This document shows, in pieces, positions 1-64,000 of a stretch of DNA of 64,000 bases (the stretch's first letter is position 1; every line of letters begins with the position of its first letter). Below the pieces are notes generated by a model. That model made no database searches. It was not told the origin of the DNA and saw only the letters and a list, made by a program, of their open reading frames with translations. Position numbers and translations under genes: made by a program. The stretch is from positions 7,316,001-7,380,000 of the forward strand of contig NZ_CP029192.1 of assembly GCF_008642315.1 (NCBI RefSeq). The letters run 5' to 3'. The stretch comes from Streptomyces venezuelae (GTDB lineage Bacteria; Actinomycetota; Actinomycetes; Streptomycetales; Streptomycetaceae).

Positions 1-660
1 TTCGGACGCGCCGTCGAGACGGGCTTCCTGGAGGACATCTGGAACGCGCCGATCGAGGACATCTACGAGTACACCGCGAACCCGGCCGATCCGCGCGAGC
101 CCGACGAGGTCGTCGTCTCCTTCGAGGCGGGCGTGCCGGTCGCCGTCGACGGCGAGCCCGTCACCGTCCTCCAGGCGATCCAGAGGCTCAATGAGCGCGC
201 GGGCGCACAGGGCGTCGGCCGGATCGACATGGTCGAGGACCGCCTCGTCGGCATCAAGTCCCGCGAGGTGTACGAGGCTCCGGGCGCCCTCGCCCTCATC
301 ACCGCCCACCAGGAGCTCGAGAACGTCACCGTGGAGCGTGAACTCGCGCGCCACAAGCGGCAGGTCGAGCAGCGCTGGGGCGAGCTGGTCTACGACGGCC
401 TGTGGTTCTCCCCGCTCAAGCGGGCCCTTGACGGTTTCGTCAACGAGGCGAACCAGTACGTCACCGGCGACATCCGGATGACCCTGCACGGGGGACGCGC
501 CGTCGTGACGGGCCGCAGATCCAGCCAGTCCCTCTACGATTTCCACCTCGCCACCTACGACTCGGGCGACACGTTCGACCAGTCCAAGGCGCAGGGCTTC
601 ATCGAGATCTTCGGTCTCTCCGCGAAGATCGCCGCACGGCGCGACCCGCAGAACCCGTAA
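1..660 (+). CDS. argG: Argininosuccinate synthase, C-terminal part (cut by window edge)
   Basis: The frame is open from base 1 and ends in TAA at 658-660, so the 5' part of the gene lies outside the window. About 219 residues are visible. They match the C-terminal, tetramer-forming part of argininosuccinate synthase: [16 protein letters not shown] near the start, then segments such as [16 protein letters not shown] and [13 protein letters not shown]. The enzyme joins citrulline and aspartate with ATP to make argininosuccinate in arginine biosynthesis. argH follows after 42 bases on the same strand, so the two last steps of arginine synthesis are probably co-transcribed. No ARG-box operator can be judged because the promoter is not in view. 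Confidence 0.93.
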
Positions 661-690
661 CAGTTTTCAGCGACAGCAGCGACAGCTTGA

Positions 691-2133
<1,443 letters not shown>

Positions 2134-2201
2134 CCCGCAGGTGAGAAAAGGGCGTCGCGGGTTACGTTGACGGGGAGATCCCCTACGACGAGGAGCCCGC
2201 G

Positions 2202-3176
2202 ATGCCCTTCGACCGGCTGGCCGCAGCCACGACCCCGACCGCGCACCTGGGGCTCGGTCTCGCCGCCGTCGGCAGGCCCGGTTACATCACGCTCGGCCGA
2301 GACACCGACCTGCCGATCGACCGGACCGTCGACGCCCTGCGCGAACGCACCCTCGAACTCCTCGACGCCGCCTACGCGTCGGGGGTCCGCTACATCGACG
2401 CGGCCCGCTCGTACGGCCGCTCCGAGGACTTCCTCGCCGACTGGCTGAAGTCCAGGCCGGACGTCCGCGACGTCGTCATCGGCAGCAAGTGGGGCTACAC
2501 GTACACGGCGGACTGGCGCACCGACGCCGACGGTCCGCACGAGGTCAAGGACCACAGCCCGGCCGCGTACGAACGGCAGCGCGCCGAGACCGCCGAACTC
2601 CTCGGCGACCGGCTCGACCTCTACCAGGTGCACTCCGTGACGCCCGAGAGCCCGGCGCTCACCGACAAGGAACTCCACGCACGCCTCGCCGGACTCGCGG
2701 CGGAGGGCGTCACCGTCGGCCTCTCCGTCAGCGGTCCCGAGCAGGCCGCCGCGATCCGCGCCGCCCTGGAGGTGACCGTCGACGGGGAGCCGCTCTTCCG
2801 CACGGTCCAGGCGACGTACAACATCCTGGAGACCTCCGCCGGCCCCGCGCTCGCCGAGGCCCACGAAGCGGGCCTCACCGTGCTCGTCAAGGAAGGCCTG
2901 GCCAACGGCCGCCTCGCCGATCCGTACGCCCCCACCGCGCTGCGCGAGGTCGCCGAGGAGACGGGTCTGGGCTGCGACGCGGTGGCGCTCGCCGTCCTCC
3001 TCGCCGAACCGTGGACGGGCGTCGTCCTCTCCGGCGCGGCCACGCCGGTCCAGCTGGTCTCCAACCTGCACGCCGCGGCCGTCGACCTGGACGCGGGGCA
3101 GGTCGAGCGGCTGGTGGGCCTGGTACAGGATCCGGCGGCGTACTGGGAGGGCCGCGCGCGGCTGCCCTGGAACTGA
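2202..3176 (+). CDS. Aldo/keto reductase
   Basis: A 324-residue aldo/keto reductase family protein, probably an NADPH-dependent oxidoreductase acting on small carbonyl compounds; the substrate cannot be told from sequence. The barrel motifs are recognisable: GVRYIDAARSYGRSEDFL carries the Asp and catalytic Tyr region, SKWGYTY the Lys region, and LYQVHS the segment with the catalytic His. ATG is preceded by GAGGAG at a good distance. The gene sits alone between argH and a TetR gene; a short promoter-like region at 2155-2190 suggests it has its own start. It is on the same strand as argH but is not functionally linked to it. Confidence 0.85.
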   Translation: MPFDRLAAATTPTAHLGLGLAAVGRPGYITLGRDTDLPIDRTVDALRERTLELLDAAYASGVRYIDAARSYGRSEDFLADWLKSRPDVRDVVIGSKWGYTYTADWRTDADGPHEVKDHSPAAYERQRAETAELLGDRLDLYQVHSVTPESPALTDKELHARLAGLAAEGVTVGLSVSGPEQAAAIRAALEVTVDGEPLFRTVQATYNILETSAGPALAEAHEAGLTVLVKEGLANGRLADPYAPTALREVAEETGLGCDAVALAVLLAEPWTGVVLSGAATPVQLVSNLHAAAVDLDAGQVERLVGLVQDPAAYWEGRARLPWN

Positions 3177-3206
3177 CGACGGCGGAGCAACGGTCGACCG
3201 TCAACC

Positions 3207-3248
3207 CATGAGACATGCCTGTCTCACACGGCTTATGCTTGTCTCATG
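3207..3248. promoter_or_regulatory. Palindromic operator overlapping the tetR start
   Basis: Three copies of the half-site TGTCTC/GAGACA sit immediately before the tetR start codon. GAGACA at 3210-3215 and TGTCTC at 3220-3225 form a perfect 6-4-6 inverted repeat. A third half-site, TGTCTC at 3240-3245, touches the ATG, so that CATGAGACA (3207-3215) and TGTCTCATG (3240-3248) are also perfect 9-base inverted copies. TetR-family regulators typically bind such sites and repress their own operon. A TATGCT -10-like box at 3234-3239 lies inside the palindromic region. Repression of the tetR-MFS operon from here is inferred. Confidence 0.75.
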
Positions 3249-3797
3249 TCAGTCGATCGCGACCAGGTCCTGCGCAGCGCCGCGGCCCTGCTCACCCGCA
3301 AGGCCACCGCCACGATGGACGAGGTCGCCCGTGCCGCGGGCATCAGCAGGGCGACCCTCCACCGCCACTTCGCGGGCCGCGACGCCCTCGTGCGCGCCCT
3401 GGAGGAGCTCGGCCTCCAGGAGTGCGAGGCCGCTCTCGTCCGGGCCAGGCTCGACGAGGACGGCGCCGGTGACGCGCTGCGCCGCCTGGTGCGGGAGGTC
3501 GAGCCCGCCGCGGGCCTGCTCGCCTTCCTCTACACGGAGAACCAGCTCTTCGAGGGCGACGCGCAGAACGACGGCTGGTCCCACATCGACGACCGGCTCG
3601 CCGCGCTCTTCCGGCGCGGCCAGGAGAACGGCGAGTTCCGTATCGACCTGACACCCGTCTGGCTCACCGAGGCGTTCTACGGCCTCATCGGCTCCGGCGC
3701 CTGGGCCGTCCAGGACGGCCGGGTGGCCGCCAAGGACTTCTCGTACATGATCGCCGAGCTGCTGATCGGCGGCGCACAGCGGAGAGTGGACTCATGA
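3246..3797 (+). CDS. TetR family transcriptional regulator
   Basis: A 183-residue TetR-type repressor. The N-terminal DNA-binding domain is clear: RDQVLRSAAALLTRKATATM, then EVARAAGISRATLHRHFAGR (residues about 25-45), the canonical helix-turn-helix with the Y/H-R-H-F turn. The C-terminal two thirds should form the ligand-binding domain. It overlaps the following MFS gene by ATGA, so both are translated from one message. The regulator most likely senses a compound exported by that transporter. The ATG lies directly behind the TGTCTC operator, so the mRNA is probably leaderless or nearly so. Confidence 0.9.
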   Translation: MSVDRDQVLRSAAALLTRKATATMDEVARAAGISRATLHRHFAGRDALVRALEELGLQECEAALVRARLDEDGAGDALRRLVREVEPAAGLLAFLYTENQLFEGDAQNDGWSHIDDRLAALFRRGQENGEFRIDLTPVWLTEAFYGLIGSGAWAVQDGRVAAKDFSYMIAELLIGGAQRRVDS

Positions 3798-5335
3798 CCA
3801 GCACCCACAAGGAAGCCGCGGCGCCGGAGATCGAGCGCAGCCCCGGCCGCTGGCTCGCCCTCGCCGTGCTCGCGCTGGCCGTGCTCCTCGTCGCCGTCGA
3901 CGCGACCGTGCTCGGCCTGGCGACGCCGTACATCAGCGAGGACCTCAAGCCCTCCGGCACCCAGCTCCTCTGGATCGGCGACGTCTACTCGTTCGTCATC
4001 GCCGGTCTGCTCGTCTCCATGGGCAGCCTCGGCGACCGCATCGGCCGCAAGAAGCTGCTGCTCACCGGAGCGGTCGCCTTCGGCGCGGTGTCGGTCCTGA
4101 ACTCCTACGCGACCAGTCCCGAGATGATGATCGTGGCCCGCGCGCTGCTCGGTGTCGCGGGCGCGACGCTGATGCCGTCGACGCTGGCGCTGATCCGCAA
4201 CATCTTCCACGACCCGCGCGAGCGCAGCCTCGCCGTCGGCATCTGGGGCGCCATGGCGTCCGCGGGCGCGGCGGTCGGGCCCGTCGTCGGCGGCTTCCTG
4301 CTCGAACACTTCTGGTGGGGTTCGGTCTTCCTGATCAACCTGCCGGTGATGGCCGTGCTCGTCCTGGTCGGCATCAAGTTCCTGCCCGAGTCCAAGAACC
4401 CGGCCCCGGGCCCGTGGGACCTGGTCAGCGTCGTGCTCTCCCTCATCGGCATGATCGCCGTCGTGTACGCCATCAAGGAGGCGGCCGCGCACGGGCTGCG
4501 CTGGGACGTGGCCGCGGCGGCGGTCGTGGGCGTCGCCGCGCTGGTCTGGTTCGTACGCCGCCAACTCACGCTTCCCGCTCCGCTCCTGGACATGCGCCTC
4601 TTCCGCAACCGCGGGTTCTCCGGCGCGGTCCTCGCCGACCTCCTCACCGTCCTCGGCCTCTCCGGCCTGGTCTTCTTCCTCTCCCAGTTCCTCCAGCTCG
4701 TGCAGGGGAGGCGGCCGTTCGAGGCGGGCCTGGCCGAACTGCCCGCGGCGGCGGGCGCGGTGGGCGCGGGCCTGATCGCGGGCATGGTGGCGCGCCGCTT
4801 CTCCGTACGCATCGTGGTCGCCGGCGGCCTGGCGGCGGTAGGCCTCTCCCTCGCCGTGCTCACGGCACTCGACCAGAGCACGGGGTATCCGCTCCTGGGA
4901 GCGGCTCTCCTGGTGGTCGGCATCGGCGCGGGCTTCTCGTTCACGGTGACGGCCGACGTGATCCTGTCGAGTGTGCCCAAGGAGCAGGCGGGCGCGGCGT
5001 CCGCGGTCTCGGAGACGGCGTACGAGCTGGGCGCGGCGCTCGGCATCGCGCTGCTCGGCTCCATCGTCACCGGCGTCTACCGCGACTTCACGGCACCGCC
5101 GGGCACGCCGGGGGACGTGGCGTCGGCGGCGCACGAGTCGTTGGGCGGCGCGGTGGAATCCTCGGCGTCGCTTCCCTCCGCCGAGGCGGACGTCCTCCTC
5201 CACTCCGCCCAGTCGGCCTTCGTCGACGGCCTCCGCCTGGCGGCGGGCGTGGGCGCGGCGGTCCTCCTCGCCACGGCGGCGGCAGCGTGGTTCCTCCTCA
5301 AGGGCCAGCGGCTGGAGGACGGCGTGGAGCACTGA
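3794..5335 (+). CDS. MFS drug-resistance transporter (DHA2, 14-TM type)
   Basis: A 513-residue inner-membrane transporter of the major facilitator superfamily, EmrB/QacA-like drug:H+ antiporter group. TM1 contains VDATVLGLATPYISEDL, matching the DHA2 motif around the TM1 Asp; motif A follows TM2 as GSLGDRIGRKKLL; motif C in TM5 is GPVVGG. The length and about 14 hydrophobic segments fit the DHA2 group. It starts with the ATG that overlaps the TetR stop codon (ATGA), so expression should be controlled by that repressor. Substrate unknown; a toxic or antibiotic-like compound is the usual case. Confidence 0.9.
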   Translation: MTSTHKEAAAPEIERSPGRWLALAVLALAVLLVAVDATVLGLATPYISEDLKPSGTQLLWIGDVYSFVIAGLLVSMGSLGDRIGRKKLLLTGAVAFGAVSVLNSYATSPEMMIVARALLGVAGATLMPSTLALIRNIFHDPRERSLAVGIWGAMASAGAAVGPVVGGFLLEHFWWGSVFLINLPVMAVLVLVGIKFLPESKNPAPGPWDLVSVVLSLIGMIAVVYAIKEAAAHGLRWDVAAAAVVGVAALVWFVRRQLTLPAPLLDMRLFRNRGFSGAVLADLLTVLGLSGLVFFLSQFLQLVQGRRPFEAGLAELPAAAGAVGAGLIAGMVARRFSVRIVVAGGLAAVGLSLAVLTALDQSTGYPLLGAALLVVGIGAGFSFTVTADVILSSVPKEQAGAASAVSETAYELGAALGIALLGSIVTGVYRDFTAPPGTPGDVASAAHESLGGAVESSASLPSAEADVLLHSAQSAFVDGLRLAAGVGAAVLLATAAAAWFLLKGQRLEDGVEH

Positions 5336-5411
5336 GGCCCGCGGAACTTCCGGGTGCGGCCCCGCGGTAGTTGCTCACGCAGGCTTGTCCGTCTGCGGCC
5401 CCGCCGCGGCC

Positions 5412-5873
5412 GCTCGCGCAGTTCCCCGCGCCCCTGGGCCCGTTGCGCTCGCGCCGGTTCTCTGTCCGCGGCCCCGCCGTGGCCGCTCGCGCAGTTCCCC
5501 GCGCCCCTGGGTTCGTTGTGCTTGCGCTGGGTGTGCGTCTGCGGGTCGGTCGTGGTTGCTCGCGCAGTTCCTCGCGCCCCTGAACCCACCCCGGCCGACC
5601 GCCCACGTCGCGGCGCCGGGAGCTTTTCAGGGGCGCGGGGAACTGCGCGCTCAGCCCCCTGCGGCCCGCGGGCGAAATGGTTCGCCGGAGGTGCCTCAGG
5701 GCGGGGCGCAGGCGAGGACGGGCCGGGGCGGGAGCTTTTGAGGGGCGCGGGGAACTGCGCGCTCAGGCCCCTGTGGTCCGCAGGCGAAATGGGTCGCGGC
5801 GAGTGCCCCCGTGTGGGGCGCAGTCGAAGGCGGGCCGGGCGTGGGGATTCAGGGGCGCGGGGAACTGCGCGAA
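5412..5873. repeat. Array of six GCGCAGTTCCCCGCGCCCCT repeats in two blocks
   Basis: The 647-bp gap between the MFS gene and the convergent acyltransferase gene holds six copies of one roughly 20-25-bp sequence. Three read GCTCGCGCAGTTCC(C/T)CGCGCCCCTG on the plus strand (5412-5435, 5485-5509, 5558-5582), spaced exactly 73 bp. Three are reverse copies (5628-5650, 5740-5762, 5850-5873), spaced 112 and 110 bp. The repeats sit in longer degenerate units of about 73 and 111 bp. Such extragenic repeats are common between Streptomyces genes. Each core could pair with any opposite-orientation copy in RNA. No protein gene is convincing here. Confidence 0.85.
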
Positions 5874-5982
5874 CGGGCACCCGCGCGCCGGGTCCGGAAC
5901 GGGGAACGCCCGCCCCGGTGCAGGAGGGAATGACCTCCGCACCGGTGCGGGCGCACCAGTAATCCGCTCAAGCCCCGCAGGG

Positions 5983-6654
5983 CTACGCCGCCTTCGCCTT
6001 CGTGGCGTACATGTCCACGTACTCCTGCCCGGAGAGCAACATGACCTCCGTCATCACGGAGTCCGTCACCGCCCGCAGCACATACCGGTCCCGGTCCATC
6101 CCGTCGTACCGCGAGAACTCCATCGCCTCACCGAAGCGGACCGTCACCTTCCCCGGCCGGGGAACACCCTTGCCGCCCGGCTGGAGCTTGTCCGTGCCGA
6201 TCATCGCGAAGGGGACGACGGGCGCACCCGTCATGAGCGTGAGTCGGGCGATGCCCGTACGACCTCGGTACAGCCGCCCGTCGGGCGAACGCGTGCCCTC
6301 GGGGTAGATGCCGAAGACCTTGCCGTCGTCGAGGATGCGCCGCCCGGTCATCAGCGCCGCGACCCCACCACGACCACCGTCACGGTCTACGGGAATCATG
6401 CCGACGCCCGTGAAGAACCATGCCATGAGGCGACCCTTGAAGCCCTTGCCGGTGACGTACTCGTCCTTGCCGATGAAGAACACCGGACGGTTGGTCACCA
6501 GCGGCAGGATCATCGAGTCGATGAACGTCAGGTGGTTTCCGGCCAGAATGACGGGCCCGGTCCCCGGGATGTTCTCGGCGCCTTCTACCCGTGGGCGGAA
6601 CATCAGGCGCAAGAACGGTCCGAGCACTGCCTTGATGAGCGCTAGACGGGACAA
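5983..6654 (-). CDS. Lysophospholipid acyltransferase (PlsC family)
   Basis: An acyl-CoA or acyl-ACP dependent glycerophospholipid acyltransferase, probably 1-acylglycerol-3-phosphate acyltransferase, acting at the membrane. It has the catalytic NHLTFID (NHx4D type), the FFIGKDEYV segment and the substrate-binding IYPEGTRSPDG block. The frame stays open up to 6927 with an ATG, but the family normally begins near the SRLALIKAVLG segment. The TTG at 6654, with GGAGGG 4 bases upstream, gives a 223-residue protein of usual length, so I chose it. The longer version would carry an unusual 91-residue N-terminus. Start therefore uncertain; the function call is firm. The neighbouring divergent gene is a glycerophosphodiesterase, also lipid-related. 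Confidence 0.85.
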   Translation of the reverse strand: MSRLALIKAVLGPFLRLMFRPRVEGAENIPGTGPVILAGNHLTFIDSMILPLVTNRPVFFIGKDEYVTGKGFKGRLMAWFFTGVGMIPVDRDGGRGGVAALMTGRRILDDGKVFGIYPEGTRSPDGRLYRGRTGIARLTLMTGAPVVPFAMIGTDKLQPGGKGVPRPGKVTVRFGEAMEFSRYDGMDRDRYVLRAVTDSVMTEVMLLSGQEYVDMYATKAKAA

Positions 6655-7038
6655 CAGGCCCTCCGGTGTCAACGGGTCGACGACGAGTAAGTGCAGGTGA
6701 GTACGGTACTCGCGGGCCACCGCCCTTTGCACATCGGGTTCATGGACCCGATACACAGTGTTGACCTGATTCTGTGCCGTGTTGCCCGGGGTTGTCGCCT
6801 GTGTGACGACCGTATCCCCACGGGACGGGCGTGGCCCGAAGTAGTGGTCCTTGTCACGCACGTACTTCGCTCTGCGTGGCGGCCCCCGGACACGGGCCGC
6901 CACTCCGATCGTGCGCCCACTCGCCACGCCGCGTCATCCCGCCGTTCCTCCCAGGGTCTCCCACACGTCACTCCCGGCCACCTACGATCGGTCCCGCTTT
7001 GTCAGGTGCAAGGCAGCGGGACATCGGGAGGAGCGCCA
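6655..7038. other. Divergent intergenic region with two palindromes
   Basis: If the acyltransferase starts at 6654, this 384-bp stretch is the shared upstream region of two divergent lipid-related genes. It contains a perfect palindrome GAGTAC-G-GTACTC at 6699-6711 and an inverted repeat ATCGGGT-N6-ACCCGAT at 6733-6752. Both would lie within coding sequence if the acyltransferase started at 6927 instead. A good ribosome-binding site (GGGAGGAG near 7025) serves the downstream phosphodiesterase. No regulator can be assigned. Confidence 0.45.
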
Positions 7039-8229
7039 ATGGCGACGCAGGATTCGGGTCAGCAGCAGCCGGGGACGAGCCCGGGGCGCCGAGCGCTACT
7101 GGGAGCGGCGATCGCCGGTGCGGGAGCCGCCGCGGTCGGCCTGCCCGGCGTGGCGAGAGCCGACGAACGGCACGGCGGGGGACACGGCGGGCACGGCGGA
7201 CATGGCGGATACCCGTCCCTGCCCGTACCGACAGTCGTCGCGCACCGCGGCACCAGCGGCTATCGGCCGGAACACACCCTCGGCTCGTACCAGCTCGCCC
7301 TCGACATGGGCGCGCACGTCATCGAGCAGGATGTGGTGCCCACCAAGGACGGCCACCTCGTCTGCCGTCACGAGAACGACATCACCGCGACGACGGACGT
7401 CTCGGCGCACCCCGAGTTCGCGTCCCGCAAGACCACCAAGTCCGTGGACGGCACCTCGCTCACCGGCTGGTTCACCGAGGACTTCACGCTCGCCGAGCTG
7501 AAGACGCTGCGGGCCAAGGAGCGCATCCCCGGCACCCGCCAGCGCAACACCCTCTACGACGGCCGCTGGGACGTGCCCACCCTCGAAGAGGTCTTCCGGT
7601 GGGCCGAGAAGGAGGGCCGCAAGCGCGGCAGGCCGGTCTGGCTGCACATCGAGACCAAGCACCCCACCTACTTCCGCAAGCTGGGCCTCGGCCTGGAGGA
7701 GCCCCTCGCCAAGCTCCTGCGCCGCTACGGCCGCCACAAGAAGAACTCGCCGAACTTCCTCCAGTCCTTCGAGCCCAGCAGCATCCAGCGCCTGGCCAAG
7801 CTGGTCTCCGCGCCGCGCGTCGTGCTCCTGTCCACCGCGGGCTCCCGCCCCTGGGACTTCGTCGAGGCGGGCGACCCGCGCACCGTCGCAGACCTGATCA
7901 CGCCCAAGGGCCTGCGGTGGATGGCCGGCTTCGCGCAGGGCATCGGCCCGACCCTCGACCTGGTCATCCCGCGCAAGGCCGACGGCAGCCTCGGCACGCC
8001 GACCAAGCTGGTCAAGGACGCGCACGCGGCAGACCTGATCCTGCACCCGTACACGATGCGCAACGAGAACACCTTCCTGCCCACGAACTTCAGGAAGGGC
8101 ACCGACCCGAACGCCTACGGCGACGCCTTCGGCGCCTTCAAGGCGTACTTCGAGACGGGCATCGACGGGATCTTCTCCGACAACTGCGACACCGCCCTGC
8201 TCGCGGCCGCGGACTTCGTCAACAAGTGA
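7039..8229 (+). CDS. Tat-exported glycerophosphodiester phosphodiesterase
   Basis: A 396-residue secreted GDPD-family enzyme that hydrolyses glycerophosphodiesters to glycerol 3-phosphate and an alcohol. The N-terminus has a twin-arginine signal, SPGRRALLGAAIAG, followed by an Ala-rich stretch and a likely cut after GVARA (near residue 42). A His/Gly-rich linker with repeated HGG follows. The catalytic signature AHRGTSGYRPEHT starts near residue 69, and IEQDVV supplies the metal-binding Glu/Asp. The ATG at 7039 has GGGAGGAG just upstream, so the longer in-frame extension to 6691 is rejected. A strong terminator hairpin follows at 8257. Confidence 0.92.
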   Translation: MATQDSGQQQPGTSPGRRALLGAAIAGAGAAAVGLPGVARADERHGGGHGGHGGHGGYPSLPVPTVVAHRGTSGYRPEHTLGSYQLALDMGAHVIEQDVVPTKDGHLVCRHENDITATTDVSAHPEFASRKTTKSVDGTSLTGWFTEDFTLAELKTLRAKERIPGTRQRNTLYDGRWDVPTLEEVFRWAEKEGRKRGRPVWLHIETKHPTYFRKLGLGLEEPLAKLLRRYGRHKKNSPNFLQSFEPSSIQRLAKLVSAPRVVLLSTAGSRPWDFVEAGDPRTVADLITPKGLRWMAGFAQGIGPTLDLVIPRKADGSLGTPTKLVKDAHAADLILHPYTMRNENTFLPTNFRKGTDPNAYGDAFGAFKAYFETGIDGIFSDNCDTALLAAADFVNK

Positions 8230-8256
8230 GGTCCCGGACCCGGTTGGGGTGAGACA

Positions 8257-8290
8257 CGGCCGCTCCGGAAACCTCGCACCGGAGCGGCCG
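8257..8290 (+). terminator. Stem-loop terminator after the phosphodiesterase
   Basis: CGGCCGCTCCGG (8257-8268) and CCGGAGCGGCCG (8279-8290) are perfect complements around a 10-base loop. There is no U-tract, as is usual in Streptomyces. It lies 27 bases after the stop codon of the phosphodiesterase. Confidence 0.75.
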
Positions 8291-8303
8291 CGTCCCGCCG
8301 TGC

Positions 8304-8831
8304 ATGACGTACGACCTCCTCCCCGCGCTCATCCCCACCCTGCGCCCGCTGCTCGCCGCCGAGGCGTCCGCGGAGGCGCTCGGCTCCGGCACGGACCCCG
8401 GCGACCTCGAACAGGCCGTCTGGCTCCGCCTCCTGGAGCGCCTGGAGTCCGACGGGCCGCCCGCCGACCCCGCGCTGTGGCTGCGCGGCGCCGTCCAGGC
8501 CGAGGCGCGCCTGACCAGGCGCACCAGCCGCGAGGAGGCGGCGTACGCCACCGAACCCGCCGACGACACCGAGCGCGGCCCTGAGGAGCGCGCCCTGTCC
8601 GCCGACCGGAACCGCACCCTGCACGCCGCCGTGCGCAGGCTCCCCGGACGCTGCCCCGGCCTCATGGCCGCACTGCTGTCCCCCAAAGACCTCACCTACC
8701 GCGAAATCGCAGGGGAGTTGGGAATGTCACAGGGGAGTCTGGGGCCCGAACGTTCCCGTTGCCTGGGATGCCTGCGCAGAATGCTGGCGGCGGAGGTTGC
8801 GGCTCCTGCACCGTGGGGAATGGAGCGTTAG
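8304..8831 (+). CDS. Small sigma-70 family RNA polymerase sigma factor
   Basis: A 175-residue protein resembling a short sigma factor of the sigma-70 family. The C-terminal part, LSPKDLTYREIAGELGMSQGSLGPERSRCLGCLRRM, is a region-4 helix-turn-helix (about residues 125-165) with the usual T-Y-x-E-I-A and S-x-G-x-x-x-x-R-x-R-C-L pattern. The N-terminal 75 residues are compatible with a degenerate region 2 (DLEQAVWLRLLERL). No anti-sigma factor gene is adjacent. Start chosen at the ATG at 8304; no strong ribosome-binding site is seen, so an upstream GTG at 8299 or leaderless initiation cannot be excluded. The regulon is unknown. Confidence 0.75.
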   Translation: MTYDLLPALIPTLRPLLAAEASAEALGSGTDPGDLEQAVWLRLLERLESDGPPADPALWLRGAVQAEARLTRRTSREEAAYATEPADDTERGPEERALSADRNRTLHAAVRRLPGRCPGLMAALLSPKDLTYREIAGELGMSQGSLGPERSRCLGCLRRMLAAEVAAPAPWGMER

Positions 8832-8868
8832 ACAACCGGTGGAGCAGGTGAGCGGGAGGCATGCACAC

Positions 8869-9381
8869 ATGGGCATGAGCGTGACCATCTCGGTGGCGGC
8901 GGCGGACGACCAGGACGCCGCCGAGCAGATCCTCAAACTGCAGTACCTCTGCTACCAGAGCGAGGCCGAGATCTACGGCGACTACTCGATCGAACCCCTG
9001 ACGCAGTCCCTGGAGTCCCTCAGGGGCGAACTGGACTCGGGCACCGTCCTCGTCGCCCGGCTCGGCACCGAGGTGGTGGCCTCCGTGCGCGGCACGGTCG
9101 GCGCCAACGGCACGGCACGGATCGGCAAGCTCATCGTCCACCCCAGAATGCAGCGCCACGGCCTGGGCGGCCGCCTCCTCGACGCGATCGAGCAGCGGCT
9201 CGGAGCCGAGGGCACGGCCAAGTGCTTCGAGCTCTCTTCGGGGCACCGCAGCGAGCAGAACCTGCAGCTCTACAGGAAGCACGGGTACGCGGCCGTGAGC
9301 AGCCGCCGTGTGGACGACCGCCTCACGGTGCTGACGTTCGCGAAGGAGGCGGCCGCGGGAACGTACGTGGCCAGCGCCTAG
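8869..9381 (+). CDS. GNAT family N-acetyltransferase
   Basis: About 170 residues with a single GNAT fold. The acetyl-CoA-binding motif A is IGKLIVHPRMQRHGLGGRLLDAIE (R/Q-x-x-G-x-G/A type), and motif B is around LYRKHGYAAVSSRRV. Substrate unknown. The frame is open from 8797, overlapping the sigma factor gene, but GGGAGG at 8853-8859 best serves the ATG at 8869, which gives MGMSVTISVA. It follows the sigma gene by 37 bases and may be co-transcribed. Confidence 0.82.
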   Translation: MGMSVTISVAAADDQDAAEQILKLQYLCYQSEAEIYGDYSIEPLTQSLESLRGELDSGTVLVARLGTEVVASVRGTVGANGTARIGKLIVHPRMQRHGLGGRLLDAIEQRLGAEGTAKCFELSSGHRSEQNLQLYRKHGYAAVSSRRVDDRLTVLTFAKEAAAGTYVASA

Positions 9382-9824
9382 CGTGCCGCCGAAGCCTTCC
9401 GCGCCTTGTTCAGCCAGAAGATCGCCGTCACCGGCAGGATCACCGGGATGAAGAGGTAGCCCATCCCGAAGTCCGACCACACCGTGGCGTCCGGGAAGGC
9501 GGACGGTTCCACCAGCGTCCAGGTGCCCACGGCCAGGACGCCCACGAGCTCGGCGGCGCAGCACACCAGCGCCGCCGTGCGGGCCGTGGAGCCGCCGCGC
9601 ACCAGCGAGTACGTGATGAAGCCGTAGACGAGGCCCGCGACCGCGGACAGCGAGTACGCGAGCGGGGCCTTGTCGAAGTCCGTGGAGATCTGCACGGCCG
9701 AGCGGGACACGGCGCCGACCACCATCACGCCGTACAGCCACACCAGCAGGATGCCCGGGCCCGTGATGAGCTTCTGGCGGGTCTCGGGGGTCTCGGGAGG
9801 CTCGCTCTCTCTGGTCACCGTCAC
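9378..9824 (-). CDS. Small membrane protein of unknown function (148 aa)
   Basis: I do not recognise a family. The protein has about four hydrophobic segments (GILLVWLYGVMVVGAV, a segment near residue 55, VCCAAELVGVLAVGTW, and YLFIPVILPVTAIFWL) after a polar Glu/Pro-rich N-terminus, so it is probably an integral membrane protein with the N-terminus cytosolic. GTG start at 9824. It lies one base after the stop codon of the next upstream gene (TGA-G-GTG pattern), which means translational coupling with that second small membrane protein. Its stop overlaps the end of the convergent acetyltransferase gene by four bases. Confidence 0.7.
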   Translation of the reverse strand: MTVTRESEPPETPETRQKLITGPGILLVWLYGVMVVGAVSRSAVQISTDFDKAPLAYSLSAVAGLVYGFITYSLVRGGSTARTAALVCCAAELVGVLAVGTWTLVEPSAFPDATVWSDFGMGYLFIPVILPVTAIFWLNKARKASAAR

Positions 9825-9825
9825 C

Positions 9826-10185
9826 TCAGCCTCCCCAGATGTCGTAGAGCCGCACTTCGAGCACGGCGAGGACCACTCCGCCCGCGGCGACCGTCACGGA
9901 GCCCCAGCGGGTCCGCTCGGCGAGGGACATGAAGCCGGCGGCGGGCACACAGGCGAACGCGCCGATCAGATACGCCACGAAGATCGTCGTGCCCTGCTCC
10001 GCGTGCTCGCCGCGTGCGAGCTGCACGATGCCGGCGATCAGCTGGACGGCGGCCAGGAGGGTCACGACGCCCATCCCGATGAAGTGCCAGTCCTTGGTCG
10101 GCTGGTCGCGGTAGGCGGCGAAACCGCACCACGCGGCGAGGGCGAGCGCGGCCACGGAGGTCGCGATCGTCAGGGCAACAAGCAT
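9826..10185 (-). CDS. Small four-helix membrane protein of unknown function (119 aa)
   Basis: No family is recognised. Four hydrophobic helices are visible: LVALTIATSVAALALAAWC, VVTLLAAVQLIAGIVQL, FVAYLIGAFACVPAAGFM and VTVAAGGVVLAVLEV. It is the first gene of a two-gene operon with the 148-residue membrane protein, the two being coupled with one base between them, so they may form a complex. The ATG at 10185 is 86 bases from the divergent HAD phosphatase gene. Confidence 0.7.
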   Translation of the reverse strand: MLVALTIATSVAALALAAWCGFAAYRDQPTKDWHFIGMGVVTLLAAVQLIAGIVQLARGEHAEQGTTIFVAYLIGAFACVPAAGFMSLAERTRWGSVTVAAGGVVLAVLEVRLYDIWGG

Positions 10186-10271
10186 GTCCGTGACTTTATT
10201 ACGGGGCCTTCGGCCCGGTGCGCGCGGCCCTCGGCCCGTTGCACGCCCCAGGGAGGCGCCACGTACGCTCG

Positions 10272-10934
10272 ATGATTATGAAGATCCATGCTGACGCGCT
10301 CCTGTTCGACAACGACGGCACCCTCATCTCCTCCATGGAGTCGGTGTACCGCTGCTGGTCGCGGTGGGCGCAGGAGTACGGGATCACCGCGGAGGAGTTC
10401 GCCGCGGTCGAGCTGCACGGGCGGCCCGCCGCCGAGATCGCCGCCGACCTGCTGCCGCCGGAGAAGATCGCCGAGGCCGTCGCCCGCATCGAGGAGCTCG
10501 AGGTCTCCGACGTCGCGGGCGGAGTCGTCCTGCTGCCCGGCACCCGCGAGCTCCTGGAGTCCCTGCCCACCGAGCGCTGGGCCGTGGTCACCTCCGCGAC
10601 CCGCGCCCTGGGCGAGGCCCGGCTCGCCGAGGTGGGCCTGCGTCCCGGCCTCGTCATCGCCGCCGACGACATCACGCGCGGCAAGCCCGACCCGGAGCCC
10701 TTCCTCCTCGCCGCCGACAAGCTCGGCGTCGACCCCGCCCGCTGCGTCGTCTTCGAGGACGCCCCCGCGGGACTCCAGGCGGGCCGGGCGGCCGGCATGA
10801 AGACCGTGGCGTTGACCACAACCCACCAGGCGTCCGAGCTCCCCGCCGGCCTCGCCGACGTCGTCGTCAAGGACCTCTCCGCCGTGTCCGCGCAGGCCAC
10901 GGAGGGCGGCGTGGAGATCGTCGTCGCCGACTGA
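10272..10934 (+). CDS. HAD family sugar-phosphatase-like hydrolase
   Basis: A 220-residue haloacid dehalogenase superfamily phosphatase of the beta-phosphoglucomutase/DOG-phosphatase type. Motif I is LLFDNDGTL (nucleophile Asp), motif II is VVTSATRA, motif III and IV are around RGKPDPEPFLLAADKLG and VVFEDAPAGLQAGRAAGM. A cap domain lies between motifs I and II. Likely substrate is a small phosphosugar; not determinable. The frame is open from 10218, but homologous proteins start right before motif I, so the ATGs at 10272 or 10278 are better. A 13-bp hairpin follows the gene. Confidence 0.85.
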   Translation: MIMKIHADALLFDNDGTLISSMESVYRCWSRWAQEYGITAEEFAAVELHGRPAAEIAADLLPPEKIAEAVARIEELEVSDVAGGVVLLPGTRELLESLPTERWAVVTSATRALGEARLAEVGLRPGLVIAADDITRGKPDPEPFLLAADKLGVDPARCVVFEDAPAGLQAGRAAGMKTVALTTTHQASELPAGLADVVVKDLSAVSAQATEGGVEIVVAD

Positions 10935-10963
10935 GCCCTCCGTCCCCGGCGTCCGCGGCCGTC

Positions 10964-10994
10964 CCACCGCTGTCCGTATACCGGACAGCGGTGG
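10964..10994 (+). terminator. Long stem-loop downstream of the HAD gene
   Basis: CCACCGCTGTCCG (10964-10976) and CGGACAGCGGTGG (10982-10994) form a perfect 13-bp stem with the loop TATAC. It lies 30 bases after the HAD stop codon and directly upstream of the -35 element of the leader-peptide promoter. I read it as a terminator, but its position also allows an operator role for the met promoter. Confidence 0.65.
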
Positions 10995-11022
10995 TGGACA
11001 GCGACCACACGCGTGTTTTACT
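10995..11022 (+). promoter_or_regulatory. Promoter of the metNIQQ leader
   Basis: TGGACA at 10995-11000 resembles a -35 box. TTTACT at 11017-11022 is an acceptable -10 box with a 16-base spacer. The expected transcription start is at about 11029-11030, exactly the A of the ATG of the 28-codon leader frame, which implies leaderless translation. This is a by-eye call. Confidence 0.55.
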
Positions 11023-11029
11023 TGGGCCC

Positions 11030-11116
11030 ATGACCACGACGAGCAGCCGCACCCCTGCGACCGAGGCGATCACGACGCCCGGTGCTCGTTGTATGTGTCG
11101 AATGTGCGCCTTCTGA
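11030..11116 (+). CDS. Cys/Met-rich leader peptide before metNIQQ (28 aa)
   Basis: A short frame starting ATG ACC ACG and ending in TGA at 11114-11116. Its last nine residues are R-C-M-C-R-M-C-A-F: three Cys codons (TGT, TGT, TGC) and two Met codons packed just before the stop. It starts at the predicted transcription start, so it should be leaderless. The next gene, 243 bases downstream, is the ATPase of a methionine importer. Leaderless cysteine-rich upstream ORFs controlling sulfur genes are known in mycobacteria; by analogy, stalling at Cys or Met codons could set expression of the transporter. The peptide itself probably has no other function. Existence as a translated ORF is inferred, not shown. 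Confidence 0.6.
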   Translation: MTTTSSRTPATEAITTPGARCMCRMCAF

Positions 11117-11359
11117 GGGCCCCCGCACCACTGAAGAGCCTCGCGCCCCGAAGCGAAGCCGCTGTGCCGCGCTCCTGACCGACGGACCCGTTTGACCCGG
11201 TCTCGATCGAGTCGACAAGTCGACGTAGGAAGCGAGCCTGCCCCGCGCACACGTCCTCCGGTTCCACCGCACCACCACCGCGAGAACCGTGCCGCGTTCC
11301 GAACGAATGCCCCGTGCCCGGCCACCCCGCGCCGCGCACTCGACAGTGACGGAAATCCT
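11117..11359 (+). other. Long leader between the leader peptide and metN
   Basis: A 243-bp untranslated stretch separates the leader peptide from metN. It includes small palindromes such as CTCGATCGAG and GTCGAC-AA-GTCGAC (11202-11224) that could form alternative structures. I looked for a SAM-I or SAM-IV riboswitch and did not see the conserved core. No convincing ribosome-binding site precedes the metN GTG, only GACGGA at about 11348, so metN translation may depend on upstream events. Confidence 0.35.
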
Positions 11360-12418
11360 GTGATCACCACTTCCGGCCTCACCAAGGTCTACCGCTCACG
11401 CGGTCGTGAAGTAACCGCCCTCGACGGAGTCGACCTGCACGTCCGCGAGGGCGAGGTGTACGGCGTCATCGGCCAGTCCGGCGCCGGCAAGTCCTCCCTG
11501 ATCCGCTGCGTCAACCTCCTGGAGCGCCCCACCTCCGGCACCGTGACCGTCGCGGGCCAGGACCTCACCGCCCTGGCGGGCCGCGGCCCCCGCGCCGGCA
11601 AGGAACTGCGCAAGGCCCGCAGCCGCATCGGCATGGTCTTCCAGCACTTCAACCTGCTGTCCTCGCGCACCGTGCAGGACAACGTCGAGCTGCCCCTGGA
11701 GATCCTCGGACTCAGCGGCGCCGAGCGCTCCCGCAAGGCCCTCGAACTCCTCGACCTGGTCGGCCTCGCCGACAAGGCCAAGTCCTACCCGGCCCAGCTC
11801 TCCGGCGGCCAGAAGCAGCGCGTCGGCATCGCCCGCGCCCTGGCCGGCGACCCGAAGGTGCTCCTCTCCGACGAGGCGACCAGCGCCCTCGACCCCGAGA
11901 CCACCCGCTCCATCCTCCAGCTCCTGCGCGACCTCAACCAGCAGCTCGGCCTGACCGTCCTGCTCATCACGCACGAGATGGACGTCGTCAAGAGCGTCTG
12001 CGACTCCGCCGCCCTCATGGAGCGCGGGCAGATCATCGAGTCCGGCACCGTCAGCGAGCTGCTCGCCACCCCCGGCTCCGAGCTCGCCGCCGCGCTCTTC
12101 CCGGTCAGCGGCGACGCCACCGGCGCCGACCGCACCGTCGTCGACGTGACCTTCCACGGAGAGGCCGCGACGCAGCCGGTCATCTCCCAGCTGTCGCGCA
12201 CGTACAACATCGACATCTCGATCCTCGGCGCCGCGATGGACACCGTCGCGGGCAAGCAGGTCGGCCGCATGCGCATCGAGCTGCCGGGCCGCTTCGAGGA
12301 GAACGTCGTCCCCATCGGCTTCCTGCGCGAGCAGGGCCTCCAGGTCGACATCGCGGGCGACGACGCGACGCCCACCCCGAAGGACGCGACGCTGCTGGTC
12401 AAGGAAGGTGCCAAGTGA
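11360..12418 (+). CDS. metN: Methionine ABC transporter ATP-binding protein
   Basis: A 352-residue ABC ATPase that powers methionine import. Walker A is GQSGAGKSS, the signature is LSGGQKQR, and the Walker B region reads KVLLSDEATSALDPET. The C-terminal 80-90 residues form the NIL regulatory domain typical of MetN, which binds methionine and inhibits transport when the amino acid is plentiful. The frame stays open to 11192, but the GTG at 11360 begins exactly where MetN proteins start (ITTSGLTKVY). The stop overlaps the metI start by four bases (GTGA). Confidence 0.93.
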   Translation: MITTSGLTKVYRSRGREVTALDGVDLHVREGEVYGVIGQSGAGKSSLIRCVNLLERPTSGTVTVAGQDLTALAGRGPRAGKELRKARSRIGMVFQHFNLLSSRTVQDNVELPLEILGLSGAERSRKALELLDLVGLADKAKSYPAQLSGGQKQRVGIARALAGDPKVLLSDEATSALDPETTRSILQLLRDLNQQLGLTVLLITHEMDVVKSVCDSAALMERGQIIESGTVSELLATPGSELAAALFPVSGDATGADRTVVDVTFHGEAATQPVISQLSRTYNIDISILGAAMDTVAGKQVGRMRIELPGRFEENVVPIGFLREQGLQVDIAGDDATPTPKDATLLVKEGAK

Positions 12419-13161
12419 CCTGGTCGGAGATGCAGCCCCTGCTGGAGCAGGCCTGTTGGGACACCCTCTACATGGTGGGCTGGTCGACGCTGATAGCCGT
12501 CGTCGCCGGACTGCCGCTCGGTGTCCTGCTCGTCCTCACCGAGCGCGGCGGACTGCTGCAGAACGCCTTCCTCAACAAGGTCATCGGGCAGATCGTGAAC
12601 ATCGCCCGCTCGATGCCCTTCATCATCCTGATGGTCGCCCTGATGGGCTTCACGCGCTGGATCACCGGCACCACGATCGGCCGCGAGGCCGCTCTCGTGC
12701 CGCTGGCCGTCGGCGCCATCCCGTTCTTCGCGCGCCTGGTCGAGACCTCCATCCGTGAGGTCGACGGCGGGCTCGTCGAGGCCGTGCAGTCGATGGGCGG
12801 CTCCACCTGGACCGTCGTGCGCAAGGTCCTCGTCCCCGAGTCGCTGCCCTCGCTGATCTCGGGCGCCACCACCACGATCGTCGCCCTCATCGGCTACTCC
12901 GCGATGGCGGGCACGGTCGGCGGCGGCGGCCTAGGCGACCTCGCGCTGCGCTACGGCTACCAGCGCTTCGAGACCGAGCTGATGTGGATCACCGTGGCGA
13001 TCCTCGCCGTGGTCATCTCGATCATCCAGTTCGCGGGCGACTACGCCGCCCGCCGACTGCACAAGCGCGGCGGCGGCTCCGGCCCGCTGCTGCTGTTCCG
13101 GCCGCTGCGGGGCGTGACTCCCGGCACCGCCGCCGCCGAATCGGTCAGCAAGACCGGCTGA
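12415..13161 (+). CDS. metI: Methionine ABC transporter permease
   Basis: A 248-residue permease with about five transmembrane helices, the membrane channel of the methionine importer. It has the EAA loop, IREVDGGLVEAVQSMGGS, that docks on the ATPase, and the conserved ending GDLALRYGYQRF. It starts with a GTG that overlaps the metN stop codon. The C-terminus has an extra Gly/Arg-rich tail of about 35 residues beyond the usual end. Confidence 0.93.
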   Translation: MTWSEMQPLLEQACWDTLYMVGWSTLIAVVAGLPLGVLLVLTERGGLLQNAFLNKVIGQIVNIARSMPFIILMVALMGFTRWITGTTIGREAALVPLAVGAIPFFARLVETSIREVDGGLVEAVQSMGGSTWTVVRKVLVPESLPSLISGATTTIVALIGYSAMAGTVGGGGLGDLALRYGYQRFETELMWITVAILAVVISIIQFAGDYAARRLHKRGGGSGPLLLFRPLRGVTPGTAAAESVSKTG

Positions 13162-13246
13162 CGCGACGGCCGCCCGACGCAACGGTCCCCAGGACTTCCC
13201 CGCGCATCCCGCGGGGCTGCACCACCCATGGAGAAAGGCACTTTTC

Positions 13247-14083
13247 GTGCGTAACACCGCCAAGATCACCACCGCTGTCCTCGCCGCCGGAGTCCTCACC
13301 CTCGGGCTCACCGCCTGCGGCTCCGACAAGGGCTCCGGCGACAAGGACGGCCCGCTCGTCGTCGCCGCGACGCCGACGCCGCAGGGCGAGATCCTGGACT
13401 ACGTCCAGAAGAACCTCGCCAAGAAGGCGGGCCTCGACCTCGAGGTGAAGGAATTCACCGACTACGTCACGCCGAACACGGCCGTGGAGCAGGGCGAGGT
13501 CTTCGCCAACTACTTCCAGCACAAGCCGTATCTGGACGACTTCAACAAGAAGCGCGGCACCGACATCGTGCCCGTCCCGGGAGCCACGGTGCACCTGGAG
13601 CCGCTCGGCGTGTACTCGAAGAAGGTCAAGAAGCTCGGGGACCTGGAGAAGGGCGCCACCATCGCCATTCCCAACGACACCACCAACGAGGCCCGCGCGC
13701 TCAAGCTGCTCGCGGACAACGGCATCATCGAGCTCAAGAAGGGCGTGGGCTACGAGGCCACCCCCAAGGACATCGCCAAGAACCCCAAGAACATCCAGTT
13801 CAAGGAGCTCGAAGCCCCCACGGTGCCCCGCACCCTGAGCGATGTCGACGCCGCGGTGATCAACGGCAACTACGCGCTGGAGGCCAAGCCCTCCCTCAGC
13901 CCCGCCAAGGACGCCATCGTCGCCGAGCCCGCCAAGGGCAACCCCTACGGCAACTTCCTCGCCGTGAAGAAGGGCGACGAGAACGACCCGCGCGTGAAGA
14001 AGCTCGCCAAGCTCCTCACCTCGCCCGAGGTCAAGAAGTTCATCGACGAGAAGTACGACGGCGCCGTCGTCGCGGCGTTCTGA
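13247..14083 (+). CDS. metQ: Methionine-binding lipoprotein MetQ, first copy
   Basis: A 278-residue lipoprotein that captures methionine outside the membrane and delivers it to MetNI. The signal peptide ends in a lipobox, LGLTACGS, with Cys about residue 24. The NlpA/MetQ fold is seen in ATPTPQGEIL, EFTDYVTPNTA, the DTTNEARALKLL loop, and NGNYALEA. The start GTG at 13247 follows the strong site AGAAAGG. A second, closely related metQ begins two bases after its stop codon. Confidence 0.93.
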   Translation: MRNTAKITTAVLAAGVLTLGLTACGSDKGSGDKDGPLVVAATPTPQGEILDYVQKNLAKKAGLDLEVKEFTDYVTPNTAVEQGEVFANYFQHKPYLDDFNKKRGTDIVPVPGATVHLEPLGVYSKKVKKLGDLEKGATIAIPNDTTNEARALKLLADNGIIELKKGVGYEATPKDIAKNPKNIQFKELEAPTVPRTLSDVDAAVINGNYALEAKPSLSPAKDAIVAEPAKGNPYGNFLAVKKGDENDPRVKKLAKLLTSPEVKKFIDEKYDGAVVAAF

Positions 14084-14085
14084 CC

Positions 14086-14901
14086 GTGCGTACGTCCGCC
14101 ATCGCCGCCGCGGCGGGGACCCTGGCCCTCGCGCTCGGCCTCACCGCGTGCGGCGCGGACGACCGGAGCGACGGCGCGCTCGTGGTCGGCGCCACGCCGA
14201 CCCCGGCCGGCGAGGTCCTCACGTACATCCAGCAGAACCTGGCGAAGAAGGAGGGACTGGACCTCAAGATCACGGAGTTCACGGACTACGTCACGCCGAA
14301 CACCGCGCTCCAAGAGGGCTCCCTCGACGCCAACCTGTACCAGCACACCCCGTACCTCGAGGATTTCAACGCGTCCAAGAAGACGGACCTCGTGCCGGTC
14401 ACCGAGGTGTACCTGCCCCCCATGGGCGTGTACGCGCACAAGATCAAGGACATCGCGAAGCTCCCCGCGGGAGCGACCGTCGGCGTCCCGAACGACACGA
14501 CCAACGAGGGCCGGGCGCTCCAGCTGCTCGCCTCCAAGGGCCTCATCGGACTCAAGAAGGGCGTCGGCGGCACCGCCACGCCCGAGGACATCACGTCCAA
14601 CCCGAAGAAGCTCACCGTCAAGGCACTCGAACCGGCGCAGCTCCCGCGCTCGCTCGACGACCTCGACGCGGCGGTCATCAACAACAACTACGCGCTCGAC
14701 GCCGACCTGAGCCCCAAGAAGGACGCCATCCTCCTGGAGTCGTCGAAGGGCAATCCCTACAACAACGTCCTCGCCGTCAAGAAGAGCGACAAGGACGACC
14801 CGCGGGTGCGCAAGCTCGCGAAACTGCTCCGCTCGCCCGAGGTGAAGAAGTTCATCGAGGACAAGTACAAGGGGTCCGTCCTGCCCGTCGAGGCGGCCTG
14901 A
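14086..14901 (+). CDS. metQ: Methionine-binding lipoprotein MetQ, second copy
   Basis: A 271-residue paralogue of the preceding MetQ, sharing most landmarks: lipobox LGLTACGA (Cys near residue 22), ATPTPAGEVL, EFTDYVTPNTAL, NDTTNEGRALQLL and NNNYALDA. It begins with GTG two bases after the first metQ stop, so the pair is translationally coupled and both proteins should be made together. Likely a tandem duplication that has diverged, giving the importer two binding proteins with different affinity or specificity (for instance D-Met, peptides or sulfoxide); this is inference. A strong terminator follows. Confidence 0.92.
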   Translation: MRTSAIAAAAGTLALALGLTACGADDRSDGALVVGATPTPAGEVLTYIQQNLAKKEGLDLKITEFTDYVTPNTALQEGSLDANLYQHTPYLEDFNASKKTDLVPVTEVYLPPMGVYAHKIKDIAKLPAGATVGVPNDTTNEGRALQLLASKGLIGLKKGVGGTATPEDITSNPKKLTVKALEPAQLPRSLDDLDAAVINNNYALDADLSPKKDAILLESSKGNPYNNVLAVKKSDKDDPRVRKLAKLLRSPEVKKFIEDKYKGSVLPVEAA

Positions 14902-14927
14902 CCGGCCTCCCGCGCGCGTGCCACCAA

Positions 14928-14960
14928 CGGGGTCCTCTCCCGCACCGGGAGAGGACCCCG
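14928..14960 (+). terminator. Terminator of the metNIQQ operon
   Basis: CGGGGTCCTCTCCC (14928-14941) pairs perfectly with GGGAGAGGACCCCG (14947-14960) across the loop GCACC. It begins 27 bases after the last metQ stop codon. Confidence 0.88.
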
Positions 14961-15054
14961 TGGTGCGTCTGTGCCCGTGCATGCTGCATGCTGGGCACTT
15001 CAGAAGACCGAAAGGTGAAGGTCCTTCAGGTCTATGAAGGGTATGGAGCGGCGC

Positions 15055-15726
15055 ATGACTACAGCCTCCTCGGGCACAGCGGGCACATCGGGGTTCCCCG
15101 ACATCTCCATCAGCACGGAGCGGTTGGTGCTGCGCCCTCTCGAAGAGGCCGACGTCCCCGCGTACGCGGAGATGATGAACGACGAACTCGTCACGGCCTG
15201 GACCTCCGTGCCCCAGCCCTACACCGAGGCCGTCGCGCTCGACTGGATCGAGCACCGCGCCCCCGCCGAACGTTCCGAGGGCCGCGGCATCGTCCTCGCC
15301 GTCACCGAGTTCCTCACCCAGCGACTTGTCGGCATCATCCAACTCCGGCACACCGACTGGCGGGTGCGCTCCACCGAGCTGAGCTATGTCGTGGCTCCCT
15401 GGGCGCGCGGCGAGGGGTACGCGTCCGAGGCCGCGCTCGCCACCGCCCAATGGCTCTTCCACGACCAGAAGTTCGAACGCATCGAGCTGCGCACCGCCGC
15501 CGACAACACCGCCGCCCAGCAGGTCGCCCAGAAGATCGGCTGCATCAGTGAGGGCGTCCTGCGCGGCGCCTGGATAGCGCGCACGAGGAACGGCGGCGAC
15601 CCGTTCGGCGGCTGGCTCGAGCTGCGCACCGACCTCATCGTCTGGAGCCTGCTCCCCGAAGACCTCGAAGGCGTCTCCGAGAGCCTCGCCGACAGCGGGT
15701 TCTCCGCCTACTCCGACTGGAACTGA
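15055..15726 (+). CDS. GNAT family N-acetyltransferase (RimJ/RimL-like)
   Basis: A 223-residue acetyltransferase of the ribosomal-protein-acetyltransferase type: the N-terminal strand TERLVLRPLEEAD, the LSYVVAPWARGEGYASEAALA acetyl-CoA motif, and ELRTAADNTAAQQVAQKIG are all characteristic. It may acetylate protein N-termini or a small amine. In-frame ATGs also exist at 15034 and 15043; GGAG six bases before the ATG at 15055 favours that one. It is a single gene between the met operon terminator and cbiET. Confidence 0.84.
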   Translation: MTTASSGTAGTSGFPDISISTERLVLRPLEEADVPAYAEMMNDELVTAWTSVPQPYTEAVALDWIEHRAPAERSEGRGIVLAVTEFLTQRLVGIIQLRHTDWRVRSTELSYVVAPWARGEGYASEAALATAQWLFHDQKFERIELRTAADNTAAQQVAQKIGCISEGVLRGAWIARTRNGGDPFGGWLELRTDLIVWSLLPEDLEGVSESLADSGFSAYSDWN

Positions 15727-15826
15727 GTTCCGGTCCCAGCGGGTACGCTCGCCCTGGTCCGGTGCCCTGCTCCGCAGCCGCCGCCCCCGCACTGACGACC
15801 CGCGAGAACCCAGGAGACAGACGACG

Positions 15827-17041
15827 ATGGCCGACCGGGTCACGGTGATCGGCTGGGACGGTACGCCGCTGACCGCCGCGGCACGCTCGGCGCTCGGCGC
15901 CGCCACGCTCGTGGCGGGCGCCGCCCACCACCTGGCACTGGACGAGGTCCCCGCCCGCGCCGAAAGGATCCGCCTCGGCAGCGTGGGCCTCGCGGCCCGC
16001 CGCATCGCCGCCCACCGCGGCACCGCCGTCGTGCTCGCCGACGGAGACCCCGGCTTCTTCGGTGTCGTACGCACCCTGCGCGCCCCGGAATTCGGCCTGG
16101 AGGTCGAAGTGGTGCCCGCCGTCTCCTCCGTCGCCCAGGCCTTCGCCCGCGCGGGCATGCCGTGGGACGACGCCGAGGTCGTGGTCGCCCACCGCCGCAC
16201 CCTGCGCCGCGCCGTGAACGTCTGCCGCGCCCACCACAAGGTCGCCGTCCTCACCTCGCCCGGCGCGGGCCCCGCCGAACTCGGCCTGCTGCTCCAGGGC
16301 GTCCACCGCACCTTCGTGATCTGTGAGGAGCTCGGCACCGAACGCGAGCAGGTCTCCGTCGTCACCTCCGAGAAGGCCGCCGACCACAGCTGGCGCGACC
16401 CGAACGTCGTCATCGTCATCGGCGGCGCCGCCGCGGCCGCCGACACCGGCTGGACCATGGGCCGCGAACCGGGCGCCGGACCGCGCGGCTGGGCACTGCC
16501 CGCCGCGGAGTACGGCGGCGACATCTGGCTCGGCGAGGGCGAGAGCGACCGGCTGCGGGCCGCGCAACTCGCCCGCCTCGGGCCGCGCGTGGGAGACCTC
16601 GTCTGGGACATCGGCTGCGGCAGCGGCGCCTTCACCGCGGAGGCAGCGCGGTTCGGCGCCGCGGTGATCGCCGTCGACAGCGACCCCGACGCCCTAGGCC
16701 GCACGACGGCCGCCGTCCGGCGCTTCGGCGTCCAGGCCCAGACCGTGCACGGCATCGCCCCGCACGTCCTCGAAGACCTGCCCGAACCCGATGTCGTACG
16801 CGTCGGGGGCGGGGGAGCGGCGGTGGTCTCCGCGGTCGCCGACCGCCGCCCGGAACGCATCGTGACCCACGCCGCGACACGCGACGCCGCCGAACTCATC
16901 GGCAGGGATCTGAACGAGCACGGATACGCCGTACAGTGCGCTCTCCTGCAATCCGTGGAGCTCGACACACGGGCATGGCGGGAGGAGAAGCGGACCGTGG
17001 TGTTCCTGCTCTCGGGGCGGCTGCCCGACCGTTCCCCGTGA
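15827..17041 (+). CDS. cobL: Precorrin-6Y C5,15-methyltransferase (CbiE-CbiT fusion, CobL)
   Basis: A 404-residue two-domain cobalamin enzyme. Residues about 1-205 are the CbiE-type tetrapyrrole methylase domain (TVIGWDGTPL at the start, VLADGDPGFFGVVRTL, VVPAVSSVAQAFARAGMPW), adding the C5 methyl. Residues about 215-404 form the CbiT-type SAM methyltransferase with motif I VWDIGCGSGAFTAEAA, which methylates C15 with decarboxylation. The fused order is the normal CobL arrangement. ATG is preceded by CAGGAGAC. It lies upstream of the bluB-cobT and cysG genes, forming a tetrapyrrole group. Confidence 0.92.
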   Translation: MADRVTVIGWDGTPLTAAARSALGAATLVAGAAHHLALDEVPARAERIRLGSVGLAARRIAAHRGTAVVLADGDPGFFGVVRTLRAPEFGLEVEVVPAVSSVAQAFARAGMPWDDAEVVVAHRRTLRRAVNVCRAHHKVAVLTSPGAGPAELGLLLQGVHRTFVICEELGTEREQVSVVTSEKAADHSWRDPNVVIVIGGAAAAADTGWTMGREPGAGPRGWALPAAEYGGDIWLGEGESDRLRAAQLARLGPRVGDLVWDIGCGSGAFTAEAARFGAAVIAVDSDPDALGRTTAAVRRFGVQAQTVHGIAPHVLEDLPEPDVVRVGGGGAAVVSAVADRRPERIVTHAATRDAAELIGRDLNEHGYAVQCALLQSVELDTRAWREEKRTVVFLLSGRLPDRSP

Positions 17042-17397
17042 CCCTGCCGGCGTGCGGTGCGGGGTAGGCTGGCCGATTGTTGTACTGCACCCGGGTGCCA
17101 GGGAATTCGTTGGCCGATGTCCGGAAAGCTCGTCCGGTTTCGGGGGGTGTGTGGTACGGCATGACCGGAGGACGCGCAACGTGGCGCAGTCCACAGCGGG
17201 CCGTGGCCGATCAAGCTGCCACGGCGGCGGACGGACAGGGACAATGCCTGTTGTCCGGCGCGCGGTTCGTGCCGCGGGGCGCACACGCTCGTTGAGGATG
17301 ACGGGCGGTTGGTGCGCCGCTCCGGGCAATGGGACCTCCCCGGCCGAAGGCTGAGGGGCGGTCGAAGAAGCACTAACCGATGGGCGAGGGGTTACGC
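17042..17397 (+). other. Intergenic leader of the bluB-cobT gene
   Basis: This 356-bp gap has a TAGGCT -10-like box at 17065-17070, which would give a 5' leader of about 320 nt. Short frames exist (for example 17077-17295, 72 codons, on the plus strand) but show no recognisable protein. I searched by eye for a cobalamin riboswitch, including its B12-box, and did not find it. Content otherwise unknown. Confidence 0.4.
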
Positions 17398-20300
17398 ATG
17401 ACCGACACCGGCCAGGTCCCGGGTGAGGGACTGCCGGAGGGCGCAGGCAACGATGTGCCGTCCGGGCCCGTGCAGGGCATGGGGGCGCAGCAGCCGGGCG
17501 TTCCCGCTCCGGGTGCGTATCCCTTTGCCGATCCCGCCGCCGCTCCCGCCGACGAGGACGACCTGCTGCTGATGCCGGGCGCCCAGGGCGCGTGGGGCGA
17601 GGGCCTCGCGGCGCAGGGCGGATACGTCGGCCAGCCGGCCCACGCCGCCCATCAGCCGGGACCGCACGAGACGTCCGGCAGGGACAGCGGTTCGGTCGAC
17701 CTGAACGGCGTCCGGCTGCCCGGCTCCACTCCGGCGCCCTCGCATCCGGGTCCCGCCCGTCGTCCGCTGCACCACGGCCCGTCGGGCCCCGCCGTGCCGG
17801 ACGGCTCGGGGAGCCCGGTGCGTTCGCTCGCCGACCGCGGGCCCGCGGGTGTGACGCCCGCGCCCGCTCCTGCTCCGCAGCATGTCGCGCAGGCCCGCCA
17901 CGCGGGGCCGCCGACCGGACCCGAGTACCTCGACATCCCGCGGGACGAGGCGGGGCTGCCGCTGCCGGGACCGCAGCTCGGCGAGATCCCGCCGCAGGGC
18001 GCGACGCCGTGGGCGTCGCCGCAGGAGCGGGCGGCCGGTCAGGAGCAGGCCGGTCAGGAGCAGACCGGGCAGGAGGCGTACGGCGCACCAGCAGAAACGG
18101 TCGTCCCGCACGTCACGGAGGCCCCGGCCGCCACGGAGGTCCCGGCCGACACAGGTGTCCCCGTGGGCGCTGGCGTCCCGGTCGGTACAGGCGTCCCGGT
18201 CGGCACAGGCGTCCCGGAAGCCGCGGGTGACGCACCCGTCGCACCGGCACCGCAGGCCACGGACGTGCCGCAGGCGCAGGACGCCGTGCCCTTCGCGCTC
18301 CCGACCGAGGCGCCCGAGCTGTCCGAGGTGCCCGAGGTGCCTTCGGCCGCCGCCGTGGGCGCCCCCGACTTCCCGCACGCCGCGGACGCCGGCGCAGGCC
18401 AGGCCGACCCCGTGGCGCAGCAGGGCGCCGAGCTCGGCCAGGTCCCGTCGGAGGAGCAGCAGTTCCCCGTCGCGGAGCAGCCCGCGTTCGCGCAGGCCGT
18501 GCCCGCCGGTGTCGGCGGGCCCGCGTTCGCCGTCGCCTCCGCCCAGCCGTGGGACGGCGCGCAGATCCCGCACGCCCCCGAGGCCGTACAGCCCAACTTC
18601 GCCCCCGAGGCCCGGCATGCCGCGCCGGGCCCGCACCACCCCGAGGGGCAGCCCGCGCAGGGTCCTGCCGCGCCCGCGGACGCGCCGCTTCCCGGCGGGT
18701 TCGACGGCGCCCAAGGTCCCGCGCCCATCGGCCAGTTCGTGCCGGTGAACGGCACGGTCCCGACCACGCCCCACCTGGCCCCGACGCCGCCGCACCCCCT
18801 GGCCGTCCCGCAGGAGGACCCGGCCGCGCAGCCCGCTCCCGAGAGCGCCGAAGGCGCGGAGGGCGCCGAGGGGGCCGAAGGCGCGCCCGTCGAGGCCGCC
18901 TCCGCCCCGGCTGCGGAGACCCCGACGGCTGAGGCCACGCCCGCACCGGCCCCGGAGTTCGTGGCTCCGGCCGCGGACGCCCCGGCCGCCGAGCCCGTGA
19001 CCCCCGAAGCCCCCGTCGGCGCCGACGTGACGCCGGAGGCCGCCGAGCAGCCCGCCGTCACCGTCCCCGCCCCGCGCGACGGCGCCCAGCCCACGCCGCT
19101 GCCCGATGCCGTGTCGGACGAGGCGACGGGGGAGGCCCCCGCCGGTGAAGCGGCGCGCGAGGCATCGTCCGAGGTCGCGGAGACCCCCCAGGTCCCGCCG
19201 GTCTCCGGTGTGCCCCGTATTGTCTCCTCTGCGGCGGCTCCGACCGAGTTCCCGGCCGCCCCCGAGACGGCCGACCCGGCCGACGAGTTGGACGAGGCCG
19301 ACGAAGTCATCTCGTTCGAACCGATCGAAGCGAACGAAGTGACCGAAGTGGCCGAAGCACCCGAGATGGCCGAAGCGCCTGAAGCAGTCGTACCGGCCGC
19401 AGCCGCACCCGCGCCTGCGCCTGCCCCCCTGCCCGAGACGGCCGACGAGGCCGTGGCTCCCGCGGCCCCCGGGCAGTCCGAGGGCCCCGAGCTCCTCGCC
19501 CCCGTCGCCGCTCCGGACGCCCCTGAGGCGGGGGAGGGCGCGGACGCCGACGCCCCGGAGATCCTGATGGTCGCGCCCGCCGACGCGGGCGGCGCCCCGG
19601 CGCCCGAGGCACAGACGCAGGCAGAGGCACACGCCGAAGTCGGGACCGACGCCGAGGCCGGAGAGTCCGCCCCGGAACTCGCCGAGCCCGTCGCGTCCCC
19701 CGGCACCGCCGCTCCCGGCTACGCCGACGCCGAGCGCGAGGCCATCCTGCGCGTCATGCGCGAGCGCCGCGACATCCGCAACGGCTTCCGCAGCGACGCC
19801 ATCCCGCACGAGGTGCTGCTCCGCGTGCTGGAGGCCGCGCACACCGCGCCGTCGGTCGGCCACTCCCAGCCCTGGGACTTCGTCGTCATCAAGTCCGCCG
19901 AGACCCGGCGCTCGATGCACGAACTGGCCGCGCGCCAGCGCGACGCGTACGCCAAGTCCCTCCCCAAGGGCCGCGCGAAGCAGTTCAAGGAACTGAAGAT
20001 CGAGGCCATCCTCGACACCCCGGTGAACATCGTCGTCACCGCCGACCCCACCCGCGGCGGCCGCCACACCCTCGGCCGGCACACCCAGCCGCAGATGGCC
20101 CCCTACTCCTCGGCGCTCGCCGTCGAGAACCTCTGGCTCGCCGCGCGTGCCGAAGGCCTCGGCGTCGGCTGGGTCAGCTTCTTCGACGAGCGCGAGATGG
20201 TGCGCGCCCTCGGCCTGCCCGAGCACCTCGAAGTCGTGGCGTACCTCTGCGTGGGGTACGTCGACGAGTTCCCGGACGAGCCCGAGCTGATGCAGGCCGG

Positions 20301-21435
20301 CTGGTCCAAGCGCCGCCCGCTCTCCTGGGTCGTCCACGAGGAGACGTACGGCCGCCGCGCCCTGCCCGGCGAGGACCCGCACGACTTGCTCGCCGAGACC
20401 GTGGCCAACATCCGTCCGCTGGACGCCAAGGCGCTCGGCGAGGCGTGGGAACGGCAGAAGCGGATGACGAAGCCGCCGGGCGCGCTCGGCATGCTGGAGA
20501 TCATCTCCGCCCAGCTCTCCGGTCTCTCCCGGATGTGCCCGCCGCCCATCCCGGAGCCCGCGGCCGTCGCGATCTTCGCGGGCGACCACGGCGTGCACGC
20601 CCAGGGCGTCACCGCCTGGCCCCAGGAGGTGACCGCGCAGATGGTCGCCAACTTCCTCGGCGGCGGCGCGGTCTGCAACGCCTTCGCCAACCAGGTGGGT
20701 GCCGAGGTCTGCGTCATCGACGTCGGCGTGGCGAGCGAACTCCCGGCCACGCCTGGCCTGCTGCCCCGCAAGGTCCGCGCGGGCACGGCCGACATGACGA
20801 CCGGACCCGCCCTGACCCGCGAAGAGGTCAAGGCGGCCATCGAGGTCGGCATCGAGACGGCCCGCGACCTCGTGGCGGCGGGCAACAAGGCGCTGCTGAC
20901 GGGTGAGATGGGCATCGCGAACACGACGGCGTCCGCGGCCCTCATCTCCGTCTACACCGACACCGACCCGGCCGAGGTCACCGGTCGCGGTACAGGCATC
21001 AACGACGAGATGCACACCCGCAAGGTCGAGGTCGTCCGCCGCGCCCTGGACCTGCACCAGTGCGACCCCGCGGACCCGATCGGCGTCCTCGCGGCCATCG
21101 GTGGCCTGGAGCACGCGGCCATGGTGGGCCTGCTCCTCGGCGGCGCGTCCCTGCGTACGCCGGTGATCCTGGACGGCGTCAGCGCCGGCGCCGCCGCCCT
21201 GGTGGCCCGCGCCATCGCCCCCGAGGTCCTCGCGGCCTGCATCGCGGGACACCGCAGCGCGGAGCCCGGCCACGTGGCGGCCCTCAACAAGCTGGGCCTG
21301 CGCCCCCTGGTCGACCTGGACCTCCGCCTCGGCGAGGGCACGGGCGCGCTCCTGGCCCTGCCGGTGGTACAGAGCGCGGCCCGCGCGATGCACGAGGTGG
21401 CCACGTTCGACTCGGCGGGCGTCACCGAGAAGTAG
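17398..21435 (+). CDS. cobT: BluB-CobT fusion with long disordered N-terminus
   Basis: A 1345-residue protein with three parts. Residues 1 to about 770 are low-complexity, rich in Ala, Pro, Glu and Val, with tandem repeats (GVPVGTGVPVGTGVP near residue 265; EGAEGAEGAEGA near 485); it should be disordered. Residues about 775-1000 match BluB, the flavin-dependent 5,6-dimethylbenzimidazole synthase (RERRDIRNGFR, HTAPSVGHSQPWDFV, GVGWVSFF). Residues about 1002-1345 match CobT, which attaches that base to ribose phosphate (RMTKPPGALG, FAGDHGVHAQGV, LLTGEMGIANTT, LGEGTGA with the catalytic Glu). One chain thus makes and activates the lower ligand of B12. ATG at 17398 has GAGGGG seven bases upstream; an ATG at 17380 is the alternative. 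Length is far above normal for CobT (about 350). Confidence 0.88.
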   Translation: MTDTGQVPGEGLPEGAGNDVPSGPVQGMGAQQPGVPAPGAYPFADPAAAPADEDDLLLMPGAQGAWGEGLAAQGGYVGQPAHAAHQPGPHETSGRDSGSVDLNGVRLPGSTPAPSHPGPARRPLHHGPSGPAVPDGSGSPVRSLADRGPAGVTPAPAPAPQHVAQARHAGPPTGPEYLDIPRDEAGLPLPGPQLGEIPPQGATPWASPQERAAGQEQAGQEQTGQEAYGAPAETVVPHVTEAPAATEVPADTGVPVGAGVPVGTGVPVGTGVPEAAGDAPVAPAPQATDVPQAQDAVPFALPTEAPELSEVPEVPSAAAVGAPDFPHAADAGAGQADPVAQQGAELGQVPSEEQQFPVAEQPAFAQAVPAGVGGPAFAVASAQPWDGAQIPHAPEAVQPNFAPEARHAAPGPHHPEGQPAQGPAAPADAPLPGGFDGAQGPAPIGQFVPVNGTVPTTPHLAPTPPHPLAVPQEDPAAQPAPESAEGAEGAEGAEGAPVEAASAPAAETPTAEATPAPAPEFVAPAADAPAAEPVTPEAPVGADVTPEAAEQPAVTVPAPRDGAQPTPLPDAVSDEATGEAPAGEAAREASSEVAETPQVPPVSGVPRIVSSAAAPTEFPAAPETADPADELDEADEVISFEPIEANEVTEVAEAPEMAEAPEAVVPAAAAPAPAPAPLPETADEAVAPAAPGQSEGPELLAPVAAPDAPEAGEGADADAPEILMVAPADAGGAPAPEAQTQAEAHAEVGTDAEAGESAPELAEPVASPGTAAPGYADAEREAILRVMRERRDIRNGFRSDAIPHEVLLRVLEAAHTAPSVGHSQPWDFVVIKSAETRRSMHELAARQRDAYAKSLPKGRAKQFKELKIEAILDTPVNIVVTADPTRGGRHTLGRHTQPQMAPYSSALAVENLWLAARAEGLGVGWVSFFDEREMVRALGLPEHLEVVAYLCVGYVDEFPDEPELMQAGWSKRRPLSWVVHEETYGRRALPGEDPHDLLAETVANIRPLDAKALGEAWERQKRMTKPPGALGMLEIISAQLSGLSRMCPPPIPEPAAVAIFAGDHGVHAQGVTAWPQEVTAQMVANFLGGGAVCNAFANQVGAEVCVIDVGVASELPATPGLLPRKVRAGTADMTTGPALTREEVKAAIEVGIETARDLVAAGNKALLTGEMGIANTTASAALISVYTDTDPAEVTGRGTGINDEMHTRKVEVVRRALDLHQCDPADPIGVLAAIGGLEHAAMVGLLLGGASLRTPVILDGVSAGAAALVARAIAPEVLAACIAGHRSAEPGHVAALNKLGLRPLVDLDLRLGEGTGALLALPVVQSAARAMHEVATFDSAGVTEK

Positions 21436-21443
21436 TCACGGGG

Positions 21444-21532
21444 CCCACCCGTTCCCGCCGCCCGCGTTCGGGGGCAGGCGTTCCGCTGGAGGTCCCCCAG
21501 GTCCTCAAGACACCGGGGGAGGAACGGGTGGG
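21444..21532 (+). terminator. Long-range inverted repeat after bluB-cobT
   Basis: CCCACCCGTTCC (21444-21455) and GGAACGGGTGGG (21521-21532) are perfect 12-base inverted copies separated by 65 bases, starting 8 bases after the stop codon. They could form the base of a large structured terminator. Confidence 0.5.
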
Positions 21533-21563
21533 CACGAACGCCCACGGCCCGCAGACGCACGAC

Positions 21564-21617
21564 GGGGTTCGGGGCGGAGCCCCGGTTTCGGGAAGGGGCG
21601 GGCTCGGGGAAAGACAC
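21564..21617. repeat. Streptomyces-type GGGGCGGAGCCCC repeat
   Basis: The sequence around GGGGCGGAGCCCC (21571-21583) with flanking GGTTCGG and GGTTTCGGG is a common type of Streptomyces extragenic repeat. The same core is present at about 56242-56255 in this window. It could form a short hairpin with a GGA loop. Confidence 0.5.
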
Positions 21618-21712
21618 GCTCACCCGCCCAGCCATACTGAACCCGCACGTCGAAGCAGCCGCCCCACCGTCGCAGCGGCCCCCGCAACGCCCCGCACGAG
21701 GAGCCCCCAGCC

Positions 21713-22951
21713 ATGCCGATGGCCGAAAACCCCGCCTACCCCGTAGGCCTCCGCCTCACCGGCCGCCGCGTCGTCGTCCTCGGCGGCGGTCAGGTCGCCC
21801 AGCGCCGCCTGCCGGCACTCATCAACGCGGGCGCGGACATCACCCTCGTATCCCCTTCGGCCACCCCCTCCGTGGAAGCGATGGCCGACGCGGGCGAGCT
21901 CACCTGGACCAGGCGCCGCTACGAGCCGGGCGACCTCCAGGACGCCTGGTACGCCCTGATCGCCACCAGCGACGCGGAGGCGAACACCCAGGCCTCCGCC
22001 GAGGCCGAGGCCCACCGCGTCTGGTGCGTGCGTTCCGACGACGCCGAGGAGGCCACCGCCTGGACCCCGGCCACGGGCCGCTCCGAGGGCGTCACGGTCG
22101 CCGTCCTCTCCTCCGACATCAACGACCGCGACCCCCGCCGCACCGCCGCCATCCGTGACGCGGTCGTCGAGGGCCTGCGCGACGGCAGCCTCGTCGCCCC
22201 GCACCTGCGCACCCGTAACCCCGGCGTCGCCCTCGTCGGCGGCGGCCCCGGCGACCCCGACCTGATCACCGTCCGCGGCCGCCGCCTCCTCGCCGCCGCC
22301 GACGTCGTCATTGCCGACCGGCTCGGCCCCCGCGACCTCCTCGACGAGCTGCCGCCGCACGTCGAGATCATCGACGCCGCCAAGATCCCGTACGGCCGTT
22401 TCATGGCCCAGGAGGCCATCAACAACGCCCTGATCGAGCACGCCAAGCAGGGCAAGGCCGTCGTCCGCCTGAAGGGCGGCGACCCGTACGTCTACGGCCG
22501 CGGCATGGAGGAGCTCCAGGCACTCGCCGAAGCGGGCATCACCTGCACCGTCGTACCCGGCATCTCCAGCTCGATCTCGGTGCCCTCGGCGGCCGGCATC
22601 CCCGTCACCCACCGCGGCGTCGCCCACGAGTTCACGGTGGTCAGCGGCCATGTGGCACCGGACGACGAGCGCTCCCTGGTCGACTGGGAGTCCCTCGCCA
22701 AACTGCGCGGCACCCTCGTGATCCTCATGGGCGTCGACAAGATCGGCAAGATCGCGGCGGCACTGATCGCCCACGGCAAGGCGGCCGACACCCCGCTCGC
22801 CCTCATCCAGGAGGGCACGACGGCCGCCCAGCGTCGTGTCGACGCCACGCTCGGCACGGTCGCCGAAGCGGTCCGCACCCACGAGGTGAAGCCCCCCGCC
22901 GTCATCGTGATCGGGGACGTCGTGAAGGTCGGCCCCGAGCCCCTCGCGTGA
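21713..22951 (+). CDS. cysG: Siroheme synthase (uroporphyrinogen-III C-methyltransferase/precorrin-2 dehydrogenase)
   Basis: A 412-residue bifunctional enzyme. The N-terminal domain (to about residue 160) is the precorrin-2 dehydrogenase/ferrochelatase type with NAD-binding VVVLGGGQVAQRRL. The C-terminal domain is uroporphyrinogen-III C-methyltransferase, with signature VGGGPGDPDLITVRG, ADRLGP, RLKGGDPYVYGRGMEE and PGISSSISVPSAAGIPVTHRG. Precorrin-2 feeds siroheme (sulfite and nitrite reductases) and B12. Its location next to cbiET and cobT suits both pathways. The start is the ATG at 21713 with CGAGGAG upstream. Confidence 0.94.
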   Translation: MPMAENPAYPVGLRLTGRRVVVLGGGQVAQRRLPALINAGADITLVSPSATPSVEAMADAGELTWTRRRYEPGDLQDAWYALIATSDAEANTQASAEAEAHRVWCVRSDDAEEATAWTPATGRSEGVTVAVLSSDINDRDPRRTAAIRDAVVEGLRDGSLVAPHLRTRNPGVALVGGGPGDPDLITVRGRRLLAAADVVIADRLGPRDLLDELPPHVEIIDAAKIPYGRFMAQEAINNALIEHAKQGKAVVRLKGGDPYVYGRGMEELQALAEAGITCTVVPGISSSISVPSAAGIPVTHRGVAHEFTVVSGHVAPDDERSLVDWESLAKLRGTLVILMGVDKIGKIAAALIAHGKAADTPLALIQEGTTAAQRRVDATLGTVAEAVRTHEVKPPAVIVIGDVVKVGPEPLA

Positions 22952-23006
22952 CGCACGTACCGCCCACCCCCAAGTAACCAGCGGTAACGGAACCTCTCCG
23001 CAGCCG

Positions 23007-23035
23007 TTGGCACCACACCCAGGACAAGGCAGTAT
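23007..23035 (+). promoter_or_regulatory. Promoter giving a leaderless RNA methyltransferase mRNA
   Basis: TTGGCA (23007-23012) and CAGTAT (23030-23035) are separated by 17 bases. Initiation seven bases further lies on the GTG start codon at 23042, and no ribosome-binding site is present. Confidence 0.6.
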
Positions 23036-23041
23036 CACCCT

Positions 23042-23860
23042 GTGGCTGATCTCATCACCGTCGACGACCCCGACGACCCGCGCCTGCGCGACTACACAGG
23101 CCTGACCGACGTCGAGCTGCGCCGCAAGCGCGAACCGGCCGAGGGACTGTTCATCGCGGAGGGCGAGAAGGTCATCAGACGGGCCAAGGACGCCGGGTAC
23201 GAGATGCGGTCCATGCTGCTCTCGGCCAAGTGGGTCGACGTCATGCGCGACGTCATCGACGAGCTCCCGGCCCCGGTGTACGCGGTCAGCCCCGACCTCG
23301 CCGAGCGGGTCACCGGCTACCACGTGCACCGCGGCGCCCTCGCCTCCATGCAGCGCAAGCCGCTGCCCACCGCCGACGAGCTCCTCGCGACCACTCGCCG
23401 CGTCGTCGTCATGGAGGCGGTCAACGACCACACCAACATCGGCGCGATCTTCCGCTCGGCCGCCGCGCTCGGCATGGACGCGGTGCTGCTCTCCCCGGAC
23501 TGCGCCGACCCGCTGTACCGCCGCTCGGTGAAGGTCTCGATGGGCGCGGTCTTCTCCGTGCCGTACGCCCGCCTGGAGTCCTGGCCCAAGGGCCTGGAGG
23601 GAGTGCGCGAGGCCGGCTTCGACCTGCTCGCCCTCACCCCCGACGAGAAGGCCAAGTCGCTGGACGAGGTGGCACCGCACCGCATGGACCGTGTCGCCCT
23701 GATGCTCGGCGCCGAGGGCGACGGTCTCTCCACCCAGGCGCTGGTCGCCGCCGACGAATGGGTCCGCATCCCGATGGCCCACGGCGTGGACTCGCTCAAC
23801 GTGGGCGCGGCGGCCGCGGTGGCGTTCTACGCGGTGGCGACGGGCCGTCCGAACCTCTGA
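23042..23860 (+). CDS. SpoU/TrmH family RNA 2'-O-methyltransferase
   Basis: A 272-residue SPOUT-class methyltransferase that modifies the 2'-hydroxyl of a tRNA or rRNA nucleotide. Motif 1 is VNDHTNIGAIFRSAAALGMD, motif 2 MLGAEGDGLS and motif 3 IPMAHGVDSLNVGAAAAV, which form the knotted SAM site. An N-terminal substrate-binding region with LFIAEGEKVI resembles the L30e-like domain of rRNA methylases. GTG start, probably leaderless. The target nucleotide is not deducible. Confidence 0.9.
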   Translation: MADLITVDDPDDPRLRDYTGLTDVELRRKREPAEGLFIAEGEKVIRRAKDAGYEMRSMLLSAKWVDVMRDVIDELPAPVYAVSPDLAERVTGYHVHRGALASMQRKPLPTADELLATTRRVVVMEAVNDHTNIGAIFRSAAALGMDAVLLSPDCADPLYRRSVKVSMGAVFSVPYARLESWPKGLEGVREAGFDLLALTPDEKAKSLDEVAPHRMDRVALMLGAEGDGLSTQALVAADEWVRIPMAHGVDSLNVGAAAAVAFYAVATGRPNL

Positions 23861-25219
23861 TCAGCCGCGGGCACCGTGCGGTCCCGGACCGACCGCCCCG
23901 CCCTGTGCGGGCTGCTGCTGGTGCACGCCCGTGTCGCCGAGGCTCCGCGCGGGCCCCTGGCACCCCTGCGCCGCCGCGATGCCGAGTGCCACCAGCAGCG
24001 TCACGACCACGAACACGAAGATCCGCTGTCGCAGCAGCCGCGGGTTGGCGGGCCCCCTCCGGCCCGTCCCCGTGGTGCGCGGACCCGGACGCCCGCCACG
24101 CGTCGTGTTGCGCGGCCCCGAGGGCCGGGAACCCGAGCCGGACCGCGAGGCGCCGGGGCGGGAGGCCCCGGTCCGCGACGAGCCGGTGCGCGAGGCTCCC
24201 GTCCGGGACGAGCCGGTACGCGAAGGGCCGGTCCGCGGCGCCGCCGTCCGGGACGAGCCGGAGCGCGGCGGGGGAGTGAAGCCCGGGGCGGCACGCCGCT
24301 GGGTGCGCTCGTCCAGGTAGCCGTCGGCGAGCCGGCCGGTGGGCCGGTCGTGGTCCTGGCGGGGCGCGGGCGGCCGGACGTCGCCGATCCCCTGCGCCTC
24401 GCGGGCGGCGATCTCCTTCAGCCGCAGCGACAGCTGCAGCGTGCTGGGGCGTTCCTCCGGGTCCTTCGCCAGGCAGGCCCTGATGAGCGGCGCGAGCGCG
24501 TCGGGCACGCCGTGCAGCTGCGCCTCCTCGTGGACCACCCGGTACAGCATGACCTCGGAACTGCCGTGCCCGAAGGGTGAGTCCGCCATGCCCGCGTAGG
24601 CCAGCGTGGCGCCGAGCGCGAAGACGTCGGTCGCGGGGGTGACGGCGGCGCCGCGCACCTGCTCGGGAGCGAGGAAGCCGGGCGATCCCACGGCGGTGCC
24701 GACATGCGTCAGGGTCGAGGCGCCGGTGGCCCACGCGATCCCGAAGTCGATGATCCGCGGCCCCTTGGGGGACAGCAGGATGTTGGACGGCTTGAGGTCA
24801 CGGTGCACGACACCGGCCTCGTGCACGGCCACGAGTCCCTCGGCGAGCGCCGAACCGACCACGGCCACGTCGGCCGCGGAGAGCGGGCCCTCGGCGGCGA
24901 CCTTGTCGTGCAGCGAGGGCCCGGGAACGTACTGCGTGGCGAACCACGGCCGGTCGGCGTCCAGGTCGGCGGCGACGAGCCGCGCGGTGCAGCCGCCCCT
25001 GATCCTGCGTGCGGCGGAGACCTCGCGGGCGAACCGCGACCGGAACTCCTGATCCTCCGCCAGGTCGGGCCGGATCACCTTGAGGGCGACGCGCTGCCCC
25101 CGCCGGTCCGACCCCAAATAGACGACCCCCATGCCGCCGGCGCCCAGGCGCCTGTGCAGCCTGAACGAGCCGACGACACGCGGGTCCTCGCGCCGGAGCC
25201 GCATCATCGCCATGTCCAT
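23861..25219 (-). CDS. Membrane-anchored Ser/Thr protein kinase
   Basis: A 452-residue Hanks-type kinase. The P-loop is LGAGGMGVVYLG, the ATP lysine is in VALKVIRPDL, the catalytic loop is VVHRDLKPSNILL, the metal site is DFGIA, and APEQ marks the activation-segment end, all within the first 265 residues. A linker of about 120 residues follows, with tandem SRTG(S/A/P) repeats. One transmembrane helix, RIFVFVVVTLLVALGIAAA, lies near the C-terminus, leaving a short Gln/Gly-rich outer tail and no sensor domain. The frame is open to a GTG at 25249, but a TAAGCT -10 box overlaps that codon, so the ATG at 25219 is more likely. Targets unknown. Confidence 0.88.
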   Translation of the reverse strand: MDMAMMRLRREDPRVVGSFRLHRRLGAGGMGVVYLGSDRRGQRVALKVIRPDLAEDQEFRSRFAREVSAARRIRGGCTARLVAADLDADRPWFATQYVPGPSLHDKVAAEGPLSAADVAVVGSALAEGLVAVHEAGVVHRDLKPSNILLSPKGPRIIDFGIAWATGASTLTHVGTAVGSPGFLAPEQVRGAAVTPATDVFALGATLAYAGMADSPFGHGSSEVMLYRVVHEEAQLHGVPDALAPLIRACLAKDPEERPSTLQLSLRLKEIAAREAQGIGDVRPPAPRQDHDRPTGRLADGYLDERTQRRAAPGFTPPPRSGSSRTAAPRTGPSRTGSSRTGASRTGSSRTGASRPGASRSGSGSRPSGPRNTTRGGRPGPRTTGTGRRGPANPRLLRQRIFVFVVVTLLVALGIAAAQGCQGPARSLGDTGVHQQQPAQGGAVGPGPHGARG

Positions 25220-25415
25220 CCCCGCTACCCGGTCCGTCTGACGAGCCACAGCTTACGTTTCCGCGGCCGGGCACGTGCAGAGGCCGCGCCCTCGCGGGGC
25301 GATCGATTGTCAGTGCCGGGTGGGAAACTTGAAGAGTGGTCAGGGGGCGCGGTGCGTGGGGTCGTTGCCGCGGACCCTCACGCCAACCATCCATCGCTGA
25401 AGGGGGATTGATCCC

Positions 25416-25694
25416 GTGAAGGGTGATCGCGTGGAGATAGTCGTGGATGCCGGTGACACGACCCGGACGTACGAAGTGGTGGCGAGCAGGGCGGGCCGCC
25501 GGGTGGAGACGGCGGTGCGCAGGGGAGTGGTGGAAGTGAGCGAAGTCACCCGTAGCGGCTCGGTGGTCCGCACGGCGCGCTTCATGGCCACACGGGTCCT
25601 GGCCCTGGTCGAGCAACCCGTCCCCAGGGAGGACTCCTCCGAGGTCAGGGCCGCCCCCTCAGGGTCTTCCCCGAGTCCTAGGACCACGTCCTAG
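25416..25694 (+). CDS. Small hypothetical protein (92 aa)
   Basis: No family is recognised. The first 65 residues look like a compact beta-rich domain (RVEIVVDAGDTTRTYEVVASRAGRRVETAV), and the C-terminal 25 residues are Ser/Pro-rich and probably disordered. GTG start with AGGGGGA about nine bases upstream. Divergent from the kinase gene, so it may share its regulatory region. The stop codon TAG is part of a GTCCTAGG palindrome. Confidence 0.6.
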   Translation: MKGDRVEIVVDAGDTTRTYEVVASRAGRRVETAVRRGVVEVSEVTRSGSVVRTARFMATRVLALVEQPVPREDSSEVRAAPSGSSPSPRTTS

Positions 25695-25695
25695 G
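25675..25695. repeat. GTCCTAGG double palindrome at gene end
   Basis: GTCCTAGGAC at 25675-25684 is itself a palindrome, and CCTAGGAC (25677-25684) is repeated inversely as GTCCTAGG (25688-25695) with a 3-base loop. It covers the last codons and stop of the 92-residue gene. It may serve as a short hairpin or a protein-binding site. Confidence 0.4.
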
Positions 25696-25804
25696 CCCCC
25701 ATCTCCACCCACGGGAGTACGTGCGCGCCGATCGGTCATCCTCCGGGAGGCCAGGCATTCGGTACGAGGGCATGACGCCCGGCAGGTCCCGCGGACCTAG
25801 ATTT

Positions 25805-25858
25805 GAGGTCAAGCGGCGGGTGTAGCACTCGTCCCCCGAGGTCAGACACTCGCCGCTT
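25805..25858. promoter_or_regulatory. Inverted and direct repeats before the 67-aa gene
   Basis: AAGCGGCGGGTGT (25811-25823) and ACACTCGCCGCTT (25846-25858) form a near-perfect inverted repeat (12 of 13). GAGGTCA occurs twice as a direct repeat (25805-25811 and 25839-25845). The block ends 35 bases before the ATG at 25894 and could be an operator or a 5' leader hairpin. Confidence 0.4.
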
Positions 25859-25893
25859 GCCAAAACCACATCGAAGCGGTCAGGAGAGGAATC

Positions 25894-26097
25894 ATGGCGG
25901 ACACGGCACCGCGGACCATGATCCGCACGCAAGGGCGCAGGTTCTCCGCGTTCGGCGTCCGCCCGTCCGGCACGCGCCACCCCCTGGTGGCGACGGCCAT
26001 GGTCCTCCCCCTGGCAGCCCTGCTCGTGGTCGTCTTCGGCGGCTGGGAAGCAGTGGTCACACAAGCGTCGTCCGTGGGCGTGATGCTGGGGCGCTGA
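25894..26097 (+). CDS. Small single-span membrane protein (67 aa)
   Basis: Unknown function. A polar, basic N-terminus of about 30 residues is followed by one transmembrane helix, LVATAMVLPLAALLVVVFGGW, and a short tail. ATG at 25894 has the strong site AGGAGAGG eight bases upstream, and a 15-bp terminator follows, so the gene looks real and monocistronic. Confidence 0.65.
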   Translation: MADTAPRTMIRTQGRRFSAFGVRPSGTRHPLVATAMVLPLAALLVVVFGGWEAVVTQASSVGVMLGR

Positions 26098-26182
26098 GCG
26101 GCGCCCCAGGCCCGGAAGAGCGGTCCGGGCGGGGACATCCGGCCATGAAACCCCGTGGGGACGGGGGTGCGGCGGACGGCAG

Positions 26183-26216
26183 AATGCCCGCGCAGCTGGG
26201 GAGCTGCGCGGGCATT
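26183..26216 (+). terminator. Strong terminator after the 67-aa gene
   Basis: AATGCCCGCGCAGCT (26183-26197) and AGCTGCGCGGGCATT (26202-26216) form a perfect 15-bp stem with loop GGGG. Confidence 0.88.
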
Positions 26217-26709
26217 GCCATGTCCGGCGGCGCGCCCGACGGATGACGCCCCCTCGGCACACAGCGACTCGCACCGCCGAGCCCGCCCTCGTCCCGACCG
26301 CAACGCGAGGACGCAATGCAGCCCCTCCGCCCGGCACAGGCCGGACGCACCTTGTCGGGCACGCCGACGCCGCCCTCCGCCGGGCCCCGCCCGCGGCGAG
26401 GGGGCGCTCCACCGGGCACGCCGACGCCGTCGGCGAGGGTATGGCGCCGCCGAAGGCGCTCCCCTCCGCCCGGTCCCCGCGCCGGGCGCCCCGCGGGCCC
26501 CGCCCCCGCAGTTGGCCCGTGCCCTGAACGTCAGGCGCCGCAGGTCGCCTCCGGGCCGGCCCCGCCGCACCTGGCTCGACAGCAGCAGCTCGCCCTGCCC
26601 AGTGTCGGGGCCGGCCCGAACTCACGGGCGCGGAGGCGCAAGAGACCTGGCCCCGGGCCCCGCCCGGGTGCGTACGCTTCGGCGTGTTGCTTTCGACCTA
26701 CGGAGTTCC
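26217..26709. other. Long gap without a recognisable gene
   Basis: About 490 bp between the terminator and the phosphotransferase-like gene. Open frames run through it on both strands because of the high GC, but none has a family signature, a good ribosome-binding site and a sensible start together. A 16-base direct repeat GGGCACGCCGACGCCG occurs at 26357-26372 and 26414-26429. Nothing else is seen. Confidence 0.5.
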
Positions 26710-27657
26710 GTGACCGCCGCCGTCCTCGCCGCTCTTGCCGCATCCGCCCGTGCCCTTGCCCATCGGCTGCCCGGAGAGGCCTGTGTCTGCGGAAGCGGGG
26801 ACGCCGTGCTCGCGGATCGGACGGATGCCGCCGTCGTCCGGCACGGAGACGTCGTCGCCAAGGCGCATGCCGTGGAGACCGATCCCGCGGACCTCGCCGT
26901 GCGGATGGACGTGGCCGCCCGGATGCCCGGTGTGCTGCTCGCTCCCTCCGCGCCCCGCGCGGCCCGTCTGCACGGGCGGCTCGTCACCTTCTGGCCCCAC
27001 GGCACCCCCGTCGACCGCGACGACCCCGACTCCGCCCCCTGGGAAGCCACCGGCGCTCTCCTCGCCCGGCTCCACGCGGCACCGCTGCCGCGCCTGCTCC
27101 CGCCCATGCGCGGACCCGCCAAGGCGGCCCGTGCCGTGGCGCGGCTGCGCGCCGCCGGACCGCATCCCGCCGCGCCCCCGGTGCTGCGCGCCTGGGCGGC
27201 CCTGCCGTCCTGGGCCCGCGGCGAGGCACCCGCCCCCGGCCCCCGCGCCCTCTGCCACGGCGACCTCCACCTGGGACAGCTCGTGCGCGGTCCCGGCGGG
27301 CGCTGGCTGCTCATCGACGTGGACGACCTCGGGGCGGGCGACCCCGCGTGGGACCTGGCCCGCCCCGCCGCCTGGTTCGCGTGCGGGCTGCTCTCCCCGG
27401 GGGAGTGGACCCGCTTCCTGGACGCCTACCGGGGTGCCGGCGGCCCGGCCGTCCCCGGCAACGGCGCCGACCCCTGGCCCGCCCTGGACATCCCCGCCCG
27501 CGCCCTGACCGTGCAGACCGCGGCACTCGCGATCACCAAGGCCGTCGCGGCCGACCGCGCCCCGGACGAAGTCGAACAGGCCCTGGTGGACGCCTGTGCG
27601 CGGATGAGTGGAGTCGAGGCCCGCCCGCCGGAGTTGGCGCCGGACGCCACGAAGTAG
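26710..27657 (+). CDS. Aminoglycoside phosphotransferase-like kinase
   Basis: A 315-residue protein of the APH/choline kinase fold. The catalytic loop reads LCHGDLHLGQLVRG, where the usual Asn after the Asp-Leu-His segment is Gln, and the metal-binding segment is LIDVDDLGAGDPAWDLARP. The N-lobe holds VVRHGDVVAKAHA with the likely ATP lysine. It could phosphorylate a small alcohol or sugar; resistance is not implied. The GTG at 26710 has CGGAG five bases upstream; the frame is open further up to 26155 without a site for initiation. A zinc-ribbon gene follows 69 bases later. Confidence 0.75.
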   Translation: MTAAVLAALAASARALAHRLPGEACVCGSGDAVLADRTDAAVVRHGDVVAKAHAVETDPADLAVRMDVAARMPGVLLAPSAPRAARLHGRLVTFWPHGTPVDRDDPDSAPWEATGALLARLHAAPLPRLLPPMRGPAKAARAVARLRAAGPHPAAPPVLRAWAALPSWARGEAPAPGPRALCHGDLHLGQLVRGPGGRWLLIDVDDLGAGDPAWDLARPAAWFACGLLSPGEWTRFLDAYRGAGGPAVPGNGADPWPALDIPARALTVQTAALAITKAVAADRAPDEVEQALVDACARMSGVEARPPELAPDATK

Positions 27658-27726
27658 GGTGCAACGCACCGAAGCCGGGCAGTCTCCCGGCGAAGCAGTC
27701 ACCACCGGCGAGGAGTTGAGCCGTCC

Positions 27727-28029
27727 ATGCAGTGCCCCAAGTGTCACGCACCGATGCACACGTACAACCGCAATGGCGTCCAGATCGAGCAGTGCAACGG
27801 CTGCCGCGGGATATTCCTGGACTACGGCGAGCTGGAGTCCCTGACCCGTCTGGAGGCCCAGTGGGGCCAGCAGCCTCCGCCGCCGCCCGCCCCGCCGGCC
27901 GCCCCCCAGGGCTACCCTGCCGCCCAGGCCCCCGCCTGGGGCGCCCCGCACGGCGGTCACGGTGGCCACGGCGGTCACTACGGCCACAAGCGGCACAAGA
28001 GCTTCGGGCACATGCTCTTCTCCTCCTGA
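27727..28029 (+). CDS. TFIIB-type zinc-ribbon protein (100 aa)
   Basis: A zf-TFIIB family protein. The N-terminal 45 residues hold two CxxC-type knuckles, MQCPKCHAPM and QCNGCRGIFLDYGELE, which should bind one zinc ion. The C-terminal half is Pro/Ala-rich and then His/Gly-rich (repeated HGGHGG and HKRHKS), giving a possible second metal-binding tail. Function unknown. GAGGAGTTGAGCCGTCC precedes the ATG. A terminator follows. Confidence 0.85.
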   Translation: MQCPKCHAPMHTYNRNGVQIEQCNGCRGIFLDYGELESLTRLEAQWGQQPPPPPAPPAAPQGYPAAQAPAWGAPHGGHGGHGGHYGHKRHKSFGHMLFSS

Positions 28030-28040
28030 CCGGAGGAACG

Positions 28041-28076
28041 ACGAAGCCCCGGCTGTGGGAACGGCCGGGGCTTCGT
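28041..28076. terminator. Terminator between zinc-ribbon gene and tRNA cluster
   Basis: ACGAAGCCCCGGC (28041-28053) pairs with GCCGGGGCTTCGT (28064-28076), a perfect 13-bp stem. It lies between the plus-strand zinc-ribbon gene and the 3' end of the minus-strand tRNA cluster, so it may serve both strands. Confidence 0.8.
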
Positions 28077-28084
28077 GTGGATGG

Positions 28085-28156
28085 TGCGCGATACTGGGAT
28101 TGAACCAGTGACCTCTTCCGTGTCAGGGAAGCGCTCTCCCGCTGAGCTAATCGCGC
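28085..28156 (-). tRNA. tRNA-Val (anticodon GAC), copy 1
   Basis: A 72-nt cloverleaf on the minus strand: acceptor GCGCGAT/ATCGCGC with discriminator A, D-arm with AGCTCAGCGGGAGAGC, anticodon stem CTTCC/GGAAG with loop CTGACAC (anticodon GAC), and T-loop GGTTCAATCC. CCA is not encoded. It reads GUC and GUU valine codons. Last of five tRNA genes in transcription order. Confidence 0.95.
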
Positions 28157-28185
28157 AGGTAAACCTGCGTGTGCTGCGTACTGCG

Positions 28186-28257
28186 TGCGCGATACTGGGA
28201 TTGAACCAGTGACCTCTTCCGTGTCAGGGAAGCGCTCTCCCGCTGAGCTAATCGCGC
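28186..28257 (-). tRNA. tRNA-Val (anticodon GAC), copy 2
   Basis: Identical in sequence to the copy at 28085-28156, 29 bp upstream of it. The 10 bases flanking its 3' end (CTGCGTGCGC on the plus strand) are shared with copy 3, as expected from tandem duplication. Confidence 0.95.
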
Positions 28258-28316
28258 GGGGATCCTTGCGGACCGGATCTTCGGTTGTGCTGTGCTGCCA
28301 GCCGAGCTGGGCTGCG

Positions 28317-28388
28317 TGCGCGATACTGGGATTGAACCAGTGACCTCTTCCGTGTCAGGGAAGCGCTCTCCCGCTGAGCTAATCGCGC
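28317..28388 (-). tRNA. tRNA-Val (anticodon GAC), copy 3
   Basis: Third identical tRNA-Val(GAC) gene, 59 bp upstream of copy 2 and four bp from the tRNA-Cys gene. Confidence 0.95.
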
Positions 28389-28392
28389 TTGG

Positions 28393-28463
28393 AGGTGGAG
28401 ACGGGATTTGAACCCGTGTAGACGGCTTTGCAGGCCGTTGCCTCGCCTCTCGGCCACTCCACC
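28393..28463 (-). tRNA. tRNA-Cys (anticodon GCA)
   Basis: A 71-nt cloverleaf: acceptor GGTGGAG/CTCCACC, D-arm GGCCGAGAGGC, anticodon stem ACGGC/GCCGT with loop CTGCAAA (anticodon GCA), and T-loop GGTTCAAATCC. It is the second gene of the cluster in transcription order. Confidence 0.95.
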
Positions 28464-28503
28464 AGGAGTATGAGGGTTCGGGAAGATCCCCCACTTTCCT
28501 GCG

Positions 28504-28576
28504 AGCGGACGACCAGGTTCGAACTGGCGACCTCAACCTTGGCAAGGTTGCGCTCTACCAACTGAGCTACGTCCGC
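28504..28576 (-). tRNA. tRNA-Gly (anticodon GCC)
   Basis: A 73-nt cloverleaf: acceptor GCGGACG/CGTCCGC, D-arm AGCTCAGTTGGTAGAGC, anticodon stem CAACC/GGTTG with loop TTGCCAA (anticodon GCC), T-loop GGTTCGAACC. First gene of the cluster, 42 bp downstream of a good promoter. Confidence 0.95.
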
Positions 28577-28618
28577 TTGTCTTTCCCGTTCCGCTTGCGC
28601 GTCCCGGCGACGTGTTGA

Positions 28619-28646
28619 ACTCTAGCGGATTCCTGGGCCAGTACAA
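28619..28646 (-). promoter_or_regulatory. Promoter of the tRNA cluster
   Basis: On the minus strand, TTGTAC (28646-28641) and TAGAGT (28624-28619) are separated by 16 bases and lie just upstream of tRNA-Gly. The five tRNA genes on this strand are probably cut from one transcript. Confidence 0.65.
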
Positions 28647-28708
28647 AAACGCGTTTGCGCAGCGTGCTGCGCTGTCCCTGGTCCGGGGCGCCGTCGGCAC
28701 ACCGGTCA

Positions 28709-28714
28709 TAGACT
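28709..28714 (+). promoter_or_regulatory. -10 box of a leaderless pabB transcript
   Basis: TAGACT ends eight bases before the GTG at 28722, and there is no Shine-Dalgarno sequence between them, so the mRNA probably begins at the start codon. No clear -35 box is seen. Confidence 0.5.
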
Positions 28715-28721
28715 CGCAGCC

Positions 28722-29789
28722 GTGCACAACCCCCCTCTGACATCGTCCCCCGCGCTCCCTCCCATGGCGCGCTTCGGCGGCCTCGTGGCCACCGGGCTAC
28801 GCGATGTGACCAGCGATCCCGCGGCCCTGGACTCCACCGGCTTCTGGGCGGTGTCCGCGGATTTCGAGGGCGGCACGGTCTGCGCCCGCTTCGACGACGT
28901 GCGCGAGCAGGCCGTGCCCGCCCCCGTCCCCGGCGGCTGGCACGGTCCCGCCGCCGGGGACTGGACGTCGTCCCTCGACCGGGCCGCGTACACGGAAGGC
29001 GTGCGGCGGGTCCGCGCCCACATAGCCGCCGGCGAGGTCTACCAGGCCAACCTCTGCCGCGTCCTGTCCGCGCCCGTCCCCGCCGACGCCGACGTGGACG
29101 CCCTGACCGCCCTCCTCGCGCGCGGGAACCCCGCCCCGTACGCGGGAACGATCCGGCTGCCCGAGCACGGCGTGGAGCTCGCCACCGCCTCTCCCGAGCT
29201 GTTCCTGCGCCGCGACGGGCGCCGCGTGGAGTCGGGCCCCATTAAGGGCACGGGCCGTACCGAGGCGGACCTCCTGGAGAAGGACTACGCGGAGAACGTC
29301 ATGATCGTGGACCTCGTCCGCAACGACCTCGGACGCGTCTGCGCCACCGGCTCCGTCACCGTCCCCGAGCTCTGCGTGGTCGAGAAGCACCCCGGGCTCG
29401 TCCACCTCGTCTCCACCGTCGCCGGCGAGCTGCCCCCCGGGGCGGGCTGGCCGGAGCTGTTCGACGCGGCGTTCCCGCCGGGCTCCGTCACCGGCGCCCC
29501 CAAGTCCAGCGCCCTGCGGATCATCGACGAGCTGGAGACGGCGCCGCGCGGCCCGTACTGCGGCGGCATCGGCTGGGTCGACGCCGACCGGGGGAGGGGA
29601 GAGCTCGCCGTAGGGATCCGTACCTTCTGGATCGACCGGGGCGAGGGGGTCCTGCGCTTCGGGACCGGAGCGGGCATCACCTGGGGCTCGGACCCCGAGG
29701 GGGAGTGGCGGGAGACCGAGCTGAAGGCCGCGCGACTGCTGGCGGTAGCGTCGGGGACGTACGAAGCGAGCGGAGGAGACCCCACGTGA
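28722..29789 (+). CDS. pabB: Aminodeoxychorismate synthase component I
   Basis: A 355-residue chorismate-binding enzyme that, with a glutaminase subunit, aminates chorismate to 4-amino-4-deoxychorismate for folate. The chorismate-binding domain signatures are present: GEVYQANLCR, the ESGPIKGTGRT catalytic segment, VDLVRNDLGRVC, and FPPGSVTGAPK. The N-terminal domain is shorter than in TrpE. It ends with a GTGA overlap onto the lyase gene pabC, which makes the PabB rather than anthranilate-synthase reading the best one. Start GTG, probably leaderless. Confidence 0.9.
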   Translation: MHNPPLTSSPALPPMARFGGLVATGLRDVTSDPAALDSTGFWAVSADFEGGTVCARFDDVREQAVPAPVPGGWHGPAAGDWTSSLDRAAYTEGVRRVRAHIAAGEVYQANLCRVLSAPVPADADVDALTALLARGNPAPYAGTIRLPEHGVELATASPELFLRRDGRRVESGPIKGTGRTEADLLEKDYAENVMIVDLVRNDLGRVCATGSVTVPELCVVEKHPGLVHLVSTVAGELPPGAGWPELFDAAFPPGSVTGAPKSSALRIIDELETAPRGPYCGGIGWVDADRGRGELAVGIRTFWIDRGEGVLRFGTGAGITWGSDPEGEWRETELKAARLLAVASGTYEASGGDPT

Positions 29790-30607
29790 AGATCTGGCTC
29801 AATGGCGGGCTGCAGGACCTCGACGACGCCCGCGTCTCCGTGCTCGACCACGGGCTGACGGTGGGCGACGGCATCTTCGAGACGGTGAAGTCGGCCGAGG
29901 GCCGCCCCTTCGCCCTGACCCGCCACCTGGCCAGGCTCGCGCAGTCGGCGCGCGGCCTCGGACTGCCCGAGCCGGACCTCGACGAGGTGCGCGACGCCTG
30001 CGCCGCCGTCCTCGACGCCAACCCGCTCCCGCTGGGCCGGCTCAGGATCACCTATACCGGCGGCCTCTCGCCGCTCGGCTCCGACCGCGGCGACCAGGGC
30101 ACCACGCTCGTCGTCGCCCTCGGCGAGGCCAAGCGACGCCCTGACACCACCGCGGTGATCACCGTGCCCTGGACCCGCAACGAACGCGGCGCCCTGACCG
30201 GTCTGAAGACCACCTCGTACGCGGAGAACGTCGTGGCCCTGGCCCGCGCGCACGAACACGGCGCCACGGAAGCCCTCTTCGCCAACACCGTCGGACAGCT
30301 CTGCGAGGGCACGGGGTCCAACGTCTTCGTCGTGCTCGACGGCGAGATCCACACCCCGCCGGTCGCCTCCGGCTGCCTCGCGGGCATCACGCGCGCGCTG
30401 GCCGTCGAGTGGACGGGCGCACGCGAGAGTGACCTGCCCCTGGACGTCCTGGACCGCGCGGACGAGGTCTTCCTCACGTCGACCCTGCGCGACGTCCAGA
30501 GCGTCCACCGCGTCGACGAGCGCGAACTGCCCGCCGCGCCGGGCCCGGTGACCGCCAAGGCGATGCGGATCTTCGACGAGCGGGCCGCCGACGACCTGGA
30601 TCCCTGA
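29786..30607 (+). CDS. pabC: Aminodeoxychorismate lyase (class IV aminotransferase fold)
   Basis: A 273-residue PLP enzyme of fold type IV that releases pyruvate from aminodeoxychorismate to give p-aminobenzoate. The PLP lysine sits in GLKTTSYAENVVA, the start KIWLNGGLQDLDDARVSVLDHGLTVGDGIFET is typical, and EGTGSNVFVVLDG and TSTLRDVQSV are conserved ends of the fold. The GTG at 29786 overlaps the pabB stop and has GGAGGAG upstream, so the two steps are translationally coupled. A branched-chain aminotransferase-like activity is an alternative but less likely in this context. Confidence 0.88.
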   Translation: MKIWLNGGLQDLDDARVSVLDHGLTVGDGIFETVKSAEGRPFALTRHLARLAQSARGLGLPEPDLDEVRDACAAVLDANPLPLGRLRITYTGGLSPLGSDRGDQGTTLVVALGEAKRRPDTTAVITVPWTRNERGALTGLKTTSYAENVVALARAHEHGATEALFANTVGQLCEGTGSNVFVVLDGEIHTPPVASGCLAGITRALAVEWTGARESDLPLDVLDRADEVFLTSTLRDVQSVHRVDERELPAAPGPVTAKAMRIFDERAADDLDP

Positions 30608-30660
30608 TCCCGGGGAAACCCCGGTGACGGTACGGGCCGGGTGCGGGTAGAACCAGAGGG

Positions 30661-31485
30661 ATGACCACGACCCTGCGGCCGACCGGGCCGCTTCAGCAGG
30701 GCGCCGACGGCGCCAAGGCGCGTACGTACGACGTCTGCGTCAACAGCCGTCCCGTGGGGTCCATAGGCCTCGCCACCCACGAGGTCTTCGGCCCCCGCGT
30801 CTGCCGCCTCCACGACCTGCGGATCGCGGAGCCGGACCGCAGGCGCGGCCGCGGCACGGTCGCGGCGCTGGCCGCCGAGGAGGTGGCGCGCGGCTGGGGA
30901 TGCGCGCGCATCGAGACGACCGTCCCCGCCGACGCGGCGGCCGCGCTGCGGCTCGTCACGGCGCTCGGTTACGTGGAGCGCAGCCGCCGCCTGACGAAGC
31001 CGCTGACGGGCCCGTTGCCCGAGCTGCCCGCGGGTACGGAGGGGCGGCCGATGACGGAGGCCGAGGCGGGGCCGTGGCTGGTGCGCGCCAAGGAGCTCTA
31101 CGCGAGCACCTGGACGGACCGCGGCCTGCCCGAGGACGAGGCGCGCGCGAAGGCCGAGGCCGACCATGCCCGTGCCCTCCCGCGCGGCCTCGCGACGCCC
31201 GACACATGGCTGAGCGTCCTCACGCACCACGGCACCCAGGTGGGCACGCTGTGGCTGTCCGTGGCCGACGGCGACGCGTTCGTCTACGACGTCGCGGTCG
31301 ACGCCGAGCACCGCGGGCACGGGCACGGGCGGTCCCTCATGCACCTGGCGGAGGCACAGGGCCGCGCGGCGGGCCGCGACCGCATCGGCCTCAACGTCCT
31401 CTCCGACAACACTCCGGCCCTGAACCTGTACGCGTCGCTCGGCTACGAACCGGCGTCGTACTACTTCTGCAAACCCCTCATCTAG
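30661..31485 (+). CDS. Tandem-domain GNAT acetyltransferase (274 aa)
   Basis: Two GNAT-like domains in one chain. The first (residues about 20-115) has LHDLRIAEPDRRRGRGTVAALAAEE, the second (about 125-274) has VYDVAVDAEHRGHGHGRSLMHLAEAQGR and NTPALNLYASLGYEPASYY. Both acetyl-CoA-binding loops look intact, the second more typical. Substrate unknown. A TAGAAC box at 30646-30651 and AGAGGG just before the ATG give a short or absent leader. Confidence 0.82.
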   Translation: MTTTLRPTGPLQQGADGAKARTYDVCVNSRPVGSIGLATHEVFGPRVCRLHDLRIAEPDRRRGRGTVAALAAEEVARGWGCARIETTVPADAAAALRLVTALGYVERSRRLTKPLTGPLPELPAGTEGRPMTEAEAGPWLVRAKELYASTWTDRGLPEDEARAKAEADHARALPRGLATPDTWLSVLTHHGTQVGTLWLSVADGDAFVYDVAVDAEHRGHGHGRSLMHLAEAQGRAAGRDRIGLNVLSDNTPALNLYASLGYEPASYYFCKPLI

Positions 31486-31507
31486 GAGGCGCGTGGAGGG
31501 GCGTCCC

Positions 31508-32038
31508 TCAGGAGGAGGCGTCCGCCGCGAGGAGGCGGTCGGTGATCTCCTCGACGCGCTCGCGCAGGCCCTCCTGGCTCTTGCCGCCGTCCAGGCGCTC
31601 GCCGCCGACGACGTACGTGGGCGTGCCGGTGACGCCGATGGCCTTGCCCTCGGCCTGGTCGGCGTCGACGATCAGGATGTGCCGTCCGTCGATGAGGGCG
31701 GTGTCGAACTCCTCCGCGTCCAGACCGAGTTCGCGGGCGGTGTCCACCAGGTGGGCCTCGCCCTTGCGGTCGAGGTCCTCGACCCCGGCGAGCGCGGCCT
31801 CCACGTACGGCCACCCCTTGCCCTGCTCGAAGGCCTCCTCGGCGGCCTGGGCGGCGGCGAAGGAGTGCTTGTGCTTCTCGAGGGGGAAGTGCCGCAGGCG
31901 CAGCTCGACCCGGTCGCCGTAGCGGGCGCGCAGGGCGCGCACGTCGTCGAGGGCGGTGCGGCAGTCGGGGCACTGCAGCTCGCACCAGACGTCGATGACG
32001 ACGGGACGGGCGGGGCGGTCGGCAGGGGAGTCGCTCAT
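31508..32038 (-). CDS. DsbA/FrnE-like thioredoxin-fold oxidoreductase
   Basis: A 176-residue DsbA-family protein. The redox motif is CPDC in VWCELQCPDCRTALDD near the N-terminus, followed by the helical insertion and the cis-Pro loop VTGTPTYVVGG. There is no signal peptide, so it probably acts in the cytosol on thiols. The ATG at 32038 is preferred over one 36 bases further up because it places the first strand directly at the N-terminus, and the promoter-like GAGACT lies just upstream. Confidence 0.85.
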   Translation of the reverse strand: MSDSPADRPARPVVIDVWCELQCPDCRTALDDVRALRARYGDRVELRLRHFPLEKHKHSFAAAQAAEEAFEQGKGWPYVEAALAGVEDLDRKGEAHLVDTARELGLDAEEFDTALIDGRHILIVDADQAEGKAIGVTGTPTYVVGGERLDGGKSQEGLRERVEEITDRLLAADASS

Positions 32039-32264
32039 GGGCACAGTCTCCCAGCCCGGAGATCCGCTCCCCAACCGGGAGAGGGCCTCGCCACCGGGAC
32101 AGGACCTCGCCGACCGGCACCTGCGGAGGAGCCCCGACCCCTAGATGACCCGGAAATGTCCCTGAGGTCCGCTCCGGACATGGCTCAGCGGTGCCCACCC
32201 GGTGCAGGATGGAAGGGACGACAGCGTCTTTTCCCGACGTACGCCTGCATGCCTGGAGGACCGG

Positions 32265-32711
32265 ATGATTGCCGAGACCGTCTGTTCCGCCGTGTCCGCG
32301 GCCGGGCTCGGCATCGCCGCGGTCATGGCCTACCGCAAGCGTTTCCTGCCCGCCGCCCGCCTCGCCGCGTACGCACTGGTTCCGATAGGCCTGGTGCTGA
32401 CGGGAGTCGTGGGCTGGGCGGCGGACACGGCGTTCAGCCTCAAGGCGTGGGTCGGCTTCGGTGTGCTCGGCGCGGCCTGGCTGATGTTCCTGGGCACGCG
32501 CGCCGTGGAGCGCCGCAGCAGCGGCACCCGCAAGGAGCGCAAGGCCGCGAAGGCCGCCCAGCGCGAGGCGGTCGCCCCGGCCGCCTCGGCCCCCTCGCTG
32601 GGCGGCAGCACCCGGCAGGCCGCGGCCCGGCCCGCGGCCGAGCCGCGGTCGGCCGCGCCCGCCGAGGACTTCAGCGACATCGAGGCCATCCTGAAGAAGC
32701 ACGGCATCTGA
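32265..32711 (+). CDS. Membrane protein of unknown function (148 aa)
   Basis: No named family is recognised. Three hydrophobic helices occupy the first 80 residues (VCSAVSAAGLGIAAVMAY, AAYALVPIGLVLTGVVGWAA, WVGFGVLGAAWLMFLGTRA). They are followed by a basic stretch (GTRKERKAAKAAQRE), a flexible Ala/Pro segment, and a conserved-looking acidic end, EDFSDIEAILKKHGI. ATG at 32265 has CTGGAGGACCGG directly before it. An in-frame upstream ATG at 32202 lacks a ribosome-binding site. Confidence 0.7.
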   Translation: MIAETVCSAVSAAGLGIAAVMAYRKRFLPAARLAAYALVPIGLVLTGVVGWAADTAFSLKAWVGFGVLGAAWLMFLGTRAVERRSSGTRKERKAAKAAQREAVAPAASAPSLGGSTRQAAARPAAEPRSAAPAEDFSDIEAILKKHGI

Positions 32712-32934
32712 CGGCGACCGCCACGGCCCCCGCCTCGCGCCGCGCCGCCTGCGCGACTCCCTCGTTCGTGTACGGACGGGGCGGCCGCGCCGCATGGCTG
32801 TAGCGGCCCCGCGAGCGGGGCGGGAACGTGCCCGGCGCTGGACTTATCCCTGTTCACGGGTCCCGGCGAACTCCCGCTTCGACCGGGCGTGTTGGTCGGC
32901 AACCGGCTCGCGGCTGCGTCATCATCACGACGAG

Positions 32935-33183
32935 ATGCTTGACACCACCAAAGAGGGCGATGCCGCCCCGTCGGACGACGGCGGAAACACGGCACCGGCC
33001 CATGAGCGACGACCTGCGGCCGCGGAGCGGCACGCCACCGACGGCGAAGCGGAGCTGCCCCACGGTGCCGAGGAACGGCAGGGGTGCCTCTTCGCCCTCT
33101 CCCAGCCACCCTTGATGATCTTCCTGGCGGTGATCAGCACCTTGATCCTGGTGGCCACGCTCCACGACCTGCTGCTGCTCTAG
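32935..33183 (+). CDS. Small tail-anchored membrane protein (82 aa)
   Basis: Unknown function. A polar, acidic, Ala-rich N-terminal part of about 55 residues precedes a single C-terminal helix, LMIFLAVISTLILVATLHDLLLL, which ends at the stop, so it looks like a tail-anchored protein. The TAG stop codon lies in the CTAG that borders a MITE-like insertion. The start is uncertain: the frame is open to 32794; I chose ATG at 32935, which has only a weak GACGAG site. Confidence 0.5.
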   Translation: MLDTTKEGDAAPSDDGGNTAPAHERRPAAAERHATDGEAELPHGAEERQGCLFALSQPPLMIFLAVISTLILVATLHDLLLL

Positions 33184-33389
33184 GGCCTGTGTCGGAAGTC
33201 CCGTCGTTCGCCCGGAGGGCGGGCCCGGCGGCGTCCGGTGCGTGCGATCGCAAGGCGGAGGGTCGCCCCGATACTGGTTGTATCGGGGCGATCCGACAAC
33301 GCGGCTGGGGGTCCCCCCGCGCCCTTCAGGCGTGGGGGAGTGCGTGCCGGGCGTCGCCGGGCAGGCGGGACTTCCGACAGAGGCCCTAG
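33180..33389. mobile_element. MITE-like element with 20-bp TIRs and CTAG target duplication
   Basis: GGCCTGTGTCGGAAGTCCCG (33184-33203) and CGGGACTTCCGACAGAGGCC (33366-33385) are inverted copies with one mismatch in 20. They bound a 202-bp non-coding element and are flanked on both sides by CTAG (33180-33183 and 33386-33389), a likely target-site duplication. A perfect inner hairpin, TCGCCCCGATAC/GTATCGGGGCGA with a 5-base loop, lies at 33263-33291. There is no transposase. The TIR and CTAG duplication suggest mobilisation by an IS5-family type transposase; that assignment is inference. Confidence 0.75.
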
Positions 33390-33955
33390 GAGACGCTCTG
33401 CTCCGAGGCCTCCTTGCGGCGCGCGCGGTACGCGGCGACGTGCAGGCGGTTGCCGCAGGTGCGGCTGTCGCAGTAGCGGCGCGATCGGTTGCGCGAGAGG
33501 TCGACGAACGCGTGCCGGCAGTCCGGTGCCTCGCAGCGCCGCAGCCGCTCCTGCTCGCCCGCGACCACGAAGAACGCGAGGGCCATCCCGCAGTCCGCCG
33601 CCAGGTGGTCCGCGACGGACGCGCCGGGTGCGAAGTAGTGGATGTGCCAGTCGTAGCCGTCGTGGTCGGTGAGGCGCGGTGTGGTGCCGGCCCGTGCGAT
33701 CAGGTCGTTGAGGATCGTGGAGGCGGCCTGCGGTTCGGGGTGCGCGAAGACCTCGCCGAAGCGGGCGCGGATGCGGTGCACATCGGCGAGGTCACCCTCC
33801 GAAAGCGCCCCGACGTCGCTCACGGCGTGGCTCTGTACGAAATCGCCGAGCGCCGCCACGTTCGCGAGCCCGTCCGTGCCGTTCGTCTCCGGTGCGGTGT
33901 TCACCAGATCGACCACGGCGTCGAGAGAACACCGGGTGTCGTGGGTGATCAGCAC
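33386..33955 (-). CDS. CGNR zinc-finger (ABATE-domain) transcription factor
   Basis: A 189-residue protein with the ABATE plus CGNR arrangement. The C-terminal zinc finger is clear: RRCEAPDCRHAFVDLSRNRSRRYCDSRTCGNR (residues about 140-172), with Cys pairs and the CGNR motif that gives the family its name; it is presumed to bind DNA. The N-terminal domain should be a sensor. The GTG at 33955 with GGGAG eight bases upstream is better than the ATG at 34033. The stop TAG is supplied by the CTAG at the right edge of the MITE-like element. Confidence 0.82.
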   Translation of the reverse strand: MLITHDTRCSLDAVVDLVNTAPETNGTDGLANVAALGDFVQSHAVSDVGALSEGDLADVHRIRARFGEVFAHPEPQAASTILNDLIARAGTTPRLTDHDGYDWHIHYFAPGASVADHLAADCGMALAFFVVAGEQERLRRCEAPDCRHAFVDLSRNRSRRYCDSRTCGNRLHVAAYRARRKEASEQSVS

Positions 33956-34030
33956 GATTTGCTCCCTGGCCTGGGGGTCGGGCCGGTGCCCGCCGATGCT
34001 GGCCGATGCTAGCGGTTTCGCCAGGAGACG

Positions 34031-34075
34031 CACCGGCGCCGTCGCTGCGGAAAGCCCGCGGCGACGGCGCCGGTG
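34031..34075 (-). terminator. Terminator downstream of ssgB
   Basis: CACCGGCGCCGTCGC (34031-34045) and GCGACGGCGCCGGTG (34061-34075) form a perfect 15-bp stem; the inner bases extend it with one mismatch to a loop of about five bases. It lies about 95 bases after the ssgB stop on the minus strand. Confidence 0.8.
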
Positions 34076-34170
34076 TCTGCATCTGTGCGCGTTGTGTCGT
34101 TGTGCCGTGACTGCTTGCGCCGTCGCCCCGAGTCGGACGGCGTGGGGTTACTCGACGCGCCGGGCGGCGC

Positions 34171-34584
34171 TCAGCTCTCGGCCAGGATGTGGGAGAGCTC
34201 GGTGTCGAGGTCGAAGTGGCGGTGTTCCGTACCGGGTGGCACGGCTGCGTCCGTTCGCTTCAGGAAGGATTCCAGGGCCCGCGCCGGGGCCTCGAGCAGA
34301 GCCTCGCCCTCCGGGGAGCTCAGGGCGATGCAGACGACGCCCTGACCGTGGCTCCGGGACGGCCAGACTCGGACGTCGCCGGTACCGGTGGGCCGGTGCA
34401 GGCCCTCGGCGAGGAGGTCGCGGGCGAACACCCACTCGACGGTTTCCTCGGCTCCGGTGTGGAAGGTGGCGTGCACGGCATAGGGATCGGCCGTGTCATA
34501 CCGCAGTCCTGCGGGAACAGGCAGTGAGGACTCGCTCGACACAACGAGGCGCAGGTGCAGCTCGCAGCTGACCGTGGTGTTCAT
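34171..34584 (-). CDS. ssgB: Sporulation-specific cell division protein SsgB
   Basis: A 137-residue SsgA-like protein (SALP). From MNTTVSCELHLRLVV to DLDTELSHILAES it matches, as I remember it, the highly conserved SsgB of streptomycetes. SsgB recruits and stabilises FtsZ at future sporulation septa with SsgA and is essential for sporulation-specific division. It acts in the cytosol at the membrane of aerial hyphae. The ATG at 34584 is the family start; an upstream in-frame ATG at 34650 is rejected. About 60-85 bases upstream on the minus strand, GTTT (34669-34666) and GGTGGC (34651-34646) are a weak match to a SigH/SigF-type promoter. Confidence 0.97.
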   Translation of the reverse strand: MNTTVSCELHLRLVVSSESSLPVPAGLRYDTADPYAVHATFHTGAEETVEWVFARDLLAEGLHRPTGTGDVRVWPSRSHGQGVVCIALSSPEGEALLEAPARALESFLKRTDAAVPPGTEHRHFDLDTELSHILAES

Positions 34585-34761
34585 AAGCGCCAGGGCCTTT
34601 CGCTCAGTGTGCGCTCGGGGATTCGCACGTCGGCGAAATCGACATGCCACCTACGGTGCCGTTGTAAACCCCTCTGAGGGATTTGCGTGTCTTTAGACGC
34701 CCCGTATGGCGGATTGTCCCATCCGCCCGTGCACCCATTCCGGTGACGGGTTTCCGTCCGG

Positions 34762-34767
34762 TAGGGT
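34762..34767 (+). promoter_or_regulatory. -10 box of the TIGR02611-like gene
   Basis: TAGGGT ends eight bases before the ATG at 34776 with no ribosome-binding site between them, which suggests a leaderless transcript divergent from ssgB. Confidence 0.5.
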
Positions 34768-34775
34768 TTGGCCGC

Positions 34776-35210
34776 ATGAATACGGGGAGTAACGATTCGG
34801 CGGGGGTCACGGATCCGGCCGCCGGAGCCAAGTCCGACCCGCCGCTCGGCTCGCGGGCTCCGCAGTACGTCCAGTCCCGCCGGGTGCTGCACCTGAGCTG
34901 GCAGGTGGGCGTCTTCATCGTCGGTCTCGCGGTCGTCGTCGCGGGCATCATCATGCTGCCGCTGCCGGGCCCCGGCTGGCTGGTGATCTTCGGCGGCATG
35001 GCGATCTGGGCGACCGAGTTCGTCTGGGCCCAGCTGGTGCTCCGCTGGACGAAACGCAAGGTCACCGAGGCGGCACAGCGTGCACTCGACCCGAAGGTGC
35101 GCCGCCGCAACATCATCCTGACCACGATCGGCCTCGTGATCGTCGCGGTGCTCGTCGCCGTCTACGTGTGGAAGTTCGGCATCACGATGCCGTGGAAGAT
35201 CAAGGAGTGA
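34776..35210 (+). CDS. PGPGW-motif transmembrane protein (TIGR02611-like)
   Basis: A 144-residue membrane protein with a polar N-terminus, a first helix pair around VGVFIVGLAVVVAGIIMLPLPGPGWLVIFGG carrying the PGPGW motif, a basic cytosolic segment (RWTKRKVTEAAQRALDPKVRRR) and a final helix. The motif defines a small actinobacterial family of unknown function. The ATG at 34776 is preferred; the frame is open to 34683. It is divergent from ssgB and followed by a tRNA gene. Confidence 0.8.
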   Translation: MNTGSNDSAGVTDPAAGAKSDPPLGSRAPQYVQSRRVLHLSWQVGVFIVGLAVVVAGIIMLPLPGPGWLVIFGGMAIWATEFVWAQLVLRWTKRKVTEAAQRALDPKVRRRNIILTTIGLVIVAVLVAVYVWKFGITMPWKIKE

Positions 35211-35272
35211 CTGCCGGGTCCCGGGCGGTCGGGAGCACCCCCTGACATGCGGTAATGTTCTTCCTGCGCCCG

Positions 35273-35344
35273 GGGCGATTAGCTCAGTGGGAGAGCGCTT
35301 CGTTCACACCGAAGAGGTCACTGGTTCGAACCCAGTATCGCCCA
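35273..35344 (+). tRNA. tRNA-Val (anticodon CAC), copy 1
   Basis: A 72-nt cloverleaf: acceptor GGGCGAT/ATCGCCC with discriminator A, D-arm AGCTCAGTGGGAGAGC, anticodon stem CTTCG/CGAAG with loop TTCACAC (anticodon CAC), T-loop GGTTCGAACCC. It reads GUG codons. A terminator hairpin follows after 10 bases. Confidence 0.95.
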
Positions 35345-35354
35345 CCCCGGATTA

Positions 35355-35384
35355 CGGCCCGGAGGCTTTTGAGCCTCCGGGCCG
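35355..35384 (+). terminator. Terminator of tRNA-Val copy 1
   Basis: CGGCCCGGAGGCT (35355-35367) and AGCCTCCGGGCCG (35372-35384) form a 13-bp stem with loop TTTG, followed by a T-rich TTCTCGTATT. Confidence 0.88.
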
Positions 35385-35447
35385 TTCTCGTATTCCCGCG
35401 CCCTTTAAGGGAATTGACGGGTCCACATGTTCCGCGCCGACCGGTAA

Positions 35448-37838
35448 TCAGTGCATTCGGTTCAGGACATTCCGGAACCGGCGTGCGTCGCGCAGGCGTT
35501 GCTCGTACGTGGCGCCGACCGCGAGCAGCAGCAGACCGGCGAGCGCGGGCGGCAGCCAGCGGGGCAGCGCGTCCACGACCTGCACGATGTAGGGGGCGAG
35601 TTCGTGCAGCACGTCCAGGGTGAGGACCGCACCGCCGAGGACCAGCGGGGCGCGCAGCCGGTAGTGCGCGCCCGCCAGCGTCAGGGCGAGGGCCGCCGTG
35701 CCGAGCAGCAGCGGACGCTGCCAGTGCACGTCGCTCCAGGCGGCCGCGAGGCTCGGGAGCAGTGTCACCGCGAGGCCCGGGCCGTAGGCCGTCCAGGAGG
35801 AGGCCGCCGGGTCGCGGCGGCGCCGCAGCCATCCGATGAGCAGCGCGGGGACGGTCGCCGGCAAGGTGTATGCCTCCGGGGTCGACACCTCCCACGACGC
35901 GAGGCGCACCCAGCTCGCCAGGACGAACAGCACCCCGGCCGCGTACCCGACGGCACGACGGTCCGCCCGCAGCGCGGTGCCGGACGCGATGACCCCGCAG
36001 ACCGCCAGGACCAGCGCCAGCACGGGGGCGTCCCCTGCGGCGAGGACGACCGCGACGGCTCCGGAGGCGGCCGCCATGAGCTCCACGGGCGGCGTCAGGG
36101 GATGCGTGCCGAGACGGGCCGCGGCGGCCGCGGCGAGCGCCGGGACCGTCAGCGAGAGCAGCCCGATGTACTCGGGAGGCAGGCCCCACGCGGCGCCCGA
36201 GGCGCAGACCAGCGCGGTGGCCGAGGCCACGGAGGCGCAGGCGGCGAGCGCCGCGGTGCCCGGAGCGGGTGCCCCGGCCCGCGCCAGGCGCACACAGGCG
36301 GCGAGGTGCAGCGCCGTCAGCACGCCGAGCGTGGTGACCGTGGCCGCCATGGTGGCCAATGACAGGAACGCGACGCTCGCCGACGACACCAGGGCGAGCA
36401 CCGAAGCGGTCACCGCGGGAACGGCCGACGTCGCACGCGCGGCCACGCCGAGGAGAACGGCGGTCGACAGGAGCTGAGCCGCCACCCCGGCCCCGTACGG
36501 AAGACGGAGCGCGGCGGGCAGCGCCACGGCCGCGGACCACAGGAGCACCGGCGCCGCGTACCGCGCCGCCCGCCGTGCCGAGTCGCCCAGCGGCCCGGCC
36601 GTCACGGCGAGGGCGGCGGCGACGGCGCCGAGCACCGGCGGAGCCAGGAGCGGGTGCGCGAGCGGCAGTTCGAGCAGCAATGCGTCCCGGGCGTCACCGG
36701 GCGCACCCGACCAGACGCGGGTCCCCCAGCCGAACGGCCCGAGCAGGGCGATCGCCGCGACCGGCAGCGCCCACAGCACCGCGAGCCCCTGCACCACGGC
36801 CGACGCCGCGAGGAACCCGCGCCGCAGCGTCCACGGCAGCGAGGTGCGGACGACGGCCAACAGCACCATGCCGCACACCAGATACGCCGGCACCGTCCAG
36901 GCCCCGGGCAGCGCCGCCCGCAGCACCCCGCCCGAGGCGGCCACCACGAGCAGACCGCAGGCACCGGCCGCACCGCTCACCACCTCGGCGCCCTTCGCCC
37001 ACCGCGCGGCCGCCAGCGCGATCCCCGCGGCGAACAGCAGCAGCACGCCCGCGCGAGCCGCCCCGCCCGGACCCGAGGCCTGCACGGAGAGCCAGCCGGC
37101 GCTCGCCGCACCCCACAGCCCCAGGACGCATGCACCGGCCGTTGCGACGACCCGCACGGAACGAATCCCCGCCCGCAGCGCGAGCGCCGTGTCGAAGGCC
37201 GCCGTCCCGAGCAGCGCCGCCGTCATCACATACGCGTCGGCGTGCGCGGCGCCCGCCCACAGGATCAGGGGGAGCTGCGCCGTCACCACCGCTACGGGCA
37301 CCGGCAGACGCAGCTGCCGGAGCAGCAGCCCGTACCCCGCCCAGACCGCGCCCAGGACGGCCGAGGTGGCGGCCGCGTAACCGAAGGCGCTCACGTCCAG
37401 GAGCGCGAGGTAGCGCAGCGCGTACGCGTCGAGGACGGTCAGCGCCAGACCGAGGCCCGCCACCGCCTCCGCCGTCGAGCGCAGCGAGCGCCGCAGCAGG
37501 AACGCGGGCGTGCCGAGCGCCGCGAGTGTCACCGCGCCGAGGACCGCGCTGCGGCCGCCGATCCCCAAGTGGCCCCAGCTCACCACCGTGAACGCGATCG
37601 CCGCGACCGTCAGGAGCACCCCGCCCAGCGCGAGCAGGACGTTCTGCACGCTCGGCGGCGTGGCGTCGGGGGCGGGCGGCCCGGCCGGACGAGGGGGCGG
37701 CCCGGCCGGGCCCGCCGCACGCAGGACACCGAGCAGCCAGGCCCGACGCTGCAGCAACTGCGTCCTGCGCGCCTCCAGTTGGCGCAACTCCCAGTCGAGG
37801 ACGCGGAGCTCCTCGGCAGGGGGCGGAATGTTCGTCAT
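35448..37838 (-). CDS. Large polytopic membrane protein of unknown function (796 aa)
   Basis: After a short N-terminal coiled-coil-like helix (AEELRVLDWELRQLEARRTQL) and a Pro-rich linker, nearly the whole chain is hydrophobic, with roughly twenty or more transmembrane helices and short loops. It resembles the SCO-type integral membrane proteins found in actinomycetes, but I cannot name a function or transport motif. The ATG at 37838 is the likely start; another in frame lies at 37874. The gene is flanked by two tRNA-Val genes and convergent with the first. Confidence 0.65.
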   Translation of the reverse strand: MTNIPPPAEELRVLDWELRQLEARRTQLLQRRAWLLGVLRAAGPAGPPPRPAGPPAPDATPPSVQNVLLALGGVLLTVAAIAFTVVSWGHLGIGGRSAVLGAVTLAALGTPAFLLRRSLRSTAEAVAGLGLALTVLDAYALRYLALLDVSAFGYAAATSAVLGAVWAGYGLLLRQLRLPVPVAVVTAQLPLILWAGAAHADAYVMTAALLGTAAFDTALALRAGIRSVRVVATAGACVLGLWGAASAGWLSVQASGPGGAARAGVLLLFAAGIALAAARWAKGAEVVSGAAGACGLLVVAASGGVLRAALPGAWTVPAYLVCGMVLLAVVRTSLPWTLRRGFLAASAVVQGLAVLWALPVAAIALLGPFGWGTRVWSGAPGDARDALLLELPLAHPLLAPPVLGAVAAALAVTAGPLGDSARRAARYAAPVLLWSAAVALPAALRLPYGAGVAAQLLSTAVLLGVAARATSAVPAVTASVLALVSSASVAFLSLATMAATVTTLGVLTALHLAACVRLARAGAPAPGTAALAACASVASATALVCASGAAWGLPPEYIGLLSLTVPALAAAAAARLGTHPLTPPVELMAAASGAVAVVLAAGDAPVLALVLAVCGVIASGTALRADRRAVGYAAGVLFVLASWVRLASWEVSTPEAYTLPATVPALLIGWLRRRRDPAASSWTAYGPGLAVTLLPSLAAAWSDVHWQRPLLLGTAALALTLAGAHYRLRAPLVLGGAVLTLDVLHELAPYIVQVVDALPRWLPPALAGLLLLAVGATYEQRLRDARRFRNVLNRMH

Positions 37839-37941
37839 GCCGGGCAGTGTGGTCCGCGGCACACCGCACGGCATGGGTGCGGATACTCAGGTCGTACTCA
37901 GATCCGGTACGGGTTCCTGTCCTTCCGGCAGACTGCCGCGC

Positions 37942-38388
37942 ATGGACTGGTGCCACTACCGCTTCCGCAGCGTCTGGGAACTTCCCGGAAAGCCCGCCCG
38001 CGTCTTCGCCGCCCTGGAACAGCCCGAGGACTATCCGCTGTGGTGGCCGCAGGTGCGTGAGGTGACTCCGCTCGACGACCGCAGCGGCATCGTCCGCTTC
38101 CGGTCCTTCTTGCCGTACGACCTGGTCGTCACCGCACGGGAGCGGCGCAACGACCCCGCGGCCGGAGTTCTGGAGATCGCGATGAGCGGGGACCTGGACG
38201 GCTGGGCGCGCTGGAGGCTCACCCCCAACGCCGCCGGGACACTGGCCCGCTACGACCAGGAGGTCGAGGTGCGCAAGGCGCTGATGCGACGCCTCGCCGT
38301 GCCCGGACGTCCGCTGTTCCGGCTCAATCACGCCCTGATGATGCGCGCCGGACAGCGCGGCCTCGCGGCTCGTCTGCGAACGGTCTGA
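37942..38388 (+). CDS. SRPBCC/polyketide cyclase-like protein (148 aa)
   Basis: A START/Bet v1-like (SRPBCC) fold protein: a first strand YRFRSVWELP, the helix RVFAALEQPEDYPLWWPQVREV, then alternating beta strands and a long C-terminal helix. Such proteins bind hydrophobic ligands or act as cyclases; nothing indicates which. The frame is open far upstream but the ATG at 37942 begins the domain, with a CAGACT -10-like box just before it (leaderless). A second tRNA-Val(CAC) gene follows. Confidence 0.78.
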   Translation: MDWCHYRFRSVWELPGKPARVFAALEQPEDYPLWWPQVREVTPLDDRSGIVRFRSFLPYDLVVTARERRNDPAAGVLEIAMSGDLDGWARWRLTPNAAGTLARYDQEVEVRKALMRRLAVPGRPLFRLNHALMMRAGQRGLAARLRTV

Positions 38389-38438
38389 AGGCGGTTTGAA
38401 GGAAGGGTGCCCGGACCTGTATTGTTCAGTGCGTTCCC

Positions 38439-38510
38439 GGGCGATTAGCTCAGTGGGAGAGCGCTTCGTTCACACCGAAGAGGTCACTGGTTCGAACCCA
38501 GTATCGCCCA
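38439..38510 (+). tRNA. tRNA-Val (anticodon CAC), copy 2
   Basis: Identical in all 72 bases to the tRNA-Val(CAC) at 35273-35344. The five bases before the gene differ, so the two loci are separate transcription units. Confidence 0.95.
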
Positions 38511-38521
38511 CCCGGAGAATG

Positions 38522-38551
38522 CCGGTCCGTCAGCAGACGGACCGGTTTTTT
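38522..38551 (+). terminator. Intrinsic terminator of tRNA-Val copy 2
   Basis: CCGGTCCGTC (38522-38531) and GACGGACCGG (38536-38545) with loop AGCA are followed by six T residues. This is the only textbook hairpin plus U-tract terminator in the window. Confidence 0.95.
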
Positions 38552-38589
38552 CATGCCCGCGCGGGGCTCCGGCGTCCGGTGCCCCGCGC

Positions 38590-39315
38590 TCAGGCCGCCG
38601 CCGGGAAGTCGGTACGCAGCGGCCACGCCGGGTCCACCGTCTCCGGAGTGCCGCTCTTGGCGAACCACGCCTGCAGGCCACGCGCCTGAGCCGCGTGCCA
38701 GACCGCCTGCAACGTGTGCAGCTCGGCCGGCGAGAGGCGCTCCAGGCGCCCCGCGAACCGCCGTCCCACCGCACGCACCACATCCATGGCCGCCTGCGCG
38801 TCCGCCGCCGCGTCGTGCGCCTCCGACAGCTCCACCTCGTAGTGCGCGCACAGATCGGTGAGCGTCCGGCGGCCCTTGCGGTACCGGTCCAGCTGCTTGT
38901 CCAGGACCCGCGGGTCGATCACGCACAGCGAGGAACCCTCCGTGTAGCGGCTCAACGACGAGGCGCGGTGCCTGCGCAACTCCCGGTCCAGGATGGTCAG
39001 ATCGAACGGCGCGTTCATCACCACGATCGGCCGGCCCGCCGCTCCCTGCTCGGCCAGATCGCGTGCTATCTCCTCCATCACCGGCGCGGGCCAGCGGCCC
39101 GTGCGCTGCAGATGATCCTCCGTCAGTCCGTGCACCGCGGTGGCGGCCGCGGGCACGGGTACACCCGGATTCACCAGCCAGCGGGTGATGCGCGGCCGGG
39201 TTCCCGCGCCCTGCTGGACGACGACGGCGGCCGACACGATCCGGTCGGTCTCGACGTCGACGCCCGTGGTCTCCGTGTCGAATGCGGCCAAGGGGCCCTC
39301 GTACCAGCACGTCAT
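38590..39315 (-). CDS. DnaQ-like 3'-5' exonuclease (DEDDh)
   Basis: A 241-residue exonuclease with an intact DEDDh active site: FDTETTGVD (ExoI, Asp and Glu), MNAPFDLTILDRE (ExoII, Asp) and EAHDAAADAQAAM (ExoIII, His and Asp). It resembles the epsilon proofreading subunit or RNase T-type exonucleases, and the C-terminal 60 residues are an extra helical part. ATG at 39315 with a GAGGAG-type sequence upstream. It is divergent from a DUF4365-like gene and shares 168 bp of upstream DNA with it. Confidence 0.88.
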   Translation of the reverse strand: MTCWYEGPLAAFDTETTGVDVETDRIVSAAVVVQQGAGTRPRITRWLVNPGVPVPAAATAVHGLTEDHLQRTGRWPAPVMEEIARDLAEQGAAGRPIVVMNAPFDLTILDRELRRHRASSLSRYTEGSSLCVIDPRVLDKQLDRYRKGRRTLTDLCAHYEVELSEAHDAAADAQAAMDVVRAVGRRFAGRLERLSPAELHTLQAVWHAAQARGLQAWFAKSGTPETVDPAWPLRTDFPAAA

Positions 39316-39483
39316 GGTGACGCAACTCCTCGTTCAGTCCCGGCAGATGACGTTCGGTCCCCTGCCCACGCTGGTGATACCCGGGCCGTTTGCGCCGTAC
39401 GCGGCCCGGAGACAACAGAGGTGAGGGGCTTTGGAATTCACCGTCCCGGCGCAGAACGACCCGGCTCGGAAGGCACGTTGACC

Positions 39484-40050
39484 ATGGCGCTCGCGCAGCC
39501 CGACCAGGGTGGGCTGCTGCCCGAGCGGATCGCACCGCCGCGCGGCACACTCGCCACCACCGCCTGCATGGAGACGCTTCAGGTGGGCTACCTGCACGCC
39601 GTAGCGGCGGCCGCCGGCTGCTCGCTCTCGCAGCCCTTTCCCGACAACGGCATCGACTGGCACGTCAGCCACAGCGCCCCCGGGCACACGGTCGACGACG
39701 AGGTCACCATCAAGGTCCAGCTCAAGTGCACGTACCAGATACCGCCGAAGCCCGCCGGGCCCGCCTTCTCCTTCACGCTCGACAACCCGCACCTGGAGAA
39801 GCTCGCCCGCACCCCGGTGTCGGTCCACAAGATCCTGGTCGTGATGCTCGTGCCCCGGTCCCGGGACGACTGGCTGCGCGCCGGTCACGACCGGCTCGAC
39901 CTGCGGCACTGCTGCTACTGGACCAATCTCGCCGGGCACCCCGTGACCGGCCGGCGCAGGACCACCGTGCGCGTCCCGACCTCGCGGATCTTCGACGACC
40001 GCGCCCTCTGCGAGATCATGACGCGCGTCGGAACGGGAGGGAAACCCTGA
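39484..40050 (+). CDS. DUF4365-like putative PD-(D/E)XK nuclease-fold protein (188 aa)
   Basis: The segment GIDWHVSHSAPG...DEVTIKVQLKCTY has the spacing of a DUF4365/PD-(D/E)XK core (an Asp, then a hydrophobic strand with Q-x-K). A C-terminal portion, HKILVVMLVPRSRDDWL and CCYWTNLAG, fits the same family. Enzyme activity is inferred from the fold only. ATG at 39484 with GGAAGG nine bases upstream; GTG at 39421 is another in-frame option. It overlaps the next gene by TGATG, so both are made together. Confidence 0.65.
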   Translation: MALAQPDQGGLLPERIAPPRGTLATTACMETLQVGYLHAVAAAAGCSLSQPFPDNGIDWHVSHSAPGHTVDDEVTIKVQLKCTYQIPPKPAGPAFSFTLDNPHLEKLARTPVSVHKILVVMLVPRSRDDWLRAGHDRLDLRHCCYWTNLAGHPVTGRRRTTVRVPTSRIFDDRALCEIMTRVGTGGKP

Positions 40051-41306
40051 TGCACCGCCCCTTCGCCCACGACGAATCCGACCACGACGAGTTCGGCCGC
40101 CATGAGCCGGCGCCGCCCGTCCGCCCGCACCCCGCCCCGGCCGCGGGCGGCTGGACCGAGCCCCCCGAGCCCTCCCGCGTCGATCCCCGCGTCCTCGGCG
40201 CGCTCCTCGCCCGGCACGGCTGGCAGCGCCGCGGCGGCGCCCCCGGCCGCTACGCGCGCTGGACGCCCCCGGGCCCCGGCGGCGCGGGCACCAGCCTGCT
40301 CGTCCCCGAGAGCCGCGCCTTCCCCGACTGCGAGGACCTCGTCGCCGAGGCGCTCGTCGCGCTGTCCCGCAGCGCCTCGCCCGCGGCCCGCGAGGTACTG
40401 GTGGGGCTCGCCGTGCCCAGCGACGAGATCCACTGGTCGCGCGACGTGCGGACCGGCCCGGCGGACACCTCGACGTGGCCCGAGGAGGAGCAGCTGCGCT
40501 CCGCCGCCCGGCTGATGCTCCTCGCGGGCGCGCTCGCCGCACGCGGCCGCGCCGGCTACTACGGCGCGCGGCACCGCGGACCCGCCGCCGCTTCCCTGGA
40601 GAACGTGCTCGTCGGCCCCGCCACGGGCGGACAGCGGCTCACCGCCTTCGTGCCCGTCCTGACCGGGCGACCCCTCGCGGTCCGCCTCCACCAGGCGCTC
40701 TGCGCGGCCCGCGAGGCCGTCGACTACCAGCGCGCCACCGGCGGCATGGACGCCTTCGACGGCGCGGTCGAGGCCGGCGTCAGCCACGAGCTGACCGAGG
40801 CGATCGTCGCCATGGTGCGCGGCACGGAAGGAGCACGCGTCGCCGTGGAGTGGGCGCCCGGCGCGGGGGTGCCCGAGGGGTGCGCGGCCCGCGCCGAACC
40901 CGTCGAGTTCTCGCCCGGCGACCTGCCGGCCCTGCGCGAGGCGGGGGCCCGCTACCTCCGCGACGAACCGTCGGTGCCGGTGCGGGTCACCGGGGCCGTG
41001 GTGCGGATGCGGCGGGCGGCGCCCCACGAGGACGGCACCGTGCGGATCCGGGTGATCGCGGGCGCCGACGTCCCGCACGTGCGGATGACCCTGGACGAGG
41101 AGTCGTACCGCATCGCGGGCCACGCCCACCTGGTCGGGCTGCCGATCCGGGTGCAGGGGCGCCTGGAGAGCAGGGGCGGGTTCCGCAGGCTGACCGGGGC
41201 GAGCGGGGTGGTGCCCGTGCAGGTGGACGAGGCGGAGCGCGACCGGCTCATGAAGTCGCTCCAGGAGAACCTCGACTTCTTCGAGGAGGCGTGCAGCACG
41301 GACTGA
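40050..41306 (+). CDS. Unknown protein coupled to the DUF4365-like gene (418 aa)
   Basis: No family is recognised. The N-terminal 45 residues are rich in His, Asp and Pro. The middle is mainly helical. The C-terminal about 90 residues (VRVTGAVVRMRRA, VRIRVIAGADVPHVRMTL, GLPIRVQGRLESRGGFRRL) look like a beta-barrel that could be an OB-type fold, hinting at nucleic-acid or ligand binding. Start ATG overlaps the preceding TGA, with GGGAGGG nine bases upstream. The two proteins probably work as a pair. Confidence 0.6.
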   Translation: MHRPFAHDESDHDEFGRHEPAPPVRPHPAPAAGGWTEPPEPSRVDPRVLGALLARHGWQRRGGAPGRYARWTPPGPGGAGTSLLVPESRAFPDCEDLVAEALVALSRSASPAAREVLVGLAVPSDEIHWSRDVRTGPADTSTWPEEEQLRSAARLMLLAGALAARGRAGYYGARHRGPAAASLENVLVGPATGGQRLTAFVPVLTGRPLAVRLHQALCAAREAVDYQRATGGMDAFDGAVEAGVSHELTEAIVAMVRGTEGARVAVEWAPGAGVPEGCAARAEPVEFSPGDLPALREAGARYLRDEPSVPVRVTGAVVRMRRAAPHEDGTVRIRVIAGADVPHVRMTLDEESYRIAGHAHLVGLPIRVQGRLESRGGFRRLTGASGVVPVQVDEAERDRLMKSLQENLDFFEEACSTD

Positions 41307-41424
41307 AGGGGCCGATGGGGGCACGGAGAGATCCGTTTCGCGGGCGGGCCCCGCGGCTCGGTACGATTCCCCTTGCGTACGCGTGACAGAGAGCGGCGCA
41401 GCCCCCTTCAGGTAGGAGAGACCG

Positions 41425-43404
41425 GTGTCAGACGTCCGTGTGATCATCCAACGCGATTCCGAGCGGGAAGAGCGCGTGGTGACGACGGGCACTACGGCCG
41501 CCGAGCTCTTTCCCGGGGAGCGCACCATCGTCGCCGTGCGCGTGGCCGGCGAGCTGAAGGACCTCGCGTACGTGCCGGCCGACGGCGAGGAGGTCGAGCC
41601 CGTCGAGGTCTCCTCCGAGGACGGCCTGAACATCCTGCGCCACTCGACCGCGCACGTCATGGCGCAGGCCGTGCAGGAGCTCTTCCCCGACGCCAAGCTC
41701 GGCATCGGCCCGCCCATCCGGGACGGCTTCTACTACGACTTCGACGTCAAGGAGCCCTTCACCCCCGAGGACCTCAAGCGCATCGAGAAGAAGATGCAGG
41801 AGATCCAGAAGCGCGGGCAGAAGTTCTCGCGGCGCGTCACCACCGACGACGACGCGCGCGTCGAGCTCGCCGACGAGCCGTACAAGCTGGAGCTCATCGG
41901 CCTCAAGGGCAACGCCGCGCAGGCCGCCGACGGCGCCGACGCCGAGGTGGGCGCGGGCGAGCTGACCATCTACGACAACCTCGACGCGAAGACCGGCGAG
42001 CTGTGCTGGAAGGACCTCTGCCGAGGCCCGCACCTGCCCAGCACCCGCGCCATCCCCGCGTTCAAGCTGATGCGCTCCGCCGCCGCCTACTGGCGAGGCA
42101 GCGAGAAGAACCCGCAGCTCCAGCGCATCTACGGCACCGCGTGGCCGACGAAGGACGAGCTGAAGGCGCACCTGGAGTTCCTCGCCGAGGCCGAGAAGCG
42201 CGACCACCGCAAGCTCGGCTCCGAGCTCGACCTCTTCTCCTTCCCCGAGGAGCTCGGCCCGGGCCTCGCGGTGTTCCACCCCAAGGGCGGCGTGATCCGC
42301 AAGGTCATGGAGGACTACTCGCGGCGCCGCCACGAGGTGTCCGGGTACGAGTTCGTGAACACCCCGCACATCTCGAAGGAGAAGCTCTTCGAGATCTCGG
42401 GCCACCTGCCGCACTACGCGGAGGGCATGTTCCCGCCCATCGAGTTCGACGAGCAGAACTACCGCCTCAAGGCGATGAACTGCCCGATGCACAACCTGAT
42501 CTTCAAGTCGCGCGGGCGCTCCTACCGCGAGCTGCCGCTGCGCCTCTTCGAGTTCGGCACCGTGTACCGGTACGAGAAGTCGGGCGTCGTGCACGGCCTG
42601 ACCCGCTCGCGCGGCTTCACGCAGGACGACTCGCACATCTACTGCACCAAGGAGCAGATGCCGCAGGAGCTCGACACGCTCCTGACCTTCGTGCTCGACC
42701 TGCTGCGGGACTACGGCCTGACCGAGTTCGAGCTGGAGCTGTCCACCCGTGACGACTCCGACAAGTTCATCGGCGAGGACGCGGACTGGGCGGAGGCCAC
42801 CGAGGCACTGCGGCTCGCCGCCGAGAAGCAGAACCTGCCGCTGGTGCCCGACCCGGGCGGCGCCGCGTACTACGGCCCGAAGATCTCGGTGCAGGCCAAG
42901 GACGCGATCGGCCGGTCCTGGCAGATGTCGACCATCCAGGTCGACTTCAACCAGCCCAAGCGGTTCAACCTGGAGTACACGGCGGCGGACGGCTCGCGCC
43001 AGCAGCCCGTCATGATCCACCGCGCCCTGTTCGGCTCCATCGAGCGGTTCTTCGGTGTGCTCCTGGAGCACTACGCGGGCGCGTTCCCGGCGTGGCTCGC
43101 GCCCGTGCAGGCCGTCGGCATCCCGATCGGCGACGCGCACATCCCCTACCTCCGCGAGTTCGCCGAGAAGGCGAAGGAGCAGGGGCTGCGGGTCGAGGTG
43201 GACGCGTCGTCCGACCGCATGCAGAAGAAGATCCGCAACCAGCAGAAGGCCAAGGTGCCCTTCATGGTCATCGCGGGCGACGAGGACATGAGCAACGGCT
43301 CCGTCTCCTTCCGCTACCGCGACGGCTCGCAGGAGAACGGCATCCCCGTCGACGAGGCCATCGCGAAGATCGCGAAGGCGGTCGAGGACCGCGTCCAGGT
43401 CTGA
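41425..43404 (+). CDS. thrS: Threonyl-tRNA synthetase
   Basis: A 659-residue class II synthetase. It has an N-terminal TGS domain (residues 1-65), the editing domain with [12 protein letters not shown], and the catalytic core: motif 1 region, motif 2 [33 protein letters not shown], the zinc ligand segment AMNCPMHN, motif 3 [16 protein letters not shown]. The C-terminal anticodon-binding domain ends the protein. GTG start with GTAGGAGAGA upstream. A TACGAT -10 box lies at about 41363. No T-box leader is seen. Confidence 0.97.
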
Positions 43405-43463
43405 CGCCACGGTGACACAGCGCTGAGCTCGGGCCCCGGGGACCTCTCCCCGGGGCCAAGTCA

Positions 43464-43469
43464 TATGCT
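43464..43469 (+). promoter_or_regulatory. -10 box of the HIT gene
   Basis: TATGCT ends eight bases before the ATG at 43477, with no ribosome-binding site between; a leaderless mRNA is likely. Confidence 0.5.
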
Positions 43470-43476
43470 TCACCTC

Positions 43477-44037
43477 ATGACGAGTGAGCCGGAGCAGCAG
43501 ATCGGAGTCGGGTCGCAGGACGCGTTCCAGCGCCTGTGGACGCCCCACCGGATGGCGTACATCCAGGGCGAGAACAAGCCCACGGGCCCGGGGGCCGACG
43601 ACGGCTGTCCCTTCTGCTCGATCCCGGCCAAGTCCGACGAGGACGGGCTCGTCATCGCGCGCGGCGAGCAGGTGTACGCGGTCCTCAACCTGTACCCGTA
43701 CAACGGCGGCCACCTGATGGTCGTGCCCTACCGGCACGTCGCCGACTACACGGACCTGACGGCCCCCGAGACCGCCGAGCTCGGCGAGCTCACCAAGCAG
43801 GCGATGCAGGCGCTGCGCACCGCGTCCGGCGCGCACGGCTTCAACATCGGCATGAACCAGGGAGCCGTGGCGGGCGCGGGTATCGCGGCCCACCTGCACC
43901 AGCACATCGTTCCGCGCTGGGGCGGCGACACCAACTTCATGCCGGTCGTCGGGCACACCAAGGTGCTGCCGCAGCTGCTCGCCGACACCCGCAAGATGCT
44001 GGCGGACTCCTGGCCGACGCCGCAGAGCGGCAACTGA
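43477..44037 (+). CDS. HIT-family nucleotide hydrolase/phosphorylase
   Basis: A 186-residue histidine-triad protein. The zinc knuckle CPFCSIPAK-type segment DGCPFCSIPAKSDED is near residue 40, and the triad is HLHQHIVPRWGGD around residue 134. Mycobacterial homologues at the same position, directly after thrS, act as Ap4A phosphorylases, so a diadenosine-polyphosphate or nucleotide-metabolism role is likely. In mycobacteria the next gene is the PIP synthase; here about 9 kb of other genes intervene. Confidence 0.9.
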   Translation: MTSEPEQQIGVGSQDAFQRLWTPHRMAYIQGENKPTGPGADDGCPFCSIPAKSDEDGLVIARGEQVYAVLNLYPYNGGHLMVVPYRHVADYTDLTAPETAELGELTKQAMQALRTASGAHGFNIGMNQGAVAGAGIAAHLHQHIVPRWGGDTNFMPVVGHTKVLPQLLADTRKMLADSWPTPQSGN

Positions 44038-44054
44038 CGCTGTTCCATACCGTC

Positions 44055-44080
44055 AACCCCCCTGTGTCAAGAGGGGGGTT
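44055..44080 (+). terminator. Terminator after the HIT gene
   Basis: AACCCCCCT (44055-44063) and AGGGGGGTT (44072-44080) form a perfect 9-bp stem around an 8-base loop, 17 bases after the HIT stop codon. Confidence 0.75.
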
Positions 44081-44139
44081 GGAGGCGGCTGCCCCACCTG
44101 CCACCCTGCCCACAGGGAGCGCCCGGTCAGGGAGGGGTC

Positions 44140-45579
44140 ATGTCCGTCGGCACGTCACCAGCCGTCGATGCGGGATGGGGGGAGTTCGGGCGGCTGCTGC
44201 GCTTCCACCGCAGGCGGGCCGGGCTCACCCAGCTGCAGCTCGGCAGGCGGGTGGGCTACCACCACAGCTTCATCAGCAGGCTAGAGGGCGGACTGCGGGA
44301 ACCGCCCTTCGACCTGGTGAACCGGCTCGACGCCGTCCTGGGGGCCGGGGGCGGGCTCGTCGCCCTCATCGCCTCGCCGCCCGCGGCGCCGTGCGCGCCC
44401 GGTCTGCTTCCCACGGCGCCGACGCTCTTCTCGCCGATACCCGGTGGTGACGCCCCCGACGTCGATTCCCCCGGTGTCCTCTCCGGCGACACGCCCTCCC
44501 TGACCGCCCAGCCCTGGCCGTCGAGGCTGCCCGCCGAGGGCCTTGCCTGCCCGCTGCACGGCAGGGTGGGCTGTGCGACGCCCGACCGGGAAGCGGTGAC
44601 GGACCTCCTCGCCGGGCTGACGGGACCATACGACCGCGTGGGCGAGACGGCGGGCGCGGAGGCCGAGCTGCTGCACGGACTGACCGCCGTCCTGGCCTGT
44701 CTGATCCGTGAGGCGTTCGGCCGCGCCAGCGACGCGTGCGCGAGCACCGTGGAACGGCTGCTGCGCGGGGTGGCGCGGTGGGCCGAGGCGGTCAATGCCG
44801 GGGGCCGGCTGCCGTCCGGCCAGTTGCGGCTGGCCGCGCAGTACGCCCAGGTCGCGGGGCGGCTGCGGATGGAGCGCGGGCAGGGCGGCGTGGCCATGGC
44901 CTGGTTCGGGCACGGCCTGCGGTGGGCGGACGCCGCGCGGGACGCCGAGGCCCGGGCCACTCTCCTCAGCGACATGTCGACTCTGGTGCGGCTCGACGGT
45001 GACCCCGCCTCGATGCTCGGGTACGCGCAGGCCATCGGGGCCGTGGACGGCAAGCGGCGCTGGATGATGACGCTGGCCGACCTGTATCAGGCGCGTGCGT
45101 ACGCGCTGGGCCATGACGTGGCCGCGTGCCGACGGCATCTGTCGACGGCGCGGCGCAGGTTCGCCCGGCTCGACGACCGGGACCGGCTCGAGGCGCCCTG
45201 GCTCTCGGGCGCGGAGGGTGTGCTGCGGGTGGAGTCGGCGGTGGGCGGGGCGCTGCGGGACCTCGCGGTGGTGACGGGGGACCGGGCGGTGGCCCGGCGG
45301 GCGGTCGAGGCCACCGCCCGGTCGTACGCGCTGCTGCCGCCGGTGATGCGCTCCACGCGTCTGCTGCTCACCCTGCGTCTCGCGGACAGCTGGGCGTGTG
45401 CGGGCGACCCCGTCGCGGCGGTGACCCTCGCGGGGCCCGTCCTGGAGGAGGCGGTGGGCGCGCGGGAGTTGATGGTCGCCGTCGAGCTGCGCGGACTGCA
45501 CCGGCGGCTCGCCGGGCGCTGGGGCGATCTGCCGGAGGTCAGGGAGTACCGGGAGCGGGCGCGGGCCGTGTCGGAGTGA
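44140..45579 (+). CDS. XRE-type helix-turn-helix regulator (479 aa)
   Basis: Residues about 12-70 form a lambda-repressor-like DNA-binding domain: FGRLLRFHRRRAGLTQLQLGRRVGYHHSFISRLEGG. A Pro/Ala-rich linker follows. The C-terminal 300 residues are helical, with Ala/Arg/Leu-rich repeats compatible with a TPR-like domain, as in many Streptomyces regulators of this size. ATG at 44140 with GGGAGGGGTC upstream. The next gene, a secreted protease on the same strand, is a possible target. Its ligand or role is unknown. Confidence 0.82.
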   Translation: MSVGTSPAVDAGWGEFGRLLRFHRRRAGLTQLQLGRRVGYHHSFISRLEGGLREPPFDLVNRLDAVLGAGGGLVALIASPPAAPCAPGLLPTAPTLFSPIPGGDAPDVDSPGVLSGDTPSLTAQPWPSRLPAEGLACPLHGRVGCATPDREAVTDLLAGLTGPYDRVGETAGAEAELLHGLTAVLACLIREAFGRASDACASTVERLLRGVARWAEAVNAGGRLPSGQLRLAAQYAQVAGRLRMERGQGGVAMAWFGHGLRWADAARDAEARATLLSDMSTLVRLDGDPASMLGYAQAIGAVDGKRRWMMTLADLYQARAYALGHDVAACRRHLSTARRRFARLDDRDRLEAPWLSGAEGVLRVESAVGGALRDLAVVTGDRAVARRAVEATARSYALLPPVMRSTRLLLTLRLADSWACAGDPVAAVTLAGPVLEEAVGARELMVAVELRGLHRRLAGRWGDLPEVREYRERARAVSE

Positions 45580-45829
45580 GGCGGTGCGGTTCGCCGTCCC
45601 CGCGCCGCGCCCGACAGCCCTGTCGGCGTGCTTGCCAGTTCTTGACAGGGCGGGCCGGAGGCCGGGAATCCATTGACCGCGGACCGGGCCGGTGTGAGGG
45701 TTCCGCCAGCCATGAGGGTGTCATGTCACCGCCAGGTCGCGAGCGGAGCAGCGGGCACGACCGCACAGCCTGACGCACGGGCTCCCCCCTGGCTCGAACG
45801 AGCCGCAACACCTCTCACAAGGAGCCGTG

Positions 45830-48800
45830 ATGCTCAGACGATCCGCAGCGGCCGGGATAACCCTGGCCCTGGCACTCGCGGGGGTGACGGTACCCGCGTC
45901 CCTCGCGACGGCCGCGCAGACCGCACCCACCGCGGACAGACCGGACCCCCTCGCCAAAGCCGTCGCCGCCGCCGACAAGGCGGTGCGCAGCGGCCTCGAC
46001 TCGCTGGCCAGAGGGCCCGAGGAGCAGTACGACCGACAGCAGGTCACCCCTTGGCTCAAAGGCCTCTACTCGGTCGCGTACGAACGCACCTACCGCGGGC
46101 TGCCGGTGGTGGGCGGCGACGCGGTGGTCCTCGCCGACGGCAAGGGGAAGGTCCGGGCCGTCAGGGCCGCGACCGACGCGACGATCTCGGTCACCACCAA
46201 GGCGAAGGTGACGGCCGCGCAGGCGGTCAGAACGAGCCGTGCGAAGCTCGCCACGGTCAAGAAGGTCGACTCCAAGCGCCTGGTGGTCAGGGTCAGGAAG
46301 GACGCGCCCGCGCTCGCCTGGGAGACCGAGCTGACCGGGCGTACGAAGGCCGGCGACCCCAGCAAGCTGCACGTCTTCGTCAACGCGCTCACCGGCAAGG
46401 TCATCGACACCTACGACGACGTGCGCGCCGGCAGCGGCCACAGCAAGTGGAACGGCCCCGACCCGCTGACCATCGACACCTCGCGCTCGGGCAGCAACTA
46501 CGTGCTGCGCGACACCACACGCCCGGGGCTCCAGTGCTCGAGCTACCAGGGCGGCGTCTTCACCAAGGCGACCGACGACTGGGGCACCGGCAATCCCACG
46601 AGCCGGGAGACCGGCTGCGTCGACGTGATGTTCGCCGCGCAGAAGCAGTGGAACATGCTCAAGGAGTGGGTCGGCCGCAACGGACACAACGGCAACGGCG
46701 GCAGCTGGCCGGTCAGTGTGGGCCTCAACGAGCTCAACGCGTACTGGGACGGCTCCTCCGTCACCATCGGCCACAACAGCGCCAACGAGTGGATCGCCGG
46801 AGTGGACGTCGTCGCCCACGAGTTCGGCCACGGTCTGGACTCCAACACGCCCGGCGGCGCCAACCACGAGAGCGGCCTCGGCGAGGCGACCGGCGACATC
46901 ATGGGCGCCCTGACCGAGGCGTACATCAACCAGCCCGCCCCCTACGACACCCCCGACTACACCGTCGGGGAGATGATCAACCTCCAGGGGCGCGGCCCGA
47001 TCCGCAACATGTACGACCCGAGCCGGGTCAACAACGACCCCAACTGCTACTCCGCCTCGATCCCGAACACCGAGGAGCACAAGGCGGCCGGGCCCATGAA
47101 CCACTGGTTCTACCTGCTCGCCGAGGGCTCCAACCCCGGTGGTGGCAAGCCCTCGAGCCCCACCTGCAACAACCAGCAGGTGACCGGCGTGGGCATCAAG
47201 AACGCCGGCAAGATCTTCTACGGCGCCATGCTGCTCAAGACCAGCGGCATGACGTACAAGCGCTACCGCACCGCCACGCTCACCGCGGCGAAGAACCTCG
47301 ACGCGAGCTGCGACCTGTTCAACCGCACCAAGGCCGCCTGGGACGCCATCAGCATCCCGGCCCAGAGCGGTGACCCGACCTGCACCGGGCAGCAGAACGA
47401 CTTCTCCCTCGGGCTCAGCCCCGCCTCGGGCAAGGTCGAACCGGGCGCCTCCACCACCGGCACCGTCAACACCACGACCGTCACCGGCAGCGCCCAGCAG
47501 ATCACGCTGACCGCGTCGGGTGCCCCGGCGGGCGTGAACGTCACGTTCGACCCGACGACCGTCACATCCGGCTCCAACGCCACCATGAAGATCACCACCG
47601 CCGCGTCCACCACGGCGGGCACCTACCCGATCACCGTCACGGGCACCGCGGGCACCAAGACGCACACCGCCCAATACACGCTGACCGTGGGTGGCGGCGG
47701 CAACCCGACGCCCCCGCCGGACATCGACGTGGAGAAGGTCAGGGCACACCTCGCCCAGTTCAACACCATCGCCTCGCAGAACGGCGGCAACCGCCGCGCC
47801 ACCGGCGCCGGTTACCGCGCCTCCCTCGCGTACGTGAAGGGCAAGCTGGAGGCCGCCGGATACAAGGTCACCGAGCAGACCTGCGCCTCCGGATGCTCCG
47901 CGGGCGCGGGCAACAACCTGATCGCCGAGTGGCCGCAGGGCGACGCGAACAACGTCTACATGTTCGGCGCGCACCTCGACGGCGTCGCGGCGGGCCCCGG
48001 CATCAACGACAACGGCTCCGGATCCGCCGCGATCCTGGAGGCGGCGCTGTCCCTGGCGCAGAACAACCCCGCCATGAAGAACCGCGTCCGCTTCGCCTGG
48101 TGGACCGACGAGGAGCAGGGCCTCAACGGCTCGGACTACTACGCCTCGTCGCTGCCCGCCGCGGAGCGCTCCAAGATCAAGGCGTACTACAACTTCGACA
48201 TGGTGGGCTCGACGAACGCCGGGTACTTCGTGAACAACCTGAACTCCTCGGCGTCGGTCCCGCTGCGGGACTACTGGACCTCCCTCAACCTCGCACCCCA
48301 GGAGAACGTCGAGGGGCAGGGACGGTCGGACGACGCCTCCTTCCAGCGCGTCGGCATCCCGACATCCGGGTACGCCACCGGCGCCTCCGCCACAAAGTCC
48401 GCGGCCGAGGCCGCGAAGTGGGGCGGCACCGCGGGCCGTTCGTACGACTCGTGCTACCACTCCGCCTGTGACACCACCGCCAACGTGAGCGCCACCGCGC
48501 TGGACCGCAGCTCGGACGGCGTCGCGTACGCACTCTGGAAGACCTCCGTCGGCGACGGGCCCGCACCCGCGGACGACTTCTCCCTCTCCGCCGACCCGGC
48601 CTCGGGCACGGTCCAGCCCGGCTCCTCCACGAAGGTCACCCTCGCCACGGCGACGACCAGCGGCTCGGCGCAGAAGGTGGGACTCTCGGCCTCGGGGGCC
48701 CCGTCCGGAGTGAGCGTTTCCATCAATCCGGAGTCGGTGCTCTCGGGCGAGTCCGCGACGGCCACCGTCGAGGTCGCGGCGGGCACGACCGCCGGCACCT

Positions 48801-49021
48801 ACACCCTCACCTTCACCGGTGAGGGGCAGGTCAGCCACCGTACGGCGTACACCCTGACGGTGTCCGGCGGCGGTGGCGAGACCACCTGGCAGCTGGGTGC
48901 CACCTACGCGGCCGGGGACGTGGTCACGTACAACGGCGTCCGCTACCGCTGCATCCAGGGCCACACCGCCTATCCGGGCTGGGAGCCGCCGAACGTCCCC
49001 GCCCTCTGGCAGGCCATCTGA
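45830..49021 (+). CDS. Secreted M4 metalloprotease fused to M28 aminopeptidase and a chitin-binding domain
   Basis: A 1063-residue exported protein. Order: signal peptide (1-30, [17 protein letters not shown]); FTP/PepSY-type propeptide (about 50-200); thermolysin-like M4 domain with zinc site HEFGH (330-334) and Glu352 in GLGEATGD; an Ig-like domain (about 525-625, [18 protein letters not shown]); an M28 aminopeptidase (about 635-905) with metal ligands in GAHLDGV (His715, Asp717), IND (Asp727), DEEQG (760-764), NFDMVGS and CYHSACD; a second Ig-like domain ([18 protein letters not shown]) near-duplicate of the first; and a C-terminal CBM5/12-type domain (last 47 residues, [21 protein letters not shown]). 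ATG at 45830 has AAGGAG five bases before; GTG at 45827 is possible. Endo- plus exo-peptidase action on proteins bound to chitin is inferred. Confidence 0.9.
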
Positions 49022-49028
49022 TCGCTCA

Positions 49029-49060
49029 GCGGCGGGCCGTCACGACCGACGGCCCGCCGC
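49029..49060. terminator. Bidirectional terminator
   Basis: GCGGCGGGCCGTC (49029-49041) and GACGGCCCGCCGC (49048-49060) form a perfect 13-bp stem with a 6-base loop. It fills the gap between the stops of the convergent protease and membrane-protein genes. Confidence 0.88.
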
Positions 49061-49061
49061 C

Positions 49062-50729
49062 TCACGCGTCGTAGACGTCCGCCTTCCTCGGCATCGGGTC
49101 CTGGATGGCCCCGCTGAGGAAGCCGGACCGCGCGCCGAACTTCTCCGTGTTCACGCCGTTCTCGTCGAGGACCTTGATCGCGGCGGAGTGCACCACGCGC
49201 AGCACCGGCGTGGCGGCGCGCAGCGCGTCGTCCGCCATGAACCGGTGCCGCCACGGCTTGTCGGCCCAGGCGTGCCGCAGGCCGAACGGCTCGGGCAGGA
49301 CCAGCTTGCCGCCGAGGTGGTCCAGGATCGGCGGGTACCAGGTGAAGGGGGCGCGGACCGCGAGGCGCACGACCTCGTCCGCGTCGATCAGCGGCAGGTT
49401 GCGGGTCGTGGTCTCCCAGAACCTGATGGGCTTCGCGACCGTCTTCGTCTTCGGCGAGGGCTTCGTCGTGAACAGGGGGTGCACGGGCCCCAGGGCGTGG
49501 CCGGTGACCTCGATGCGCAGCGTCTCGTGCAGCACCGTCACCGTGATCAGCATCGTGATGACCAGCTGCCCGTCCCAGAGCGTGAACTGCACGCCCAGGT
49601 AGTGTCGGTTGCCGCTGCCGAACTGCTGCTCGTTGCAGATCCGCTGTATCTCGTGGCCGCGGATCTGGAAGGCCTCGACGTCCGTGCCGGTGGGGCGGGA
49701 CACCGCCTTCGCGTTCTCCCCGATGGGGGAGACGATCCAGTGGTTTATGTCGGGCGTGGGGAAGCCCCCGGTGTGCAGCGGGCCGCGCTCCAGCATGCGC
49801 AGCTGGTCGTGCACCGCCTTTATGACGTCCCAGCTGCGGAAGGGGTGGATCTCCTTGCTCGCGTCCGCGGGCACCAGCTCCTCCGCCAGCTGCCAGCTGC
49901 CCCACCGCGTGCCCATGCCCAATATGCCCTTGGGTCCCGCGTAGAACACGGAGTTGCTCTGCTGCTCCGCGGAGAGCCTGGCCAGGCCCTGCCGGAGGCG
50001 TTCGGCCGCCGTCTCGCCCGGGCTGCCGGGCACCGCCTCCGGGATCTTGGCGCCGATCCCGCCGCCCGCGAGCAGGCTCGACCAGCGCTCGCGCAGGTCC
50101 CTCGCGGTGCGCTCGGCGATCTGCTTCGCCCAGAACCAGCCCACCACGGGCAGCACGATCGCCGCCCGCAGATACCAGGCCCAGAAACCCCCGAACGGCA
50201 GCTTGAGCAGGGCGACCGCGGCCAGCACGCCCACGGCGACCAGCACGGCCGTCGCGAGCGCGCCCGCGCGCTTGTCCTCGCTCTTGGCGACCTGCCGCCG
50301 GATGGTGAAGACGAGGAGCCAGAAGATGAAACCCGGCAGGAAGAGCACGCCGCACAGCACCGTCACCGCCGTCAGCCAGCTGTCGCGCTCCTTGCGGATG
50401 CGGTTCGCCGCCAGGCAGTGCTCGACGACCGCCTGCGGCTCGGTCCCGAAGGACTGGATGAGCGGACTGCGGCCGCCGCCCAGCATCCGCACCTGGACGG
50501 TCCGTGCGAACGCCTCGCCCAGGTTCGGCTTGCACAGCGACCAAATGCCTGGCTTCACCTCGGACTTGTGCCATTCGTTGTTCGCCGCGAGGATGCCGTC
50601 CACATCGCCGTCGCGGTACGCGGCCGAGGCCAGGGCGTGGGTCGCCGCCGTCTGTCCCGCGGCGCCCGAGAGCGGAACCTGGGCCCCGGGCCTGAAGTCG
50701 AATACATCGTCCGCCACTGCCGCCCCCAT
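49062..50729 (-). CDS. Membrane protein of unknown function (555 aa)
   Basis: No family recognised. The first 110 residues are soluble, then hydrophobic helices appear (AVTVLCGVLFLPGFIFWLLVF, ATAVLVAVGVLAAVALLKL, WYLRAAIVLPVVGWFWA), a helical cytosolic part with NSVFYAGPKGILGMGTRWGS, and a C-terminal domain of about 250 residues including HYLGVQFTLWDGQLVITM. The FYAGPKGILGMG segment and repeated Trp/Gly patches are likely family landmarks. ATG at 50729 follows AAGG at about 8 bases; an in-frame GTG/ATG at 50780 is the alternative. Divergent neighbours: none; the EF-G-like gene lies downstream on the same strand order. Confidence 0.6.
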   Translation of the reverse strand: MGAAVADDVFDFRPGAQVPLSGAAGQTAATHALASAAYRDGDVDGILAANNEWHKSEVKPGIWSLCKPNLGEAFARTVQVRMLGGGRSPLIQSFGTEPQAVVEHCLAANRIRKERDSWLTAVTVLCGVLFLPGFIFWLLVFTIRRQVAKSEDKRAGALATAVLVAVGVLAAVALLKLPFGGFWAWYLRAAIVLPVVGWFWAKQIAERTARDLRERWSSLLAGGGIGAKIPEAVPGSPGETAAERLRQGLARLSAEQQSNSVFYAGPKGILGMGTRWGSWQLAEELVPADASKEIHPFRSWDVIKAVHDQLRMLERGPLHTGGFPTPDINHWIVSPIGENAKAVSRPTGTDVEAFQIRGHEIQRICNEQQFGSGNRHYLGVQFTLWDGQLVITMLITVTVLHETLRIEVTGHALGPVHPLFTTKPSPKTKTVAKPIRFWETTTRNLPLIDADEVVRLAVRAPFTWYPPILDHLGGKLVLPEPFGLRHAWADKPWRHRFMADDALRAATPVLRVVHSAAIKVLDENGVNTEKFGARSGFLSGAIQDPMPRKADVYDA

Positions 50730-50908
50730 CGCCGCGGTGCCTTCGCTGCTGCGGCTCTTCCCGACTTCCCAGCCCGGCACACCTGTTGCCGCCCGGCGCG
50801 TCTGTTGATCAGGTCATCAGCGTATCCGGGCGCACCGACATCCGTCAGGGGGCAGCCGCATGCGTCCGCCCCGGGGGAGGGGCGGACGCATGCGCGTGCG
50901 CTCTTCAA

Positions 50909-53116
50909 CTACGTGGCGTTGTGCGCCCGTTCGCGGATCTTCTCGGAGAGCTGCGGAGGCATCGGCTCGTGGCGTGCGTACGTACGGTTGAAGCGCGCGG
51001 TGCCCTGCGAGAGGGACCGCAGATCCACCGCGTACCTGCCGATCTCGATCTCGGGCACCTCGGCCCGCACCAGGGTGCGCCCGCCGGCCGCCTGCTCGGT
51101 GCCGACCACCCGGCCGCGCCGCCCCGACAGATCGCTCATCACCGCCCCGACATAGTCGTCGCCGACCAGTACCCGCACCTCGGCGACCGGTTCGAGGAGA
51201 TGGATCTTCGCGCCGGACGCGGCCTCCCGCAGCGCCAGCGCGCCCGCCGTCTGGAACGCGGCGTCGGAGGAGTCCACCGAGTGCGCCTTGCCGTCGAGGA
51301 GCGTGATGCGCACGTCGATGAGCGCGTACCCGGCGGCGACGCCCTTCGCGGCCTGCGCGCGCACGCCCTTCTCGACGGACGGGATGAACTGCCGCGGGAC
51401 CGCCCCGCCCACGACCTTGTCGACGAACTCGATGCCGCTGCCGCCCGGCAGCGGTTCGACCTCGATCTCACAGATCGCGTACTGCCCGTGCCCGCCGGAC
51501 TGCTTCACATGGCGGCCACGGCCACCGGACTTGCCCGCGAACGTCTCCCGGAGGGAGACCTTGTACGGCACCACGTCGACCTGCACGCCGTACCGGCTGC
51601 GCAGTCGCTCCAGAGCCACGTCCGCGTGCGCCTCGCCCAGACACCACAGGACCACCTGGTGGGTGTCCTGGTTCTGTTCGAGCCGCATCGTGGGGTCCTC
51701 GGCGACCAGCCGCGACAGGCCCTGCGACAACTTGTCCTCGTCGGCCTTGCTGTGCGCCTGGATCGCGAGCGGCAACAGCGGGTCCGGCATGTCCCAGGGC
51801 TCCATCAGGAGCGGGTCGTCCTTGGCCGAGAGCGTGTCGCCGGTCTCCGCGCGGTTCAGCTTGGCCACGCACGCCAGATCGCCCGCGACACACCGGGTGA
51901 GGGTGCGCTGCTGCTTGCCGAAGGGGGAGGAGAGGGCGCCGACGCGCTCGTCGACGTCGTGGTCCTCGTGACCGCGGTCGGCGAGTCCGTGCCCGGAGAC
52001 GTGCACCGTCTCGTCGGGGCGCAGGGTGCCGGAGAAGACACGGACGAGGGAGACCCGGCCCACGTACGGGTCGGAGGCCGTCTTCACGACCTCGGCGACC
52101 AGCGGGCCCTCGGGGTCGCAGGTCAGCGGCGGGCGCGCCGTGCCACCGGGAGTGGTGACGGCCGGCGCCGGGTGTTCGAGAGGGGTGGGGAAGCCGCCGG
52201 TGATGAGCTCCAGGAGCTCGACCGTGCCGATGCCCTGGCGGGCGCCCTCGGCAGCCGGCGCGGCGGCGAGCACCGGATGGAAGATGCCGCGCGCGACCGC
52301 ACGCTCCAGGTCGTCCACCAACGTCTTGAAGTCGATGTCCTCGCCGCCGAGGTAACGGTCCATGAGGGACTCGTCCTCGCTCTCGGCGATGATCCCCTCG
52401 ATGAGCGTGTTGCGCGCCCTCTCGATGAGCGGGAGCTGGTCGGAGCCCGGCTCGGACTCCTTGCGCTCCCCGGAGGCGTAGTCGAATATCCGCTGCGACA
52501 GGAGCCCGATCAGGCCGGTCACCGGGGCGTGGCCGTCCGGTCCCTGCTCGCCGTGGAGCGGCAGGTACAGCGGCACCACGGCGTCGGGGTCGTCGCCGCC
52601 GAACGCCTGCGCGCAGGTGCGGGTCATCGCGGCGAAGTCCGCGCGGGCCGACTCCAGGTGCGTGATCACGATGGCCCGCGGCATGCCGACCGCCGCGCAC
52701 TCCTCCCACACCATGCGGGTCGCGCCCGTGATGCCCTCGACGCCCTCGGCCGCCGAGACGACGAAAAGGGCCGCGTCCGCGGCGCGCAGACCGGCCCTCA
52801 GCTCCCCGACGAAATCGGCGTAACCCGGGGTGTCCAACAGATTGATCTTTATCCCGTCCCATTCGACGGGAACCAGTGACAGCTGCACCGAACGCTGCTG
52901 CCGATGCTCCATCTCGTCGTAGTCGGAGACGGTGCCGCCGTCCTCCACGCGACCCGCCCGGTTCACCGCCCCCGCCGTCAGCGCGAGGGCCTCCACCAGA
53001 GTCGTCTTGCCGGATCCGCTGTGGCCGACCAGCACCACATTCCGTACGGACGCGGGGTGGTCGGCCGACGCTGCCCTGCCGGCGGCTCCGGGGTGTGCGT
53101 TCGCCTTGTCGCCCAT
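50909..53116 (-). CDS. EF-G-like translational GTPase (FusA2 type)
   Basis: A 735-residue GTPase with the EF-G domain order but divergent from canonical EF-G. G1 is GHSGSGKTT, G3 is DTPGYADF, and the G2/switch I region is replaced by MEHRQQRSVQLSLVPVEW. G4, usually N-K-x-D, reads ITHLESARAD, so the guanine-specificity motif is not conserved. Domains III-V follow (for example GQYAICEIEVEPL, VPRQFIPSVEKGVRAQ, LSGRRGRVVGTE). This matches the EF-G2/FusA2 class of actinobacteria, with unclear role; GTP binding in related proteins is weak. ATG at 53116 with GGGAGGCCAAGGC upstream. Confidence 0.88.
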   Translation of the reverse strand: MGDKANAHPGAAGRAASADHPASVRNVVLVGHSGSGKTTLVEALALTAGAVNRAGRVEDGGTVSDYDEMEHRQQRSVQLSLVPVEWDGIKINLLDTPGYADFVGELRAGLRAADAALFVVSAAEGVEGITGATRMVWEECAAVGMPRAIVITHLESARADFAAMTRTCAQAFGGDDPDAVVPLYLPLHGEQGPDGHAPVTGLIGLLSQRIFDYASGERKESEPGSDQLPLIERARNTLIEGIIAESEDESLMDRYLGGEDIDFKTLVDDLERAVARGIFHPVLAAAPAAEGARQGIGTVELLELITGGFPTPLEHPAPAVTTPGGTARPPLTCDPEGPLVAEVVKTASDPYVGRVSLVRVFSGTLRPDETVHVSGHGLADRGHEDHDVDERVGALSSPFGKQQRTLTRCVAGDLACVAKLNRAETGDTLSAKDDPLLMEPWDMPDPLLPLAIQAHSKADEDKLSQGLSRLVAEDPTMRLEQNQDTHQVVLWCLGEAHADVALERLRSRYGVQVDVVPYKVSLRETFAGKSGGRGRHVKQSGGHGQYAICEIEVEPLPGGSGIEFVDKVVGGAVPRQFIPSVEKGVRAQAAKGVAAGYALIDVRITLLDGKAHSVDSSDAAFQTAGALALREAASGAKIHLLEPVAEVRVLVGDDYVGAVMSDLSGRRGRVVGTEQAAGGRTLVRAEVPEIEIGRYAVDLRSLSQGTARFNRTYARHEPMPPQLSEKIRERAHNAT

Positions 53117-53374
53117 GCCTTGGCCTCCCGGTTACGTGCACGGTGAGGAGGCTCAGCCCCCTCGGGGATGCTGGCTGCTCGCGGACGCGCGGGGCCGAGT
53201 GCGGGGCGGCACCGGCGGCGCCCGTCATGCTTTCGAGCTTTCCACTCGGGTCACTGTGCGTCCATACGTCGTACGCGATCGTGAGGGGGCGAGCCGGTCC
53301 GTCAACAGCGTGACTACGATGGGCCAGCCGGTGGCCAACGGGGCCGCGCGGCGCACCGAACCCTCGGGAAGGCC

Positions 53375-54046
53375 ATGCTGAACAAGTACGCGCGTGCATT
53401 CTTCACGCGTGTCCTCACGCCGTTCGCCGCGTTTCTCATCCGCCGCGGGGTCAGCCCCGACGCGGTCACCTTCATCGGCACGGCCGGTGTGGTGGCGGGG
53501 GCGCTGGTCTTCTTCCCCCGGGGTGAGCTCTTCTGGGGCGTGATCGTGATCACGTCGTTCGTCTTCTCCGACCTCGTCGACGGCAACATGGCCCGCCAGC
53601 TCGGCCGCTCAAGCCGCTGGGGCGCGTTCCTGGACTCGACGCTCGACCGGGTGGCCGACAGCGCGATCTTCGGCGGCCTCGCCCTCTGGTACGCCGGATC
53701 CGGCGACGACAACATCCTCTGCGCCGTCTCCATCTTCTGTCTGGCCAGCGGCCAGGTGGTCTCGTACACGAAGGCGCGTGGCGAGGCCATCGGCCTGCCC
53801 GTCGCCGTCAACGGCCTGGTGGAACGCGCCGAGCGCCTGGTGATCACGCTGGTCGCCGCGGGCCTCGCGGGCCTGCACAAGTTCGGCGTTCCCGGCATCC
53901 AGATCCTGCTGCCCATCGCCCTGTGGGCCGTCGCGGCCGGCAGCATGGTCACCCTCGTCCAGCGTGTCGTGACCGTGCGCCGGGAGTCCGCCGAAGCGGA
54001 CGCCGCCACGGCGTCCGGGCCCCAGGAGAGTGAGGCCGCGCAGTGA
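53375..54046 (+). CDS. pgsA: Phosphatidylinositol phosphate synthase
   Basis: A 223-residue CDP-alcohol phosphotransferase with six membrane helices. The family signature D-x2-D-G-x2-A-R-x8-G-x3-D-x3-D is exact: DLVDGNMARQLGRSSRWGAF then LDSTLD (residues about 69-93). In actinobacteria this gene before the PIM acyltransferase and pimA makes phosphatidylinositol phosphate from CDP-diacylglycerol and inositol phosphate, the base of PI and mannoside lipids. It overlaps the next gene by GTGA. Confidence 0.92.
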   Translation: MLNKYARAFFTRVLTPFAAFLIRRGVSPDAVTFIGTAGVVAGALVFFPRGELFWGVIVITSFVFSDLVDGNMARQLGRSSRWGAFLDSTLDRVADSAIFGGLALWYAGSGDDNILCAVSIFCLASGQVVSYTKARGEAIGLPVAVNGLVERAERLVITLVAAGLAGLHKFGVPGIQILLPIALWAVAAGSMVTLVQRVVTVRRESAEADAATASGPQESEAAQ

Positions 54047-54963
54047 AGGACCGACTCACCGACGGGCTGTACGGGCTCGGCTGGAGCACTGTCAAGAAGC
54101 TCCCCGAACCCGTCGCCGCGCGGCTCGGCAGGACCATCGCCGACACGGTCTGGAAGCGCCGCGGCAAGGGCGTGCTCCGGCTGGAGTCCAACCTCGCGCG
54201 CGTGGTGCCCGACGCGAGCCCGCAGCGGCTCGGCGAGCTCTCCAAGGCGGGCATGCGCTCCTACCTGCGGTACTGGATGGAGTCGTTCCGGCTCCCGTCC
54301 TGGAGCAGGGAGCGCATCGCGAGCGGCTTCGACGTCAAGGACGTCCACCACCTCACCGACGGACTCGCCGCGGGCAAGGGCGTCATCCTCGCCCTGCCGC
54401 ACCTGGGCAACTGGGACCTCGCGGGCGCCTGGGTAACCACCAAGCTGGAGACCCCCTTCACGACGGTCGCCGAGCGCCTCAAGCCCGAGACGCTGTACGA
54501 CCGCTTCGTCGCCTACCGCGAGAGCCTCGGCATGGAGGTCCTGCCGCACACCGGAGGCTCCGCCTTCGGGACCCTGGCGCGCCGCCTGCGCGCGGGCGGC
54601 CTCGTCTGTCTCGTCGCCGACCGCGACCTGTCCGCCTCCGGCGTCGAAGTGAAGTTCTTCGGAGACACCGCCCGGATGCCCGCGGGCCCCGCGATGCTCG
54701 CCCAGCAGACCGGAGCCCTGTTGCTGCCCGTCACCCTCTGGTATGACGATTCGCCCGTCATGAAGGGCCGCGTCCACCCGCCCGTCGACGTCCCCGAGAC
54801 AGGTACGCGGGCCGAGAAGACGTCCTCCATGACACAGGCGCTGGCCGACGCCTTCGCCACCGGTATCGCCGACCACCCGGAGGACTGGCACATGCTGCAG
54901 CGTCTGTGGCTCGCCGACCTGGAACCCCGCGCCGATGCCGCTCCCGAGGGGGAGGCGTCGTGA
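54043..54963 (+). CDS. Phosphatidylinositol mannoside acyltransferase
   Basis: A 306-residue LpxL/HtrB-type acyltransferase that adds an acyl chain to the mannose of PIM1/PIM2 at the membrane (the PatA role in mycobacteria). The catalytic H-x4-D is HLGNWD near residue 120, and RDLSASGVEVKFFG resembles the second conserved block. It begins with a GTG overlapping the previous stop and its end overlaps the pimA start, giving a tightly coupled operon. Confidence 0.9.
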   Translation: MKDRLTDGLYGLGWSTVKKLPEPVAARLGRTIADTVWKRRGKGVLRLESNLARVVPDASPQRLGELSKAGMRSYLRYWMESFRLPSWSRERIASGFDVKDVHHLTDGLAAGKGVILALPHLGNWDLAGAWVTTKLETPFTTVAERLKPETLYDRFVAYRESLGMEVLPHTGGSAFGTLARRLRAGGLVCLVADRDLSASGVEVKFFGDTARMPAGPAMLAQQTGALLLPVTLWYDDSPVMKGRVHPPVDVPETGTRAEKTSSMTQALADAFATGIADHPEDWHMLQRLWLADLEPRADAAPEGEAS

Positions 54964-56123
54964 AGATCGGCATCGTCTGCCCCTACTCGTGGGACGTGCC
55001 GGGCGGCGTCCAGTTCCACATCCGCGATCTGGCGGAGCACCTCATCCGCCTCGGGCACGAGGTCTCCGTCCTCGCCCCGGCCGACGACGAGACCCCGCTC
55101 CCGTCGTACGTCGTGTCGGCGGGACGCGCCGTTCCGGTGCCGTACAACGGCTCGGTGGCCCGCCTCAACTTCGGCTTCCTGTCGGCCGCGCGGGTGCGCC
55201 GCTGGCTGCACGAGGGCACGTTCGACGTCATCCACATCCACGAGCCGGCGTCGCCCTCCCTGGGCCTGCTCACCTGCTGGGCGGCGCAGGGCCCGATCGT
55301 GGCCACCTTCCACACCTCCAACCCGCGCTCGCGGGCGATGATCGCCGCGTACCCGATCCTCCAGCCGGCGCTCGAGAAGATCAGCGCACGCATCGCGGTG
55401 AGCGAGTACGCGCGGCGCACCCTCGTCGAACACCTCGGCGGCGACGCGGTCGTCATCCCGAACGGCGTCGACGTCGACTTCTTCGCCGACGCCGAGCCCA
55501 GACCCGAGTGGCAGGGCGAGACGATCGGCTTCATCGGCCGCATCGACGAGCCCCGCAAGGGCCTGCCGGTCCTCATGCGGGCCCTCCCGCAGATCTTCGC
55601 CGAACGCCCGAACGCCCGCCTGCTGGTCGCGGGCCGCGGCGACGAGGAGGAGGCGGTCGCGTCCCTGCCCGCCGAACTCCGCTCCCGGGTGGAGTTCCTC
55701 GGCATGGTCAGCGACGAGGACAAGGCGAGACTGCTGCGCAGCGTCGACCTCTACATCGCGCCCAACACCGGCGGCGAGAGCTTCGGCATCATCCTGGTCG
55801 AGGCGATGTCCGCGGGCGCACCCGTGCTCGCCAGCGACCTGGACGCGTTCGCGCAGGTCCTCGACCAGGGCGCGGCGGGCGACCTCTTCACCAACGAGGA
55901 CGCGGAGTCCCTCGCGAAGTCCGCGGTACGCCTGCTCGCCGACCCCGAACGCCGCGAGGGCCTGCGCGAACGCGGCAGCGCCCACGTCCGCCGCTTCGAC
56001 TGGTCGACGGTCGGCTCCGACATCCTCGCGGTCTACGAAACGGTGACGGACGGCGCGACATCGGTCGCCGAGGACGAACGCTCGGGGCTGCGGGCGCGGT
56101 TCGGGTTGGCGTCGAAGGGGTGA
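54960..56123 (+). CDS. pimA: Phosphatidylinositol mannosyltransferase PimA
   Basis: A 387-residue GT4-family, GT-B fold glycosyltransferase that transfers mannose from GDP-mannose to phosphatidylinositol, the first step of PIM synthesis. N-terminal GIVCPYSWDVPGGVQFHI is the lipid/donor-binding Gly-rich start, FHTSNPRSRAM a conserved stretch, and the C-terminal GT4 E-x7-E motif is ESFGIILVEAMSAG. GTG start overlaps the preceding stop. Ends the three-gene PI/PIM operon. Confidence 0.93.
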   Translation: MKIGIVCPYSWDVPGGVQFHIRDLAEHLIRLGHEVSVLAPADDETPLPSYVVSAGRAVPVPYNGSVARLNFGFLSAARVRRWLHEGTFDVIHIHEPASPSLGLLTCWAAQGPIVATFHTSNPRSRAMIAAYPILQPALEKISARIAVSEYARRTLVEHLGGDAVVIPNGVDVDFFADAEPRPEWQGETIGFIGRIDEPRKGLPVLMRALPQIFAERPNARLLVAGRGDEEEAVASLPAELRSRVEFLGMVSDEDKARLLRSVDLYIAPNTGGESFGIILVEAMSAGAPVLASDLDAFAQVLDQGAAGDLFTNEDAESLAKSAVRLLADPERREGLRERGSAHVRRFDWSTVGSDILAVYETVTDGATSVAEDERSGLRARFGLASKG

Positions 56124-56176
56124 GGACGGGCGGGTCAGCGCGCGCTGGGGGGAACGCGACTGGTGCCGGGCGCCGG

Positions 56177-56256
56177 ATTCAGCCCGTCCGGCGCCGGACG
56201 CTGGATTTCAGCCCGTCCGGCGTTTGAGGACCGGGGGCCCGGGGGCGGAGCCCCGA
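56177..56256. repeat. Streptomyces extragenic repeats after pimA
   Basis: ATTCAGCCCGTCCGGCG occurs at 56177-56193 and again (ATTTCAGCCCGTCCGGCG) at 56205-56222, and the second copy runs into TTTGAGGACCGGGGGC and a GGGGGCGGAGCCCCG core ending near 56256. This is a common repeat type between Streptomyces genes. It lies in a 202-bp gap with no gene and may act in termination. Confidence 0.65.
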
Positions 56257-56313
56257 AGACGGCACGTGGGCGCCGGGCGCCGCTACACGGTCAAAGGCGC
56301 CCACGCCCGAAGG

Positions 56314-56319
56314 TAGCCT
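56314..56319 (+). promoter_or_regulatory. -10 box of the 181-aa gene
   Basis: TAGCCT ends seven bases before the GTG at 56326, with no Shine-Dalgarno; initiation at the start codon is expected. The -35 region is not well conserved. Confidence 0.5.
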
Positions 56320-56325
56320 CGGCCT

Positions 56326-56871
56326 GTGACCTCCACCTTGATCTGGATCGCGGCAGCCCTCTTCGCGATCGGCCTGTACCTGAGCTGGACCGCCGGCCGA
56401 CTCGACCGACTGCACGCGCGGATCGACGCCGCACGCGCCGCCCTGGACGCCCAACTGCTGCGCCGCGCCTCGGTCGCCCAGGAACTGGCCACCTCCGGAG
56501 TGCTCGATCCGGCCGCGTCGATCGTGCTCTACGAAGCGGCACACGCCGCCCGCCAGGCGGAGGAGGAACACAGAGAGGTCGCCGAGAGCGAGCTCAGCCA
56601 GGCGCTGCGCGCCATCTTCGGAGAGGTCCAACAGGTCGAGGCCGTACGGGAGGCCCCCGGCGGCGACGAGGCGGCCACGGAGCTGGCCGCGGCCGTACGC
56701 CGCGTCCCGATGGCCCGTCGCTTCCACAACGACGCCGTACGCGCCGCCCGCGCCCTGCGCCGCCACCGCAAGGTCCGCTGGTTCCGGCTCGCGGGCCACG
56801 CGCCCTTCCCGATGGCGTTCGAGATGGACGACGAACCGCCGGTGGCGCTGGCCGACCGAGCCACCGCCTAG
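56326..56871 (+). CDS. LemA-like small membrane protein (181 aa)
   Basis: A short N-terminal helix (LIWIAAALFAIGLYLSWTAGRL) anchors the protein. A long amphipathic helical segment follows (DRLHARIDAARAALDAQLLRRASVAQELA), typical of LemA-like proteins, then a segment with PMARRFHNDAVRAARALRRHRKVRWFRLAG that also recalls LemA. The family role is unknown. The gene lies between pimA and pdxS, as the corresponding unknown gene does in streptomycete genomes I recall. GTG start, probably leaderless. Confidence 0.72.
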   Translation: MTSTLIWIAAALFAIGLYLSWTAGRLDRLHARIDAARAALDAQLLRRASVAQELATSGVLDPAASIVLYEAAHAARQAEEEHREVAESELSQALRAIFGEVQQVEAVREAPGGDEAATELAAAVRRVPMARRFHNDAVRAARALRRHRKVRWFRLAGHAPFPMAFEMDDEPPVALADRATA

Positions 56872-57017
56872 CGCGGCCCTGACCACAGCAAACATCGCTG
56901 ACCAGGCACATCACGAAAAAACGAGCCACCGCTCACCCATTGGCCCTTGCTGTGGCCTGGTCGCCGGGAGTTTCCTCGGAGCTGCAGAAATCCTCTTCAG
57001 CGAGTGAGGTCAACTCC

Positions 57018-57932
57018 GTGTCCAGCACCCCCTCCAGCAACAACACGTCCCCCGAGACCGGCACCGCCCGCGTCAAGCGCGGCATGGCCGAGCAGCTCAA
57101 GGGCGGCGTGATCATGGACGTCGTCAACGCCGAGCAGGCGAAGATAGCCGAGGACGCCGGCGCGGTCGCCGTCATGGCGCTGGAGCGCGTGCCCGCCGAC
57201 ATCCGCAAGGACGGCGGCGTGGCCCGGATGTCCGACCCGAACATGATCGAAGAGATCATCGAGGCCGTCTCGATCCCGGTCATGGCCAAGTCCCGCATCG
57301 GCCACTTCGTGGAGGCCCAGGTCCTGCAGTCCCTGGGCGTCGACTACATCGACGAGTCCGAGGTCCTCACCCCGGCCGACGAGGTCAACCACAGCGACAA
57401 GTTCGCCTTCACGACCCCGTTCGTGTGTGGCGCCACCAACCTGGGCGAGGCCCTGCGCCGCATCGCCGAGGGCGCCGCGATGATCCGCTCCAAGGGCGAG
57501 GCCGGCACCGGCAACGTCGTCGAGGCCGTCCGCCACCTGCGCCAGATCAAGAACGAGATCGCCAAGCTGCGCGGCTTCGACAACAACGAGCTGTACGCCG
57601 CCGCCAAGGACCTCCGTGCTCCGTACGAGCTGGTCAAGGAGACCGCCGAGCTCGGCAAGCTCCCGGTGGTCCTGTTCTCCGCCGGTGGCGTCGCCACCCC
57701 CGCCGACGCCGCCCTGATGCGCCAGCTCGGTGCCGAGGGCGTCTTCGTCGGCTCCGGCATCTTCAAGTCCGGCGACCCGGCCCGCCGCGCCGCCGCCATC
57801 GTGAAGGCCACGACGTTCTTCGACGACCCGAAGATCATCGCCGACGCCTCCCGCAACCTCGGCGAGGCCATGGTCGGCATCAACTGCGACACCCTGCCGG
57901 AGACCGAGCGCTACGCGAACCGGGGCTGGTGA
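57018..57932 (+). CDS. pdxS: Pyridoxal 5'-phosphate synthase, synthase subunit
   Basis: A 304-residue beta-barrel enzyme that makes PLP from ribose 5-phosphate, glyceraldehyde 3-phosphate and ammonia supplied by PdxT. Conserved features: [36 protein letters not shown] with the substrate lysine, the [11 protein letters not shown] phosphate loop, and [14 protein letters not shown] at 57018 with GAGG nine bases upstream; the frame is open to 56940, which would add 26 residues. The pdxT ATG overlaps its stop. Confidence 0.95.
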
Positions 57933-58564
57933 TGACCACTCCCGTAGGTGACACCTCCAGGGCGGACACCCCTGTGGTGGGCGTCCTCGCCCTCCAGGGG
58001 GACGTACGGGAGCACCTGATCGCCCTGGCCTCGGCGGACGCCGTGGCCAGGCCGGTCCGGCGTCCCGAGGAGCTCGCCGAGGTCGACGGCCTGGTCATCC
58101 CCGGCGGCGAGTCCACCACCATCTCCAAGCTGGCCACTCTTTTCGGCCTGATGGAGCCCCTACGCGCGCGCGTGCGGGAAGGCATGCCGGTCTACGGCAG
58201 CTGCGCCGGCATGATCATGCTCGCCGACAAGATCCTCGACCCGCGCTCGGGCCAGGAGACGGTGGGCGGCATCGACATGATCGTGCGGCGCAACGCCTTC
58301 GGGCGGCAGAACGAGTCGTTCGAGGCGGCCGTCGACGTCCGGGGCGTCGAAGGGGCCCCCGTGGAGGGCGTCTTCATCCGTGCGCCCTGGGTGGAGTCCG
58401 TCGGCGCCGAGGTCGAGGTGCTCGCCGAACACGAGGGTCACATCGTCGCCGTACGCCAGGGCAACGCCCTCGCGACGTCGTTCCACCCCGAGCTGACGGG
58501 CGACCACCGGATCCACGCGCTGTTCGTGGAGATGGCGCGGGGCAACCCGCGGGCGGGATCCTAG
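57932..58564 (+). CDS. pdxT: Pyridoxal 5'-phosphate synthase, glutaminase subunit
   Basis: A 210-residue class I glutamine amidotransferase that feeds ammonia to PdxS. It has [19 protein letters not shown], the nucleophile Cys in [10 protein letters not shown], and the His-Glu pair in [16 protein letters not shown] at 57932 overlaps the pdxS stop by one base, consistent with the 12+12 complex of the two subunits. Confidence 0.95.
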
Positions 58565-58647
58565 TAGGATCTCCGGGGATCCTTCCCGGGGCTTAAGGTC
58601 GGGGAGAGTTCTTACTGGTTGTTGGGTAACGCGAAGGAGACAGGCAG

Positions 58648-59400
58648 ATGTCCGGCCACTCTAAATGGGCTACGACGAAGCACAAGAAGGCCGTGATCGA
58701 CGCCAAGCGCGGCAAGCTCTTCGCGAAGATGATCAAGAACATCGAGGTCGCGGCCCGCACGGGCGGCGCCGACGTGTCCGGTAACCCGACCCTCTTCGAC
58801 GCCATCCAGAAGGCCAAGAAGAGCTCGGTCCCGAACAAGAACATCGACTCCGCGGTCAAGCGCGGTGCCGGTCTCGAAGCCGGTGGCGCCGACTACGAGA
58901 CGATCATGTACGAGGGCTACGGCCCGAACGGCGTCGCGGTGCTCATCGAGTGCCTCACCGACAACCGCAACCGCGCCGCCTCCGACGTGCGGGTCGCCAT
59001 GACGCGCAACGGCGGCTCGATGGCCGACCCGGGCTCCGTCTCGTACCTCTTCAACCGCAAGGGCGTCGTCATCGTCCCCAAGGGCGAACTGAGCGAGGAC
59101 GACGTGCTCGGTGCCGTCCTCGACGCGGGCGCCGAAGAGGTCAACGACCTCGGCGAGTCCTTCGAGGTCCTCTCCGAGGCCACCGACATGGTCGCGGTCC
59201 GCACCGCGCTCCAGGACGCCGGCATCGAGTACGACTCGGCCGACGCCAACTTCGTCCCGACCATGCAGGTCGAACTGGACGAGGAAGGCGCGCGGAAGAT
59301 CTTCAAGCTGATCGACGCCCTGGAGGACAGCGACGACGTGCAGAACGTCTTCGCCAACTTCGACGTCTCCGACGAGGTCATGGCGAAGGTCGACGCGTAG
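58648..59400 (+). CDS. yebC: YebC/PmpR family protein
   Basis: A 250-residue YebC family protein: [25 protein letters not shown] at the start and [18 protein letters not shown] in the middle are family landmarks. Members are DNA- or ribosome-associated; some regulate transcription and others help translate polyproline stretches. It lies before the ruvCAB operon, as in many bacteria. ATG with GAAGGAGACAGGCAG upstream; a terminator follows. Confidence 0.94.
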
Positions 59401-59416
59401 GCGCTCCGCAGCGTGA

Positions 59417-59449
59417 ACGGGCCGACGGGACACACCCCCGTCGGCCCGT
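59417..59449 (+). terminator. Terminator between yebC and ruvC
   Basis: ACGGGCCGACGGG (59417-59429) and CCCGTCGGCCCGT (59437-59449) form a perfect 13-bp stem with a 7-base loop, 17 bases after the yebC stop. Confidence 0.82.
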
Positions 59450-59504
59450 CGCGTTGTCAGAGGGACCCGATAGCCTGCACAGACAGGCGATGGGAGGGGC
59501 TTGC

Positions 59505-60089
59505 GTGCGCGTGCTGGGAGTTGATCCGGGGCTGACCCGGTGCGGTGTCGGCGTCGTCGAAGGAGTGGCCGGACGGCCGCTGTCCATGCGTGGCGTCGGG
59601 GTCGTCCGCACCCCGCCCGACGCCGAGTTGGGGCACCGACTCGTCGCCATCGAGCAGGGCATCGAGCAGTGGCTCGACGAGCACAGCCCCGAAGTCCTCG
59701 CCGTGGAGCGCGTCTTCAGCCAGCACAACGTCCGCACGGTCATGGGCACCGCCCAGGCCAGCGCCGTCGCCATGCTCTGCGCGTCCCGCCGCGGCATCCC
59801 CGTCGCCCTGCACACCCCCAGCGAGGTCAAGGCCGCCGTCACCGGCAGCGGTCGCGCCGACAAGGCGCAGGTCGGCGCGATGGTCACCCGCCTCCTCAGG
59901 CTCGACGCACCGCCCAAGCCCGCGGACGCCGCCGACGCCCTCGCCCTGGCCATCTGCCACATCTGGCGCGCGCCCGCGCAGAACCGCCTTCAGCAGGCCG
60001 TCGCCCAGAACCGGCTCCAGCAGGCCGTGGCCGCACACGCGGCCAAGACCGCAACGGCACAGACAGCACAGAAAGGCCGTACCGCATGA
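59505..60089 (+). CDS. ruvC: Holliday junction resolvase RuvC
   Basis: A 194-residue endonuclease that cuts Holliday junctions. Catalytic acids are seen in VDPGLTRCG (Asp7), [10 protein letters not shown] (Glu), and [13 protein letters not shown] (Asp pair). GTG at 59505 with GGGAGGGG upstream; a TAGCCT -10 box lies at 59471-59476. The C-terminus, beyond the fold, has an exact 9-residue duplication QNRLQQAVA followed by an Ala/Thr/Gln-rich tail. The stop overlaps the ruvA start (ATGA). Confidence 0.94.
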
Positions 60090-60697
60090 TCGCCTTCGTC
60101 AGCGGCCCCGTAGCCGCCCTCGCCCCCGATACCGCGGTGGTCGAGGTGGGCGGCATCGGCATGGCCGTCCAGTGCACGCCGAACACGCTCTCCACCCTCC
60201 GCGTCGGCCAGCCGGCCAAGCTCGCCACCTCGCTGGTCGTGCGCGAGGACTCCCTCACCCTGTACGGCTTCGCGGACGACGACGAGCGCCAGACCTTCGA
60301 GCTGCTGCAGACCGCCAGCGGCGTCGGCCCGCGCCTCGCCCAGGCCATGCTCGCCGTGCACAGCCCTGACGCCCTGCGCCGCGCGGTCTCCACCGGCGAC
60401 GAGAAGGCGCTCACGGCCGTCCCCGGCATCGGCAAGAAGGGCGCACAGAAGCTCCTCCTGGAGTACAAGGACCGCCTTGGCGAGCCCCTCGGCACCGGCG
60501 GCCCCGCGATCGGCAAGGCCGTCACCGCAGGCTGGCGCGACCAGCTGCACGCGGCGCTGATCGGTCTCGGGTACGCGACGCGCGAGGCGGACGAGGCCGT
60601 CGTCGCGGTCACCCCCCAGGCCGAGGCCACGGAGGGCACCCCGCAGGTCGGCCAGCTCCTGAAGGCCGCACTCCAGACCCTCAACCGCACCCGCTGA
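60086..60697 (+). CDS. ruvA: Holliday junction DNA-binding protein RuvA
   Basis: A 203-residue subunit of the RuvAB branch-migration complex. The N-terminal OB fold ([25 protein letters not shown]), two helix-hairpin-helix motifs ([13 protein letters not shown] and [15 protein letters not shown]) and the C-terminal RuvB-binding three-helix domain are in order. ATG at 60086 overlaps the ruvC stop. Confidence 0.95.
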
Positions 60698-60753
60698 CCC
60701 TTTGTCGTACGCATCTGCCGACCACCCCTGAACCGCATCGCGAGGCACACCGC

Positions 60754-61836
60754 ATGAACTGGGACGACACCACCCACGACGCCGCCGAAGCCGCCGACGC
60801 GGCCGAGCGGCTCGTCGGTGCGTCCGCCGACGGCGAGGACCAGGCGGTCGAGGCCGCCCTGCGCCCCAAGGACCTGGGCGAGTTCATCGGCCAGGAGAAG
60901 GTCCGCGAGCAGCTCGACCTCGTCCTGCGGGCCGCCCGCGCGCGCGGCGGCACCGCCGACCACGTGCTGCTCTCCGGAGCCCCCGGCCTCGGCAAGACGA
61001 CCCTCTCGATGATCATCGCCGCCGAGATGGGCGCCCCCATCCGCATCACCAGTGGCCCCGCCATCCAGCACGCCGGCGACCTGGCCGCGATCCTCTCCTC
61101 CCTCCAGGAGGGAGAGGTCCTCTTCCTCGACGAGATCCACCGGATGTCGCGGCCCGCCGAGGAAATGCTCTACATGGCCATGGAGGACTTCCGCGTCGAC
61201 GTCATCGTCGGCAAGGGCCCCGGTGCCACCGCCATCCCTCTGGAACTGCCCCCGTTCACGCTCGTCGGCGCCACCACGCGCGCGGGCCTGCTCCCGCCGC
61301 CGCTCCGCGACCGCTTCGGGTTCACCGCCCACATGGAGTTCTACGAACCCGCCGAGCTGGAGCGCGTCGTCCACCGCTCCGCCCAGCTGCTCGACGTGGA
61401 GATCGACCCGCAGGGCGCCGCCGAGATCGCGGGTCGCTCGCGCGGCACACCCCGTATCGCCAACCGTCTGCTGCGCCGCGTGAGGGACTACGCGCAGGTG
61501 AAGGCCGACGGCTCGATCACCAGGGACATCGCGGGCGCGGCCCTCGCCGTCTACGAGGTGGACGGGCGCGGCCTCGACCGCCTCGACCGTGCCGTCCTCG
61601 AAGCCCTGCTGAAGCTGTTCGGCGGCGGCCCCGTCGGTCTGTCCACGCTCGCGGTCGCCGTGGGGGAGGAGCGCGAGACGGTCGAGGAGGTGGCGGAGCC
61701 CTTCCTGGTTCGGGAGGGGCTGCTGGCCCGCACCCCGCGCGGCCGCGTCGCGACACCCGCGGCGTGGGCCCACCTCGGCCTCGTTCCCCCGCGCCAGGCG
61801 GGCGGAAAGGGACAACAGGACTTGTTCGGGACGTGA
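60754..61836 (+). CDS. ruvB: Holliday junction helicase RuvB
   Basis: A 360-residue AAA+ motor. Walker A is GAPGLGKTT, Walker B LDEIHR, sensor 1 ATTRAG, and the Arg finger region follows in RDRFGF. The C-terminal winged helix domain holds the DNA-binding end. It starts 56 bases after ruvA. With RuvA and RuvC it drives branch migration and resolution in recombination repair. Confidence 0.96.
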
Positions 61837-62032
61837 TAAGGGCGAGACAGCGCCGCGGCCGGGGAACAACGGCGCGGAGAGTCGACCCGTCAGGAACTGC
61901 GGTGCCATGCTGAGCGTTGTTCGTTAGGTGCGGACTCGCTTAGACTCCGCCGATGCCGCCCTTGCGGGCGGCGTGCCCACCCCCATCCCCATGGCCGCTT
62001 ACCTGCGCGGCCTGCGAAGGAAACTCCGTCCC

Positions 62033-62497
62033 GTGAATATCGTGACCCTCCTCCCGTTCATCGTGCTCATCGGGGCCATGTTCCTGATGACCCGGTCTGC
62101 CAAGAAGAAGCAGCAGGCCGCCGCGCAGATGCGTAACGAGATGCAGCCCGGCACCGGCATCCGCACGATCGGTGGCATGTACGCCACCGTCAAGGAGGTT
62201 CACGACGAAGCCGTCCTCCTTGAGGTGGCCCCCGGTGTCCACGCGGTTTACGCGAAGAACTCGATCGGCGCCGTCCTCGACGACGACGAGTACAACCGCA
62301 TCGTGCACGGCACCGAGGACGACCTGAACGAGGACGCCCCCGTCGTCCCGGACGACGCCTCCTCCCTCACCGAGAAGACCGACGAGCCCGCCGACGTCTC
62401 CGACGACTCGCCCATCGACCTCGGCAAGAAGGACGCGGCCGCCGGGGCCGACGACGCGGAGCCGAAGAAGACCGACGGCGAGTCCGACGCGAAGTAG
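62033..62497 (+). CDS. yajC: Preprotein translocase accessory subunit YajC
   Basis: A 154-residue YajC family protein: one transmembrane helix (IVTLLPFIVLIGAMFLM), a basic QQ-rich segment (RSAKKKQQAAAQMRNEMQPG), and the conserved GIRTIGGMYATVKEVHDEAVLLEVAPG domain, then a long acidic tail (SLTEKTDEPADVSDD and more). It associates with SecDF. GTG at 62033 follows GAAGGA; the frame is open to 61928. A TAGACT -10 box lies near 61940. A hairpin separates it from secD. Confidence 0.9.
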   Translation: MNIVTLLPFIVLIGAMFLMTRSAKKKQQAAAQMRNEMQPGTGIRTIGGMYATVKEVHDEAVLLEVAPGVHAVYAKNSIGAVLDDDEYNRIVHGTEDDLNEDAPVVPDDASSLTEKTDEPADVSDDSPIDLGKKDAAAGADDAEPKKTDGESDAK

Positions 62498-62503
62498 TCA
62501 CGA

Positions 62504-62546
62504 CCGGGGCCCGTGGGGCGCGCCGCTCGCGCACCACGGGCCCCGG
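62504..62546 (+). terminator. Hairpin between yajC and secD
   Basis: CCGGGGCCCGTGG (62504-62516) and CCACGGGCCCCGG (62534-62546) form a perfect 13-bp stem with a 17-base loop. It could reduce transcription from yajC into secD. Confidence 0.7.
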
Positions 62547-62659
62547 ACCACGTGCATTTCGCGCCGAATCTCGACACCACTTCATGGCCGCCCGCCCGGG
62601 CTCCCGCACTGCAGGGGGGCAGACCGGAGTCCGGGCGGTTGGACAGGGAGAACGAGAAG

Positions 62660-64000
62660 GTGGCAGCACCGAAGAAGGGCCGAAGGCAGAGCGCCCCGGG
62701 CAAGCCGGGACGCTCGCTGGTCTTCATCCTGATTGCCCTCGTGGCGCTGACCGGGGGAATGTTCCTTTCCGGGCACACCACGCCGCGCCTGGGCATCGAC
62801 CTCGCCGGCGGCACGAGCATCACGCTCGAGGCGAAGAACGAGCCGGGTCAGAAGAACGCGATCAACCCGGCCAACATGAACACCGCGGTTGACATCATCA
62901 ACAACCGTGTCAACGGTCTGGGTGTCTCCGAGGCCGAGGTTCAGACCCAGGGCGACAAGAACATCATCGTCAACATCCCCAAGGGTTCGAACGAGAAGCA
63001 GGCGCGCGAGCAGGTCGGTACGACCGCTCAGCTCTACTTCCGCCCGGTGATCACGCAGGCCCCCGGCCAGCCCACGCCGGAGCCGTCCACCAGCCCCTCG
63101 TCCGGGACGGACAAGGAGAAGGACAAGGACAAGGCGACCGACAAGGCGACCGACAAGGCCACGGACAAGGCGGGCTCCCCGAGCAGCACCCCGACCTCCC
63201 AGGGCCGCGCCGTCAGCGAGGCCCTGAAGGCCGACCCGACGCCGTCCGCCTCGGACAAGGCCAAGGACAAGGGCGGCAAGAAGGACGAGACGCCCAAGCC
63301 CGACCCGGCCACCGCCAAGCTCCAGGAGCAGTTCACCAAGCTGGACTGCACCGACAAGAAGGCCCGCGCCGAGGCCGGCCGCGGCATCAAGCCCTCGGAC
63401 CCCACCATCGCGTGCGGCAAGAGCCCCGACGGCAAGACCTGGGACAAGTTCATCCTGGCCCCGGCCGAGCTGAACGGTAAGGACGTCGACGACGCCAAGG
63501 CCGCCATCAAGCAGGAGACCGGCGCCTGGGTCGTCAACATGGAGTTCACCAAGGGTGGTGCGAAAAAGTTTTCCAACGTGACGAGCAAGCTCATGAAGCA
63601 GCAGTCGCCGCAGAACCAGTTCGCGATCGTCCTCGACGGTGAGGTCGCTTCGGCGCCTAGTGTCAGTGTGGTTCTGAGCACGAACGCCGAGATCTCCGGC
63701 AACTTCAACCAGGAGTCCGCCAAGGACCTGGCGAACATCCTGTCGTACGGCGCCCTGCCGCTGACCTTCCACGAGCAGAGCGTCACCACGGTCAGCCCGG
63801 CCCTCGGCGGCGAGCAGCTCAAGGCGGGTCTCATCGCGGGCGCCATCGGCCTCGCGCTCGTCATCATCTACCTGGTGGCCTACTACCGCGGCCTCTCGCT
63901 CATCGCCATCGCGAGCCTCCTGGTCTCCGCGGCGCTGACGTACACGATCATGACGCTGCTCGGCCCGACCATTAAGTTCGCGCTCAACCTGCCCGCGGTG
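62660..64000 (+). CDS. secD: Protein translocase subunit SecD (5' part, cut by window edge)
   Basis: The frame opens with GTG at 62660 and runs past base 64000, so at least 447 residues are visible. SecD uses the proton gradient to pull exported proteins across the membrane with SecF. TM1 is LVFILIALVALTGGMFL, followed by RLGIDLAGGTSITLEA (the conserved D-L-x-G-G-x motif), the periplasmic P1 domain, LVAYYRGLSLIAIASLLVSAALT-type helices after GQSVTTVSPALG-like sequence. Residues about 150-220 are an unusual, charged Lys/Asp/Thr/Pro-rich insertion with KATDKATDKATDKAG repeats. AGGGAGAACGAGAAGG precedes the start. Confidence 0.93.
   Translation, partial: MAAPKKGRRQSAPGKPGRSLVFILIALVALTGGMFLSGHTTPRLGIDLAGGTSITLEAKNEPGQKNAINPANMNTAVDIINNRVNGLGVSEAEVQTQGDKNIIVNIPKGSNEKQAREQVGTTAQLYFRPVITQAPGQPTPEPSTSPSSGTDKEKDKDKATDKATDKATDKAGSPSSTPTSQGRAVSEALKADPTPSASDKAKDKGGKKDETPKPDPATAKLQEQFTKLDCTDKKARAEAGRGIKPSDPTIACGKSPDGKTWDKFILAPAELNGKDVDDAKAAIKQETGAWVVNMEFTKGGAKKFSNVTSKLMKQQSPQNQFAIVLDGEVASAPSVSVVLSTNAEISGNFNQESAKDLANILSYGALPLTFHEQSVTTVSPALGGEQLKAGLIAGAIGLALVIIYLVAYYRGLSLIAIASLLVSAALTYTIMTLLGPTIKFALNLPAV

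Follow-up and report, generated by a model that had tools for sequence, protein, structure and literature searches.

Polycysteine leaderless upstream open reading frames (uORFs) reportedly act as attenuators in mycobacteria, an observation credited to Canestrari et al. in 2020. For methionine genes, the relevant part of a survey of leader regions (Seliverstov et al., 2005; PMC1262725) noted that methionine operons have no conserved structure ahead of them. A leader peptide named metL has been listed before metNIQ in S. lividans TK24, in an entry that describes 'several methionines and threonines' and gives termination as unclear (PMC8079986). The locus described here is the orthologue of metL, which according to that entry occupies the same site before metNIQ, is leaderless and encodes a peptide, MSTTSDRTPATEATTTPGARCMCRRMCAF, that matches the uORF of locus L114 (genome G136) letter for letter (PMC8079986).

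The window analysed, a stretch of 64,000 nucleotides, comprises bases 7316001-7380000 of the 8.94 Mb single-contig Streptomyces venezuelae genome. An initial annotation of this window had pointed to a Cys/Met-rich leader peptide before a methionine importer operon, and that observation is confirmed, with the element proving broader and more structured than had been supposed, and in part already published. On the comparisons set out below it is, on balance, probably a ribosome-mediated attenuator of the methionine importer that would be read out by the charging of Cys- and Met-tRNA. Elsewhere in the window Rfam identified tRNA genes as a cluster of five on the minus strand (28085-28576) and as two single genes on the plus strand (35273-35344 and 38439-38510).

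The uORF and the metNIQQ operon

The uORF encodes the peptide MTTTSSRTPATEAITTPGARCMCRMCAF, reading ATG ACC ACG ... TGT ATG TGT CGA ATG TGC GCC TTC TGA from the ATG at 11030 to the TGA at 11114-11116, and 243 bp separate it from the GTG of metN at 11360 (Table 1). Re-reading the window showed that the 28-codon frame, its RCMCRMCAF tail and the missing ribosome-binding site had been described correctly, as had the 243-bp gap and the metNIQQ operon, in which Pfam recognised MetN, MetI and two MetQ proteins.

Table 1. Positions of the features of the metN leader and operon within the window, with the observation on which each is based.
Feature	Position	Strand	Basis or remark
Operator-like palindrome CTGTCCG-N5-CGGACAG	10970..10988		centre about -51
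-10 element TTTACT	11017..11022	+	7 nt before ATG; conservation profile
uORF, predicted leaderless (S. lividans metL orthologue)	11030..11116	+	28 codons + stop
P1 5' strand (ACGACGAGC) of predicted three-way junction	11036..11044	+	covariation, closure test
P2 hairpin CGCA-CCCC-TGCG (predicted)	11048..11059	+	last pair broken in 30/67 sequences
P3 hairpin ACCG(A)GGCG...CGCCCGGT (predicted)	11060..11083	+	99.3% of cells paired, 67 sequences
P1 3' strand (GCTCGTTGT), including first Cys codon	11084..11092	+	predicted fold, pairing in 67 sequences
Codon cluster TGT ATG TGT CGA ATG TGC (Cys-Met-Cys-Arg-Met-Cys)	11090..11107	+	CGA-ATG nearly invariant
Post-stop GGGCCCC box	11117..11123	+	co-occurs with P4
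P4 hairpin, loop GCCCCGAA	11138..11159	+	3/7 stem pairs change on both sides
C-rich spacer, candidate Rho-loading stretch	11160..11333	+	no T-run
metN initiation region GCGCACTCGACAGTGACGGAAA, conserved	11334..11355	+	conservation profile
metN (ABC_tran + NIL)	11360..12418	+	Pfam
metI (BPD_transp_1)	12415..13161	+	Pfam
metQ, first copy (Lipoprotein_9)	13247..14083	+	Pfam
metQ, second copy (Lipoprotein_9)	14086..14901	+	Pfam

The promoter had been proposed as TGGACA-16-TTTACT. Its -10 element is borne out, with TTACT or TAACT 6-7 nt ahead of the ATG in all 109 Streptomyces loci examined and a conserved consensus of GTCTG-N-TTTACT (window version GCGTGTTTTACT), whereas the -35 TGGACA is not conserved in the profile. 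A conserved -35 is missing from the Streptomyces promoters. In Actinomadura a conserved motif just 5' of the uORF (GATTTGCGTCAT in L280, L307 and L309; GATTTGACGTCAT in L299 and L333), which in L280 occupies roughly -27 to -38 relative to the ATG and ends some 16 nt short of the -10, is probably the -35 element. The constant -10 spacing supports a predicted leaderless start of the uORF in S. venezuelae, as the initial annotation had suggested, in keeping with the RNA-seq start of the orthologous S. lividans transcript, reported as leaderless in the metL entry (Droste et al., 2021; PMC8079986).

Distribution among actinobacteria

The uORF peptide was matched in 135 of 150 Streptomyces genomes (E<=0.01), and 109 of the 137 peptide-match rows were taken into the Streptomyces locus counts. 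From 35 sequences a covariance model, R1, was built for the leader, with A1 holding 35 of 39 diverse sequences (L031, L032, L061 and L084 left out), and this model recovered the element in seven of the 15 genomes missed by the peptide, bringing the Streptomyces total to 142 of 150. The frame and its Cys/Met codons are kept in relatives, the comparison that the initial annotation had put forward as a check, and the recurrence of the uORF among Streptomyces genomes is far above chance.

Searching the Streptomycetaceae with the RNA model matched 84/150 genomes and 13/17 genera, while a class-wide search matched 50 of 394 genomes (E<=0.1), 11 of them outside Streptomyces. Three of these 11 (G631, G611 and G511; 39-52 bits) lie ahead of metN, and the other eight (21-25 bits) are probably chance matches; the MetN Walker motif was absent downstream of L202 and L207, the two weak class-level matches inspected. 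A second match in G192 (L196) is probably false, and L105, a second and false match in G076, was dropped. L195, L196 and L207 were left out of the codon, codon-position/post-stop box and frame counts, and L202 out of the codon-position/post-stop box and frame counts.

A pattern scan of named genomes matched 116 stretches and, among the matches listed (80 of 116), 58 were from Streptomyces, seven from Kitasatospora, 14 from Actinomadura and one from Spirillospora. Actinomadura and Spirillospora belong to a family and order other than those of Streptomycetaceae. The MetN Walker A motif follows the uORF in 14 of the 15 Actinomadura/Spirillospora loci, the 15th lying near the end of its stretch, and in a set of 169 loci a MetN motif lies downstream in 164, with three of the five exceptions probably false matches. 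At L174 a MetN-like frame without the Walker A motif begins about 264 nt past the uORF start, as if the metN core had been lost while the leader stayed. In a scan of 30 metN loci (17 re-examined), one analogous leaderless-looking uORF was seen in another family (L266, family f28; MTTTAGTPRHLRRAAPMACCRRPDASC), 342 nt ahead of metN.

Reading frame and codon content

The promoter-defined ATG or GTG and the last CG[A/C]ATG lie apart by a distance divisible by three in 178/178 loci, spread over 10 lengths, where the ATG or GTG after the -10 was picked irrespective of frame; two of 180 loci were unmeasurable (L092 without CGAATG, L198 without a recognised -10), and L199 is the L353 record. As a control, the distance from the stop to P4, the hairpin that follows it, falls into the three frame classes as 99/37/28 of 164, over 18 lengths. 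The stop codon is itself retained even where TGA has become TAG with one base added. Frame retention in every locus, unlike the stop-to-P4 control, argues that translation of the uORF is under selection.

The pile-up of Cys and Met codons before the stop, central to the initial annotation, is likewise conserved, with at least three Cys+Met among the last 14 codons in 163/166 uORFs. There is no contiguous Cys run, the window having CMCRMC and adjacent Cys pairs occurring in some relatives only. The most invariant codons are those for Arg(CGA)-Met rather than for Cys: Arg precedes the last ATG in 165/165 uORFs that have this ATG, as CGA in 161 and CGC in four, and the last ATG always (165/165) sits 3-4 codons from the stop. 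The codon after it stands for Cys (133 uORFs), Arg (30) or His (two). By comparison, five neighbouring genes with 67 Arg codons between them use CGA only once. The N-terminal halves are wholly different between clades (MTTTSSRTPATEAITTPGAR... against MPSVRPCREHRPPMRRALGR...), that of Actinomadura being unrelated to that of Streptomyces, while the tail keeps R-M-C.

That Arg is steadier than Cys could also be read as the mark of a TnaC-like arrest peptide, in which the nascent ...R-M-C-x-x-stop would stall the ribosome on a small molecule and so shield the post-stop Rho/P4 region, and the C-rich stretch does start directly after the stop. The constant RM and its spacing from the stop are at most compatible with TnaC-type arrest. 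Against this reading, conservation is seen at the nucleotide level as well (the CGA codon), the remainder of the peptide is free to vary and no NCBIfam leader or arrest-peptide model was matched, the search, which included NF042934, returning no family for the window peptide or for five relatives. Of the readings that compete with attenuation through tRNA charging this one survives best, and we regard it as unlikely.

Predicted RNA structure within the uORF

Across the 109 Streptomyces loci, conservation at the first, second and third positions of uORF codons 2-20 is 0.938/0.874/0.950, compared with 0.959/0.954/0.811 in the metN control. Third positions are thus the best conserved, the opposite of what constraint on a peptide alone would give, and this supports a constraint on the uORF RNA in addition to the frame. 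P1, P2 and P3 are predicted to form a three-way junction (Table 1), and the variable codons 6, 8, 9, 14 and 15 map to its loops and to the junction itself.

In 67 Streptomycetaceae sequences 94.1% of the P1-P3 cells are paired against 92.1 in shuffled alignments. Cells changed on both sides number 33 against 14.0 shuffled (reached by 0/500 shuffles, which ignore relatedness), and both-side changes occur at five of 21 pairs against 3.0 shuffled (reached by 7/500, again ignoring relatedness). At one of these pairs the change from G-C to A-U corresponds to the linked swap of Ser5-Ala19 to Asn5-Val19 and may represent few events. The folding energy of the uORF is modestly low, with a mean z of -0.93 against dinucleotide and -0.60 against synonymous shuffles in 37 sequences (controls -0.15/-0.05).

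Single-sequence minimum free energy folds of Actinomadura uORFs often show a P1 enclosing hairpins, a similar topology. Within Actinomadura 91.1% of cells are paired against 90.2% shuffled (reached by 49/500) and two pairs show double changes against 1.8 shuffled, giving no covariation signal in that genus, where the free RNAalifold prediction departs from the proposed P1/P2. A closure test, pairing the 5' part of the uORF with the stretch before CGAATG, gave 14.0 expected pairs against 6.7 shuffled in 15 Actinomadura/Spirillospora loci, 11.5 against 5.9 in 45 Streptomyces loci and 11.9 against 6.3 in 41 other loci. The value lay above the locus's own shuffled median in 15/15, 43/45 and 41/41 loci respectively, relatedness being ignored, and reached the 5% level in only eight Actinomadura/Spirillospora, four Streptomyces and nine other loci. 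As modelled, the N-terminal half of the uORF likely folds as a three-way junction. Rfam returned nothing over the metN leader locus at gathering score, and at E<=10 only mir-2765 on the minus strand (18.1 bits, E 0.61).

The post-stop module and the leader to metN

A GGG[C/T]CC box follows the stop in 160/164 loci with P4 compared with 2/16 without it, and the GGGC of the box could, from the modelled structure, pair with the GCCC of the P4 loop. The P4 core string was found at 11 places in 10/21 genomes, every one beside the uORF, and among 34 sequences one of the two outer stem pairs is open in 25 and the other in 14. Twelve of the 16 loci without P4 belong to a single genus, g7; these (L164, L166-L170, L172-L176 and L180) keep the uORF, show no recognisable P4 and carry a changed GGGCCCC box. 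Loss of P4 with the uORF retained hints that sensor and post-stop module can be separated.

The constraint on third positions, the P1-P3 pairs that change on both sides and the joint conservation of the GGGC box and P4 loop could together be taken to mean that the RNA is itself the sensor, a ligand-binding, riboswitch-like element of three-way junction and post-stop module that overlaps the uORF. Against this reading, the frame is strictly kept, and the junction has few conserved unpaired bases and is replaced in sequence in Actinomadura, which is unusual for an aptamer; given in addition the loss of P4 in the 12 g7 loci and the lack of an Rfam match, we consider an RNA sensor of this kind improbable.

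Over the 161 loci in which a MetN start was located, the C/G ratio between the uORF stop and metN is 1.56, as against 1.20 for the coding sequence of metN and 1.11 for upstream sequence. An intrinsic terminator was sought and rejected, the leader in the window having no run of four or more T. From the C-rich leader and the absence of a T-run, termination of the Rho type would be expected rather than intrinsic termination, and Rho may thus act in the leader.

A second candidate, attractive within Streptomyces, was a helix masking the ribosome-binding site of metN by pairing of uORF UGUCGAAUG with CACUCGACA ahead of metN; it failed a comparative test as a general mechanism. The mean z of the duplex was -1.05 (113 loci) and -0.80 (48 loci), with z below -3 in a few loci (L168, L170, L172, L175, L183 and L198); TGT to TGC changes were uncompensated (for example in L090, L095, L112, L148 and L151), as were changes on the ribosome-binding site side (L075, L085 and L086), and the partner is missing from the metN initiation region of Actinomadura. 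It was dropped as a general mechanism on these three grounds, and such pairing may operate in a subset of loci.

The upstream palindrome and published expression data

The initial annotation had described a 13-bp hairpin just upstream of the promoter. The inverted repeat is there, CCACCGCTGTCCG/CGGACAGCGGTGG at 10964-10994 with 13-bp arms, but it lies 5' of the presumed transcription start and is better described as a conserved DNA palindrome, with the operator-like sequence as its core. A TCC-N7-9-GGA repeat is present in 105/109 Streptomyces loci, with its centre within -56..-44 in 99 (about -50 in 79, -48 in 17), while in many loci outside the genus, and in a few divergent Streptomyces too, the centre lies at about -58 to -60, a shift between genera of approximately one helical turn further upstream. 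Because the distance to the start is either fixed or shifted by about one helical turn, the palindrome resembles a protein-binding site, and it is a likely candidate site for a DNA-binding regulator, an activator. It was not found in most g7 loci or in any of the three f17 loci tested, where the leader is kept. Other near matches in the genome adjoin unrelated genes (purple acid phosphatase/isocitrate dehydrogenase, MctP, a GntR regulator and an amino-acid permease) and point to no particular regulator; when the pattern was reversed as a control, the 19-mer allowing one mismatch occurred equally often, and the 17-mer gave 1/3 vs 5/4.

In S. coelicolor, metN, metI and metQ were listed together with Cys genes as changing 5.24-, 3.51- and 2.26-fold under oxidative stress, and the pertinent part of the study traces this response to the HbpS-SenS-SenR system and places a predicted SenR site 31 nt ahead of SCO1559 (metN; PMC4991794). 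In S. clavuligerus without metX, metY and metE, the metNIQ orthologues were the most upregulated among genes of diverse function, as stated in the relevant section (PMC5702194). The direction of both responses fits attenuation through the uORF. These data do not single out the uORF, because control at the promoter through SenR and the palindrome can explain both datasets. A regulator at the palindrome, or SenR, might accordingly control the operon with the leader as a constitutive 5' region only, a view that the palindrome's spacing and the SenR dependence would favour (the latter as given in the part of PMC4991794 concerned). It would leave the conserved frame, the Cys/Met tail and the leader RNA unexplained and does not account for the g7 and f17 loci that keep the leader and lack the palindrome, so that we think it quite improbable as the whole explanation. 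Least probable by far is that the uORF product is a small protein acting in trans, for although the peptide is conserved within Streptomyces, its N-terminal half is unrelated in Actinomadura, its third codon positions are constrained and a MetN motif almost always follows it.

A model for ribosome-mediated attenuation

In the favoured model, attenuation by the ribosome that translates the uORF, transcription would begin at the A of the uORF ATG, as others have shown for S. lividans. A ribosome would load on the 5' AUG and, to judge from the comparisons, would have to open a fold made of the coding sequence itself before reaching the Cys/Met codon block, with its CGA Arg codon, just ahead of the stop. 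Were Cys-tRNA or Met-tRNA scarce, the ribosome would pause at this block and alter which downstream structures form (P1 and the post-stop GGGC/P4 module), such that transcription or translation could proceed into metNIQQ. With sulfur amino acids plentiful it would complete the uORF and depart, after which most transcripts would terminate within the C-rich leader, which is probably sensitive to Rho, or translation of metN would be poor. Of the links between pause and metN that were put to a test, intrinsic termination and anti-RBS pairing, none passed.

A more specific version, which we advance tentatively and doubt somewhat more than we believe, is a dual-coded sulfur sensor in which the leaderless Cys/Met ORF is at the same time a conserved three-way-junction RNA with a pseudoknot-like post-stop module, ribosome position and fold being read jointly. 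If true, such sensors would form a class of riboregulator that depends on the ribosome, is widespread in Streptomycetaceae and in the family of Actinomadura and Spirillospora, has no Rfam or NCBIfam entry and responds to Cys and Met jointly. The element offers a concrete candidate for a cis-regulator of methionine uptake that can be tested and is present in nearly all of the Streptomyces sampled, and experiments on it can tell constraint on coding from constraint on RNA structure. If borne out, it would warrant an RNA family and a leader-peptide model of its own in annotation pipelines.

Comparison with described leaders

The initial annotation had considered a combined Cys and Met uORF to be new. 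The uORF is not entirely so, because its S. lividans orthologue metL is already in print, listed as a Met/Thr attenuator; the Cys reading stands as new, since the metL text names Met and Thr, and Cys is thereby added to the sole published reading (PMC8079986). The Cys content, the conservation, the RNA fold, P4 and the palindrome come from the present analysis, and among the matches listed in the open-licence PMC literature no further description of the metN uORF was found. New here are the spread through Streptomyces, other Streptomycetaceae and Actinomadura/Spirillospora, the kept frame, the RNA constraint and the Cys content.

Within the genome of the window (G000), six leader loci elsewhere exceed the cut-off of the NCBIfam cis_reg_atten model NF042934 (L230-L235). 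These resemble the metN uORF as short leader ORFs ending near Cys, and differ in carrying a peptide of RRHVDLxRxxSAxC type (in the two read, L230 and L233), a profile that the metN uORF does not match.

The polycysteine attenuators of mycobacteria, in the sections of the papers that describe them, share with the metN uORF Cys codons before sulfur genes, and their leaderless start is matched by the one predicted for the metN uORF (PMC9031893; PMC13236596). In the metN uORF, by contrast, Cys alternates with Met around a fixed CGA-ATG, the target is a methionine importer, the uORF is constrained as RNA and masking of the ribosome-binding site is unsupported in general. The Cys leader peptides of the cys operons of Mycobacterium and Propionibacterium and of cbs in Bifidobacterium, as presented in that portion of the survey, likewise have Cys codons by the stop and share with the metN uORF the lack of a terminator and the suggestion of Rho, and differ in the genes and taxa concerned (Seliverstov et al., 2005; PMC1262725). 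In the ilvB-II motif of Corynebacterium, as outlined in the passage on the ilvBNC uORF, a regulatory uORF was found inside a conserved RNA motif, an arrangement like the one proposed here, with branched-chain amino acids in place of sulfur amino acids and in another taxon (PMC10272879).
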